The notes under the pieces are model-generated. The model was not told where the DNA came from, did no database searches, and was given only the letters and a program-made list of their open reading frames with translations. From Styela clava (Eukaryota > Chordata > Ascidiacea > Stolidobranchia > Styelidae): 64,000 bases of DNA. The translations under genes were made by a program, and so were the position numbers. How positions within the stretch are numbered: position 1 is the first letter of the stretch; the number at the start of each line of letters is the position of its first letter. Where the stretch lies: assembly GCF_964204865.1 (NCBI RefSeq), contig NC_135259.1, positions 16,254,974 through 16,318,973 of the forward strand. Reading direction: 5' to 3'. Shown piece by piece: positions 1 through 64,000 of this stretch.

Positions 1-126
1 TCTATGACAGGATTGCGACGTCGTAGTGACCTAATTTTTTGCATGGCGTAGTCAGGTGGGGGTTAGGATTGGCATGTGCAAAAATTGTTATGCTATGCCC
101 ACTGGAAGTACTTGAGGTACGAAACT
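1..126. mobile_element. Right end of a repeat, family A
   Basis: This stretch closely matches the right part (39013-39134) of the complete copy at 38708-39134, including the block GGCGTAGTCAGGTGGGGGTT and the terminal GGTACGAAACT. Only the right end lies in the window. It sits just upstream of the SLX9-like gene. Confidence 0.7.
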
Positions 127-213
127 ACTCGAGACCTGAATATTCTATAAAGTAAATTTAATATTTTTTTTATACACAGCTGAGACAAGTATTGTGTAAC
201 TATTGTGCTAAAA

Positions 214-924
214 ATGGGTAAAATTCGAAGAAATAGAACGAAATTCCACTTGTCTACAAAAAATTCACAAATTGAAGAAAGCACAAATCAAGAAATCGGA
301 GTACCCAAAGACTTGGATACTATCCAGCTTCCTCCTTTGTCACTAAATCCTTTCAGTGGTGGTCAGATTTCAACTAGTTCCTTTGATCAAAAGGAACATG
401 AGGAAAAGAAAATTGATTTCACTTCAGATGTAGCTTCTGTAAATGTTCAGGAAAAATCTGCTGCATCTAACATTCATCTGAATAAGAAAAAAAGAAGAAA
501 ATTAAAACGTCAAAAGTTTTTGGAAAAATTAGAAGTGACGAGAGTCACAAAAGAAAGCAAAAAAGCAGCAAAGAAAAGATCAGATGTTCCTGTTGTTGGT
601 GACTTGAAGCCAATGTCTCTCGCTTTGAGTGATATAACTAAAATTATCAGCTCTGTTGACGATAGTCAAACTGATGCAAAAATTGTTTCAACTAAGAAAA
701 AAAGAAAACGAAAACCAAAATGGCTGAAAGAGAAATTGAAAGACACAGATCCATTAGAAGGATTTAAGACAATTAATGAAAAGGGAATAACGAAAATACA
801 AAGTAAAAGAACTCAAAAACACATGGTTTATGAAATTCAAAGACTGCAAAAAGTTGTATCGGATAAAAAATTTAATGGTGTCAATTTGATTTTGACAGAT
901 GCGAACACAAAAAACGTGGTGTAA
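214..924 (+). CDS. SLX9: SLX9/FAM207A-like ribosome biogenesis protein
   Basis: Single-exon frame of 236 codons plus stop. The start is the ATG at 214, giving MGKIRRNR. SLX9 proteins are nucleolar factors for 40S (pre-18S) maturation. Seen here: the basic N-terminus MGKIRRNRTKFH typical of the family, two strongly basic patches suggestive of nucleolar targeting (KKKRRKLKRQ near residues 91-100 and KKKRKRKPKW near 161-170), and a C-terminal block around residues 199-226 (RTQKHMVYEIQRLQKVV) resembling the conserved SLX9 C-terminal helix. The middle is low complexity, rich in Ser, Lys and Glu. No intron is evident. The family call rests on the two ends only, so it is good but not certain. Confidence 0.7.
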   Translation: MGKIRRNRTKFHLSTKNSQIEESTNQEIGVPKDLDTIQLPPLSLNPFSGGQISTSSFDQKEHEEKKIDFTSDVASVNVQEKSAASNIHLNKKKRRKLKRQKFLEKLEVTRVTKESKKAAKKRSDVPVVGDLKPMSLALSDITKIISSVDDSQTDAKIVSTKKKRKRKPKWLKEKLKDTDPLEGFKTINEKGITKIQSKRTQKHMVYEIQRLQKVVSDKKFNGVNLILTDANTKNVV

Positions 925-1666
925 CGTTTCAGAATTTTTTTGACCCTTTTGCAACTATCCATCATTTCATCATGTAGTGTCACTGGAGAAGCCAGTGCTT
1001 GGGGTTGAACTGCCCTTATTAAATTTCAGGAAGACAGAAAAAGTGGCTAATGAGCATGCTGTGTGATGTAAATTGTAAAGATTTGATTCAGTAATAGAAT
1101 CAATTAGGATGTTTCCGAAATGTAATTGGCCTTGACTGCTTAGGCAAGAAATAATTTACTAGTTAGTATTGAATTCAAATATTTAGATTGTTAAGTTCTT
1201 GTTGGTAAATCTGAATTTATAATCCAATATTTTTTTTGAGAATTCTAGTTACATATATATGGTTATGAAAATAGAGCATTTCAGCAGAACTGGAAAGATA
1301 TTGGATTATCTATTACGAACATAGAACTTGTAAAATATGCAACAATGTAACCTGATATGCTAATACCTATAAAGGATACTCAACATGATTTCGGCAATCA
1401 CTGGCCAGTTGCAGCTTATTCCATTATTTCTGATTGTCTGGCAGAAATATCATTATCTAAAAATAATTCAATACTTGGGTTTATCTTAACTGAATGAGAG
1501 TTTATGCTGTTCTAGTGATTGAGACTTCATGCCAGCTTTTTTTCATATAAAATGATTTTTAAAATTTCATTCTTTCCCAATTTGGATTAATTGTATCGTG
1601 TCCATATTAATCAAATGGTAACTCTGCTTTCAGGTTTTATGCAATTATATTACACAGTACTTTATA
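925..1666. other. Intergenic, probable SOD2 upstream region
   Basis: No coding frame is supported. A pyrimidine tract ending in TTTCAG at 1628-1633 could be a splice acceptor for a 5' UTR exon of SOD2, about 34 bases before its ATG. Nothing else is recognised. Confidence 0.4.
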
Positions 1667-2359
1667 ATGAATATGCTGATGAGCCTTCGAAATGCTGGAG
1701 GGAAGCTTGTGGGTGGACTTCAATCAAGATTATTAGTAAGTTCTATTACATGTGTGCGGAGCAAGCACACCTTACCTGATCTGCCTTATGATTACAAATC
1801 TTTGGAACCGACAATATCTGAAGAAATAATGCGATTACATCATTGCAAACACCATGCTACCTATGTAACCAATCTAAACGCAGCAGAGGAGAAACTTGCT
1901 GAAGCTCAAGTAAAGAGCGATGCAACGGCAATAATCAATCTCGCTCCTGCTCTCAAATTCAATGGTGGCGGCCATATCAATCACTCCATCTTTTGGACAA
2001 ATTTATCTCCGGATGGTGGCGGAGTTCCTCAGGGAGAGTTAGCTGAAGCTATTAATCGTGATTTTGGCTCCTTTGATAAAATGAAAGAAAAGCTTACTGC
2101 ATCTACTGTCGCTGTTCAGGGTTCTGGCTGGGGTTGGCTCGGATACAATAGAGAGTGTGGAAGATTAGAAATAACGACTTGTGCTAACCAAGATCCATTG
2201 CTTGCAACTACTGGATTGATACCACTTCTCGGAATCGATGTCTGGGAACATGCTTATTATCTTCAATACAAAAATGTTCGTCCTGACTATGTTAAAGCTA
2301 TATTTGATATTATTAACTGGTCAAATGTTTCAGACAGATTTGAAACAGCGTCAAAATAA
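1667..2359 (+). CDS. SOD2: Mitochondrial manganese superoxide dismutase
   Basis: Frame of 230 residues (human precursor 222). It converts superoxide to hydrogen peroxide and oxygen in the mitochondrial matrix. Residues 1-32 are rich in Arg, Ser and Leu with almost no acidic residues, as expected of a matrix presequence. Mature protein starts near [11 protein letters not shown] (33-43). Metal-ligand motifs are all present: LHHCKHH (first His ligand, residue 58), [11 protein letters not shown] (second His), and DVWEHAYY (Asp and His ligands). The NQDPL segment with the active-site Gln and the Tyr of ATYV are conserved. The whole coding region lies in one exon, whereas vertebrate SOD2 is split into several. 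The frame is intact and strongly conserved, so it reads as a functional gene. Confidence 0.97.
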
Positions 2360-2727
2360 ATGTTATTTACAACAATAATTTTGGTTGCCACTTTGGTATG
2401 CGAACTCTGCATTTGTGTGATCTTAGTGATTTTAGAGGGTTAATTCATGTCTTTATGAGATCGCATACCAAAATGGCACCCAATTTCGTTTTCTATTCAC
2501 AACTAAACTAATGTGATATTCTGTTGCAAAATATTCATATTTTTTTTTTAAATATATCGAAAGCTTCAGGTGTTTGAATTTGTTTGAATTACTATTCAAT
2601 AATGTAATTGGTAATTGTTCATAAACAGTTATTCCATCGTTGAGGTAAAATCTGTTTAATATTGTATAATTTATCACAGAGATTCACAACTAGTTACATT
2701 GCAAAGTTATAGTTATTTCTTGCGATT
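2360..2727. other. Intergenic with a short inverted-repeat element
   Basis: Holds the 3' flank of SOD2 and a small MITE at 2383-2480, listed separately. The rest is AT-rich with nothing recognised. Confidence 0.5.
2383..2480. mobile_element. MITE, family C (TTTGGTATGCGA ends)
   Basis: Left end GGTTGCCACTTTGGTATGCG is the near-exact reverse complement of the right end (GGTGCCATTTTGGTATGCG). Related copies are at 50451-50643 and 60098-60232. About 98 bp, without coding capacity. Confidence 0.7.
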
Positions 2728-5700
2728 ATGCCTACCGATTCAAGAAGAATACCTGCTCCGGAAAATAGCTTCAGTCCAGATATATTTATTTCTGATAATA
2801 AGAAAACAACGCAGTTATTGGGTAATTATGATTTTTGAATTTATCTTGTTGTTTTTGCTCATCATGTTTCTGTTGTTTCAAGGGCTGTGAAATTTGGTAT
2901 GTGTTTGCCGAATTCATATTCTTAAACTTTTCAAAGCCAATGTAGAAATTACGTTAACTTTAATTGTCTCATAATTTGGATGAGGTGTAAATTTCTCCTG
3001 ATTCTTCAGCTAATTGTAATCATGTATGATTTAAAATTATGGGACGCAATTTTACTCATGTATTCATCACAGCTATTGAGAAATTTACCAATGATCTATT
3101 TTTTTGTATTTTTTACTGCCCATCTTTTTAATATATCGGTCCATGAGTTAGTTGGTTAACAGAATCCTCAAATACAAAATTAAAGCAACTTTTCTTTCAT
3201 AGAAAATGGCCGTCGTTTTGATGGAAGAAGTTCAGATGAAGTGAGACCATTATTTTTGAAAACTGGTGTCATATCACAAGCTCGAGGTTCATCATATATA
3301 GAAATGAAAAATACCAAAGTTATTTGTGCTGTATATGGACCTAGAGATATTGGAAGAAGAGATGATTTTCAAATGGAAGGTAAACTTGATTTTGCATTGA
3401 TTTTTCATGTTTACAAGTTAGTTGTAGCCAGAATAAATCTTATCGTAATGTTGTTGAGTGTGATATATTCAAGACGATTACGAGTCAGCATGACTTTATT
3501 AGTATGTCAGGCAATGTCTTTTTTAGACTGGGCATTTCCAAAAGTATAATATTCGAATCAGTATAGAGCAAAATTCCAAATCACCATCTTGTTTTTTTTT
3601 CTTCCCGCCAATGGTCAAGCAAGTTTTTTTTATTAAAGCCATATTTTTTCGACGCAAATCCTACATATGACCATTTTTCGTAGTGGGTTATTGATAAAGC
3701 GTGTTTCTTATTTTGTGTGAATGATGTATTCTATGTTTTCAATAATTCATTTGTTGACAGGACCAATAAAAATATACTATAAAAATGTGCATACAATTAT
3801 ATATCTCCCAGGTATTCAAGATTCAATTCCCAAATAAATATTCAATAGGATTCTGAAATCACCAGGTATTCGAAAATGCCCAGCCCTAGTCTCATTTAGA
3901 TAGGAATTTATTCATCATCCAGTTACTGTATTAGCCAACAAATCAAATAAAAACACAAATATTAACAACATTCAATAAGTAAAAGAAGGATAATCGACTA
4001 ACAACGGAATTGATAGGAGGTTGGAAGGACCATACGGTCACTAAATCAAAACAACTCTCCTGGCACGAAAAAGGTTGACAGATTACATTTTATATTTTAC
4101 CAATTATAAAACATTTTAACTCGTAACTAACAATCAAGCAACAATAGTAATGTGACACATATGAGATGAACTTTGAAACAGAAGTGGCGAGAAAAAGCGT
4201 TTAATTTTATATCACACAAAATAAAAAGGTACAACTTGAAAAGGTATGAATCACTACTTATTCAGAAAAGACTGGAAATACTTCTTGGAAAAAACATTAA
4301 AACTGGAAATTTCTATTAGGTTTTCGTAAATACATTTGAACGTCAGTTTTTTTATCTTCTAACAGGTGTGTTGAAATGTGAATTCAAATTTGCTCCATTT
4401 TCATGTAAACAAAGAAGAGGTCATATACGTGACAATCAAGAAATGGAATATTCACAAGTATAATAAGTTTTTTGTTGCTAGATCTTCAAAGCATATGTTG
4501 TGTTACTTGTACACAGTTTATTTTACTAGCGATCTTGAAAAAATTAGTTTGAATGGAATTTGCAATTAATTATATTTGTAAAGTATGTAGTAATATTCTA
4601 TATTACTGGTTTGAACTACATTTACTTGCTTTGATGAGCATTCTCTAATTTGGTGAAAAAACAATATGTGGCTTAATAAGAATCTTGGCTCAACTATTTG
4701 TTTTTATGTGAGTGTACAATTGCACCAATCAAACATTCATATTTGAATTCTAAATAGGTTATTATCAGTAGTGTGGTTTTGTTGTTATCTGTTTCGTTTT
4801 CTCACTCTATCAGAGAAAGAAATCTAGAAATATAGCATCGAACTTTTTTCAGATTTTAGCACAAGCTCTTGAGCCTGCAGTATTGATGCACAAATTTCCA
4901 AAAGCACAAGTTGATGTTTATGTCACTGTATTAGAAAATGATGGAGGTTCTCTAGCTGCTGGTATCATGGCGGCATCGCTTGCATTAACAGACGCATCTA
5001 TTGAAATGTATGATATGGTTACATCCTACAATGTACGACTATCAGGAAAGGTATTTTATATTTATTACTGGACAAGTGTCTATTTATGTTATGATAACAA
5101 ATACTTTAATTAAGCTGCTTGACTTAGTAACAGCCTAGGAAATGTTGTGCCCAACGCCTCTATTTAGCACATTTACCCTTGTTAAACAGCCTGCAAGTTT
5201 TAGGAACACCCTCACATTGCTAAGCACGAGGGTCGGCTTAAGCTTTGAGCTCTGGTTTATATAGTCTTGTGAGATACCGAGGGGAGCCCTCTCCCATAGT
5301 CTGGTAATGGCATTGGTGAAGCATGGAAATGTAATGAAAGATAGGATAAATATTAAGTCTCAACTTCCAATCTATGTTTATGTGGAACACGGTACTCCCG
5401 TCACTGTTGGTTTGGACTTTAGTTTGCGAATCCAGGAGATGTATATTGTTCAACTAGGGAGAATTGTGTCTGGAATGTTTCATTGGAGTTCCATTCCAAC
5501 AAAAAGGTTGAAAACTACTACTCTATTCCTATCTTTGTGTCTTCCAGAATATGTTAATTCATGATCCAACAGCGTTAGAAGAGTTTGATTCCAATACAAG
5601 TGATGGTGCGTTATGCATAAATCAAGGAAATGTTACAGTTGCCCTTCTCCCACTTTTAAACCAGGTGAACTAAAGATAATATTGAATAATAATGAAAGGG

Positions 5701-6810
5701 ATATACGAAGAAATTTTATTGTTTTTGAAAATTCTTCGCCACTGATATGGGAAGCTAGCTGGCAGTGGATACCTGAGCTATTTAGTTTAGTATTGTTCCT
5801 CTAGTTTACTTATCCCTTTTACAGAAGATGGCGGATAGTGTGACTGTGATGGCTGATGACTCAACTGCGTTGGCATCGCAGAATGTAATAAATGGGGGAG
5901 GTGATACCGATTCAGAAAGATTCTGGTTCTTTCAAATAATAGTAGTAATGTAGCTTTAGATATCAGTGGCTACTTGTACAGGGCCTTGTTCTGAGCGAAA
6001 GGCATGACAATAAAAGGCCACCACCAAACTCCTTAGAACAGCGGGTCACCAAACTACAGCCCGCGGGCCGGATCCGGCTTGCGGCGTTCTTTCATCTGGC
6101 CTGCAATACCACAAAAAAATGGCACACATGGCGCGTGCTTTGGTGAAACTGTTGCTGTGTTCGTATCTTGTGCTAAAATGAACGTTGAACGTGCATTTTG
6201 CGCTAATAGTACTGTAATCTCTCGCGTACTGCTCCATTTTCACAAGTCAAATTAACCTTTGTGCTGCTTAAATGCAGATATTTTTGACAGCAATATTTTG
6301 CTAACAGCTAACATCAGGATAGTTGTATAGATTTAGAAATCTTGTATTTTGCTATGATGTTCTCGTTCTATATTCTGCGATATGGAAAGAAATTTCAATA
6401 TTCTTCTAAAGTCTTCAGAAATGTAGACTTTGCGGTATATTTTTGAATAATGGTCCTGCCTGTTTCAACACAGTTTAAGCCATACCTGGCCTGCGGTCAA
6501 AAAAGTTTGGTGACTCCTGCTCTAGAGAATACCGAGTTAAAAAGCTGGATAGAAGAAAGCCTCCTTCGTGAACATGATAAAAGCTTGTCTTAAATCACTA
6601 TATTTGTTATCTGATATGTTTTTTGTTACAAAATTGTCATCTTTGCCTCAGGTTTCTGGCATGGTATCAACTGGCATCATTGACTGTGACATGCTCTCAG
6701 ATGCCATACAAAAGTGTACTGATGGAGCACAAAGTATTTATTCTGTTATGCAAAAAGCTGTCATAGAATCCTACAATGAAAATGATGTTACAGATGGTGA
6801 AGAGACCTGA
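2728..6810 (+). CDS. EXOSC6: Exosome complex component MTR3/EXOSC6, 6 exons
   Basis: RNase PH-fold subunit of the RNA exosome ring, used in 3' to 5' processing and decay of RNA. Exons read 2728-2821, 3203-3379, 4366-4457, 4853-5050, 5548-5664 and 6652-6810. Junction phases agree and give 278 residues (human 272). N-terminus MPTDSRRIPAPE parallels human EXOSC6. Further matches: FDGRSSDEVRPLFLKTG, GSSYIEMKNTKVICAVYGPR, CEFKFAPFSCKQRRG, EPAVLMHKFPKAQVDVYV, ASLALTDASIEMYDMV and VALLPLLNQVSG. The animal RNase PH-like ring subunits are structural rather than catalytic. Introns 2 and 5 carry transposon-derived elements (about 3526-3888 and 6039-6519). Weakest point: the first exon rests on N-terminal similarity and a phase-compatible donor at 2822. 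Confidence 0.95.
3526..3888. mobile_element. Inverted-repeat element, family D, in EXOSC6 intron 2
   Basis: Begins near ACTGGGCATTTCC and ends GGTATTCGAAAATGCCCAG, so the ends are imperfect inverted repeats. It shares the internal block around CGCCAATGGTCAAG and TTTATTAAAGCC and the right end with copies at about 52690-53055 and 59638-59992. No coding capacity. Confidence 0.6.
6039..6519. mobile_element. Non-autonomous hAT-like element in EXOSC6 intron 5
   Basis: Terminal inverted repeats CAGCGGGTCACCAAAC and, from the other end, CAGGAGTCACCAAAC. Flanking octamers CCTTAGAA and CTCTAGAG agree at 5 of 8 positions, consistent with an old 8-bp target duplication. The subterminal region is GC-rich, unlike its surroundings. 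No transposase frame. Confidence 0.65.
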
Positions 6811-8271
6811 TATTTACAGCAATGTGATAGGAGTGCACCTCCAAGATGCGTATCGAATATGGAGTATGCTTGATGGTTGGGTCAGGCTTGGCGAAACTGT
6901 TATGTGTGGGGTGGTTCCTAGAAAAACAGAAAGTTTGTCAAATGGCTACTAGTATTTATTTTTACATATGATGATTTTAAAACGAGATTGGAACAATAGA
7001 CGCTGATTGGAAGTGCGCAGACGACATTTTGAACATCTATGAGTGTAACATATGCCTTTAGAAAACTGTAAAAGTTATTCTTTGTAAAAATGAATAGCTG
7101 TTTGACAAATTTTCTGTTTTTCTAGCGACCACCCTGTACAAACCAATATAGCAGATATCTGTTGCATGCGTGTTTTAACAATCATGTTAATAAACTATTC
7201 TGGAGTGAGAGGAATATAATAATGTATTCTGGAGTTTTAATGTGTAATAGAAGAGTAATACTCAGATATATGAACACTTAAGGCCAAAGCGCAGTTTTAG
7301 GGGTGTCTAATCGCTCACAGTGCCGCAGCTTTTACGACTTCGCCTGACCACCGAATGCAGAACCGTCACATGGAGCGCAATTTTTAATTTTGATGATATC
7401 ATCGCACACAAAACACGAATTTCATGGATCCGACAGACATTTTTGAAATAAGAGTAGTAGCCACATAGCGAAAAATACAATGTTGGTGGTCCAGTAGTAA
7501 ATATGAGAGAATCGATTCTTCACCAGATGAAGAAAAGAATGACTAGTTATGAGATAACAATCCATATGCCCATTCCGTGTCCAACAATAGGTAAGTTTTA
7601 AGCTATTGAAAATATATATATATTTACACACAGCCCATCCTCTACCTCCGTGAAAATCTTATCACTTTTACGTCATGATACATTTATAACTATGATTACG
7701 CCGTGTTATCGGCATAATATCCCTACCGGGATATATTTAAAATCTGTTTAAATATCTATCAATTCCATAATGCTGCGATATAGGTTCGGTATCCTGTCAT
7801 CGCACTGTACTGCATTCCTGCTGCCGTTCCCATAGTTACTCGCACATATGTGCTTGGAGTCGTTTTTGGTTTTGCTTTTCTGTGTTTCGAGCGTCTCTTG
7901 GATTCAGGTCGTCTCGATTTTTCACTTCTTTATATTCTTTTATTCATTGTTTGACTTTTTTCATTGTTTTATGATTCATTTATTAGACTTTAGCTCAGGT
8001 GTCGCTGCTCGATAACCAATTTTGGTTTTCGCGACTCCTTTCACCTCCAATTATCCGTTTTTGCTCCCTTTTACATTCCGTATGCATTTAGTGTATTTCA
8101 TGTGTGGTGAAAAAATAAACTACTGATTACTGATTACTGATATGCAAAGATATTTTTTCGGATGGGAACATGCTCATTTTGCGCGTGGGATATGTAAAAA
8201 CATTCAGCTGACCTAGCGTCGTTTTCGAAGGAACCATAAGCCAGTTAGCTCTCTTTCAAGTCGCGTTGATA
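6811..8271. other. Intergenic between EXOSC6 and ARL5
   Basis: EXOSC6 3' flank, then AT-rich sequence. A probable retroelement 3' end occupies about 7800-8145. No coding frame supported. The last roughly 100 bases should include the ARL5 5' UTR. Confidence 0.4.
7800..8145 (+). mobile_element. Probable LINE/SINE 3' end with ATTACTG tail
   Basis: The segment ends in a short tandem tail of ATTACTG units (about 8120-8142), typical of some non-LTR retroelement 3' ends. The block CGCTGCTCGATAACCA and TCGCGTCTCC-like sequence recur near 21127-21170, indicating an interspersed repeat. No reverse-transcriptase frame is seen. Confidence 0.45.
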
Positions 8272-11200
8272 ATGGGATTTCTTTTATCTAAGCTTGTGAA
8301 GCTTTTCAGCAATGAAGGTAACCGTTTTAAAATATAAATATTATGATCTGGTTATGTGTTCATGTTCACTTGAATGCAAAATTATAGTGTTTTTAAAATT
8401 AAAAATGACTTATTTTGTAATATCAAAATTCTGGAATTTGTGAGCTAGATTAGCTAGAACGTTTTAGATATCGACTGATACCGATACGCTGTACAAAATC
8501 AAACAATATTGGCTATAGCATTTTCAGATACGCTGAACGTTTTGATGTTATAGTCACGATTTAAGTCCTACGGGTACTTGTATAAAAAAAAAGGTTTATG
8601 TTGTGATGTTGGGTTGTTACACTTCCAGACTTCAATGTTTGGACATGGTCTTTTCGTTTTGCTCATGACCCATTTAATATAATTCTAAAATTAATTAAAT
8701 CGAAGTTGAGGAGAATTCTATAATTACTCTTCTGAATTGGAAGTTACGGTAGTACAGTAGTAGTCAGCTGTTTTGCTTTTGCCAGTCTTGGAATCAGTCC
8801 GTGGGTATTTGAAATTTTCCTTGCAAATCTGAATTTGGTATTCCTTTAAGCTATGATTCACTATAGGGGTCTAGTGCAGTTTCGTACCTAAAGTACGGTA
8901 CTTCTAGTGGGCGTACGGTAGCACATGTCAATCAAACTTATTCGACGCATGAAATCCAAATTGGGCTAAGTCCATTTTTTTAGTTTTGAGAAAAACGCAG
9001 AAAACGTTTTTTTTTTTGTTTCTTTTTTTTATTTCTCTAATACCTTACATCGAGGATGTCTAGTTTTTATGGTCCACCAAAGTTACAATGAAGGCCATAT
9101 ATTGATGGTATAAAAAAATTTGTGCTTCGCCCCAATTTTTTTTGGTGGGGTTTTTTTTGGACTTAACCCTTTTTGGTTCTCAATTTTGGACCAGAAACAA
9201 TTTTATTGGACTTAGGGCCCCTTTATTGTGTTATTATAGAGGCTGGTATGGACTTAGCGCTTTGTATTAAATTTTTTGAGAGGAGCTATGTCCAAAAAAC
9301 GGATTTAGCCCCAACTTACAATGCAGTTATCCAGAGCTAAGTCCACTATAGTAGACACAGCTCTGTTTAGTTCTCAAATGCCCTAAAAAAAGCAGGGTTA
9401 TGTCCATAGCTGTCTTGAGATCTAGAGCACCTAGAGATAAGGCAAATAGACCAAAATGTAGAGCTAAGTCCAGGAAAATCAGCAATTGAAAAATGTCATT
9501 TTTTGGAAAAGTGGACTTAGCACTGTTTGGTTTTGAGGTGTCGATATATCCCTAACTTCAAGCTTTTTTTCTTATCAGAACACAAAGTAATCATTGTGGG
9601 ACTGGATAACGCTGGAAAGACAACGATACTTTACCAATTGTAAGCATTATTCTGTTATAATCTGTATATTTTACTACATTATTGATGAATTTTCAAATTA
9701 TATCTTTGTTGGAATATGTCAGTATACAGAAAGAGAGGATTGAAATTGCATTAAGACTTATTACATGTAATATTGATTTCTGTTTATACTACTGTACATA
9801 CCTATACTTCATTCAGTAATTCTAGACACTTTGTTAAACTTAAAAGAAATTGATATTTTTGGTCTCATTTATTCGAATACAATTTGACTTCACTTGACCC
9901 AAGAATTTATTAAGAAGGAAAAAAGCATTAGAAGATAATGTCTTAAAATTTTCATCCTATTTATGTTTAGTTTAATGAATGAAGTTGTTCAGACATCACC
10001 TACTATTGGAAGTAATGTAGAAGAAATTGTTTGTAAGAAAACAAAATTTGTAATGTGGGATATTGGAGGTCAAGAATCATTGAGATCATCATGGAGTACT
10101 TATTATGCCAACTCTGATGTAAGTTTGAGAAAATGGCTTTTTTACTAATTTCATATGTCAGAGTTGTCAGAAATTTAGAGAATCAAAACCTGCTTTTGTT
10201 CTGTTCTGTTTTCATTTGGGTGTTGTACCTCAATGTTGTACCTATTAGTTTTTCAATTTAGGCCACAGCCTCAAGTAATATTTTTCTTTATTTTTAGTTT
10301 ATTGCCTTTTATCACTCATCTGTGTTAAGTCATAAAATAATGACCTATTTCCTACTTTGGTGTCATATAGTTTTGGATTTATAAACACCCTTGGATTAAC
10401 AGAATATGTCTAGGTTTTTACTTTAATTCACTCATATTGTACTCTCGAAGTATGTAATGTTAGGCCATAACTTTATTCCGATTTCCCCTTTTTTTAGTTC
10501 TATTACAAGTTCGGGGACTGTCTGTGTTAGCCAAGTGAATATCCCCCTGCCCATAGGCTTCAGTCCCTTTACACAATTTGATGTAAAAAAGGCCAACAAA
10601 ATTAGTTACCTCTTTATTGGTACAAATACTGGAGCGTCGTGCAATGGCTAAGTGAATGGTGCAAAGCACGAATAATATTTATACTGCAAATCGTTGGTCT
10701 TTTATGCATATGCATTTTTTTTATGCATTGTCGAATTGAAAGTATTTCAGTTCTTCCAAACAAATGGTATTCTGCAATGACTCTATGTGAGGATGTGAAA
10801 TATGAAATGTCTCTCTGAATAATTTTAAATTTGAGTAATTTACTTTTTACTTGTTTCAACTTCAAATATCCCCAATTGGCCATTATTTCCTGAAATTTGA
10901 TATTGAATATGATATATTACACAAAATAAAATTTTAATTTCATTACGCTCCTTGAAGACACCATTACAGTAATATTCTATTCAATTTTCAATGGGATCAA
11001 GTTCTTTAATTAAACACGCCAAGTCCCAATACTAATATGGCTCGATATTTTCAGTCTCTGTGGCATTGAAAAATCCATTTTATGGCAGTGACAATATTTT
11101 ATGAGAAATATATTGATGCCAGTTAGAATATTCTGATTTCAATTACTGACAGTCTGTCAGTTTCTAGTCTCTATTCTATTAAGAAAATGACTTCGCAATT

Positions 11201-14200
11201 CTTACCCCTTTTATTTGTTCACTGAAGTCATCATTATTTACATAATGATGCAATGTTATTCATATGTGCATTGAATACAAAGATAGGGAGAATGTCCCAC
11301 ACCATCTATGGAATAAAATACTACAATATCAACTATTATTAAATGTGGCAGAGTGTTAATTAGGTTAGGTGATATTGAAATCTATAATTTGTGTAATTAA
11401 AAGTCGCCGACTGAACAAATATCTCAATTGAATGTCAGAATGTATAATAAATATAAATAACTTAATTTCTTTCCATGGAATAACAAGTGAGATTTCGTTA
11501 GATCAAGCATCCTTTTGTAGCAAAGGACTCATATGGGTTTAAAGTATGAAGTAGACAAAATGGAAGGAACTGCAGATTAATACATAATATCCCAGTGTCC
11601 TCTTGAATTTATAATATTATATTCATCCTTTTCATTCTTTATATTTAACAACAGGGTCATTTGTATAACTTGAAATTACTACCCACTTTTAATAATCCTA
11701 CTCAAGAAAGCATCAAAGTTTTTTCAAACCTTGAAATCTGTTTCGTGAATATATGCATTATAGAATGATCATTTAATGCATGTTCAGGGATGCTACACCA
11801 TTAAATGGGAGGCCAATGTTTGTTAGCCGATTATAGCATCTATCATTGAAACCATTGCTTCTTTCAAATACAGTATAATAGATTTTACTTATTTGTAAGT
11901 TCTTGGAAGTTTAATCATACGCTCCACTGTTTTACAAGGTAACTGACTTGTAATCAATATCATTGTGATTAATATCTGGATATCAATACTTGTTAACTTA
12001 TTGATCTTATTCTGCATAATTTATGTATTTTTGTTGTAGTTCGTCATCCTAGTTGTGGATAGTACAGATAGAGAAAGACTTCATATATCTAAGAAGGAAT
12101 TACATGAAATGCTACAAAATGAGGTGGGTTTGATCAGTTCGATGGCTACTTAATTATAAGTGTTCCCTTCAAAATTGCATTTGCTGATATATAAGTGGCT
12201 AGCTAAGGCTGATTAGTCATTACCCAGGCACTGGCTTGGAAATGGACTTCTCACACATTTTATTTTAGAAGAAGCGAAAGCTTGAAATTTTTATGTGTTA
12301 CGACTTAACCTTTGTTAGAGTTGTAAATGGAATTAGGAACTTTAGTTGCAGACCAAACCTCAAGTCTTTGAATGGAATACATTTATATCAGAAAACACGT
12401 TCCAATGTCATTTAGCATGCATGACGTGACAATGGACTTTTCACACATGCTGTGTTGTTAAGCCTATTATTAGAGGTTATCTTATTAGAACACTGATATT
12501 CTGTATTCTTTCAATGGAGTTTATTTTTACATATTGTGTACTAATTTATTGTATAGAAGGAGCATGATATATTCCTATATCCTACAAATTAGCTCAGTGA
12601 ACAGTTCGGAAAGCCAAAAAAAAAAGATAGTGAATTTTCTTTTTTTCTCTCCCTCTCTCAAATGCCTTCTTTCAACCTTTATGCTATTTCTATTTCGGAT
12701 CATGATGCATTTGTTAATTGATTTGCTAGGGAATCTTATAATCAATTCTACTAACAGACACTTTTGGATTTTTAAATGTCTGGGGCTGGGCTATGATAAC
12801 TTATTTCTATTATTAACGGCCTCATTATTTTATCTGTATTTGCCATGTTAACTTTTAATCAATAAAAATAATTTTCAGTCATTCCATTCATATGTTTGTT
12901 TGCTGAATTGTTTACCAAACAGCAATATATGAATGAGATGTGACATTCTATTATGATGTTGAATGTTTAAAAATATCTTTTTTATTATATCAGTTAACTA
13001 AAGAGGTTTTTTTCATTAATGTAAATGATCCGTGAATATTTCAAGTTGTTTATATTCTCAAGTCACATACTTTTATGTTGCTCAAATTTCCAAGAATGCT
13101 GTTGTGAATTCTATTCCAAGCAAATATAATATTTAGTTCAAAAAAGCCACATCGAAGTTTTTTTATTGTATGTAACCTTCGAATTTAATATTTTCATATT
13201 TTGGCTATGATAAGTCCTAGCTAATGGAGTTACATGTCAATATTTGTAATGTAAATCATAATAGCCTTTGTTCAACAGAGCAGGGAAGCCATAAACCCAT
13301 ATTTGAATCAATTCAAAAATTGTTTATATTTTCTAAAATGAATTCTTGATCTTATGAATATCATTAATTATTTTCATGCAAAAATTCGACGAATTAGACC
13401 CTGTTTCGTTTGTGACACTTCATTCGACTTGTGACACTGTAAAAATGTAAATCAATATCATGTTTATTCCAACCATTGTATGCATGTACAAAAATGAAGA
13501 AGCATGACATATAAATTTTTACATCACTGATTTAAATATTTGTGAATTAGGTAACACTGCCAATATTTTTGGTAAACATGATTCAATATTTTATTTTGGA
13601 TTCATTCGATTCTGTATATGTCAGGCGAGGGCAAACAATTTAGGAATTTAACTTGATAATAGCTTTATAAGGAAATCTTGGTAACTGACCAACATTTACT
13701 GTGGAATTTTAAATTTCTTTATTATTCAAGTATAGGAGTGTAGTTTTTTTTTAATTAAGTAGAGTAAAATTCGGCAATTACAGCATACAACAAGCATTAC
13801 AATTTGTAATATTTTCTTAACCCATTACAGGACCTCAAAAAAGCTAAATTACTTGTATACGCCAACAAACAAGATATCAAAGGTTGTATGACAGCCGCAG
13901 AAATATCTCAACAATTGAAATTAACATCTGTAAAAGATCACACATGGCAAATACAAGCTTGTTGTGCACTCACTGGATCAGGGTGAGTGAAAATATATGA
14001 ACTAGCTGACATTTGCTATAGGTCAGATTTAAGTATCTCTGCCTTCTAGGGGCACAAACTGATTCTAATGAATATAATACAGTATTAAAGGTGTGTGTGT
14101 TAGTATCATGTTTCTTCTATCGTGTACAATTCGAACGCAGACCTTATACAAACATTTGTTTTCGTCTAATCATTGTTTTCAATCTATATCAGTCGCTAAA

Positions 14201-15695
14201 TGGCCTCAGGTACTTATTTGGATTTCGGATTGGTTTGTGATTTTTTAATTTTCTATTTACTTTCATCCTGTTTTTGTTGGCTGTTCTTATTTCGGTACTC
14301 CAGTACTGTGTGTACCAGGTTAGGGTTAGGCCAAAATTTTATTCCGATTTTCCTTATTTTGATTCTATTCCGAGTGCTGGGACTGTCTGACGTCAGTGTT
14401 AGCCAAGTGAATACACCCCCTGAGTCCTGACCATAGTAATCAGTCCCTGTACACAACTTGATGTAAAGTAGGCGAACAAAATTAGTTACCTCCATATTGG
14501 TACACACTACACACACTTCTGGAGCTCCCTTATTTCTTTGGTATATGTGTTTATATGCTGAAGTAATGACATTCAAATTAAATATCTTATTCTCAACAAA
14601 AGTCAATAGTATTCATTATTGACTATTCATTAAATATTTCAAGCATTAAAAGATATATTTGTGTTATGCGTGCTATTCATAATAATATTAAAACGCCATT
14701 TTGTAATTTAAGTAATTTCCTTTCAATTGTATTTCTGCTAATAAGTAGGTTCTATTTTATTGTGGAGAAATTATGTCTCAATTAATTGGACCATTCAATC
14801 CTAAGAAGAATCCACACTGAAGCGATGAATAAGTTTGTGTGAAAATATTAGGAGGAAAATTGCCATAAAACTTGATTTGAATAAATATGCGTTGGTTAAT
14901 AATGAGGAAATTAAAATCAACGCATTGTCGAATATTTGTATTATCTTATTTATTAAATTCATATTATAGCTTTAAAGAAAATATTTATTTCCTTCAATAA
15001 TTAGTGACATACTGGAAAACATGGCTACATTATCAATATTTATCATTCTATTTGTTGACATAGTGAATATGAATTAATTTAGGGTTGAGGTATAAATTGA
15101 TTTTCCAGTTTCTGACGTGAATTCATAACCTCCCTGCTGTATGTTATATGAAAAAATATTATTAAAATAAAAGCATGCTGACATATTTGATAAGAAATTA
15201 TTCACCGGCCATGTAATCTTTGCAATAATTTTCTTTTGAGGTTATGAGGTTAGAATTTTGTGGGTCTCGGGGCTATTGCTGTCTAAAAGCCAGGAGAGAA
15301 GTATAATAAATTCTGAGTTGTAAATCTCAGTTCAGTCAACCATAAGAATATTCTCGGTTTTATGTATATTTTGAAATAGCAATGCACAGTCAATTACTTA
15401 AAGCGTTAATTGCAAATTATCAACTTCAAAAAATAAGGAATATTATGTACAATATTGTGTACGTTATAACAGCTCACAATAGGATTTACACATTTATCCT
15501 TGGAAAGAAAACCTGAATTATATGTTTAGCCTGACTTTATGATGACTTGTGTCCTATAAGAAAATAGTTCGGCTATTTGTTTCTCATGTGTGGGCTGTCA
15601 TACACCCCTTCCTTTATTGTTTTTTCACTTTATTATTACTGCCATTTTTTAGGTTATCAAATGGTTTGGAATGGATGCTTGAGAGCAAAAGATGA
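8272..15695 (+). CDS. ARL5: ADP-ribosylation factor-like GTPase ARL5, 6 exons
   Basis: Small GTPase of the trans-Golgi, which in animals recruits the GARP tethering complex. Exons 8272-8317, 9579-9639, 9971-10118, 12040-12123, 13831-13982 and 15653-15695 join in phase to 177 residues (human ARL5A/B 179). Gly2 in MGFLLSKL is the expected N-myristoylation site. P-loop GLDNAGKT is at residues 23-30, switch I Thr at 47 ([10 protein letters not shown]), switch II WDIGGQE at 65-71, NKQD at 125-128, and CCALTGSG near the C-terminus. [12 protein letters not shown] and [14 protein letters not shown] are ARL5 signatures rather than ARF. Introns are long (up to 1.9 kb) and carry MITEs. Intron 1 also holds an unusual motif array at 8963-9521. 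Confidence 0.97.
8876..8940. mobile_element. Fragment of repeat family A
   Basis: CAGTTTCGTACCTAAAGTAC followed by ACTTCTAGTGGGCGTA and CATGTCAATC matches the left end of the complete copy at 38708-39134. Only the terminus is present. It lies in ARL5 intron 1, immediately before the motif array. Confidence 0.55.
8963..9521. repeat. Dispersed GCTAAGTCC motif array in ARL5 intron 1
   Basis: At least ten copies or near-copies of GCTAAGTCC, in both orientations, within about 560 bases: near 8963, 9158, 9207, 9249, 9283, 9301, 9334, 9396, 9461 and 9511. Examples are GAGCTAAGTCCA (9334 and 9461) and TGGACTTAG (9207, 9249, 9512). Spacing is irregular and the sequence between differs, so this is not a simple tandem repeat. 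Confidence 0.7.
10441..10635. mobile_element. MITE, family B
   Basis: In ARL5 intron 3. Shares GGCCATAACTTTATTCCGAT, CTATTACAAGTTCGGGGACT and GTTAGCCAAGTGAATA with copies at 14294, 21203 and 30001. One end is ACTCTCGAAGTATG, the other (reversed) CGCTCCAGTATTTGTACC. Confidence 0.7.
14294..14529. mobile_element. MITE, family B
   Basis: In ARL5 intron 5. Ends GGTACTCCAGTACTGTGTGT and, reversed, GGGAGCTCCAGAAGTGTGTG. Internal GGTTAGGGTTAGGCCAAAAT and GACTGTCTGACGTCAGTGTT identify the family. Confidence 0.7.
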
Positions 15696-18600
15696 TAGCA
15701 ACATGTGTGAATAGTCTAACAGCTGCTGTGTGGCCGTACTACCGATGTGTAGTGATGTCACTGTCCCTGTGTTAGCTAGTTGAAGCTGGGATAAATAGAA
15801 GATGATGGTTGGTGCATGCTTCAGTTCTCCAGATTTTGCATCCCCATTCGTTCTGAAGAGGCTGTTGCATAAAATCATTATTTTAGTGATGGGTAGTTTT
15901 GACTATTAGTAAGCAGCAAGCGTATGATATTAATATCCTCCCTTCAAACATTTTCCTATTTCTTGACTTAATTTTTCCTATAATTTTGAACTATCAACTA
16001 TTGTGCGGTGTGTACTGTTTTTAAATATGCCAAACTTGCCAATACTGCAGATATTTTTCATTTGAAAAATCTTATTCAAACTACTGGCTGCATGATAGAA
16101 TTATGACTGGTCATATTCAATGAAGTTTAAAACAAGTCAAATGTGTCAAATTTATCAAATATTATTACTTATAATTGCATTTTTACAGAGTTATTTCTTG
16201 GAATATATCGTTTCTGTCTGAATTGACTACCTGTTTAAAATTGTGCTATGTTAATGTCATTATGAATTAATAACATCCTTTACATTTTGGTCTGCCTAGA
16301 AAACATAATATAAAAAAATTGCAACTCTAGTAAATTTCAGTGTTTATGTGATCGAAGTTGTCACCCATACATTGCAATTATTTATTGTAAAAAACGTTCA
16401 TATGTGTTGTCAACATATAATTTTAATATTATTGTTTGAGATATTTTCATTAATTATACAAAATCAAAAATGTTTATTAGAAATATTAGACTTAAAACAT
16501 TATATTTTAGATTGTTATCTAGGTTTTATGAATCTGTAACACCATATTGATATTTCTTCAAACTTTTTGGAAATATAAAACATCTCATTGTTCTTAACTC
16601 ACAGTCTATGTTCAACAGTTGAAATATGGAATTGCAATAACTTATTTTGTGAGTGCCATATCATGAAGCATTTAGGCAGTGTTCTCCTTTGCATGCATCA
16701 ATGTGTTCCACAAATTATGATGTTGTATGTGCTTCCCACATGTATTTAGGTTATTTAGGTTTATCTTACAAACACTTGTATTCTTTCAGAAATGTGTGTA
16801 CTTATTAATTTGTTTCTGTCTAGCATGAATATTCGTAATCCAGAGGGATGATAATGAATATGGTTTCATATAATTCCTAAATTCAAGCGTTTCATCTATA
16901 TTTTTTCTCAAGTCATCACAGTTTTGACTTCGCTATGAAAAACTTCCAAATCACTTGCTGACTGTAGGTTATCATATATTTTGCATACAACAATGCTGCC
17001 GAGGGATAGTTAATCAATAGCCAGTAGTCTTTCGTGTTTCAATTAATATTCTACCATTCCCGATAAAAATGAAAAAAAAAAACATCTTTTGTTTTACATG
17101 AAATAAAATCAAATACTCAGAATATCCCTTTCGAAAATTTTTATGTACATGAAATGTTTAATTTAGTCAATCGGCCCGTTTTTGTGATGTGCTGAGTTGC
17201 CATTTCCATATTATACCTTGTCTGGGCAGCTTTCTCAGATAACGTCATAGAAAAGTACAAATTTCCATCAATTTTGTTGTGGATATATGTGGTTTTCTTT
17301 TATTTAACACCAACGTATGGGGTTGTCTGTATAGTGCAGACGATTTCACTGATTTTATTTAGTGTGGTTTTGTTCTCTATTAATAAATACACTTGTTTGC
17401 TTAAGCACTTCAAGCCTAACGCATAAATGGTTCATTACCTGCATAATGGATTGATCGTTTATCTGCCTTATAATCTGTTTTATGTTTACACAATATTTTG
17501 GTGTATTTTTATGTGAAACTCTGTTAAATATAGTATATTTATTGTGATGCCATTTATCATGGATCATTGCCCTGATATATATATATATATATGGTAAAAT
17601 CGGCGATAATTTCAGGAATTGTTTCAAGTTCACGAATGTGTTCAATATTATTTCAACAAATTTGTGTGGCAGTGCCGATTCTAAAAATATGCCATGGAAT
17701 CGATTCATTGAGGCTACAGTTAAATGACTGAATGAAAGTCGTGCCTGTATTGCCATCCTGCCTCACTCCCAAATCTTTTAAAGCCGTACCGACCAGCCGT
17801 TGGGAACCAGTGTGGTGCCGGTCCGCAAGGAATTTCGTTGTTTTTCTGCCATCGCAACAGCGTGGCAAACTTGCATTATTTCATTAGAATTTTTTCCGCA
17901 GCTATATTGGATGTCTGATAAGTGCCTCGACCGTCGAGTAAATCACGCTTTCCGGTCCGCCGCGGAAGCGTTTTGTAAAACGAAATGAATGTAAGCTGTA
18001 TGCTTGTATCCTGTACAGAGTGAGGAAATCCTGCAAATCGTTAGCCACATCAAATTTCGAAGCAGAAAAGACTTCGAGAGGACGAGGACAAAACACAGGT
18101 GCGAGTGTTGGATCGTACTGTAAATGATTTCAGTCAGAATATACAGAAACAAATCGCGATCGGAATGGAAAAAGCTTTTTCTAGGTCGGAATTGCAGGAC
18201 ATAACAGCTCTGAAGCCCAGGTAACACGCATACTAAGTGGAGAAATGATAGCGTTGGACTGTCCGCGAGGGATTCAAGCGTTTTGTGAGCCATATAACCC
18301 AGGTACAGCATCCATAGCTGGTAGGCTACTATTTTATATTTTTTTTTACAAAGATGTGCGTGACAAAGTACAAATGATCATGCAGAAAATGTCAGTTCTA
18401 CGACATATGGAGCGTTGCCAATACCAAAAAATCGATATTGTACCATGTACAATACATTTTCGGCTTCCCGCACTCCTGCAAATATGATCTACGTGAATTC
18501 CACATTCCCAGCAATAAAATTCACGTCTTGGCGAGCGACCACGAATCAAATGTTTTCTTTCGTCTTCTGCATACACTCCAGCTAGTCCTTCGACTTTAAA

Positions 18601-18969
18601 GAATATAAGTGTGACGTAAATAGTTACATTTTATGAACAGAATGGCAGAAATGCGTAAGCTATGAACAAAACAAAAAACTTGGGAGAGCGTAATGGGGAC
18701 GTTACAAAAACTTTGTCGGCCCCAAATAGAAACTCGAAGCTGCCCGTGACCGAACGCGACAAGCGCACGACGCGAAAGAGAGAAATGTGAAAGACACGCC
18801 GTCAAATCGAATTAGGGAGAAACGTAAAGTTACGGCAATGGCCCCATATCATGAAAGTCTATGACAACCTAAAATACAACTTACACAGACTACGATCATA
18901 ATCTAACAAGCCTATTGCTCCATTAGGATTTCAATAACAGTAGAAATGGTTAAAAGCAGAAATTTATGA

Positions 18970-19039
18970 CATCAGGCGGGCCAGACTAAATCACTAACGG
19001 GCCGGATTTGCCCCGCGGGCCGTAGTTTGCCCATGTCAG
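18970..19039. mobile_element. hAT-like element, 3' fragment
   Basis: GGGCCGGATTTGCCCCGCGG and the terminal TTTGCCCATGTCAG match the right end of the element at 58275-58570 and, reversed, the left end at 27558. The opposite terminus was not found, so only one end is claimed. Confidence 0.55.
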
Positions 19040-19329
19040 TCCTAGGCCCTTTCATTTTCTAAACCCGTTCCTGCATATACGCATTTACATGATTTAGGTC
19101 CGACCATCGTCAAAGAATTTGGTTCTGGATATAAAACCGCCGATTCTGGCTCGAAGTTTAAAATGTGACTCCCATCCAAAGTTCTGATGGACTTTCTTTC
19201 TCAAAACATATTGAGTGAGATTATAACTAGCTTCCAACAATTTTTCAAAAAACAAAACCCGAATGGCAGATTGCCAACAGGCAAAACAATACAAATGCTA
19301 CAAACCCCATCGCCCCGGGACGATGTGTG

Positions 19330-19790
19330 AGAGGTTTTGACGGGAGATTCGGAGTTGCGGAAAAGGTATCTAGATAGATAGGATAGAGGCAGCTGCAAAC
19401 AGAGAAAGCAAGTAGACCGTCAAGAAGGGACTTGCAGGTAGATCCGGGGAGAAGAAGTATCTCCGAATATAAAAACAGCGGAGGCAAGCGAGAGATGGAA
19501 GTTACATAGAGAGCAAGTAGACCGACGAGAGGGGATGGTCCGAAGAGGGAAAAGACACAGCGAGCGAAAAACAATCCGGCGAGGACAGAAAGAGAAAAAC
19601 ATCAGAGGCAAGCTGAAGAGTGAAAAAAGAAGTCGATCGAAAGGAGACTGAGAAATAGCACAAGAAAAGTCGCGGAGAGCGCGACGTGCAAGATGAAGGC
19701 GGCAGCCCTCTGACTACCGCAGAAATGAGGTTAGAAAGAGCGCTGAGGAGGAATATGGCGGAAATAGAGCGTGATAGTGACTGGCATGGG
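19330..19790. repeat. Purine-rich block with degenerate repeated units
   Basis: The plus strand here is dominated by A and G and is more GC-rich than its flanks. A GAGGCA(A)GC motif recurs near 19386, 19481 and 19605. GCAAGTAGACCG occurs twice (near 19407 and 19513). This suggests decayed tandem units of about 95-125 bases. Apparent frames on the other strand are low-complexity Ser/Phe/Leu reads and are not called genes. Confidence 0.5.
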
Positions 19791-20432
19791 ACGGAAATTT
19801 TACCGCAAATTTTTTTTTGTCTTTTGAACGCCACATCTTTTTCTCCGAACAAAGCCAGATAGATCAAAGTAGCCACTGATATCTAACAATACCTCGAAAA
19901 GAATCGCTCTTAAATTGGGAAATACAGCTCCCTAGAGGGCGAAAGAGATACATACAATACGAGAAAAAAGGGGCGAGGGGCGATATTTTAAAGGTCAGAA
20001 ATCTCGCGGCACTTTTTTTTATAATCCAAGTATAAAAACCTGATTTACTTGCGATGTAATAATAACAAATGTATTACATGGGGCGACGATAAATGAAAGT
20101 TTGAGAAATTACCTGGGTTCTGTACTTTTGAATCACTGTCGTTGTGTTTTCAAAATACCCATCGACAACTTCACTTACGAAAATAGATATTGTCACAAAC
20201 ATACGTTCTTCAAAACATTGATAACATTTTAGTATGATTGACTGAAATATCGTTTATTTTAGCAAGCTTGTACTGGTAACCATCGACTAACAGTATGCTG
20301 CCCAGATTTAGAGCGAACAGTACGGCGCGAGTTGTGAGCGGAGTCGCAATTTCATACTTTCAAAGATGTTATTAAAATGCAAATTATTTTAAAGCATTAC
20401 GTCACAAAACGTCCGTGACGCATGCATACGCC

Positions 20433-20613
20433 CAGTGGAGGGATTCAATTTTTTTTTGTCAGCCGGTTCTATCACAAAAGTCATATTTTTTACCAGGTTT
20501 TGTTACAAAAAGTCATTGAGATTAACCAGTAATCCTAACCGGTTCGCTGATCTCATAAAATTCTATGCGACGGCTCTATAGAACCGGTGCGAACCGGCTG
20601 AATCCCACCACTG
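20433..20613. mobile_element. Non-autonomous hAT-like element
   Basis: Ends CAGTGGAGGGATTCA and, reversed, CAGTGGTGGGATTCAGCC. Flanks CATACGCC and CACACGCT agree at 6 of 8 positions. A near-identical element lies at 45362-45531, sharing TCACAAAAGTCATATTTTT and GAACCGGCTGAATCCCAC. Confidence 0.7.
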
Positions 20614-21202
20614 CACACGCTAATGTTTTGTTATTAAAATTTGATTTTTCCTGAGCTTTGACCAAGTCAAAACAATATTGTTCGATTGCAAATCCCACCA
20701 ACCACCCCCATTTTTTTTTCATAAGTTTTGTCAAAACAAGAATTTATTACAAACCATCAGTTCTCACTCAGTCACTAGTGTATTGTTGGTGCAAAATCGA
20801 ATTCATGGAGTTTCCGTGATCCGAATCTTAATACTGGTATTTGAAACTATTCCCGGATACCGAAACCTAAGTATTATGATCGCTATAAATTTCGCAATTG
20901 CACGTATAACTTTACTGACAGCTTGTGTTTGAGGTTTGTTTGAGATTTATACACAAAGTTTCTAAAATTGATGGTTTGGTTTCCACGCATGTGGTGCCTG
21001 GAGTCGTTCTCTGCCATGGGAACGAGCGATACTGAGAATATCAGGTCGCTTAAACGTATTTGAAACACCTGCTCCCGCTCATACGTGCTATTTTACCTTA
21101 ATATGATTTAATGCTGGATTCCCTTATAGGTAACGCTGCTCGATAACCATTATTGATATATCGCGTCTCCCTGCACACTGAAATGCATTTTTTTTTCGGC
21201 TC

Positions 21203-21409
21203 TCCAGAAGTATTTGTACCAATATGGAGGTAACTAATTTTGTTCGCCTATTTTGCATCAAGTTGTGTAAAGTGACTGAAACCTATGGGCAGGGCGTATA
21301 TTCACTTGGCTAACACAGACAGTCCCCAAACTTGTAATAGAACTAAAATAAGGAAAATCGGAATAAAATTACGCCCTAACCGTAACCTGGTACACATACT
21401 ACGGGAGTA
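21203..21409. mobile_element. MITE, family B
   Basis: CCAGAAGTATTTGTACCAAT at one end and TACACATACTACGGGAG at the other. Internal blocks match 14294-14529 in reverse orientation. Confidence 0.7.
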
Positions 21410-21679
21410 TCTTTTTTTCTTTATTCGGCATATTCAATATGCATTTTCGGTATAGGAAAAAATCACTGACTAACGGGTACAGAACTATTTACAGAGATAT
21501 ACAGAAGGGACACCACATGTTGCCACGGTTCACTTTTGTTTTCGAAACCCTGAGACTTTTTTCCAAATCAAACATAACATATAACTTTCAAGATTTTTTT
21601 ATATTGTGTGTCAATGGATCATGGATAATATATCATTGTTAACTGAATATTTACATTTAACATCAATGCAATGCACATT

Positions 21680-24449
21680 TCATATCTTGCGTTCGCACAA
21701 AGCATTAAAGTGAGCGCAGCATTCTCCGTCATCAATCTGGTAGTTTATATCTCTGGATATCCAACCGCAGTTTTGATTTCCTCCGTAATTGTCAGGTTGG
21801 CCAGATCCCCAGTTCCCTGTGTGCACGAACGGTTTTCCGTCCAACCAACGCCAATTACCCTCGCTCTTGATATCTGTCAACCCGATCCAGTAACCTTTCA
21901 TGTTATTATTTCGTAGTCTGGCAGTTAAATACCTAATAATGAAAACAAGCGATTAGCAGCTACACTTTAAAGTCTAAATTAAAATTGGAATGTGCGAAAT
22001 TGAAGGATAATTAATGTACATAAACAAATTTTTATTGGCGTGTGTTATTGAGAGTGAAGAGTTAATATTAAATCGGTAATCCCGAAGTATGTGAACCAAG
22101 ATGGCGGACACCGGAACGTAGTATGTGTACCAGGTCCTGGTTTGGCCATAATTTTAGGTGCTAATACTACGGGAGTCACTTGGCTAGTCCCTGAACTCGT
22201 AATAGAACTAACATTGGAATAAAATTATTGCCTAACCTTAACCTGGTACACATACCACGTTCCAGTGTCCGCCATCTTGGTTCACATACTTCGAGAGTAC
22301 CATCAAATTAACATAATATCATAACATTAATATTAGACCTATTGACTGTTTTGGATATACATTTGCGAGTGGGAGTCTTCGTATCCTAGTCTCAACAATT
22401 TAGGAATGCGATGGATGAGCTATGCTGCGTTACAGCGTAAAGAAAACTTTGCGAAACTAAAAGAATACTTACTTTAAATTTTCTTCATTTTGAACGGCAG
22501 CGTAAGGAATATCGGCCCCATTTTCCATGCAAATTTTGCGAGCAGTATTGAAGTCCACCGCTGCCCCGAATATTTTGTATTGATATCCACCTCTGCCTGT
22601 TAGCCATCCAGGTTCGCTGCAATCTGAAATATGGGTAAACAAAAATAGATATAGAAAAATGGAGATTTTTTGTACAAAGCCCCACCAAAAAAAACGCCTC
22701 AAAATAAGAAAATTAGTAAATATCCAGTTAGAGTTAGGAAAGCAGATTGCGCTGCAAATTCAATTTTCAAATCATTCCTAACTCTAGCTGGGTGATTACT
22801 GATTTTTTATTTCAAAACATTGCGGGGTTGTTTTTCTCAAAGTTCACATTTTTGCGTCATAGTAGTGGGGGCTTTGTAAAAAGGATCTAAAAATGGCTGT
22901 CATGAAAATAGATTTGAGAGATACAAACGGAGTTTTACAGAATATTGACCAGATCAATAACCCCATAATATATTCTCAGATTGTAACCTAAAATTGTCAA
23001 AAAAACTCAAATTACTCATTTTTATTAACTAAACCTAAATTTATAAACTTATTAATACACCGAAAAAAAAAACGATTGTAGAGGCTTTCGCTTAATTTAA
23101 CGGGTGTGTACAATACCATATTTCTTGGCTTTCTTGAATTTGCTGAATTGCATTATTTGAGCTTACATTATCAAAAATGACATTGGCATATACTTACTTT
23201 ACCGTAAATTTGAGCAATTAAATAACTTAAATCTTGGTTTAGATCATTTTTTCTAATCTGAAAATACTTGGAAATGTGAACTTACGCCCTGACGATGATC
23301 CTCGTCCACCTGTAAAGTAGGGCAGAATAAATATAGTTTTAACTTACTGTCATTTTTTTATATAGATGATTTTAAATGTGCAAATTTAGATTGAACCCCA
23401 CATTATATCTAATGAGTTATTACTGACAACAACGCAGTAATCGTTAAAACAATGTTTTCAAACTGGCCCTCAGGAGAAGATCAATACTACTTTACATATG
23501 TCGATTTTCAGAACAAAGGATTGGTTCAAAATATAAATTGAATAGCCTGTGAAATATCTATTCTTTATGCTGAATAAATCAGTTGCATAATAGGTTGGTA
23601 TATCAAGCCCGACGCGGAGAACAAGATAACTGAAGATAATTTTAAAACAAAAACAGAATGATGAATTCTATTCTTATTACCCGAAGATCCTTTACGGGCA
23701 GCTCGTTTTCCTGCTGCTCTCCACGCCTGTAAATAAAACAAAAAAAAAACAAGTTCGATCGTCTATTGCTCAAATAAACTTATTTATTTTCATTATGGTC
23801 TGAAAAGTGAAATGCTAATATCTTGACCATACAATACTAAACACCACACGGTTACTACCTTATTTATTCGACCAAATTGTCCATGTTGGGCTATTGGTCT
23901 TTTGCGACTTTCCTTTTGGTGGTATCCCGCATTTTGGTGATTTTACGCCTGAGTAGGTTATTGTGACGTTGTTTTGCGGAAATTTTTATTAACAAATCAA
24001 ACAATTTTCTTTGGCGTACTGCATTTTATCCAATTATCCTTAGAGAACAATTCTTGATAAAAATGCATATACTAGAGAAAAACACTATTTTATTGTTTTT
24101 ATCATTATATTAAATAAAAAAATGTAATTTTCATGGCATATTAAAATTTACTTAAAAGTAATTTTTGGGCGAATATTTTCAGAAATAGCAATAAATATAA
24201 TTCAGTACCAATTACCAATACAATATCTGTAATGACGGAAAAACATCTACAGAAAATTTCAACACAATAATTAGGTGTTAAAGTAAAGATTCTTACATTT
24301 ATATCTTTTGTTGTTGGAAGATCACGGAACTCCGAAATTATTCTTCCATCATCACTCTCACATACAACTGGGACTTTGCAATCTTGACTGTTGACGATAT
24401 CAGACCAAGCCAAAAGCAAAACAAGCAAAATAAATGCGCAGTATTTCAT
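21680..24449 (-). CDS. Secreted C-type lectin 1, 5 exons
   Basis: Exons in transcript order: 24449-24297, 23726-23681, 23309-23286, 22623-22473, 21932-21680. Phases agree and give 208 residues. Residues 1-21 are a signal peptide (MKYCAFILLVLLLAW). A short N-terminal segment with CKVPVVC follows, then a basic Gly/Ser/Arg linker from two small exons (WRAAGKRAARKGSSG), then one C-type lectin domain over the last two exons. Domain marks: CSEPGW, ARKICMENGADIPYA, YWIGLTD, WRWLDG, QPDN and CGWISR, ending ALCERKI. QPD is the galactose-type form of the sugar motif. The usual WND is replaced by YQIDD, so calcium and sugar binding are uncertain. Paralogous to the next two lectins. The ligand is unknown. 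Confidence 0.9.
22079..22301. mobile_element. MITE, family B, in lectin 1 intron 4
   Basis: Ends CCCGAAGTATGTGAACCAAG and, reversed, CTCGAAGTATGTGAACCAAG form a long inverted repeat continuing into GATGGCGGACACCGGAACGT-type sequence. Closest to the copy at 40869-41105. Confidence 0.75.
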
Positions 24450-27400
24450 TGTATTGGAATTCTAGAACCAGCGTTTAAAAAACAAAATCAGAATAAAAAT
24501 AAATCAAATTTAAATATTGTTTCGAATTTACATTCTTCTGGCCATGCCCGTAAATAAACTCAGAACCAACTGCTATACTGATTCATAACATACTTCGTTT
24601 CATATAAACTAGTGATATGCTACTTTTTGCTGTAATTAGTGATAAATACGGTTACCGACGTTTGATTTACAATGTTCCCCGCAGATTTTGTATTTCAAAA
24701 TAAATTATAAAATTTTAGTACTCGTCGAATAATATGAAAAATAATTACAGTCCAATTTTACAACAATAAAATTAATTGTTTTGTTTATTAATAAAGCTTC
24801 ATTCCTGCAAACTAAACGAAATTCTTTAATTGAATTTGTTGAATATTGTATTCTTCAAATTCAATCTACCTATATGTTCTAGCTAAGCTAATGCACGCGA
24901 TCTGCGCTGCAAATTCAAATTTCATCTTTGCTGCTTTTATTTTTTCGCAATAATTCGACGTTCGCTATCGCTTTTCTCTTCTATACCAAAATTGACATCG
25001 GACATCAACGGGTTAAAATAACCACTAACAACTTCTAAAACGAGCAAAGTAAGGTCATCTCTTTCAAAATTTATTAAAATCTCTGATTCTTCAGATCGAA
25101 CTGGTTTTTAATAAAATTACTTAGCAGGTATGACTAAAACTACACGACAACCAATCAAAATCTTAATCCTGTTTAACTGAAATATTGACGTAAAACGAAA
25201 TCACATGGTTTACCACATGATATATCTAGACGTCACGAATAACATATAAAAATGTCAATTTAATTACGATTTGTTTCTCTTCACTGTTTATAGATGCCAC
25301 AGTTTAATCGGTTTAACCTAAGCTCTTAAAAACAGCAACACTCCAAGGCATACCATTTTAAATTAGTGACCACAAACTAGCAAATTCAGCAAATAATAAA
25401 CACGAAGCTCGTTTTATTCTTATTCAATAAAAGCAGATTAAATTTCAAAACAACATAGCCTCGTTGATAAACAAGTTGACGATAACTGGTAATGCGACAT
25501 TAGGGTGGTTTTTGTGAAACGATTTTACCAAATATGGATTTAATAAAACCCACGCCCAATATCTTATAATTTTCCAAATTTAAAGTTATAATATTCATTG
25601 ATTAGTTGATAAAGCTTATAGATAGATATGCAATCATTGCTCGCGCTACTGCGTTTTATATTATTGACTTTTCCAAAATATCTGAAGTTCTAACTCATGA
25701 ATTCTCCAGACTTTAAATGGTTGTTCACATAGATGAACTAACATGCTATGCCTAGCTACTTAGGAGTTCAAAACGTACGCTTTTGTTGTTGCTTTTTATC
25801 ACTCTACACCTCGCTACTGGGTTTCAAACCTTTGTCGCAAGTGGAAGTTTAGGCACCTCCATTTCGAATATCATACACATTACTTTTCTCTAATCATATA
25901 AACTCTATTTGATTAACATTTTAATTCTAAAAACCTTCTGAAATAAATCACTCATTGTATAGTACGATCATATTCGATAGCTTTCAACCTTTTATCTAAT
26001 GATATATCTTTAAAAAATTGTTAGCATCCAAAAACAAATGATACTCCGACCCAATAAGCAATATTTGTGAACTCTGAAATAGTGTTCACGTTTTCTTCTC
26101 ATTCATATTTTATCAGGTATTAGTCCTTGCAAGTCGCTTAGAAAAATTGGGCTATGTATGTTATTGTGCTTGACCAGAAGACTTGATTTTAAGCTCTATG
26201 CCCTTTTCTCTATATCATGGGTATAAAATATATTTATATAAACTATAAGAAACGGGAAGATTCAGTCCCTTGCATGAACAGCGTAGCTCTCGGCGTGTTA
26301 GGGGTAGTTTTGTCAGAACTTTGTGTGGAACGAGGACATAAAACTCCTCATAAATATCATTGGAAAACCTTGCAGTACCAGATAATTTTTCTTGATTGAT
26401 TTTTGATATTTGATGATGTAAAATTAAATTAGTTTTTTAGTTCTAGTACGCTCATCGCTGTAAGTCACCACGCCCATTTGGCTATATGTGCATCACACTA
26501 ATATTATTGCCAATAATAGCGAATGTAAAAGTCATATCAGTTCGGAAAGTTTTTAATAAATGAGGAATATTTCGAAATGACATTTTAATCTTATTCTCAG
26601 ACTTAATGTTCGGTTAAAAAGATACCACCAGCAATAAAAAGTATTTGGATTCGTTTTATTTACCAGTGACCGACTGACACTAAACGATTGCTGAATAATT
26701 ACAAAAAAATTAAATTAAAAATTGACAAACAAAAAAAGAAGTTCTTGCCATACCTATCTTTTAAAGGTTGCTCACTTTGTACCTCACCAGGATATACGTA
26801 TATGACTCGGTATGACGTTTAAAAACTCTGATTTGAAGCAAGTGTTATCCGAAATCATTGTCTATATTCAAGGGAAATTCAGCTTAGTTATGAATGAAGA
26901 TCATCCATTTGCTTTTCAATTTGTTCGACGAACAGGTACTTCAGTCTACTGTCACACATCAGATTCCCCTTTTTATTTCTATGTCTGCTATTGATTTCAT
27001 CTCATTTTGGGAATGTAGACACAATGCGACCATATATATATATATTTGTATATTTAATTTAGTAGCCTTCTTTTTCACCCAGGTAATTTTGGTGCCATCT
27101 GGTATGCGATCTCAATTGCATCCCATAAATCCCATAAACAAATTCTCACAGAATTCAGTTCCTCACCCTAACCAAAATCACTGAGATCACACAACCAAAG
27201 ATCTTTTACCAAAGTAGCACAATAATATGTATCCATCGGTCCATAGGATACACTTCAGTTGAAAGTATTTAATCTTCCTATTTTCTCAAATTCCAAATTT
27301 ACTCCATTAAAATTTGAATCAAAACCGGCGATTTATTATCACAATACTATTTTTTCTCGCAACTACTTTCAAAATGATATCGGGACCATTTGGTTGTCCT

Positions 27401-28292
27401 AACTATTTAGAGCTAGTAAAGATGTATGCACTCCTCCAATTACCAAATATAAAAAATTGTCTTGAATATGAATGAGACTTGGAAGGCGAATTGGGTAGGA
27501 AACTACTACACCTTGAAGGCGTATATTTCTGTCCTTAATTATTTCAACCCTTTTGATCTGACATGGGCAAACTACGGCCGACTGGGTATTTTAACCTGGC
27601 CCGACTTATGCTGTTACAACCAAACTAAAACCTAATTTGATGTTTTAGCTAAAAAAAATAACTCAAGGAATTTGTTGATATTGTGATTAAGTTTAGTTTT
27701 GTTGTTTCCCACTTTTACTTTTGTAACACTGTAAATAGTTATCATAAAATGTAACTTCTTACGTCACACTTATATGACCCGCCAGTCCAGGTGGGCAAAA
27801 TTTTTGACCCGCGGTGCAAAAACCTTGCTCATCCCTGCTTTTGACAGTTACATGGATCCGAATATGCTTCGTATCACCCTCAAAACGACATGTTTACAAT
27901 TGAAAATATTGTCCGAAACCCTGTACATGCGTGAATTGATGGAACGTATAAGAAACCTTAAAAAATAAAAAATAATTTCCATTTTCCTTTTCCCATACGT
28001 CATAAACGAAACTGTAATCTTAAAACAACCTAAATCTTCAAATCTACGCACTGAGAAAAAACTGATATATTTTTTATGTTTATTTGTATATATTTCTGTA
28101 CAACAAACATTATCTTATTTACTTCATTTTATCCGATATGATCAAGAACATACAGAACACCAGATAATTACTAAAACTTCATTGAATATCACAAACGTGA
28201 ATTAATTGTTGATTTTAAATATAAAAATACAACACTATTTGAGTCCGTATGGAAAAAATCTGGTATCTTCAAAAATATTTGTCAAATTAGCC
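24450..28292. other. Intergenic between lectins 1 and 2
   Basis: AT-rich. No lectin exon remnants or other genes were recognised. A hAT-like element is at 27558-27837. A possible degenerate family C copy begins near 27091 (GGTGCCATCTGGTATGCGAT). Confidence 0.45.
27558..27837. mobile_element. Non-autonomous hAT-like element with 8-bp duplication
   Basis: Begins CTGACATGGGCAAACTACGG and ends GGTGGGCAAAA...TCATCCCTG, flanked by CTTTTGAT and CTTTTGAC (7 of 8 identical). It is the reverse orientation of the family seen at 58275-58570. About 280 bp, non-coding. Confidence 0.75.
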
Positions 28293-29738
28293 TCATTTTT
28301 GGCATACCACCCCAAACTGGCTGGTAGCGCATACTCCGTCGTCCCAGTTATAGCCCCAGTCTCGGTTGATATAAGCACAGTCACCAGATCCGTCCGGTTG
28401 CCCCCCGTTCCATCTTGTTGTGGTAACTCGCATTCCGTTGAGCCATCTCCATTGTCCCTCTTGCGCTGTGTCAGTCATAGGAAGCCAAAAGCCGTAAATG
28501 TGCCCATTTTGTCTTAAAAAGGACTCGAATCCCCTGTTAAATAGGCATAAATATAAACAAACGTTTCGTCTGCGATAAATATTTGGGCAAAGAATATTGA
28601 ATATGATTTTTCAAAAATGCCGGAGGAAACATCAATGTGAATTTTGTATACTTTTTATGACAATTTCATATATTTTAGCTCTTCGAGAGATGCACGTCGA
28701 CTACAGCTTGGCAAAGATAAAAAAAATATAAACTCAAGCAACGTATATATAAATAAACAGGCGATGACGCGTTCAGTGAGAATAAAATATTTTGACAATT
28801 AAATCTGACAGTGCATGCATTTCAAAACAAAAATTAATTTCAGTAATTCAAACCAACCCATAAGCGCTACTTGAAAACGATTCTTTTGTTGGTAAGGTAC
28901 CCCCTTCGTATTCGCACAACTTTTGAGCCATTTCCCAGTTAGCTAATTCACTAACTATTTTATATTGATATCCATTGTTGCCAGAAGTCCATCCGCTTCC
29001 TTTATTGCAATCTGTAACAATTTACAAACGTTTATTGTGATTAATATGATAGGATTTCTTAATTTATTTTCAAAGCAATATACTTGATACAACAATGGCA
29101 ATTAACAACCCCAATAGTTAAATTGGAGATTTCAAAATTCATGAGAGATCAGGCACAAAACGATTGTACTTACATCTGGAACCTCCGGTTGGCTTTCCCC
29201 CACCAGATGATGTCTAAACAAAGAAAAAGCTTTAATTAATTATTATAATATTAGTCATATATACTTTTTAGTTTTATTCATTATAAATTCCAGAGTCATT
29301 TACCCAGACACATAGTTCTCTTCAAATGTGCATGGGCAATATGTACAAATGTTAGTCCCCTACCAATATTTCTTTTATCTTGTCTGTTTTATGTTAATTT
29401 GTTCATCATAGTTTAGCTAAGGATGAGTTAGAAAGTATAGAGAATTACCAACATAACGTAAAAAACATAAACAAAGAAGACAGACTAGAAAATTAGTAGT
29501 GATCCAAATAACAGAATAGCGCAGTAGATAACCATTCATAAGAATTATTTTGCACAGCTTCTATCATTTAATAAAATGTACTCACCGACGGATCCCAGTC
29601 CTTAAAGTTAGGTATTAGTTTACAAGTTGACGTGTCTTTGCCCCTAGCCATACACATTGCAGTCACTTTACATTTTTCTTTGCTGTATGCCAACTCAGCT
29701 ATTGCACAAATTAGCAAAAACCCTAAAACATATTTCAT
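28293..29738 (-). CDS. Secreted C-type lectin 2, 4 exons
   Basis: Exons in transcript order: 29738-29586, 29213-29174, 29011-28858, 28533-28293, giving 195 residues. Signal peptide about 1-19 (MKYVLGFLLICAIAELAYS). N-terminal segment with CKVTAMC, short Gly/Ser/Pro linker (SSGGGKPTGGS), then a C-type lectin domain: CNKGSGWTSG, AQKLCEYEGGTLP, YGFWLPMTD, WRWLNG, QPDGSGDCAYINRDWG, NWDDGVC, VVCQK. QPD and WDD suggest a galactose-type calcium site. First-exon length (153 nt) and all phases match lectin 1, but the linker is one exon rather than two. The third-exon donor (GTTGGT) is weak and was chosen by phase and domain continuity. Confidence 0.88.
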
Positions 29739-31202
29739 TTTTAATATCTGTTGTTTAGCAGCAGCGATATCAACCAAGTGGGACTTCAAAAATGATACAG
29801 GTGGAACGCGATCGTTGGCGACGATTTGAGTCTCTCTCGTTATGGAACGGTTTTTCTCTTTTATCATGGACGAGAGTTTCTACCTGAACCTTGCATTTCG
29901 TTATTAAATATCAGAGGCAAGTTTAAACAGAAATACGAATCTACAAATTTAATGTTTTAATAGATTTGATTTCAATAATCATAACGAAATTACATTCGGG
30001 GGCGCTCCAGAAGTGTGTTTACCAATATGGAGGAAACTAATTTTCTTCGCCTATTTTATACATCAAGTTGTGTGAAGGGACTGAAACCTCTGGGCAGGGG
30101 GGATATTCACTTGGCTAACACAGACAGTCCCCGATCTCGTAATAGAACTAAAATAAGGGAAATTGGAATAAAATTATGGCCTATCCCTAACCTGGTACAC
30201 ACACTACGGGAGCACCCATTCGGAAGGTTCGTTTCGCTTTGTATTTACAAACAGCTTTAAACTCTAGCGTTTATAGTCAGTGCACCTAGGCCTGACTGTG
30301 TTGTAGTCGTAGAAAGAAGCCTAGGCCACGGTAACACATTAGACAGAAAATGCCAAACCGAAGTATACCGATACCTCCATATAGTATTTACATGTTGCTT
30401 GTGTTAATTCTTGTTCAGAGTGAATTTGTGGAACATTTTAAATTGATTGTATAACTGAAATTTTTATTTTGACCTGCCTTCTGATGTTATTTTAAAACCA
30501 GCTACCAAATTTAAATTTTTTTGCAAATCTTTCAATAAATTTTATTGTTTTGTTGGTTGCAAAAACATGTTTAGCTTGAATCTTGAATGAAGGTTCGTCA
30601 CATGACAGAGGTGTACAAAGACGCAATAATTATAAGCAGCATATGACCGATTATGATCGTCGTCATGTCACATGAAAGCTGTTAAAGGCATACGTACAAA
30701 TACCGGAACTACGTTAACCCTTTGACAATGAGAATTCTTCAGGACTTTCTTTTCACGCGCATATCGGATTTCGCTGAATAGGCTCAAATGTCGTCCTTCC
30801 AGTTTGTGGAAAAAAAAAACAAGAATAGTCTGAGCCATAAATATTTACTTGTTTTTAATTTAATGGGTTTTGCGTTTTTGCTTCTCCCCGGGGCGCTTGC
30901 TATTTCTGTGAAGTGTTGTTGCGGTCCTGTGACCATAAAATGTCACCAAATTTAATTTTCACAAAATCATTTATTTTTATACCATGACATTTCATATGTA
31001 ATAGAGTTAAATGAGTACATTATCAAGTTTAACATTGCATTTAAAGGTTACTTACAAAGTTTAGCAGAATTGAAAAAAAAAACACCAGCCCATTTCAGTA
31101 AACTTTGAAAAATGCAAAATAAAAGTTTTCAACTAATAGTATTATAATATATCGAACAAATTGTACATTAAATCACATAAAGCAAACACGGGTGAACGTT
31201 TA
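29739..31202. other. Intergenic between lectins 2 and 3
   Basis: Lectin 2 5' flank, a family B MITE at 30001-30215, then AT-rich sequence including the lectin 3 3' flank. No gene recognised. Confidence 0.5.
30001..30215. mobile_element. MITE, family B
   Basis: GGCGCTCCAGAAGTGTGTTT at one end, ACACACACTACGGGAGCACC at the other. The internal CACTTGGCTAACACAGACAG block is shared with 10441-10635 and 21203-21409. Confidence 0.75.
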
Positions 31203-32710
31203 TTAGATTTTTCTTTCACAAACGACAGACATCTTTCCATGGCATTCTCCATCGTCCCATTTTTCAGTGTCCCTGTTCATGTATGCACAGTCTTGTTCTC
31301 CCCAATTGTCTGGTTGTCCTTCTTGCCAATATTTTTGATCACTGTGACTCAGCTTTCCACCATTTGTCCACATCCACGTGCCTTCAACGCCTCTGTCGGA
31401 GAGAGGAAGCCAAAAAGCCCATTCTTTCTGATTCTTCAGATAGGAACGGAAAAAGCTGTAAATACATAAAATATTTCATGTTATACTGGCTGAATATGTA
31501 GCACTACTATTAAAATGTTGCCTTATAATTCATTCAAGATAAAAGGCAATATGTCAATGAGGTATTTTAGCGGGAAAATACTATGGAAATGACAGAAGAC
31601 TTACTTGAACATTTCTTCGTTTTTGAAAGCTTGTCTGGGAAGAGTGGCGCTTTCACCTCTGCAAAGTTTTGCTGCAGTTTCCCAATCGGTCAGAGCATCG
31701 ATTGCCATATACTGGTAGCCACCCGGTGCCGTTACCCATCCTGGTTCTTTACACCCTGAATATATAAAAAAAATCTGATTTTAAACTTGTGTTACCCATG
31801 TAGTAAACACGAAGAAATATTCAATATTTTAGACGTTTTGGTACCAATTAATTTAATATAATCTGATCATGTTTGACGAATCTCATAGTAAACCATGCTT
31901 TCCAAAAACAAAGAATTAGGTTAATTTAAAATTTGTCCGGTAAAATTGTGACAAATTACTAAGCTATTCGAGAAACTATTATTAATAAACTTTGTCTTAC
32001 TTGCCGAAGCTGTTCTGTCGCCTGAAAAATAAATATTTAAAAAAATATTATTTAAGAATGATTAATGATAGCCATGAAAGAATCTCACATTTAATTGAGT
32101 TAATTAACAAAATTATAGAAAACGAATAGAATGCTACAAACATCCAAAATAAAAATACGTTCACGAATATTGTGTTAATATGCAGTACCGGTAGTGGCAT
32201 TCAGCCATTATATGGCTGTATTCTAAATACAGTCGAATGCAAAAGTTTCTCAAAATTTCGGAAATTTGAAGTCTATTTTAATTTTATTTAATGACACAAA
32301 TACATAGGGGTTTACCTGTAGATTTAAATGGCCCATCTATCGTTGGAATGACCTAAATATGCAAAAATAAAAGATCAGGAAAAATAATACGAATCTAATG
32401 TCAACGAGAACAGTTATTCTATCTGTCAAAGATCCCAAATATATATATATATATGGGAAACTATTAAATTTTAGAAATCACTGATGTATATGGATATTAA
32501 TTTATCTCGCCAAGAAATATTTTAAAATCGCTTTTTAAAGAAGTCATATAGTCATCTTACCTCGACGATATAATCGCTTGCTTGTGGAATCTGTTTAAAA
32601 ACTACTCTTGTTTTCCCGCCATCTGTGCATGCTGCGCCAACTCTGCAAACTTCTGATCTCACGAAAGCAATTGTCGCAAAAACACAAATGGACACAAGTA
32701 AAAACTTCAT
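31203..32710 (-). CDS. Secreted C-type lectin 3, 5 exons
   Basis: Exons in transcript order: 32710-32561, 32352-32316, 32021-32001, 31755-31605, 31455-31203, giving 203 residues. Signal peptide about 1-19 (MKFLLVSICVFATIAFVRS). N-terminal CRVGAAC segment, a short linker over two tiny exons, then the lectin domain: CKEPGWVTAPGGYQY, AAKLCRGESATLP, WAFWLPLSD, WMWTNG, QPDNWGEQDCAYM, KWDDGEC, VVCERKI. The last two exons are 151 and 253 nt, exactly as in lectin 1. QPD with WDD predicts a calcium-dependent galactose-type site. All expected domain cysteines are present, so the gene looks functional. Confidence 0.92.
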
Positions 32711-33825
32711 CCTGATTAACAATTACGCAAAGCGAATGTATCAATATGAACAATACGAACGAATTCTGTAGACTGCGGGCATTTTTTCTAACTCAAGTCT
32801 CGCGTGTTGCTTTTAACAAAAGAAAAAAGGCATCATATTAGTTGTTATGATATGATTACAATACTTCGTAGATCGCGTATACACCAAGCGGACGAAGACG
32901 CGCGAACGAAATTAACAAGTTTACATTAATACCCAGCACGATTGGCACTGAATAGTTTATTCAATAGTTTTCATTTTACTCACTTTATTGCGGAAGCCAA
33001 TTTACCTTTTAAAATTTACTATAGCGGGGTTCGATTGTTACCAAGTAGTGTGTGGAGACTGTGCGGGAGATAGTGGGTGAAATTTAGACATTGGATTCCC
33101 CAACAACGAGTATTTGAAGTTGCTCAGATATAATCATTTGTTTTTGTTTTCTGAGTGAATACGCAAATTCGCGCAATCTTGCCTCAAACCAGGGGCGCAC
33201 AGCCTGTCGAAGATGAAATGAGCAGACGTGCTGGAGTGTGTCGGATATCACCAAAAGTATATATATATTGAGTTTATAAGGGATGTTATGTTCGAAGCGT
33301 CGAAAGTTGTGTCGGCGCTTGGTTGTTACGGGTAACCGAAGCTGTAGTTATATTTTTTAATTACGAATGGAAAATTGATTACTGGTATCATAAACCATAA
33401 TGTTGTGTAAACATTTCTCCATTTTTCTAAAAAGGAAAAGAATATCGCCAGAAGAGAAAAGGTTCTTTATGACGGGAAATGGACTTGTTTATACTACACT
33501 TACGTACGCTTTTCGCTCCGAGAACACCACTGATTTTTAACGATATGTAAAGAAGCTACTATTATTTGGAAGACCCGGAATCTTGCAAGTTCGGCATTGC
33601 ATATCAAATTTATTGCATTCTTATTTTTCGAAGGAAATATCGTTTTGAATATACCGAAATGCCCAGTAGGCTATTGTCGATTTGTTTAGTAATTTACCGG
33701 AGAAATGTAACATTGAGGTATCAAAGACAAGCTGACTTGCCATACCGATACCGATGTACGCAATGACGACTCTGCGGAATTTTTATTCAACGCGAAAACA
33801 TCATAGAGTCGTATATGCAGTAGAA

Positions 33826-34812
33826 CAAGGGTGGTCAACCCGCGGCTCTTGCTCCGGCTTTATGACGCTATTTTTGCACGTGGAAGAACCGCTTCGATTA
33901 GCTACAACGACATACAAGCCAAATTTAAAGGGGGTTTTTCAATCCAAGGAATGATAGAATCTCACTAAGTATAGGCATACCATACGTCCCGCTTTAGACG
34001 GGACAATCCCCCTTTTTAGCGTCTTGTCCCGCCGTCCCGACAAGTCAGCCAAAAGTCCCGCTTTTGCGTTCAGCCATCCAGCATGATACACGAACATGTT
34101 CTCGTTACTGTGTAGCGCAACGCTAGCGTACTTACTGAAGGTGAATGTGTTATTTTGTTTGTTTCGTTGTTTCCCGCTAACATTGTTAGCGAACGTATTA
34201 CATGTAAAATTAAGTTTAATTAGTCCTGTTCGGACGTTCACGTGAATGTAACATTGAACAACGTTTTTTTAAAGATGTCATCTACAGAAAAGCATGCTTG
34301 GGTGAATAAGTAAACTCTTTATCCTCGAAAACGGCAGTCTATTTTATTATTCTTTATTCCTTCTGCTGTACATAAAAAAATCTAAATTCGGATCATTTGT
34401 ATCGTTAGCGGGTATTTCTATTTTTCGATCGCTAGCGGGTATTTTCTATCTTTCTATTTTTCAAAATGAACCCGATATTTAGACAGAGAATATGCGCATG
34501 ACCTCTCGATGACGATATAGTCAATGAAGACAATCGGGATGGCTTAAATGTAGGCCTATGTAGTAAAATCGAAAACCGTAAAGTTACAGGAGGCGTCCCG
34601 CTTTGGAGTCAAAAAATATGGTAACCTTAACTAAGTTGCATGTATGAAAATAAGTGGCTTGCTAATTTCTCTCGTAATCATTTTGGTTAGTGACATTGAC
34701 AATTACTAGCACTAACACAGAGCTGAAAAAAGGTATATCTGATGTAGGGATGTGTGTTCTTGTTTATGATATGGCTCTTCGTGGGAATAAAGTACGAAAT
34801 GTGGCTCTTGGT
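33826..34812. mobile_element. Possible outer hAT-like element, interrupted
   Basis: Starts CAAGGGTGGTCAACCCGCGG and seems to end near GTGGCTCTTGGTC, with CGGCTC-type and TGGCTC-type sequence near both ends. The middle is occupied by a separate element (33972-34629). Ends are imperfect and no target duplication was established, so this call is tentative. Confidence 0.35.
33972..34629. mobile_element. Inner inverted-repeat element (GTCCCGC type)
   Basis: Ends TAGGCATACCATACGTCCCG and, reversed, TAAGGTTACCATA followed by GGGACGCC-type sequence. Flanking octamers ACTAAGTA and ACTAAGTT agree at 7 of 8. The CGTCCCGCTTT block is present at both ends. About 658 bp, no transposase frame. Confidence 0.65.
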
Positions 34813-34820
34813 CTCTAACC

Positions 34821-35311
34821 CAGGGTTTCCCAAACTGGGGTCCGCGGATCCGGATCTGGGGTCCGCAACGACATGGAAAAGTCTGATCGAAATTGAATGA
34901 TTGATTTCAATTAAAGAGAAATTGCATATTTTTGGTTGGGCGTTGCCGACAAATATTCATTGCTCTCAGAAAAGGCAATTAAAATCTTTTTGCAACGACC
35001 TACATTCGTGATGCAGCATTTTCACTCGTATAAATATGATGATAAAATACAGGTCGACTCTTGCTGTCCGATCTATAGGTTTGCTTCAACGACTAACATA
35101 CCGGTTCGCATGTCACAAATTGCCCCGAGAATCGAAAAATTGTGTAGTGAAAAGCAACCTAATTCATCACATCAATGCCGTTTGTGTTGTAAATGAAACA
35201 TTCTCTTTGCTCGTTGGTTAGGCACTGAAATTGATACGGCAAAGCGTGGGGGTCCGTTAAAATTAGGATTCTCAAATAGGGGTCCGCGGCCAAAAAGTTT
35301 GGGAAACTCTG
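34821..35311. mobile_element. Non-autonomous hAT-like element, 8-bp duplication
   Basis: Ends CAGGGTTTCCCAAACT and, reversed, CAGAGTTTCCCAAACT. Flanked by CTCTAACC and CTCTAACG (7 of 8). GGGGTCCGCGG repeats lie just inside both ends. About 491 bp. Confidence 0.8.
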
Positions 35312-35483
35312 CTCTAACGGTATGTTAGTCGTTGGCTCTAACTAACCGATAGACAGAGCTCAATTTTACTCACCAGTCAGCTAGTTCCCGCAGTTTGTTT
35401 AACATTTGTGTGCAACATTGTACCAAACATGGAACATGCACATTATAGTCTGGTTACATAACGTATATGCAGCAAGGTGATCG

Positions 35484-36170
35484 TACATTTGAACCCACGT
35501 ACATTTGAACCCATGCGTATATCAACGGGTTTAAGCTATATGCGGGTGCTAAAACCCATGGGTTAGGGTTAGTATGGGTTTAGGGTTAGTATGGGTTCGC
35601 CATATGGATAAGCCGTCTTATCGGCTTTCCTCTCCCCCGGGATAAATCAATCAATCAATCAATTTTATTCGGTCACTCTGATACAAACAAAACACAAAAC
35701 AACAACAAAGGGACAAACAAAATACAGAGGACCTGGAGGACGGGCATAACTTAATAAAAAAGTTAAATACGTACAAGTACGTGCCCGTCCCCCAAAAACA
35801 GAATAAAACAAAAACACGATGTAACATCGGGCAACAACTTATAAATTCAAATTAAAATGTGAGACGTGTATGTGCTTTTCCTATACAGATATATGGATTA
35901 AAACACTCGCTGACGAAAAATGGTGATGTTGTGGGCCTACTTCAATTATATTGCAAAAATAACACAGTGACAAATTTTTTTTTACTAAAAAACAAGCTTG
36001 GTAAATGGATTGGATGTTCCATAGCAGTCTATGCACAAATCATGGATTGGGGTGTTGGTAAATCCTATCCAATCCTATCCTAACTATCCGTGAAACAAAA
36101 AAAGTTCCATAGGTGCAATAGCATACAGGTGCAATTGTCATGGGTTCAAATGTACGTGGGTTCAAATGTA
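35484..36170. mobile_element. Element with 32-bp perfect inverted ends
   Basis: The left end (35484-35515) and right end (36139-36170) are exact reverse complements over 32 bases, and each end is itself two tandem copies of a TACATTTGAACCCA unit. Inside are tandem GGGTTAGGGTTAGTATGG units, sequence like the 3' part of the SINE at 60.5 kb (GTCTTATCGGCTTTCCTCTC), and a (TCAA)n run followed by an A-rich segment like a reversed retroelement tail. Confidence 0.7.
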
Positions 36171-36739
36171 ATGGAACCATGCAGCAACTGTCAAAAGAAC
36201 TCTGCAATAGTAATGACTTGAACTATATGTGGTAATTTGTATTCCACATTTTGGTATTCTCAACTTACCGGTACCGGTATCTGTTTACTGGCAACTGTAC
36301 CGATACCGTAATTGATATGCTGAGTCATTCCGACTTGCTATTATTTGCGTAATGTTTTGTTGGTGCTTTATGATTTCATTGTGTAGGCCTACTGGTACCG
36401 GTACCTTACCTGAACAATCAGATACTGAGATATGAGGGTGTACTGAAACTGAGATACATATTGATTTAAAAAAAATATTTAACCAATTATTGTGTTTGCT
36501 ACTGATTTATTTAAAAAATAATTCACAAAAGATGAGATAAGGTTTGGCCTACATAAATTGAATTACAGTCTTATTTTTAACCAAGCTAGGATGCATGCAT
36601 TTTTATGCACTACAACTTTAATATATTTTTATCATGCTCAATTATCCACACTCTATTTTTTTAGTATCTCAATAAATAAGCTCACATAAATATAATTAGT
36701 CATTTTATAAGAGTGCGTCGTAGCATTCATACCTGCATA

Positions 36740-37402
36740 ATGACAGCTCCAAGTGTCGAAATAAGTGTTGTTTCGGACATTATGTGACCCTGGTGCTGGG
36801 TCGGTAAGAAGAAACTAGAACGTGCCATGGATATGACCAAAGATAATTACAACTTCAAGGTTACTTGGCAACCCTTTTTTCTTCGACCCAATATGCCCCT
36901 GGAGGGTGTTCCCAAGCCATCAGATTATGGCCCAAACACACCCGGATCCCAAAGGTTGATAAATATTGGAAGACAGGTTGGCATTGATTTCAGTTACAAA
37001 TCAGATCGGTTTCCCAACACTTTGCTGAGTCATTGTGCTTTAGAATATGCTCTCGAACAGGATCCTTCAGGAAAAATTCAAAATGAATTGCAAGAAAAGT
37101 TATTCAAGGCCTACTTTACCGATGGAAATTATCTCAATTCTGATCTGGTATCTTCACTTGCTGGGGAATGTGGATTGTCTGTGAGCGATGTTAAATCGTT
37201 TATTGCAGACACTAAAAACCAAGAAAAGACACGACAGAAGGCATTGAAAAACTCAGCAGAAGGTGTTACAGGAGTCCCATTCTTTGTTATAAATGGTCAA
37301 GGAATGATTTCTGGAGCACAAGAACCTGAAACACTTGCCAGAGCTTTTGAAATAGCGAATAACAAATTTCCTATTCAACGAACTTCAGCATCTTCTTCCT
37401 GA
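36740..37402 (+). CDS. DsbA/FrnE-like selenoprotein with UPWC active site
   Basis: Thioredoxin-fold oxidoreductase of the DsbA/FrnE (2-hydroxychromene-2-carboxylate isomerase-like) family, 220 residues in one exon if the in-frame TGA at 36785-36787 is read as selenocysteine 16. Upstream of it is MTAPSVEISVVSDIM. Downstream is PWCWVGKKKLERAM, which aligns with the family pattern SDxxCPWCYIGKRRLE. The redox pair becomes Sec16-Pro-Trp-Cys19. The cis-Pro loop GVPFFVING is near residues 178-186, and FLRPNMP and LLSHCALEYA are also family-like. Apart from this TGA the frame is open to the final TGA. A SECIS-like hairpin lies at 37869-37932. No targeting signal is evident, so it is probably cytosolic. 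Substrate unknown. If TGA were a stop, translation could only resume at Met 36827 and would lack the active site. Confidence 0.88.
36785..36787 (+). other. In-frame TGA, predicted selenocysteine codon
   Basis: The TGA falls exactly where family members have the first, nucleophilic Cys of CPWC. The frame is homologous on both sides and there is no other lesion. The following base is C. Confidence 0.87.
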
Positions 37403-38106
37403 AACCCAAACTCTGCTTGCTGCCAACTGCCAAAATGATAGTTTTATTCGAGTTATAGAAACTAGTTACATGTTAAAAGTAAAAAAATGGTATATTTTGT
37501 TCTCAGGAATTTGTATTTTACAGTAATACATTCAGTCAAATATTTGCTATGAATATAACCATTATAAATACATACAGTTTGTAACTATTACGGTAATTTC
37601 AGAAATATATTTTGCATCACACAACATTGTTTTTACACCGTGACTAGAGTTTCTGCATGTTTATATTTATCGTAGTTGTTTAAAGCCTTATGACATCTGA
37701 TGACGATTTTCTCTAAAGTCATCAAATTGACTACATTTGTTTTATATCAACAGTAAATGATACATGTAGGAAGATTTTTATAAATTTTTTTGGTTAGTTC
37801 ATTTATGCAAAGCAATAATTTTTTAAGATATCAAACAAATATCATTTGTATGTTTATGGAGGGTTGTTGAAAACTTTATGATGTTTTGATGAGAAAATTT
37901 TCAAACTCATCAAGATTGATTTAGCCGTTTTCTTACAATTCAAAATACTTCATGAAAATGATATTTGAAATCATATATATTCAAAAGTTGTTTCTAATTT
38001 AGATATTATAGTAATATGTAGTATGGCTTTACATATCGAGAACTTTTCTACAAATGGTGTAACATAGTCGATTGTATTGCGCAATCTTTTCCACAACTGT
38101 TTCACA
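37403..38106. other. 3' UTR of the selenoprotein gene and TBC1D20 5' flank
   Basis: About 700 bases. No AATAAA was seen between the stop at 37402 and the SECIS-like hairpin at 37869, so the hairpin can lie within the same transcript. The remaining part up to TBC1D20 is AT-rich. Confidence 0.5.
37869..37932 (+). promoter_or_regulatory. SECIS-like element in the 3' UTR
   Basis: Read as RNA. Lower helix: GAAAAC (37869-37874) pairs with GUUUUC (37927-37932). An internal loop follows. The core quartet is AUGA (37878-37881) opposite UGAU (37917-37920), giving tandem G-A pairs flanked by U-U. The upper helix of about 11 bp contains the perfect UUGAUGAG/CUCAUCAA pairing (37886-37893 with 37906-37913). 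The apical loop starts AAAA (37894-37897). This matches the eukaryotic SECIS consensus: AUGA core, GA opposite, AA at the start of the apical loop, and a core-to-loop spacing of 12 nt. SECIS elements recruit SBP2 and the selenocysteine elongation factor. The pairing was worked out by hand. Confidence 0.85.
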
Positions 38107-41100
38107 ATGTCTATGCAAAAATTGAGCGCAACTAAAAGAAAACAAAAACTTGCCGAAATATATCAAGCATTGAATAGTGATCCTGTTGACATACCAGCTC
38201 TCCGAAAACATGCTATTTCACCAGGTGGATTAATTCAAGATGAGGTAGGTATAAATAATTTTTTCAATTGTTTTATATGTTGTTGTTGCTCATTTCGAAC
38301 AGTTTTGATATTTTGAGGCTTTTAGGTATTTTTCAGTATTACTAATATTGAAGCAATATCTCTAGTCCTGAGTTTTTTACCTGTTTAGGAATGACACAAT
38401 TGAATTATATTCTGGAAAATATTTTGAATGCTATCTTCACATTTTAACGAGTCCATACTTATACTAACATCTTCAATAAGGCAAACAAAGAATATTAATT
38501 TCAAAATTTAATCTTATTAACATGCTTTCCCTACTAGGTTGATTTTAACATTTTCTATTCAAATGCTTCTCTAGGAGATGCTATTTGCAACATTGTATCT
38601 CTGTGTTTTTTTTTCATTAGGTTCGGAGAAAAGCTTGGCCTAAACTTCTGAATGTCAATGTATTTGATGCCGTTATAAAGCCAGGTACTTTATCTTGGGT
38701 CTCATGTAGTTTTGTACCTAACGTACTTCTAGTGGGCGTAGCCTAACAATTTTTTCATGTGTCAATCCTAACCCCCACCTGACTACGCTATCCAAAAATT
38801 GCGTCACCACGACGTCACAGTGACGTAATAGAGTCCTCCAAACTATACAAACTGTCATACAAAACGCGCAGACGAGAACCCTAAAACGAACAGCTATTTC
38901 TCTCGTTTTCTCGTCGCAACGATCCCGATAGGAGAAAGATCTCTGACGTTAGTCCGTTCTTTATCGTCGGCGCCAATGCCAGTTCAGGCAATCGTACATG
39001 TATTTGGCAAGCTCTATGACGTGATTGTGACATCGTATTGACATAATTTTTGGATGGCGTAGTCAGGTGGGGGTTAAGATTGACATGCCAAAAAATTGCT
39101 ATGCTACTCCCACTAGTACGTCAGGTACGAAACTCATAAGATCCCTTTATCTTATTTTTGTATTGTAATAATGTATGAGTTTATATACCAAAACAAGAAT
39201 GCCTTACACTGTACCAAAGTGGAGTTTCCAGATAATTATCGTAGATTATATAGTAATAAAACTGTGATGTCTATGCTAAAACTAACCAAGGTAGCTTTGA
39301 GATCATCTTCATAATTTTAGATTGTTCAACTCCCCATAGAGTATACCAGTGGTTCACAACCGTTCATAGTCCGTGGCGCCCTCCCGGGATCTTACAGATT
39401 AGATCAACATGCTACAACAATGTGAAAACAAAACACATCCTGTGAAATACCCTCATCGAGTAATGAAACTAGGAAAAACGTTGCTTTTTTGTAAAGGGAA
39501 AAGTAAAATCAGTTTTGCATCTAACGTGGTGACCCCCCTCCAACTGCTCTGTGGCACACTTGGTGGGCCACGGCCCCCGATTGGGAACCGCTGTAGTAGA
39601 CCCTAGTTAGTTCACTTGAATTCATTAGACTTTAGGCAAAGATATCTTTTATTGTGTAGAATCTTGGCACAGTTAGCAGATCAGTTTCAGAACTTTCAAC
39701 CTGATTTCTTTACTTTCATATGCCATTAATTTTCTTCTAATTTCAAAGGGGATCTACATTTGCATAAAGATTACCAGCAAGTTTTGTTGGATGTCAATCG
39801 GTCAGCTAGAAGATTTCCAAAATGTGAGTTTACCTCTTCAAACTTTAACCATGTTGCCATTACATGGAAAATTTTTCAGTGTCATTAATTTTAATCATTA
39901 CGTTGTTCATTGAGTATATTGTCTGCATAGATTGTTATGTTCAAGTGCCCTATTTCACAGCATTGAGCCAAAGAAAACAAATAAAATGCCTTGTACGCGC
40001 GACGCTAGTTTGTCCCATCGGGCTAAGCCTCGGGAACCTGCATGTCATCTCAATTCATAAGTTTGAATCCTGTGGGGAAACTGCTAGTTGGACGAGATGC
40101 GGCCTTTTGCCATATGATTTTTCACTTTGGAGATAAATATGAAAAGTTCAAATAATTCAGGGATGGCTAAAACTGAATAATTTAGTATTTTGAATACATT
40201 TTAAAATAAATATTTTGTATTTGAAATATCAAATGTGTTCTGAAATGCGTCTGTTCCACAAGATAATTCCTCAAGACAATTGTAAATTTGTAGAAATGAA
40301 ATTTGTTGAGGATAATTGAGATAAACATTGTTTTAATTAGTATACTCTTTTCATTTTTTCAGAAGTTACTAATTTTTTGTTTATCATAAGATGATGAATG
40401 CTTGAAAAGACATTTCTTGAGGTTTAGAGTTATGCTAATCTATGCCAGAATCAGAATGAGAGTTGAAATATTAATACTGTACGAACAAAATTTAGAATGC
40501 AATTCTTTTTCAGCAATGCCTGCCGATCAGAGAGAAATTTTACAAAACCAAATGTTGGATGTTATTGTGTGGGTTTTGACAGAACATTCTGAATTACATT
40601 ACTATCAGGTAAGTAATTGTATTTTATTTGCCACAAGAAAGTTGCAAGCCTCATTTTTTGGTCTGGTGTTAAATATAAGTTAGACAAGTTTTTCTACAAT
40701 TCTTTAAAAAACGACAGAATTTTTTTTATTTCCTAATGCAACAGGAAATTTGCGACACTTGCTGCTTGTGTTTATATGGAGCAAATGTGTACATCACATA
40801 AAAAATTGCTCTGATCGCCTTTTTACTGTGTAGTAGACCTTTGCTGAATATAATGTTATTGTACTTTGGGGACTCCCGAAGTATGCGAACCAAGATGGCG
40901 GACATCGGAATGTTATATGTGTACTAGGTTAGGGTTAGGCCATAATTTTAGGTATAAATACTACGGGAGGCTCTTGGCTAGTCTTCGAACTGATAATAGG
41001 ACTAAAATAAGGAAAATTGGAACAAAAATTATCGCCTAACCCTAACCTGTTACCCATGTTACGTTCCGATGTCCGCCATCTTGGTTCGCATACTTCGGGA

Positions 41101-44100
41101 GCACCGTACTTTGCTACTTCAATAAGAAACATTTGTTGATAATTTCAGGGATACCATGACATCTGCATCACATTTCTATTAGTTTGCGGACAAAAGTTAA
41201 CGTATAGGTTGATCAATAAATTGTCAACTCATCATTTAAGGTTTGTACTAAAAAAGTGTTAACAATGTCAATTATGCAACTGTCACTTGATTATTTGTTT
41301 GGTATCTTTATAATATTGTTGGCAGATATGTTCTAAAGTGTTCAGCATGTTTAACATATATTAGTATTAGCAAACTGTATTTAGTATTGTTATCTAAATT
41401 TCAGTTCATCAGTCATACAAGGGCCGATTAATTCACCATTCCAAATTCATTTGGCAGAAAAGTATTTTCTAATATTGATTAAAGTCGTAATTGGGCCGTG
41501 TTCAACAAAGAGATTTGCACAAATCATTGCCTATTGATATGAATATGATATTGAAATGTAGAAAAAATAAGCATTGTCGTATTGTTTTTCCAAATTTTTT
41601 TAGGCTTCAAATGAAACCTATTTTTTTTGACTGTCAGTCGTCAAATTTTCAAAATTGAAGATAATTCAGTATTTTGGAAAACCAGTTTCCAATGTATTCA
41701 ATTTCTATTGGACATTCCTATTTATGCATATATTATATATACATCATAGAAAAGCGCTTTAATTTCTAAACATTGGTAAATATTTGTAAGCACACAACTA
41801 GCAAGTGAATTTTTTTATTGCTGTTACTACCTTAACATTGAATTGTTGTTAGTTGGATCGAAAAAATTTGAAAAAACTTTCAAATCGATCCGTCTTGAAA
41901 TCATTATCATATATCTTTGACTGTAAATTGTTATGTTATATCTTCACTCCTCAGCATGTATCTGATAAGTTTCAGCTCAAAAAATGTTATAATTTAAGAA
42001 TATAACATTGCTAACTGTTCAACTATTTCTTTTAATAATCCCACCAGAGATTTCATGGATCCTACTATGGACAAAACTCGACATATTTTAAATTATTTGA
42101 TCCCAATTGTACGAAAGTCTAATGGTGAATTGGCAGACTATTTGGTTAGGTAAGTAGAAAGGTATTATTTATAAATCTACATACCCTGACCCTATATCTG
42201 ATTCCATTTTTACATTAAAGAACTTGACACTTGAATTGTAAACATATTGAATTACTATTTATTAAAAAAAATTTGCTTCTCATTGCACTTCTGATTACCC
42301 TGAGTGGGTTTGCTGGTACTAATACTGTGGAATGATTGTGTGCGAGAGGAGCATTGGACAGTTACGGCTTCCTTCACCATTAAATCTTTGCGTTCGAAGC
42401 AAGTATCTGGTAAATCATTCCCATACATAACATGGATTGGTAGGATGAGATTTGTTGATTTACCATGATTAAGACTTTATATTGGATTTTCTCTCTACTA
42501 AGAAAAATAGGATAATCCTACCCTACAAATTGGGTGCATAGAGACACTGTCAAGCGAAGTTATATTGTGATTAAGAGCCATGTCATTCACATATTTCAGT
42601 ATTTGCAACTGAACCTGTTCCATAACCTGCTAACATAATATTTATTTATTTCCAGAAGCGGAGTTGGAACAATTTTTGCACTAAGTTGGTTAATAACATG
42701 GTATGGACATGTACTTAGCAACTCGAAACACACATTACGATTGTATGATTTCTTTCTTGCCTCCCATCCACTGATGCCTATATATTTAGCCGCGCAAGTA
42801 AGTTATTTACTCTGTGGTTGCTATTCATTAGGGATTTCTATTAGCAGTAATGGTATTCAGTGGCTATTTACTATTTAAATTAGCCATGTTACACAAGCTT
42901 TGCCTATAAACTTGTAGCTGCTTTTTAGTGCCAGCTTGATTACTTTTATGATTGGATTATTATGATGTAGAAGTGGATTAATGGAAATATATAATCGGTG
43001 TAATAATTGTCTTAAGTTTAATCTGATATTCTGGTTATAGGGCAGACAATATTGATGGTCAAGGAATTCAGTCTCAAAATTCATTGTGTTTCTTAATGTT
43101 GTTTTTTAATGTCAGATAAACATGGGTGCCTAATTTTCTTTCAAATTTGCGGTTTATGGTTTGTGAAAAAGATTAAAGTTGGAACATATCATCATTTTGC
43201 GTTAAAAAAGTTTTCTTCAATCGATTCAATATTAAAAATTAGCAGTGAAGCAGAATTCTAGTGTACCAGTCTATACGAATATGAATTTTCTATTTGTACA
43301 TCATCTCCAATTGACTTGCTTTTCCACATTGCTTGGTGAGGGAGGACAGTAATCCAGATAGGGAAATGTATTAGGATTTTGAACTTTTTAATAGAAAAGG
43401 CTCAATGCAATATCATGTGCACTCCCTCAAATGTGAAGGCGACTTATTTTTGAGCAAAGTCCTCACTAAAATGCCAAAGCCATAAAGTACACAAATTCAG
43501 GATGGTGTATCAAAAGACGATAAAGTGAGATTTAAAGCAGTTTATTACTTGGAAAGCACTTCTGTTGGTCAAATCAAATTATAAATTCATTTCAGATTGT
43601 ATTGTATCGAAAGGAAGAGATTTTGAAACAAGAATGTGATATGGCTCTCATGCATCATCTTCTATCAAACTTACCTCAGAATTTACCGTTTGAAGATATA
43701 ATTGTGGCTGCCGTGGATTTATTTGCTCAATTTCCACCCGAATCTATCGCTAAGGATGCTGCACTGTATTATCATAAAAGGTTATTATCAGTTCATCTAT
43801 GTTTATTACTTATATAGAACAATTTTGATAGAAATAAATTCTGTGTAATTTTTTCAAAACTTGTTTTGTACTGTCTTTGCAACATTATGTCAATTTGCTA
43901 AGATATTCGAGATCCGATGAATGATAACGGAAACCATGCTTAAATTAATGTGAATTTTTCGCTATTGAAATTTTAAAATTATGTTCTGATTCATTTTCAC
44001 TTTCTCAAAACTACCTCATCTGTTTAAAATACTGTATATTGAACTACATTGGCTTTCTCTTTGTCTACTTCTGATCAGTATGTGGTCATTGCCACAAGTA

Positions 44101-44725
44101 TGCTTAAATGAGATAGTATCAATGTGATAAATTAGAATAGCATAATCTCTTTCCATAAAATTGCACATATATATTTGTGAGCGTTCATCAAGTCATAGTC
44201 GAACACCCAACTTCTTTGAACAAAATAAGATATCACTGCAAAGCTAACTTTGCCGTTGTAAAATCAACTCTAGTAAAAGCATTTCAAACTCCGACTCCAC
44301 AGATCTGATAGCGCATAGTCATGGTGATGATGATTTTAACTTTGACATTGATAAGTCTGTACGCAGAACCCTGATTGTACCGGAACTAAGCATGCCTATT
44401 AATTTAAGCATTTCAGGAAACTTCCATTGTGAATTGAACATATTTTATTTTCTGCAGCTTGGCAATTACAAAATTTCGTGACTTTGAATTAGCTGGTTAT
44501 CAACAGAGACCAGATTTCATTTTAAAAGAGAGAAAACTGAGACAACAAAATGAGTTCAGAAAGCTTTTAGCAACTAAAAGCTCTAAAATTACTGAAGGAA
44601 ATAGAGGCAACCGTGCCAGAAGGTGGACAATGTGGGCCATCAGTGGAGCATTGGGAGCAGCTGCAATTGCAATGACGAACGTTTCTTTAGAATGGGCAAC
44701 TGAAGTTATCGGGTTTTTACCATAA
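38107..44725 (+). CDS. TBC1D20: TBC1D20-type Rab GTPase-activating protein, 9 exons
   Basis: ER/Golgi-associated Rab GAP (Rab1 and Rab18 in vertebrates). Exons 38107-38244, 38621-38684, 39749-39823, 40514-40608, 41149-41240, 42048-42149, 42656-42797, 43596-43780 and 44458-44725 join in phase to 386 residues (human 403). Catalytic marks: Arg finger in VLLDVNR (Arg85) and Gln finger in YYQG (Gln124, with the exon junction just after the Gln). Strong orthologue matches: KLLNVN, LSTHHLRDFMDPTMD, FALSWLITWYGHVLS, LYDFFLASHPLMPIY, FAQFPPES and FRDFELAGYQQRPD. A hydrophobic C-terminal segment (MWAISGALGAAAIAM) is the expected membrane anchor. Introns 2 and 4 contain MITEs. The human N-terminal extension is shorter here, and an extra upstream exon is possible. 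Confidence 0.96.
38708..39134. mobile_element. Complete family A element in TBC1D20 intron 2
   Basis: Left end AGTTTTGTACCTAACGTACT and the reverse complement of the right end AGTTTCGTACCTGACGTACT are long matching inverted repeats, continuing inward through CCCCCACCTGACTACGC on both arms. About 427 bp, non-coding. Fragments lie at 1-126 and 8876-8940. Confidence 0.75.
39347..39593. mobile_element. Non-autonomous hAT-like element in TBC1D20 intron 2
   Basis: Ends CAGTGGTTCACAACC and, reversed, CAGCGGTTCCCAATC. Flanking octamers GAGTATAC and TAGTAGAC agree at 6 of 8. The right half contains GGTGGGCCACGGCCCCC. About 247 bp. Confidence 0.7.
40869..41105. mobile_element. Best-preserved family B MITE, 8-bp duplication
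   Basis: Ends GGGACTCCCGAAGTATGCG and, reversed, GGTGCTCCCGAAGTATGCG, with the inverted repeat running about 42 bases through CCAAGATGGCGGACATCGG. Flanked on both sides by GTACTTTG (8 of 8; 40861-40868 and 41106-41113). It defines the family boundaries. In TBC1D20 intron 4. Confidence 0.88.
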
Positions 44726-45361
44726 GAATATTATTTTGGAAATGACCCAGCACACACGATTGGCTATCATTGATGCCATAATTTATGGACCCTAAGGCGC
44801 TTTTCGAATCCCTTTTTCCTTTAAAAATCGATGCACCTAGTCCTAGTGTATGAATCAGGTATTGTTTCATTGCCTACGTTCAAAACCTGTACCGGTATTG
44901 CTTTGAAAACCATTGCATTTTATAGCCTGACGCTCAAAATTGCTACTCTTTAATATTTAATACCAAACTTATTGACATACTGGCCATATTGGGAAGAGCA
45001 GGGCTCTTGATTTTGAGATGTGGTATCTATGCATGTTTGAATGATATCAATTGTGGATTTCTACCATGGCATTACTCAAAATATACTTATTCGATTTTTG
45101 TTCTTTCAATTTTAGTTTTTAGTGATGTTCATTGAAATAATAATCATGACTTTCTTCAGTGTTTGTATAGCTTATATTTATTGGCGCTGCTTAGAAATCA
45201 ATTATATTAAATTTTATTTATTTGTCCAATTCAGTGCTGTTAGAAAAACTTTAAATCTTATCTGCACCTGCCCTTCTCAACCCTAGAAAACAGTTTTGAT
45301 TGATGTATCAGCAATAAAAATTCTCTATATTTGTTCGAGAGCATGTACTTGTACATACATG

Positions 45362-45531
45362 CAGTGGTGGGATTTGAATTTTTTGTTAGCCGGTTCCTTC
45401 ACAAAAGTCATATTTTTCAGCCGGTTCTGTTACAAACAGAACATTGACAGTAACCAGTAATGCTAAATGGTTCGCTGATCTCATAAAATTCCGTGAGACG
45501 GTTCTATAGAACCGGCTGAATCCCACTACTG
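45362..45531. mobile_element. Non-autonomous hAT-like element
   Basis: Ends CAGTGGTGGGATTTGAA and, reversed, CAGTAGTGGGATTCAGCC. It is a sibling of 20433-20613, with the same AGCCGGTTC blocks. A flanking duplication was not clear. Confidence 0.65.
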
Positions 45532-46125
45532 CATGTCTATGTTCCATTTAGGCAAATGCACACAGTACTAACTACCGTTACTGTAAATGAATAAACTGTC
45601 ATTTCTGCTATACAGATAAACTGTTTCACTGTGATTTTGTGCAATTTAAAGTATTGTGTTTTGTCTGCTTGCAAATATCTTTTACTTTGAAATTTATCTT
45701 GTCCTCGTGATGTAACCACGACTCAGTCTATTTAGTAGTGAGCAACTGTATCGCTATTTGTTGGGTTGCTAAGCCGAAGGCTTGCCTAGCCCAGATTTGC
45801 AAAAAATAGTTCACTGCTCTAGTTACTTTTTTGTACATATGGCCGATGAAGTTTGGTTACATCTGTGATGGTTTAAAGATCAAATTTCAATGCTATTATT
45901 CAGCTGGTGATATATCGTTTTGATGTGTGATTTTCTTCGACGGATATTATATTGTGTTCTCAAATTGTTTGATGTACTGGCGCTTATTTCAAAAATGGTC
46001 AGATCGGTTGTAATCTGTAATCGTGGTATCATGCGTAATATTAGTTTGATTTTTAGATACATTGCTGTTCAGGCAACTCGATTTTATCAATATGTTATGA
46101 TGGCAGGATAGGATTTACAAATTTA

Positions 46126-46400
46126 TCACGGGGCTGTGAAAGGCCGGTAAGATGGCTTAATCATATCTCGAACGACGGCCTCTTTGTACCAGTTCATGTC
46201 GGTATGAGATTAGTTAACATTTTCAGATGCATGGACTTCATGGCGAAGGAAGCTGCAACTGGTCAGCAATTGAATCGCTCATAATTATCCCCACGGGATG
46301 CGAACCCACGCGCGGTAATCAGAGGTGCGTAGCGAGCGTATTCCGAACACTTAGCACTATGCGCCACAACTTCGTGCTAATTTTCACGATATTGCAGGCA
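46126..46400 (-). mobile_element. tRNA-derived SINE, reverse orientation
   Basis: On the minus strand it reads TTGTGGCGCATAGTGCTAAG (box A-like), then GTGGGTTCGCATCCCGTGGG (box B-like) about 50 bases later, then GCTTCCTTCGCCATGAAGTC and CATGCATCTGAAA. The same order and spacing occur on the plus strand at 60478-60775. Confidence 0.65.
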
Positions 46401-48715
46401 GATCAGCCTCCTTGGCAAGATTTTATCAATACAGTATCTTTAAACTCGATTGAAGATAGTCGCAGTTAGTATTGGCTGTATAAGTATTCATACTGTAACT
46501 TTGGAAATTTCGCAAGCGCTGCTTTCCAACATGAGGTGACATCTCAATAGCGCTTAATCGATCGAAAATGACCTCAAGCGCTCCATTAGCGTGTAAGATT
46601 TCACAGGCAATGTTGGGTGACAACGTTCCGTAATAAAATTGGTGAAATGGTGTTGTGGAAGGTTTTTATTAAAGGGAAAATAGATCATGGAGCCATAAAC
46701 TCAATTCCGCTAGTTGAGGGTTTCGACAAATAATTTGAATATATATATATCTTATTTCCAGAAGTTTGCGAGAGCATTTATTTCCTGTGTTAGCATTTCC
46801 CGTTCATTGAAGTCGAGGTATACGTTAGTGTTAAATTATCTCATTTCTGTCTAACTGGCACAATCGATTTCTCCACGAGTTTCGAGTCTTATCAATTATA
46901 TTCGTCCGCCCATTGCCGAAGTTTTGTTGCCAGTCATATCAACAATGTCGTCATTCCTGTGTGGGTCACCGAGATAAGGTGGAGAGGAGAGTGGAAGTAC
47001 GGTTAGAATGTCAGCAGCACAAGGGGAAAAGCCTTTCTGAGAACCAACCCCAAAAATATTTGAATAACTCAGTGATAATGATGTTGTAAAATATTAATGG
47101 TAGGAGATAGTAGCTTAATAATCTACATTTTTATATATGCTAGATATGGGATTATAAAATCAAAATTCGATTTATCTACGGGAAAACATTTGTTGACACC
47201 CTTTACCTATTTTTGGTATATGTGGCTTGTTCCTGACATGCCTAGAATAGTCTTCTTCGAGTATCGATAAAATATTCCGGAATCTTACATGTTGACAGAA
47301 TGTATGTTGTGTAACCGCATGGATTTCGGTCACTTGTTTTTGTTGCGAGAAACGCGCACTGCACGAGGTTTGTTGCTACGTAACTGATTTCCGATTGGGG
47401 AGCATAAGGTAGATTTGCGTATTGCAAAATTAACAATGGTTAATTCAGGTACGGTACCACATCTTTATGGCTGTATTTTAAATAGAAGATTGCCCGCGGC
47501 AATCCTGATGTAGTTTTAATTGTAATGTAAGATTACTCACAAGATTGATATCGACTAAGGCAGCGGTCCCCAAACTTCTTGTTCAGTATCAGGGAAAGCT
47601 GCTATTCCTTTAAACTCAATTTTGGTAATGTGTACTAAATGCTTTTTGGAGTTTGTAAACATGTAGGCACAGGGAATTCAGGCAAAAGGTCAACTCTTCT
47701 TCCGCGCCCCTGCCTGATTTTTCTTTGAAATGCTATAAATGATAAATATCACTCATGTTGGCTAAACTCGGTTCAGCAGATAAATATACTGCAGCTTGCG
47801 AAAATTGCAGCAAGTATTGCCTATCTATATTGTCAAACTAAACAACATAAGAAGATGAATTCATTGATTCATATGCATTGTAATGGGTAGCGAGTATCAA
47901 AAAGAGTACTTATCCATGCTGAGAAGCCTATTCTTTCAGTAGAAAATGTTTCCATAAATCTATCGAAAGAAGTCTTGCCTCGGGTGGTTGTTCATCAGTA
48001 TTAGTGCGTCCGTTTCGGTTGACTTGCTTGTCGTCGGGATCGAATTTTGACACAATTGATTTTTTTTGGACATTGCGTTCAATAGGAGTCACATTGTGTA
48101 CTTAGAAAAGAAGGCGAACCTATATGATAGGTCAGTTTATTCGGTAAATATCATAGCAATATCGTTTATATGACCTACTTCGTGACGCTGACAGCTGGTC
48201 TCACATAAGCAATATATTGCGAAGTTTGATACAGTATTTTACAGTACAGTGTTTTACTTTTCGATAAAAGCTTGTTGCAGTGTGTGTACATGCTCACCTG
48301 CACGGGGCAGCAGGAAGGCTTATTCATCGCTATTCTAAAAACGCCATTTCGGCAATTCGGCTTTGTTGTTTTTATTTACGTACGTAAATCTTTCGAGTGT
48401 TAACCTATGTTAAGCCATTCATGAAGTAATCCGCAGATTCAGCATCTCTGCAAATGAATTATATATAATATATATTCGGTCTTGTTGGTCAAAGCGTAGA
48501 AATAGAAATTATGCATGTGACTTGAAAATATAAAAGTATTCAAGCAGCGTATTGGATTACCGAATAATGTGCTTACTGGTACACTTCAGATCTTTGTTGT
48601 TACTGTGTCTACAGTGGAAGAGTCATTAGTCGAAATAAAGCTTTCTCAGAGAATTGTGTGTCTAATAATGTGAACATACTAGTATATAGTAAGACGTTTG
48701 AGTTAATCATTATTA

Positions 48716-48832
48716 GGCGCTCCGAAAGTATTCGTACCAAGGTAAGATGACGCACATCCTGAACAACCCTTACTAGTAAACATACTGTGTTCAGGTTGTG
48801 CGCCATCTTGGTACGGATACTTCAGGAGCAAC
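48716..48832. mobile_element. Short family B-related MITE
   Basis: Ends GGCGCTCCGAAAGTATTCGT and, reversed, GTTGCTCCTGAAGTATCCGT. Flanks CATTATTA and CATTTTTA agree at 7 of 8. Only 117 bp, mostly terminal repeat. Confidence 0.7.
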
Positions 48833-49337
48833 CATTTTTATACGTTCGTTCCACATCTTTTGGAATTAGTACAGAATGTTTTTATTGCCACAAGTGAAAT
48901 TCGGTGCCACTTTGGAAGCCCTATAATATATCAGCGTCATAAACTCACTTGCTTAACGGTTTTGAGTGTGGAAGATAAAGCACTGACTGATCCATACGTT
49001 AGGCGCACGATCGATTTTTAAGTAAATAAGAATTCAAAGTGCGCTCTATGGTCAGTGAAATACAGTAATTAGTTGCTTCACTACTTACGTCATTTACGCC
49101 GATTTACTCATCACAATACAGATTTACCTAAAAGGTATAGCGCCATTTCGCTTATCGATGATAACATTTGACGACGAGAGAAAGTCGTGAAATGTAGCTA
49201 ACTAAACGTAATTCTTTTTGTTTTCATTGTAAATAGCATTGGCATTACTGTTAATATAGTCCTATAATTAATTACATATCATGTCCTTCGAGTAAGAGCA
49301 CTTCAACGTTGTTTGTCTGCTCAAGGCCACAATTACG

Positions 49338-52300
49338 ATGATCGATTTCGGAGTAATTCTCGACCATGTCGGAGACTTTGGACGATATCAGGTGGCATTG
49401 TGCTGCATGGTGTTCTATCTTACCGTATCTTGTGCAATGCATATACTCTCACCAGTGTTTTACGCTGCACCTATGGATTTCAGGTAAGGCGTCTTATTAT
49501 TCCTTCCTTATATATATATATATATAGTTTGCAGTAGCCTACGGACTTGTAGGTTCTTGTTCAAAAAGTGTGCAATAACGTTTTACTTGTTTCAGGTGTC
49601 GCGTCCTATCAATTGAAAATCTAATTGTTAGCAAAAATGTTAGTGATGAATTCATAACAAATGCAACGTCGTATTTTAATCACGAGACTTCGAAGTATGA
49701 CAGTTGCCAAAGGTAAGACATAAACATTATGGAAATTGCAAAAATATTGTGGTTGCAACTTGCATGTATGTGAGTGTTAGAGTGTACGTTCTATATACTA
49801 CATTGGGCGTATCTTAAACTTATGAAACATAGTAGTATTTAGTAACACATTAGTATTTTATGTCTAGACTCTAGAATCAAGACATAATAATATATATAAT
49901 AATATGTTTCCTAATAGTTGAATGCGTGATACTTCTAAACTTGCTGCAATTCTCCCGCGTTGCACACAGACTCGTGTCCTACATTGACCATAATAGTTCT
50001 TAAACGTATGAACATAGTTTATAATTTTCTAAATGCATGTTAGTCATTTTATTTCTAGAAACAAATTGCATGACATTTATTTTTTCTCTTCAGATTTGAG
50101 TCTGTACTTTTTTAAGTATTTGCAATTCTTACTCAATTCCTGGTTGTATTCAGGCTGCCGTTGAACCTCACATCATGCAATTTAACTATGGAATGTATTA
50201 TGACAAATTCAACTCCAATTAGCTGTGTTGATGGCTACCATTATGATAGAACGGAGTTCACAGAGACTACTGTTTCGGAGGTAAGTTTGGTGGCCGCTTG
50301 AAATATATAGGTCATTGGTATTTAGTTTTGAAATACTTTTCAAGTTAACTGGTAAATTTTATTCGTTTCGCTATATTTTCCGAGTTTCTCACCTATTAGA
50401 AAATATTGGGTATTTTGTGATTGAAATATTTTCTGTCAACATCTTACGGTGGTACTATATGCGATCTCTGCTGCTGTGTTATCTCAGTGATTTTAGTTAG
50501 GTTTTGAACTGTGTTCTATGAAAATGTCTTCATTTTGATGCGTTAAATGTCATATAGTATATGAGATTAAACACGCGAAAGTGGCACCATTTTATGGGAT
50601 TGAGATCATGCTAAGCAAGTGAAATCGCACACCAAACGGGCACCGATCTATTCTTAACATGCTTAAATAACCGATCGTGAACCTGCATAAGCTACCAATT
50701 CATTTGGCGTACTATTAATATCGATGTAATGGCTTCATTCAAGTACACAATATTTCAAATAAAAATCATATATTTGACAGATGTGACTAAAACCAAGAAC
50801 TTCTCAATCCAGATATTATTGTATAATTTTGCATAGATGTTAAATTGAATCAAGAAGAACCAGGCATTAATAGGAGAGTTTTGAATTTAGACAAAAATAT
50901 TTATAAACTTTTTATGAGGTTGTTCCTCACAAATCGTATTTACCTTGTTTAGTGGAATTTAGTTTGCGACAGATACTTCCTCAATACCGTAGAACATTCA
51001 ATATTCTTCGTTGGTGCAATGGCAGGAGGATTTGTAGCAGGATATCTAGCAGATAGGTAAGCAGCAGGTATGATTATTTAACCTTTCTGATCTAAATCTC
51101 CGCAGTTAGATCCCCACGTAGTGCCATATCACCGATGATTTTGACATATTACGGTCTTTATAAAGCAAGCTCAAAGTAATGAACACGGAGGTACAATAAC
51201 TAACGCAGTACCGCCGTACCGGGGTGCTCCCGTAGTATGTGCACCAAGATGGCACACAACCTGAACATAGTATGTGTAATAGGTTAGGGTTCAGGCAGTG
51301 CGCCATCTTGGTGCACATACTACGGGTGTCCCAGTACCGGTAACCCATACGATTCACCCGAAAACGTGTCTAAGCATTGAGTTTGCAAAATCAGAATTAA
51401 AAAAGAATTAAAAAAGATCGTAAAATATTCTTCCGAACTTGTTAGTTTCACAAATTCAATATATATATGTATATATATACATATATATTGGTGTCAGGAA
51501 AAGGTTATTATTTTTATATTATTATTAGGAGAAATACAAAGCACTTTGCAGAATAGCAACAATAGAAAATATGTGACTCAAATACGGTAAAAAAAACTTC
51601 ACACTATTCAATTGCAGTAAAATTGCACACACTAAACCACGTTATTTTACCAATTCGCTACAGCCATTTTTTGTGGTATGGTGTGAACCGGTTTGTCGAC
51701 AACTGTATTGCTGTCTTAAAAACTAAATATCTATATGTGTCTTGTATGCATATGTGTGTCTGTATTTTCTACTTTAAAAGACATCTTTGTTTCTTATTTG
51801 GTCTCGGGCACAGTATGCACAATTGTACAACAAACGTTTTCATGATAAAAATCCAATTATTTCTAATTTGTTGACTGGCTAAAGTCGCGTTAATAACTCA
51901 AATGATATATATATAATAAAATTTTGATTTACATTATTATATTATCCATACCTAATAGAATGTTGATTTGGCAATTCATTTTTAACGGCAATCATTTGTA
52001 ATCCAGAATTGTATACATTAGTGAAATATATTTTACAGATTTGGAAGAAAACCAGCATTGATGTGTTGTTGCTTGGGAATTATAGTATTTGGTTCAATTG
52101 CATCTTTAGTCCCGTGGTTTCCTGCGTTTGTCGTTGCTCGCTTTTTTGTAGGAATGTGCGCCGTAGGACAGGATTTTTTAACGCAAGTTTATGGTGAGTT
52201 TGCGGTTTTTTAGTGTGACTCTAAAAAAATTGTCATTTACCGATATTTTGACATTTCCTCAACAAAGATTACGATCGTGTTTATCATTTTTGCGATTTTG

Positions 52301-55300
52301 CGAATGTATAATATGGCATCAAAGCTATGATTAATAAATATAAATTTTTCTAGTTATTGAAATCACGGGAAGAAAACGTACCACTGCGTCAATACTCGGC
52401 CAGGTTGCGTTTGGAATCGGACTTTTTGTCAACTCCTTCATTTCTTACTTTGTTCGAAATTGGAGATATTTTTATTTGATGTTGTCGCTTTTCAACGTAC
52501 CATACATCGTATTTCACTATCTTGTAAGTAACTTAGTTTAATAGAATTCATTTGATGAATATATTTGATATTATATATCAGTTTCTTACTAACTTCTGGC
52601 AATGGATATATGTTTCAAAATTTTAAGGTATTCAAATTACCGAATATATCATGCTACAAGATCGTACCGTAGTTTCTGCATGTGCAATTATTAGGTGAGA
52701 TAATTCGAGTCGAACAGTAAATTATTCGAATCGGTTTAGACGAAAATTCCGAATCGCCGCCAGCTTGTTTTTTTTCGCCAAAGGTCGAGGTAAATTCCCC
52801 AATTCCTTTATTGAAGCCTTATTTTTACAATGAAATTTTCACATATATATGAATATTTTTTGATAAAAAATGTTTTTTATTTTGTGTGAACTCTCAGCGA
52901 ACTGTCTTGTTGGTGGATTCCATGAACCAAGTAATTCATGTGTTGAAAGAACCTATTACAATAAAAAATGCAATTACACATCTAGGTATTCGAGGTTCGA
53001 TTCGAAAAACACATTCGATTCTGAAATCATCAGGTATTCGAAAATGCCCAGCCCTATTCACCATCGCCTAGTATTATACTTCGAAACTAATAATATGCGT
53101 TTTTCATGATGTAACACGGATTAAATTTTTATGATCATGATTATTCACTGAGATCAATATACCTTAAACGGAAAAATACTCTAAAATATTCCATCCCATC
53201 TATGTGCAGTGATTTAAAAAATATTTTTTAATATTACAGATTCCGGAGTCGCCCAGGTGGTACTTCTCTAAATCAAAAAATGAACTCGGTAAAAAAGTTG
53301 CGCAACGATTTGGAAAATACAACAAAAAGAAAATTACGCCAGATATTTGGAGAGAAGCAGAAATATCACTTAAAGTAAGATAAATACAATTTTAGTCTTA
53401 GAGTTTCATAGTTATATACCGAACATACTGTTTGACTGCTAATTTAAAATAGTGATGCAAACGCATGTTTCGTACTTCAAAATCTAATTCTAGAATATAG
53501 GGAATTTATATTTATTTGATTGTTCGAATCGTTTTGCAAAATTATCAAAGCATTAACTATATTTTGAAAAGACCGAGATATTCCGCGTTAGGCATTAGCC
53601 CCCTAACCTTGTTATTAAATCCCGGGTGAAAAATGGCGGACATGGTACCGGAATATGATGAATATTGATATATCATTTAGTTACTAGTTTAGCAGTTACC
53701 AACATAATCATATATCGCTGAAAATGTCGAATGGACGGAATTTATTGTTTTTAATATTATAATGTCCATATTCTCACATGGATTGTTGATCGATGTATAA
53801 TTTCCTATTACATTCTTCGACTTGTCGCCTTTTGAAGATGTCCAGATTTCGTCCCGATGAATGAAGTTTTATGAAATTTTTCATAGTCACAGTTCAGGTC
53901 ATACTTTGGCGATTCTGGATTGCAATTCTAGTGCGTCATATTTATAACTTTCTCTTCTCAGGATATTACTGATACGTCAAATGAAAAATACACATTCCTT
54001 GATTTATTCAAGCCGAAGAAAATGAGAATGATAACCATATGTATAAATATATGTTGGTATGTTTTTCGTTCAACCTTTTTCTATATTCCACAGATATATA
54101 AAATAATATACCTTTTATAATATATAATAAATACACGATATAACTTGAACTATTAAAAGAATAATATAACTCTTGTTTATAAATGATAAATCGACTACAA
54201 TGTTTATTAAATATCTTAAAATCCTCATAAAATGATGTTCTACAATGTTAGGGTGAAATTAGTGACTTTCTATAATTTTTCTTTTCCAGCTCATTGGAAT
54301 ATAATATAATCGGTTATATTTTTGCATGAACTCTCTAATTTTTGTTTTATTTTTACAACCCCGTTGATATTTTCATCTCAGTCAACTAAAAAAACAAGAT
54401 ATAACTTCGAGAAATATTCAAATGAGCAGAATACTTTGATTGTAGTTTCGAACTCACTGGGCTTTTTATTAAAATGTTTTAAAGGTGTTGTAGACCCGAT
54501 GACGGAGAAATCCGTTCTTCACAACTTCTGTCATTTATATATTATCTCTCAAACTTTAATGCCGACTGTATTTTGATCAAGTGACAAGTAAATTTACTCC
54601 GACTCTCTAGAAACCCATAATATTCGTCTTTTTGAGTTTTTACGAGTTAGAAATATTCTACTTTTTAGGTTCGTTTCTTTCATGACGTATATAGGTTTAT
54701 CGTTGAATGTTGGAAGTCTAGCAGGAAATATATTTTTGAACAATGCATTCAATGGAGTCGTATCTGTCGTGTGTTCTATATTTCTTATTTTCACAATTAA
54801 TAGGTAAGTTTTGAAGGCTATGAAGTAACTCAGCGACTATAATCAGAAAATTTAGTTTGCGTTACATCACTATTTGAAACGAATCGACATTTGATCGTAC
54901 GAGTTGAATATCTCAGAATTTGTCTGTACTCGTATAAGGTTTTGGATTAGGTTGTAAAGCAGATTAATTTTTAATCTCCTATGACTGTTCAGGCATTACT
55001 TGGTCAAGTTACTAATCTCTATAATATATATGTAGATCCAACTACTGACTGTTTAATTTTTACGAATTTTTATTAACCATAACCATAAAGATTACGTCAT
55101 AAGTTAAGTCTATTGGCAATTTAAAATTTGTTGTTCGTTATACGGCTGGCCCAAAAGTAGGTATACAGTTATTTTATTTATTTTTCATTACCTTCCAAGC
55201 AGCTAGAAAACTAATGTAAAATTCACACTGGATTTATTATCTAAAAAATAAGCAATTTTTGTGGTACTTAACAAGTAACATAAAGTGAGCTGCAAGTAGC

Positions 55301-57339
55301 TTCAAAGCATATAAAATAATTTAATAACTGTATACCTACTTTTGGGCCACCCTATATACTAACGACATTCAGAAATTGTACTTATATTCAAGGTTTATTT
55401 TGTATTGAAAACCCTCTTTGAATAATTGTGACCCAGTCCTGACTCCATGAACTTACTTTATTATTCTGATTTCTGAAGAATATTTTGTTATTTGAACCGG
55501 GCAATGTTGTTATTTTACGTATCTGTCTGTCGAATCTTTTCTCGCATTCACTATTTTAATTATTTATTATTCAGAATCAGTCGTCGTTTTCTTCTCAGTG
55601 GATCTATGTTTTTAACGGCAGTTGCATCATTTGGGTCTTTCTGTGCAATAATTTTCGGTGGCGATGCACCAGGTAAGAATCGATTTCCTTGTTTATTTCC
55701 GTAACAATAACTAATCAGTAATAAGTCGTAACGATGACGTAACAAATGTAATTTTTGCAGCAGCTCAGACACTTCTTTTGCTTAGCCAGATATTCAAGCG
55801 AAATTGAAACATTGCCTCGTTTTCGTGGTTTTTGGGATTAGCAAGTTTTTAGATGTTTTTCCAAAAATTAGTTGCAAAGCATATAACTTAATTGTCATTA
55901 TGTCTCCCGGGGACCTTTAGTTTAGTTGCAATAATCAAACATTGAAACCCTGTCATAGACAAGTCGGAAATTATCTACCTGTAAGCGGTAGAAGTTTGAT
56001 GCTTTTAATAAAAATGATAGTTTTGAACATGTCACCAGTTTGTAAACGCCAACTCTCCAAAACTCCAATATAAGCGTCAAAATTTTTGCAATGGTTAAAT
56101 ATAGGAAGAATATTTCAGTGGTCAAGGGTCGGGGAAACATCCATAAACTTCTTAAAATGAAGTAATTGACTTGACCAAATTATGACACAGATGAATGAAC
56201 AAATTTATTATTTTAGCTGCTGCAACAACAGGAAGAGTATTAACATTCATTGCCTATCTTGGAAGTTGGATAGTGATTGTTGTATCGTTTATATACACAG
56301 CAGAATTGTATCCAACTGTAATTAGGTAAGATCGATTTGAGAGTTGTAATAATCAGTCTGTGTTTTTCGAGTGTGATGCATCCTCGCTTAATTGTGAAAG
56401 GTTTACTAATTTCAAATGTTGAAAAGTTAACGTATAACCGACACCCAAAACGAGAACCAGTATTAGAGTATTTCATACATACCTCCGTCTTTAACGTCTT
56501 AAAAACCGCTGCGTCTTATAGCTGGATGTGCCTAATTTTTAAATAATTAAAAACAAAATCAAAGCAATTAATCGACAGTGCGCCTAATAACTCGGTGCGC
56601 TTTATGGTCCGTAAATGGATTCCGACTTCACAAATTATCACACCCTTTTCAGATTGCCAGTTGTTTGTCTTACCACAATCTATTACAAAATTTGACAGAA
56701 TGGCAAACTTTAACCATTTGTTATGATTTGCAGAAGCAACGCCGTGGGAGTTGCAACTGTTTCTGGCAGCCTAGGTGACATCGTGGCACCTATTGTGATA
56801 TCATCTAAATATTCGTGGTTGCCGAGTATTGTATTTGGAATATTATCAACTGTAGCTGGAATTTTATTTTTACAACTCCCGGAAACTATTAATAAGCCTT
56901 TGCCAGAGACTTTCGAAGAGGCTGAATTATTCTATGCAAGCAGGTTCGTCGCTTCGATTAATTTCCCATAAGTCAATGAAATGTAAGAATACTCGTGAAC
57001 AAAATTTATTTTAGAAATTGTGCAAAATTTTGATGGCAGAACTGTAAGTCGCTGTACTTTGCTGGCCAATTTAAAATAGAGTGTACAAAGTATAAACCCA
57101 TTGACATAATCATACTCGAAACACGGCAAGAAGGACGAACACGAAGGACAAACAAGCCAATAAAATTAGAATATTTGACTATAGTCATTGGTCATTCTTT
57201 TAAACTTGCTTACATTTCTAGGAAACCACTGCGACCTTTTGTAAGTGATGTTCACACACAGCAATCTACCTTACTGCAGCAAAAAGAGGGCAATGACGAT
57301 CAATTGGACAAAGATGTTATTGACCAACGGAGTTGCTAA
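49338..57339 (+). CDS. SLC22-type organic ion/carnitine transporter, 13 exons
   Basis: Major facilitator carrier of the SLC22 family at the plasma membrane. Exons 49338-49483, 49596-49712, 50154-50280, 50953-51056, 52039-52193, 52354-52523, 53240-53374, 53962-54056, 54669-54803, 55575-55672, 56217-56325, 56734-56943 and 57222-57339 join in phase to 572 residues. Start MIDFGVILDHVGDFGRYQ is typical. A large, Cys-rich extracellular loop with Asn-glycosylation sites (NATS, NLT, NST) follows TM1. Motifs: GYLADRFGRK (about 160-169), PESPRW (275-280), YTAELYPTVIR (ending about 464) and LPETINKPLPET near the C-terminal side. Twelve hydrophobic spans are expected. The substrate (cation, anion or carnitine) cannot be told from sequence, so no subfamily name is given. 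Confidence 0.95.
50451..50643. mobile_element. MITE, family C, in the SLC22 gene intron 3
   Basis: GGTACTATATGCGATCTC at the left and ATCGCACACCAAACGGGCACC at the right are inverted. Internal TCAGTGATTTTAGTTAGG is shared with 60098-60232. Confidence 0.6.
51223..51332. mobile_element. 110-bp family B MITE in the SLC22 gene intron 4
   Basis: Nearly all inverted repeat: GGTGCTCCCGTAGTATGTGC and, reversed, GGGACACCCGTAGTATGTGC, continuing CCAAGATGGC. Flanks CGTACCGG and AGTACCGG agree at 7 of 8. Confidence 0.8.
52690..53055. mobile_element. Inverted-repeat element, family D, in the SLC22 gene intron 6
   Basis: Right end CAGGTATTCGAAAATGCCCA and internal CGCCAAAGGTCGAGGTAAAT are shared with 59638-59992 and partly with 3526-3888. 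The left end is degraded, so the start is approximate. Confidence 0.6.
55143..55352. mobile_element. Mariner-like MITE flanked by TA
   Basis: Arms CGGCTGGCCCAAAAGTAGGT and, reversed, GGGTGGCCCAAAAGTAGGT, continuing ATACAGTTATT on both sides, with TA immediately outside each end. About 210 bp with no transposase frame. In intron 9 of the SLC22-type gene. Confidence 0.8.
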
Positions 57340-57745
57340 CCAGAGTCGAAATGTTTTTGTTGTAACTCAAATTCCAGTTTCTTGACAGCATTCGTCATCA
57401 AATTCGCACATTTTTGTCGTATGCTCTGTTTTTTTTTTGTTTGCCTAATATTCATTTTTTGTTCAGAATTTTCTATAAAATATACGACGACTGTAACAAT
57501 CTCGTATCAAAATAATGTTCGTATATTATAATTTGTTTGGAATACGGTGGAGATGAATGGAGCAGCGCATAAGATCGCAGTATTTTCCATGGTATTCGTC
57601 GGGCGTGCACAAAAATAGACAGCGAACACAACTTGTATTCTGAAGAAAATTTATATGTGTAAAATAAGTTGGTGGAATCTTCATGACTTAGTTGCACGCA
57701 AATACTTACTTAGTATAAGACAAGATTCTCTTTGAGTAATACGCG

Positions 57746-57977
57746 CCGGCCTGTTAGTTATATTCTTGGTATTGCATTATGACTTACAGAAATGTGATCA
57801 TTTCGCAGTGGCTAGACTGCTTCTACAGCCTGGTCACGCTGTCATTTCAAGATCTTCCTTAAGTATATAATATATGGAAACGTGCCGATCTGATAGTTAT
57901 ACCCCTTGGTATTGCATTTTCACTTGCAGAATTGCGATCAACTCTCAGTGGCTTGACTTCTATTTCTTCTACCTGTC
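57746..57977. repeat. Diverged tandem duplication, period about 137
   Basis: Two units of roughly 90 bases, starting near 57746 and 57883. Both contain GTTAGTTATA/GATAGTTATA, CTTGGTATTGCATT, GCAGTGGCTAGACT/CTCAGTGGCTTGACT and GTCACGC/GTCATGCC in the same order. Confidence 0.55.
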
Positions 57978-58274
57978 ATGCCAGCCACTGCGAAATAGGA
58001 GAAAACCTTGAGTGCCATTTACAACTTTGGATTCAATCAGTGAATCAGCATCATACTCGACTTTTATACTTTAACAGATGTACTTCGAGGTCGCGTGCCA
58101 TTGCTGTCGACCGAATCCACACGATTATCAGCACAAGCAGTGGATATTGCGGTATGACGTCTGCTTATTGTTGAAAAACTCCTGAAACACAATGACATTG
58201 TCTAGATAAAATTCGTTAACGTGACATGTTTACACCGATCTCGGCCTCGCCCTCGACTCCAGTTTAATATATAT

Positions 58275-58570
58275 CAGGGGTGGGCAAGGTTACTGAACCA
58301 GGGGGCCACACATTTTGTCCACCCAGACTGGAGCGCCATGTGAGTGTCACGTAAAAGGTTACATTAAATGATTGAAGGAACAATATTTACAGCGTTACAA
58401 AAGCAAAATTGGGAAACGATAATTCTTGTGCCAAAACTAAATTTAATCGCAATCTCAACAAATTCCTTGAGCTAATTTAGGTAAAACGTCAAACCGCAGC
58501 ATCAGGCGGACTAGATTGATTTACCCAACGGGCCGGATTTAGCCCGTGGGCCGGAGTTTGCCCATGTTAG
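58275..58570. mobile_element. Non-autonomous hAT-like element
   Basis: Ends CAGGGGTGGGCAAGGTTAC and, reversed, CTAACATGGGCAAACTCCG. Flanked by ATATATAT on both sides, though that octamer is low complexity. GGGCCGGATTTAGCCCG lies near the right end. Same family as 27558-27837. Confidence 0.7.
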
Positions 58571-58639
58571 ATATATATGTTCGATGCATCTCGCTAACTT
58601 CAAATCTATTTTACTAATATACGGAATACGGAATATACC

Positions 58640-58865
58640 ATATTCCACAGACCATAAGGCGCACTGTCAATAAATTGTTTAGATTGCGTGTTATTCATAG
58701 TAAGTCGCACCAGACTATTAGGTGCAACCGGTAATGGTTTTGAGTATAGGCAATAAAGCAATACCTGATTCCGTATATTAGGCGCGCAGGCATTTAAGGC
58801 GCTCGGTCAATTTTTGATAAAACGAAGTATTTAAAGTGGACCTCATGGTGCGTAGAGTACGGTAA
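58640..58865. mobile_element. Inverted-repeat element (ACCATAAGGCGCACTG type)
   Basis: Left TATTCCACAGACCATAAGGC and right CCTCATGGTGCGTAGAGTAC are imperfect inverted repeats. Internal GGCGCGCAGGCATTTAAGGC resembles the ends. Related short segments occur near 44800, 49000 and 56570-56620. Confidence 0.5.
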
Positions 58866-59213
58866 TCCTTACATAGAGGGTGAGGCTTTTAAATTATGGA
58901 AAAGTGCTTAACCACTTCCAGCGATTTCATCTAGTAGTTCCAAAAGACAATAATATATTTAAGTACTGTATTCTATAAACGATGCATTTAACAATAGGTC
59001 AATCACCTTCTTCTTCTGCTATTCGGATTAATATTAAATTAACTCAAACTAAAATATTATACAATCAATTTGTACTAATTCAGATCTAAAATACAAAATT
59101 TTCTTGTGACACAGTTTTTAAAATCGGCCTGGGTATATCACATATACATTTTAAAATATGTTATATCTGTACAGTGTACACTATAAGATGTGTAAAGCCT
59201 GACGGAATAAAAC

Positions 59214-62200
59214 TTACCCTGCTGGAGCCATAACTGATTCTGCGGTGTTTACTTCGGGATAAAAGATCATTGTATAACACCGCGGAACAAATAAACAAAA
59301 TAATACAGTGATAGCACTGACACTTAGTGCGATGGAGATTGTTGTGAGCTGAAAAAGATTGAATAATCAAACAAAAGTAGGCAATGATGATAGGGTCTTT
59401 TTGGGGTGCGAAGTGGCCATATGAAGAATTTTTTGCTCAATCGCTGTTGTTGTTGCGACTTTTTTCGCGCGGAAATTTTTTTTTCTGCGTAAATAATTGG
59501 CCACTCGATTTCAAAATTCTTATGGGCCTAGATTTTCAGTTCAGTGCGTCCCAGAAAAAATAGGGTGATATAGCTTTTCGTAAGGAATTCGACAACGGAT
59601 GATATTTTTGAAAATTCACAGTCTTTTCATAAATATAGGGCCGGGTATTTCGAATCGAATAGAAAATTTTTCCAATCTTTGTTTTTGCCCCCCAAAGGTC
59701 GAGGTAAATCACTCAATTTTTTTATTGAACCCATATTTTCAAAATGCAATTCTGATCTAGCTATGACTCTTTTCCTAGTGAGCTATTGAATAAACATGTT
59801 TTATATTGTACGTGAACACTCTGCAAACTGTAAGGCTGATGAATTCTATGTTTTTTTTTTTTGTCTGGATGACCCATCACATAAAAACGTTGCATACATT
59901 TACATATCTCCCAAGTATTCGAAATTCGATTCAATTCAAAATAAATATTCAATTCGATCCTGAAATTATCAGGTATTGGAAAATGCCCAGTCTCATCACA
60001 AATGATTGGAAAGTTACGTCGAATATGACAACTTCGATTGTGTTATGTAGCAAAATTGAAAATAAAGTAATAGAATTGTCTTTGCGTCAATTTTCTTGGT
60101 ACTACTTTGGTATGGGATCTCATCGGTTCTGCGATCTCCGTGAGTTTAGTTAGAGTTAGGAAGTCAATTCTATGAAATAGTCTGTATGAGCTTGAGATCA
60201 CGTTATGTGGGATCGCATACCAAAGTGGCACCATTACCTTCTCTTACCTTTTTGGGAATATCTGTTGAATTAGTAAAAAATAAAGGCAGAAATGCGATCC
60301 ACGTCACGCACGTTGTATACATTGTAAAACCTGTTAAATAATACTCAGATTCAGTATTTTTAATTATTTATATCGTTCAAGGTTTATGAGAAGTAAAGTC
60401 GACATAGTTACTGAATGATATTCCAAGTCAGGACTCTCTCCCAATTACCAGTAGATGTAGAAAATGGGGATAGCTATCGAGTTATTATAGCTCGACGGTG
60501 TGGCGCACTGTGCCATAATAACTCGCGACGCATCTCACACTGCGTGGGTTCGAATCACGTGGAGGATATTTTTATGCACGAAACGATTGCTGGACTCCTC
60601 GCCGTCGTCGGGTGGTTCACGTAACCGTTAGGGCTTCCTCCACCATCAAGTCCATGCATCTGAAATAAATAACTCGCTAATCCACCAATGGACTGATAAC
60701 CGGACGGCAGGCTGTTGTATGTCATATGAATAAGTCGTCTTATCGGCTTTCCTCTCCATGGATAAACTATGTAAATTGTAAATCCTATATATATCCTATA
60801 TTTGTTCTGATGTAACTAGTTCTGTCTTTTTCACTTTATTTATTGCTATATACTAGGTGTATTTTGTATACATATTTGATTACGATACAATAAGTCGGTC
60901 AGAGTATTTCCCTGATATTGAATTCGTTTCTAATATATTCAAGTTTACTCACCTACAAATAAAGTCTCTCTAAATCCAGTAGGAACATTTCTGTTTATAG
61001 TTGCCAGAATTGTGCATATGATAATAATAACAAACGGATAAGCAAGTCCAACAAATAACTGCACATCCAAAATATGCTTGCATGTTAAAAATCCATCGTT
61101 TTCGCAGTAATGTATATAGCTTGACGGTGCGTGTATTATCAACCAACCAACAGCAATTATAACTTGAACGAAAACAACACACGTCGTCAGAAGTAAAAGA
61201 GGCATTGGTTCTAGGTAGGCCTTTGTCTGAAAATATGAATATAATGTATAAAAACACTTTTCAGTGTAATTAATGATCTTTATATAATTAATAAATCAAA
61301 ATTAGTTTAACACGAAGACTGAGCCTTCTCTAGACCGTAAATGAAAGTTTGACCCACAACCAGTGACGTATCTACGCAAAATGGCGCCCATGGGAAAGTT
61401 CATACAGGCGCCTGTATCCTTGACCGATAAACTTTAACGACAGCTACTTAATTGATATGCTTGTACCTTATTTTTTAAATAAAAATACGACTTAAATTAT
61501 TTCCAAATATGCCATCGAAACATCTTACAAATAAAACTTTTGCGCCCGAATCCAAACACCGCCCGTGGTTGCCATATCTTAGATACGCCACCGCCCATAC
61601 CCAAAGTCCTAAAGTCCGTGCGTTTATTGTGTGTACTGGCTTGTACAAAAATCAAGACATAAGATCGTGTTTCAAACACGATTTCCGATTCTGATCGTAG
61701 GCCACTGATAATGGAAAGAAGGCTGAACACGCTATAAATGTACTAATGCTACACGCCTACAAAAAATCCACAGATTTATTGAACACGAAGTAGAACTATG
61801 GATCGTTTTGTTAATTTTATATTGTTGTGAAAACATCGCCTATATTCTACTCAACTACTGAAACAATTTCCATGGACAGTTATTTTCAGTGGTTAAAGCT
61901 GGTTGTTGTCGCTTGACGGATATTACTTTATCTTTGTGTGATGACGTCAACAAAATTAAAAATTGCGTGCCATGGTTTTGTGATCACATCTCAGTGATTT
62001 GTTGGCCAGAACACCGTTACTGTGAAAAAATCGATACTACTTCGTTTTGGCTTTCGTGACCATATATTTGAGCATTGCCTTGTGTTTCTATTAGTGATGG
62101 TGCCTTCATAAGTAAATCTGCGGAATGGAACATGTAGAACGTAATCTCACTCACCCTAGTTGATAAAATCCCTTTTGATTGAAAAATAAAAACCACTCGG

Positions 62201-62834
62201 AATGTTTTCATTAGCAATCCGGCGTACATACAAGCTGGTCCGAGAGATAATGTCAACCGTGTGGCGGCGCAAGAGATCATAGAAGGAGTTGTAGTAACAG
62301 TAAAACAGCTCAGTAAAGTAATGTATATTCCAAATAAAACAAAGAAACATAATTCCTGAAATGTAATATTACATAAGTATTGAGATTTACAAAATCCTGA
62401 TTGCAATTTATTTGGATTTCTGCAAATGAGCAACGTTCTACTGTATTTTGTTGAAAATTGATTGACATGGCAGCTTGTCCGCCCTGTTTTCGTCAGTTAC
62501 ACACCCTTTTTTCGTTTAATTGAAACAGCTAAATACTGTGTTGCAAAATTACAAATTTTATCTGTATAGTAGCCGTAGCTATACACGGTGATGTTTGCCC
62601 AGAGTCTTAGCTCGAAATTTATATAGTTTGATGTCAATGTTGATATTCATTTTTTTTTGGGAAAATTTATAAAAAAAATTAAATTTATATTCGAGTCTCA
62701 CCATTCCCGAAGCTCGAACTATAGCGGTTTGTCTGAATTTCAGATAAACAAAAGTTACAAACATGGTGCAGATTAAACCAAAAATACCGATTGAAATTGA
62801 AGCAATTGTGTAGTAATCTCTGAATTCCATTTTT
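59214..62834 (-). CDS. Class C GPCR, mGluR-like 7TM region (5' part not found)
   Basis: Five exons in transcript order: 62834-62702, 62355-62155, 61226-60953, 60330-60248, 59348 onward. Phases agree. They encode the seven-helix domain: TM1 with IVRASGMELCF (mGluR-like ASGREL), LMKTFRVVFIF (third helix end and intracellular loop 2), the VGWLIIHAP segment, YCEND, GFTMYTTCVTWIAFLPLFF (helix 6) and the FVPRCYTMIFYPE end of helix 7. The last exon either terminates at the TAA at 59216-59214 or is spliced at the overlapping GTAAGT donor beginning at 59217. The ligand-binding and Cys-rich extracellular exons were not found between 62835 and the window end, so the gene is partial here. Ligand unknown; an mGluR-like receptor is favoured. 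Confidence 0.88.
59638..59992. mobile_element. Inverted-repeat element, family D
   Basis: Begins GGGCCGGGTATTTCGAAT and ends AGGTATTGGAAAATGCCCAG. The internal CCCAAAGGTCGAGGTAAATC block is shared with 52690-53055. Inside an intron of the class C receptor gene. Confidence 0.65.
60098..60232. mobile_element. MITE, family C
   Basis: GGTACTACTTTGGTATGGGA at the left and GGATCGCATACCAAAGTGGC at the right, inverted. Sits 15 bases from the exon at 60248-60330 of the class C receptor. Confidence 0.7.
60478..60775 (+). mobile_element. tRNA-derived SINE
   Basis: A box A-like GTGTGGCGCACTGTGCC and a canonical box B-like GTGGGTTCGAATCACG are followed by a tRNA-unrelated body with GTCTTATCGGCTTTCCTCTC. 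The other full copy is reversed at 46126-46400, and the tail alone appears at about 35590-35635. In an intron of the class C receptor gene. Confidence 0.7.
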
Positions 62835-64000
62835 CTAAAGAAAAAAGTCATATTTGGAAAGAAATCATTAAAAAATATCCAGAATTTGGCATCAAAAATT
62901 GTGTTCGTCATAATAATAACAGTGGAAAAAGATGTGGATATACCCCGATCTTTAAATGACTTCCTCTGGCGAAGAATTTCGTGGCGCTCGTTTAGACATC
63001 AGGTTTGTTTTAAAACAGCTATACAAGTGGCGCAATGGCAATCATGAGTAAAGTGATACTGCTATTAAGACTTACATTGGGGCACTGAGAACTAGGTTTT
63101 GACTCAATACGTAAAAAATTCTTCACTATAATGAAAGTCGTTCTTTTTCGAGTTCCATTAACATAATGTTAGACCCATCATACTCATATTACTCATGGCT
63201 TATATCTGGTAAATTGCATCAATCATAGCGTGGCCGTCCACACTCGTTACCTACACTTTATTTGCACGTATTGCCCACATATAATATAGCTTTAAAAATA
63301 AAAATGAACTTTCAAAATGTAAACGTACTTTTTATCAGGAAATGTACATAACAAATGGAAGTAAACAAACTCAAGGATATTTTCTTGGACGACTTAGTTA
63401 ATATCTGATATGCTAAATGTGGGCGTTAACCTATTTCTTATCTGTTTATGTCAATACATATGAAGTAAACCCACAACACAAAGTACACCGCCATATATTG
63501 CGCCCCTTAAAGCAATCCCACATATCGTCACGCTAATAACCGAATTGCGTAATTCATTTTTAGCAGTTTTGAGGAAAACCTGAAAGACTTCCTAATGATA
63601 TTGTTATGCCATTGAGAGTCAATAATTTGCCATGGTTCAATTTTTTGATCGTAGCCGGATTTAAGTTGATTTGTATGACGCAGTTAAGTGACGTCATAAT
63701 GGCGCACTGTGACTTAGCCAGAATTGTGTATATGACTTGGGGACATACGCAATTTCGCAACTTTACTATATGCACCAGTTCTGAAAACTAAACATTCCAA
63801 AAACGAATGTAATTTTCAGTATCTACAATGTCTAATCCCCAAAATAGCTAATCAGTTTCAATTACATTATTTTTTATGTTTAAAAATATATATTTCAATA
63901 ATATAACACGTTCTGCACACCCACCGAAATAAGACTAAGATTAAATATTAAGAATAAAACAGCAATGCACCCAATATAAAAGCGACCCAAGGTGAATTAG
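62835..64000. other. Receptor intron or 5' region, no exon identified
   Basis: Searched on the minus strand for Cys-rich or ligand-binding exons of the class C receptor with a phase leaving two bases. None was convincing. AT-rich, otherwise featureless. Confidence 0.4.

Follow-up and report, generated by a model that had tools for sequence, protein, structure and literature searches.

DsbA-type proteins with selenocysteine (Sec) are already known from animals. They were reported in 2010 for Ciona intestinalis, C. savignyi, and Branchiostoma floridae, and the passages of that report on the family describe a SECIS element and state that annotation of these genes in Ciona and amphioxus had wrongly assigned the Sec-TGA part to the UTR (PMC2874816). 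A 2012 publication covering six marine invertebrates lists Sec-DsbA for four of them, which it abbreviates as Nv, Lg, Ct, and Bf (PMC3473315). FrnE (DsbA) is also listed as an animal selenoprotein family in the description of SelenoDB 2.0 (PMC3965025), and DsbA is counted among the selenoprotein families reported in animals where a further article enumerates them (PMC7539508). The initial annotation of the locus described here knew of no established animal member and suggested that the gene might encode a little-described or new metazoan selenoprotein; its novelty is not supported in view of what PMC2874816, PMC3473315, and PMC3965025 state on the family. The gene adds no new selenoprotein family. 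We take Nv, Lg, Ct, and Bf to stand for Nematostella, Lottia, Capitella, and Branchiostoma.

The window, i.e., the whole stretch of 64,000 nucleotides that was analyzed, contains the following features of the coding region:

36740..37402, plus strand: coding sequence of the proposed FrnE/DsbA-type selenoprotein, one uninterrupted frame of 220 residues plus a TGA stop codon (translation, Pfam, FrnE alignment)
36785..36787, plus strand: in-frame TGA, proposed Sec16 of the U-P-W-C motif, Cys in aligned relatives
36794..36796, plus strand: TGC, proposed resolving Cys19 of UPWC (translation and FrnE alignment)
37277..37279, plus strand: CCA, Pro180 of TGVPFFV, putative cis-Pro by the active site (TGVPFFV aligned in 5cnw)

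The cis-Pro role of Pro180 is our assumption from the thioredoxin fold. With TGA read as U, the frame translates into MTAPSVEISVVSDIMUPWCWVGKKK...RTSASSS, which amounts to 220 residues followed by the final TGA; the 221 codons given by the initial annotation are reached only when the stop codon is counted in the span, and codon 16 lies at 36785-36787, where that annotation had placed it. The only stops in frame within 36740-37402 are at 36785 and 37400, and the 204 codons between them would be stop-free by chance with a probability of ~1.5e-6, calculated for the given base composition and independent bases. Upstream of the ATG, TAG and TAA codons are present in frame.

The family-like sequence on both sides of a single TGA at the first Cys of a CPWC motif, which had been noted from the letters alone, was confirmed by homology searches. 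These were run with C substituted for U, which slightly favors a match, and gave PF01323 (Pfam DSBA) on residues 8-203 with an E-value of 9.1e-34 and 117.4 bits (cut-off 25.6; positions 2-190 of the 191 profile positions) and, as the nearest solved relative, FrnE (PDB 5cnw/5cp1 and others) with an E-value of 2.7e-26. As the latter homology spans residues 5-203, the TGA sits within the domain. In the alignment with 5cnw/5cp1, the TGA codon is opposite the first Cys of the FrnE CPWC motif, and a Cys occupies this position in three relatives, namely FrnE 5cnw, which we take to be the Deinococcus radiodurans protein, SCO1869 (3gl5), and a Micromonospora homologue with 31% identity, in which ADIMCPWCW is aligned. 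Alignment to 5cnw and 3gl5 showed both the CPWC-type redox motif, with C or U in first place, and TGVPFFV to be present. Among prokaryote contigs, a pattern search matched 46 stretches, one of which was a relative (in the Cys form), and none of the three stretches matched in viral contigs was a relative. Judged by its sequence, the window protein is thus very probably a FrnE/DsbA selenoprotein.

This assignment is strengthened by a form-I SECIS-like hairpin in the 3' flank, which the initial annotation had missed:

37861..37941, plus strand: SECIS-like element, form I, with a basal helix, AUGA at 37878-37881, helix II at 37883-37893/37906-37916, apical loop at 37894-37905, and UGA at 37917-37919
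37403..38106, plus strand: stretch from the CDS stop to the next ATG, read as the 3' UTR holding the SECIS, its extent being putative

The hairpin is located 475 nt past the CDS stop, and the stretch 3' of the stop contains the sequence TTTATGATGTTTTGATGAGAAAATTTTCAAACTCATCAAGATTGATTT. The helix has 11 bp with two G-U pairs and no mismatches, and the apical loop of 12 nt starts with AAAA. The fold of 37855-37945 reached -22 kcal/mol, compared to -13.99 (sd 2.74) for shuffled sequences (z -2.92), and none of 200 shuffles was as stable. As Rfam SECIS_1 gave no match in 36400-39500 in a search with all families, we used a custom SECIS-core descriptor, which is not SECISearch, which follows rules that we presume to define the core, and which was composed after the element had been spotted by eye. 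Counting both strands, this descriptor had five matches in the window, with the element at 37861-37941 on top (score 10) and the others at 5 to 6.5. Among 60 simulated single strands of 64 kb, a score of at least 10 was seen one time, and a looser descriptor run on 2.4 Mb of simulated sequence reached a score of 10 nine times, corresponding to ~0.003 per 700 nt.

Several results count against a functional SECIS-dependent gene, including the lack of an EEFSEC match above cut-off and the weak elements of two other genes described below. On the genome, Rfam SECIS_1 had no match among the 150 of 7261 candidates that were scored, and no control matched either; the model was silent although this genome contains SPS2 and GPX genes with TGA. 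In addition, neither AATAAA nor ATTAAA occurs from the CDS stop up to the start of the next gene (38107). This gene is encoded on the same strand, its first exon (38107-38244) matches TBC1D20 (4.4e-11), and it starts 187 nt past the UGA of the SECIS-like element. As no canonical poly(A) signal separates them, the FrnE and TBC1D20-like genes might share a transcript. The element is presumed to be part of the mRNA of the window gene. Elsewhere in the window, an SLX9-like frame (205-924) is followed on the same strand by an intronless Mn/Fe superoxide dismutase frame (1667-2359, with Sod_Fe_N and Sod_Fe_C), which starts 742 nt behind it.

As an ORF from the ATG at 36827 exists mechanically, it was in principle conceivable that the TGA is a true stop and that translation starts at this ATG, which would leave a protein of 191 residues that lacks the redox motif. 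Ciona and amphioxus genes were once annotated in this manner, with the Sec-TGA part as UTR, and it is this type of gene model that the text of the Ciona paper on these genes calls misannotation (PMC2874816). The shorter ORF is devoid of the domain start and the active-site motif, yet the preceding 29 codons match the family, and the SECIS-like element would be left unexplained. On account of the upstream family match and this element, we rejected the true stop as highly improbable.

The genome (376.6 Mb, 379 contigs) was searched for Sec machinery, a check that the initial annotation had proposed, and tRNA-Sec(UCA), SPS2, and SepSecS were recovered. One of 44 tRNA-Sec matches was above the Rfam cut-off (79.6 bits), and ARAGORN assigned it as tRNA-SeC with the anticodon tca (UCA). 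Two SPS2 genes carry TGA in TGLKG*GCKVPQ, each forming one frame up to the next stop, and all six SepSecS exon matches were above cut-off. Two PSTK-like matches lie within one 325-codon open frame, the best with 90.3 bits versus an NCBIfam cut-off of 382.35. EEFSEC was not recovered with the selB profile, as none of its 17 matches on the genome was above cut-off; we take the six that were read to resemble other translation GTPases. A large array of tRNA-like sequences at C3:23494748-23755434 matches tRNA-Sec weakly (38.8-44.4 bits, below cut-off), with all listed matches on the minus strand and three more on contig C9, and it may be a family of repeats of a different tRNA gene.

Six of ten GPX-family exon matches were read, and in two of them the catalytic position is taken by a TGA that is the only one in frame (NVASK*G and NVATY*G). 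Together with the two SPS2 genes, this permitted a look at SECIS-like hairpins of other TGA-bearing genes. For SPS2b, the predicted fold contained such a hairpin ~0.8 kb past the stop, and for the GPX on contig C8 it contained one 3' of the last GPX motif that was detected there. With SPS2a, the best score of the first descriptor was 3.5, and a looser fold search led to a weak hairpin ~2.2 kb past the stop. The descriptor match of the GPX on contig C14 (9.5) was unformed in the predicted fold at four of four segment lengths. Of the four other genes with TGA, two, SPS2a and the C14 GPX, therefore give little support through their candidate elements. As four SECIS-like elements aligned poorly in MAFFT, we do not claim covariation.

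The SPS genes also hint at the lineage. For Botryllus and Halocynthia (Styelidae, Pyuridae), an intronless SPS2-Sec and an intron-bearing SPS1-Gly are described in the text on ascidian SPS genes (PMC4561486). Both SPS2-Sec genes of the genome are intronless and located on one chromosome-sized contig (C5:23366600-23372000 and C5:17231000-17236000), the former with a Pro/His/Gln-rich C-terminal extension. SPS1-like matches were found on contig C10 as several exon pieces, and LHGGGCKVP, with Gly at the Sec position, is present in the genomic frame just upstream of these pieces, the exon borders being putative. The styelid/pyurid pattern of an intronless SPS2-Sec and a multi-piece SPS1-Gly is thus found here, though other taxa may share it, and the published description of the ascidian pattern mentions one SPS2, whereas there are two in this genome (PMC4561486). 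As the pattern is the published one, the window most likely comes from such a sea squirt and its gene is most likely the sea-squirt orthologue of Sec-DsbA, a placement that rests on the SPS genes, since a search of the assembly for COX1 found none.

PF01323 had 11 matches in the genome, all of which were read: the window gene, one on contig C6, and nine on contig C17. This search scores the best candidates only, and in this case 12 of 12 were scored. Three of the ten matches outside the window cover the active-site part and have LSPYS or LSPYA where FrnE has CXXC, while the remaining seven correspond to later parts and resemble fragments of the same sort of gene. As LSPYS or LSPYA is also seen in GST kappa, we refer to these genes on C6 and C17 as putatively GST kappa-like. 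They share the PF01323 domain with the window gene and differ from it by LSPYS/LSPYA in place of CXXC, and the C17 copies seem to be split into exons. The nine C17 matches are found on both strands within ~62 kb (C17:4423386-4485448) as a cluster of GST kappa-like gene pieces. From these sequences, the genome seems to have no FrnE other than the window gene.

The absence of introns from the CDS, as opposed to the first exon mentioned for Ciona and the first and last exons mentioned for amphioxus in the text of PMC2874816, could suggest a processed pseudogene whose active site was hit by a nonsense mutation. Such a pseudogene would need to have its lone disablement in the form of a TGA exactly at the published Sec position, with the SECIS-like fold kept; apart from this TGA, the final stop is the only stop in frame (~1.5e-6 for 204 open codons), and none of the ten other PF01323 matches read as a second FrnE. 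The open frame, the position of the TGA, the SECIS-like fold, and the lack of a second FrnE among these matches led us to reject the pseudogene, which is as poorly credible as the true stop. The least probable alternative is an assembly error that hides a Cys-FrnE with TGC or TGT as the true codon, for which one base change would suffice, but a Cys form needs no SECIS, and this was rejected in view of the SECIS-like element that is present.

Taken together, we are highly confident, as far as genomic evidence reaches, that the locus is a functional FrnE/DsbA-type selenoprotein gene whose UGA codon 16 is presumably read as Sec through the form-I SECIS. In the proposed mechanism, the SECIS in the 3' UTR would recruit the Sec machinery, and the ribosome would insert Sec at codon 16. 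The product is predicted to be a thiol/disulfide oxidoreductase or isomerase with a thioredoxin fold, in which Sec16 would be the nucleophile that attacks disulfides, Cys19 would resolve the mixed selenenylsulfide, and Pro180 (TGVPFFV) would shape the active site. The literature passages on animal FrnE mention no experiments on its function. As no obvious signal peptide was recognized by eye, the protein is probably cytosolic. It is possible, although we consider it rather unlikely, that the gene arose as a retrocopy and took the place of a parental FrnE with introns, the Sec mRNA including its SECIS having been re-inserted, as with SPS2 in this lineage. If so, the locus would be a functional selenoprotein gene that consists of one exon and carries a form-I SECIS.

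Compared with known systems, the window protein resembles FrnE of PDB 5cnw in the aligned CPWC and TGVPFFV motifs, whereas the latter is bacterial, has Cys in place of Sec, and has a longer chain of 260 residues. Periplasmic DsbA differs in location from the presumably cytosolic enzyme of the window. The Sec-DsbA proteins of Nv, Lg, Ct, and Bf (PMC3473315) and FrnE of SelenoDB 2.0 (PMC3965025) belong to the same family by the descriptions given there, with Nv, Lg, and Ct representing other phyla and Branchiostoma being a chordate. The closest parallel is Sec-DsbA of Ciona and Branchiostoma, which, according to the passages on these genes, likewise has Sec instead of the upstream Cys of CXXC and a SECIS downstream, in chordates (PMC2874816). 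As far as the descriptions can be compared, the Ciona SECIS is form II with a minihelix and that of the window is form I, and the text refers to a first exon in Ciona and to first and last exons in amphioxus, whereas the window gene has one uninterrupted coding exon (PMC2874816). As in Ciona, FrnE-type genes can be cut at the TGA by annotation (PMC2874816), and the window gene is a further example of Sec-FrnE, well supported at the genomic level and apparently from another ascidian lineage.
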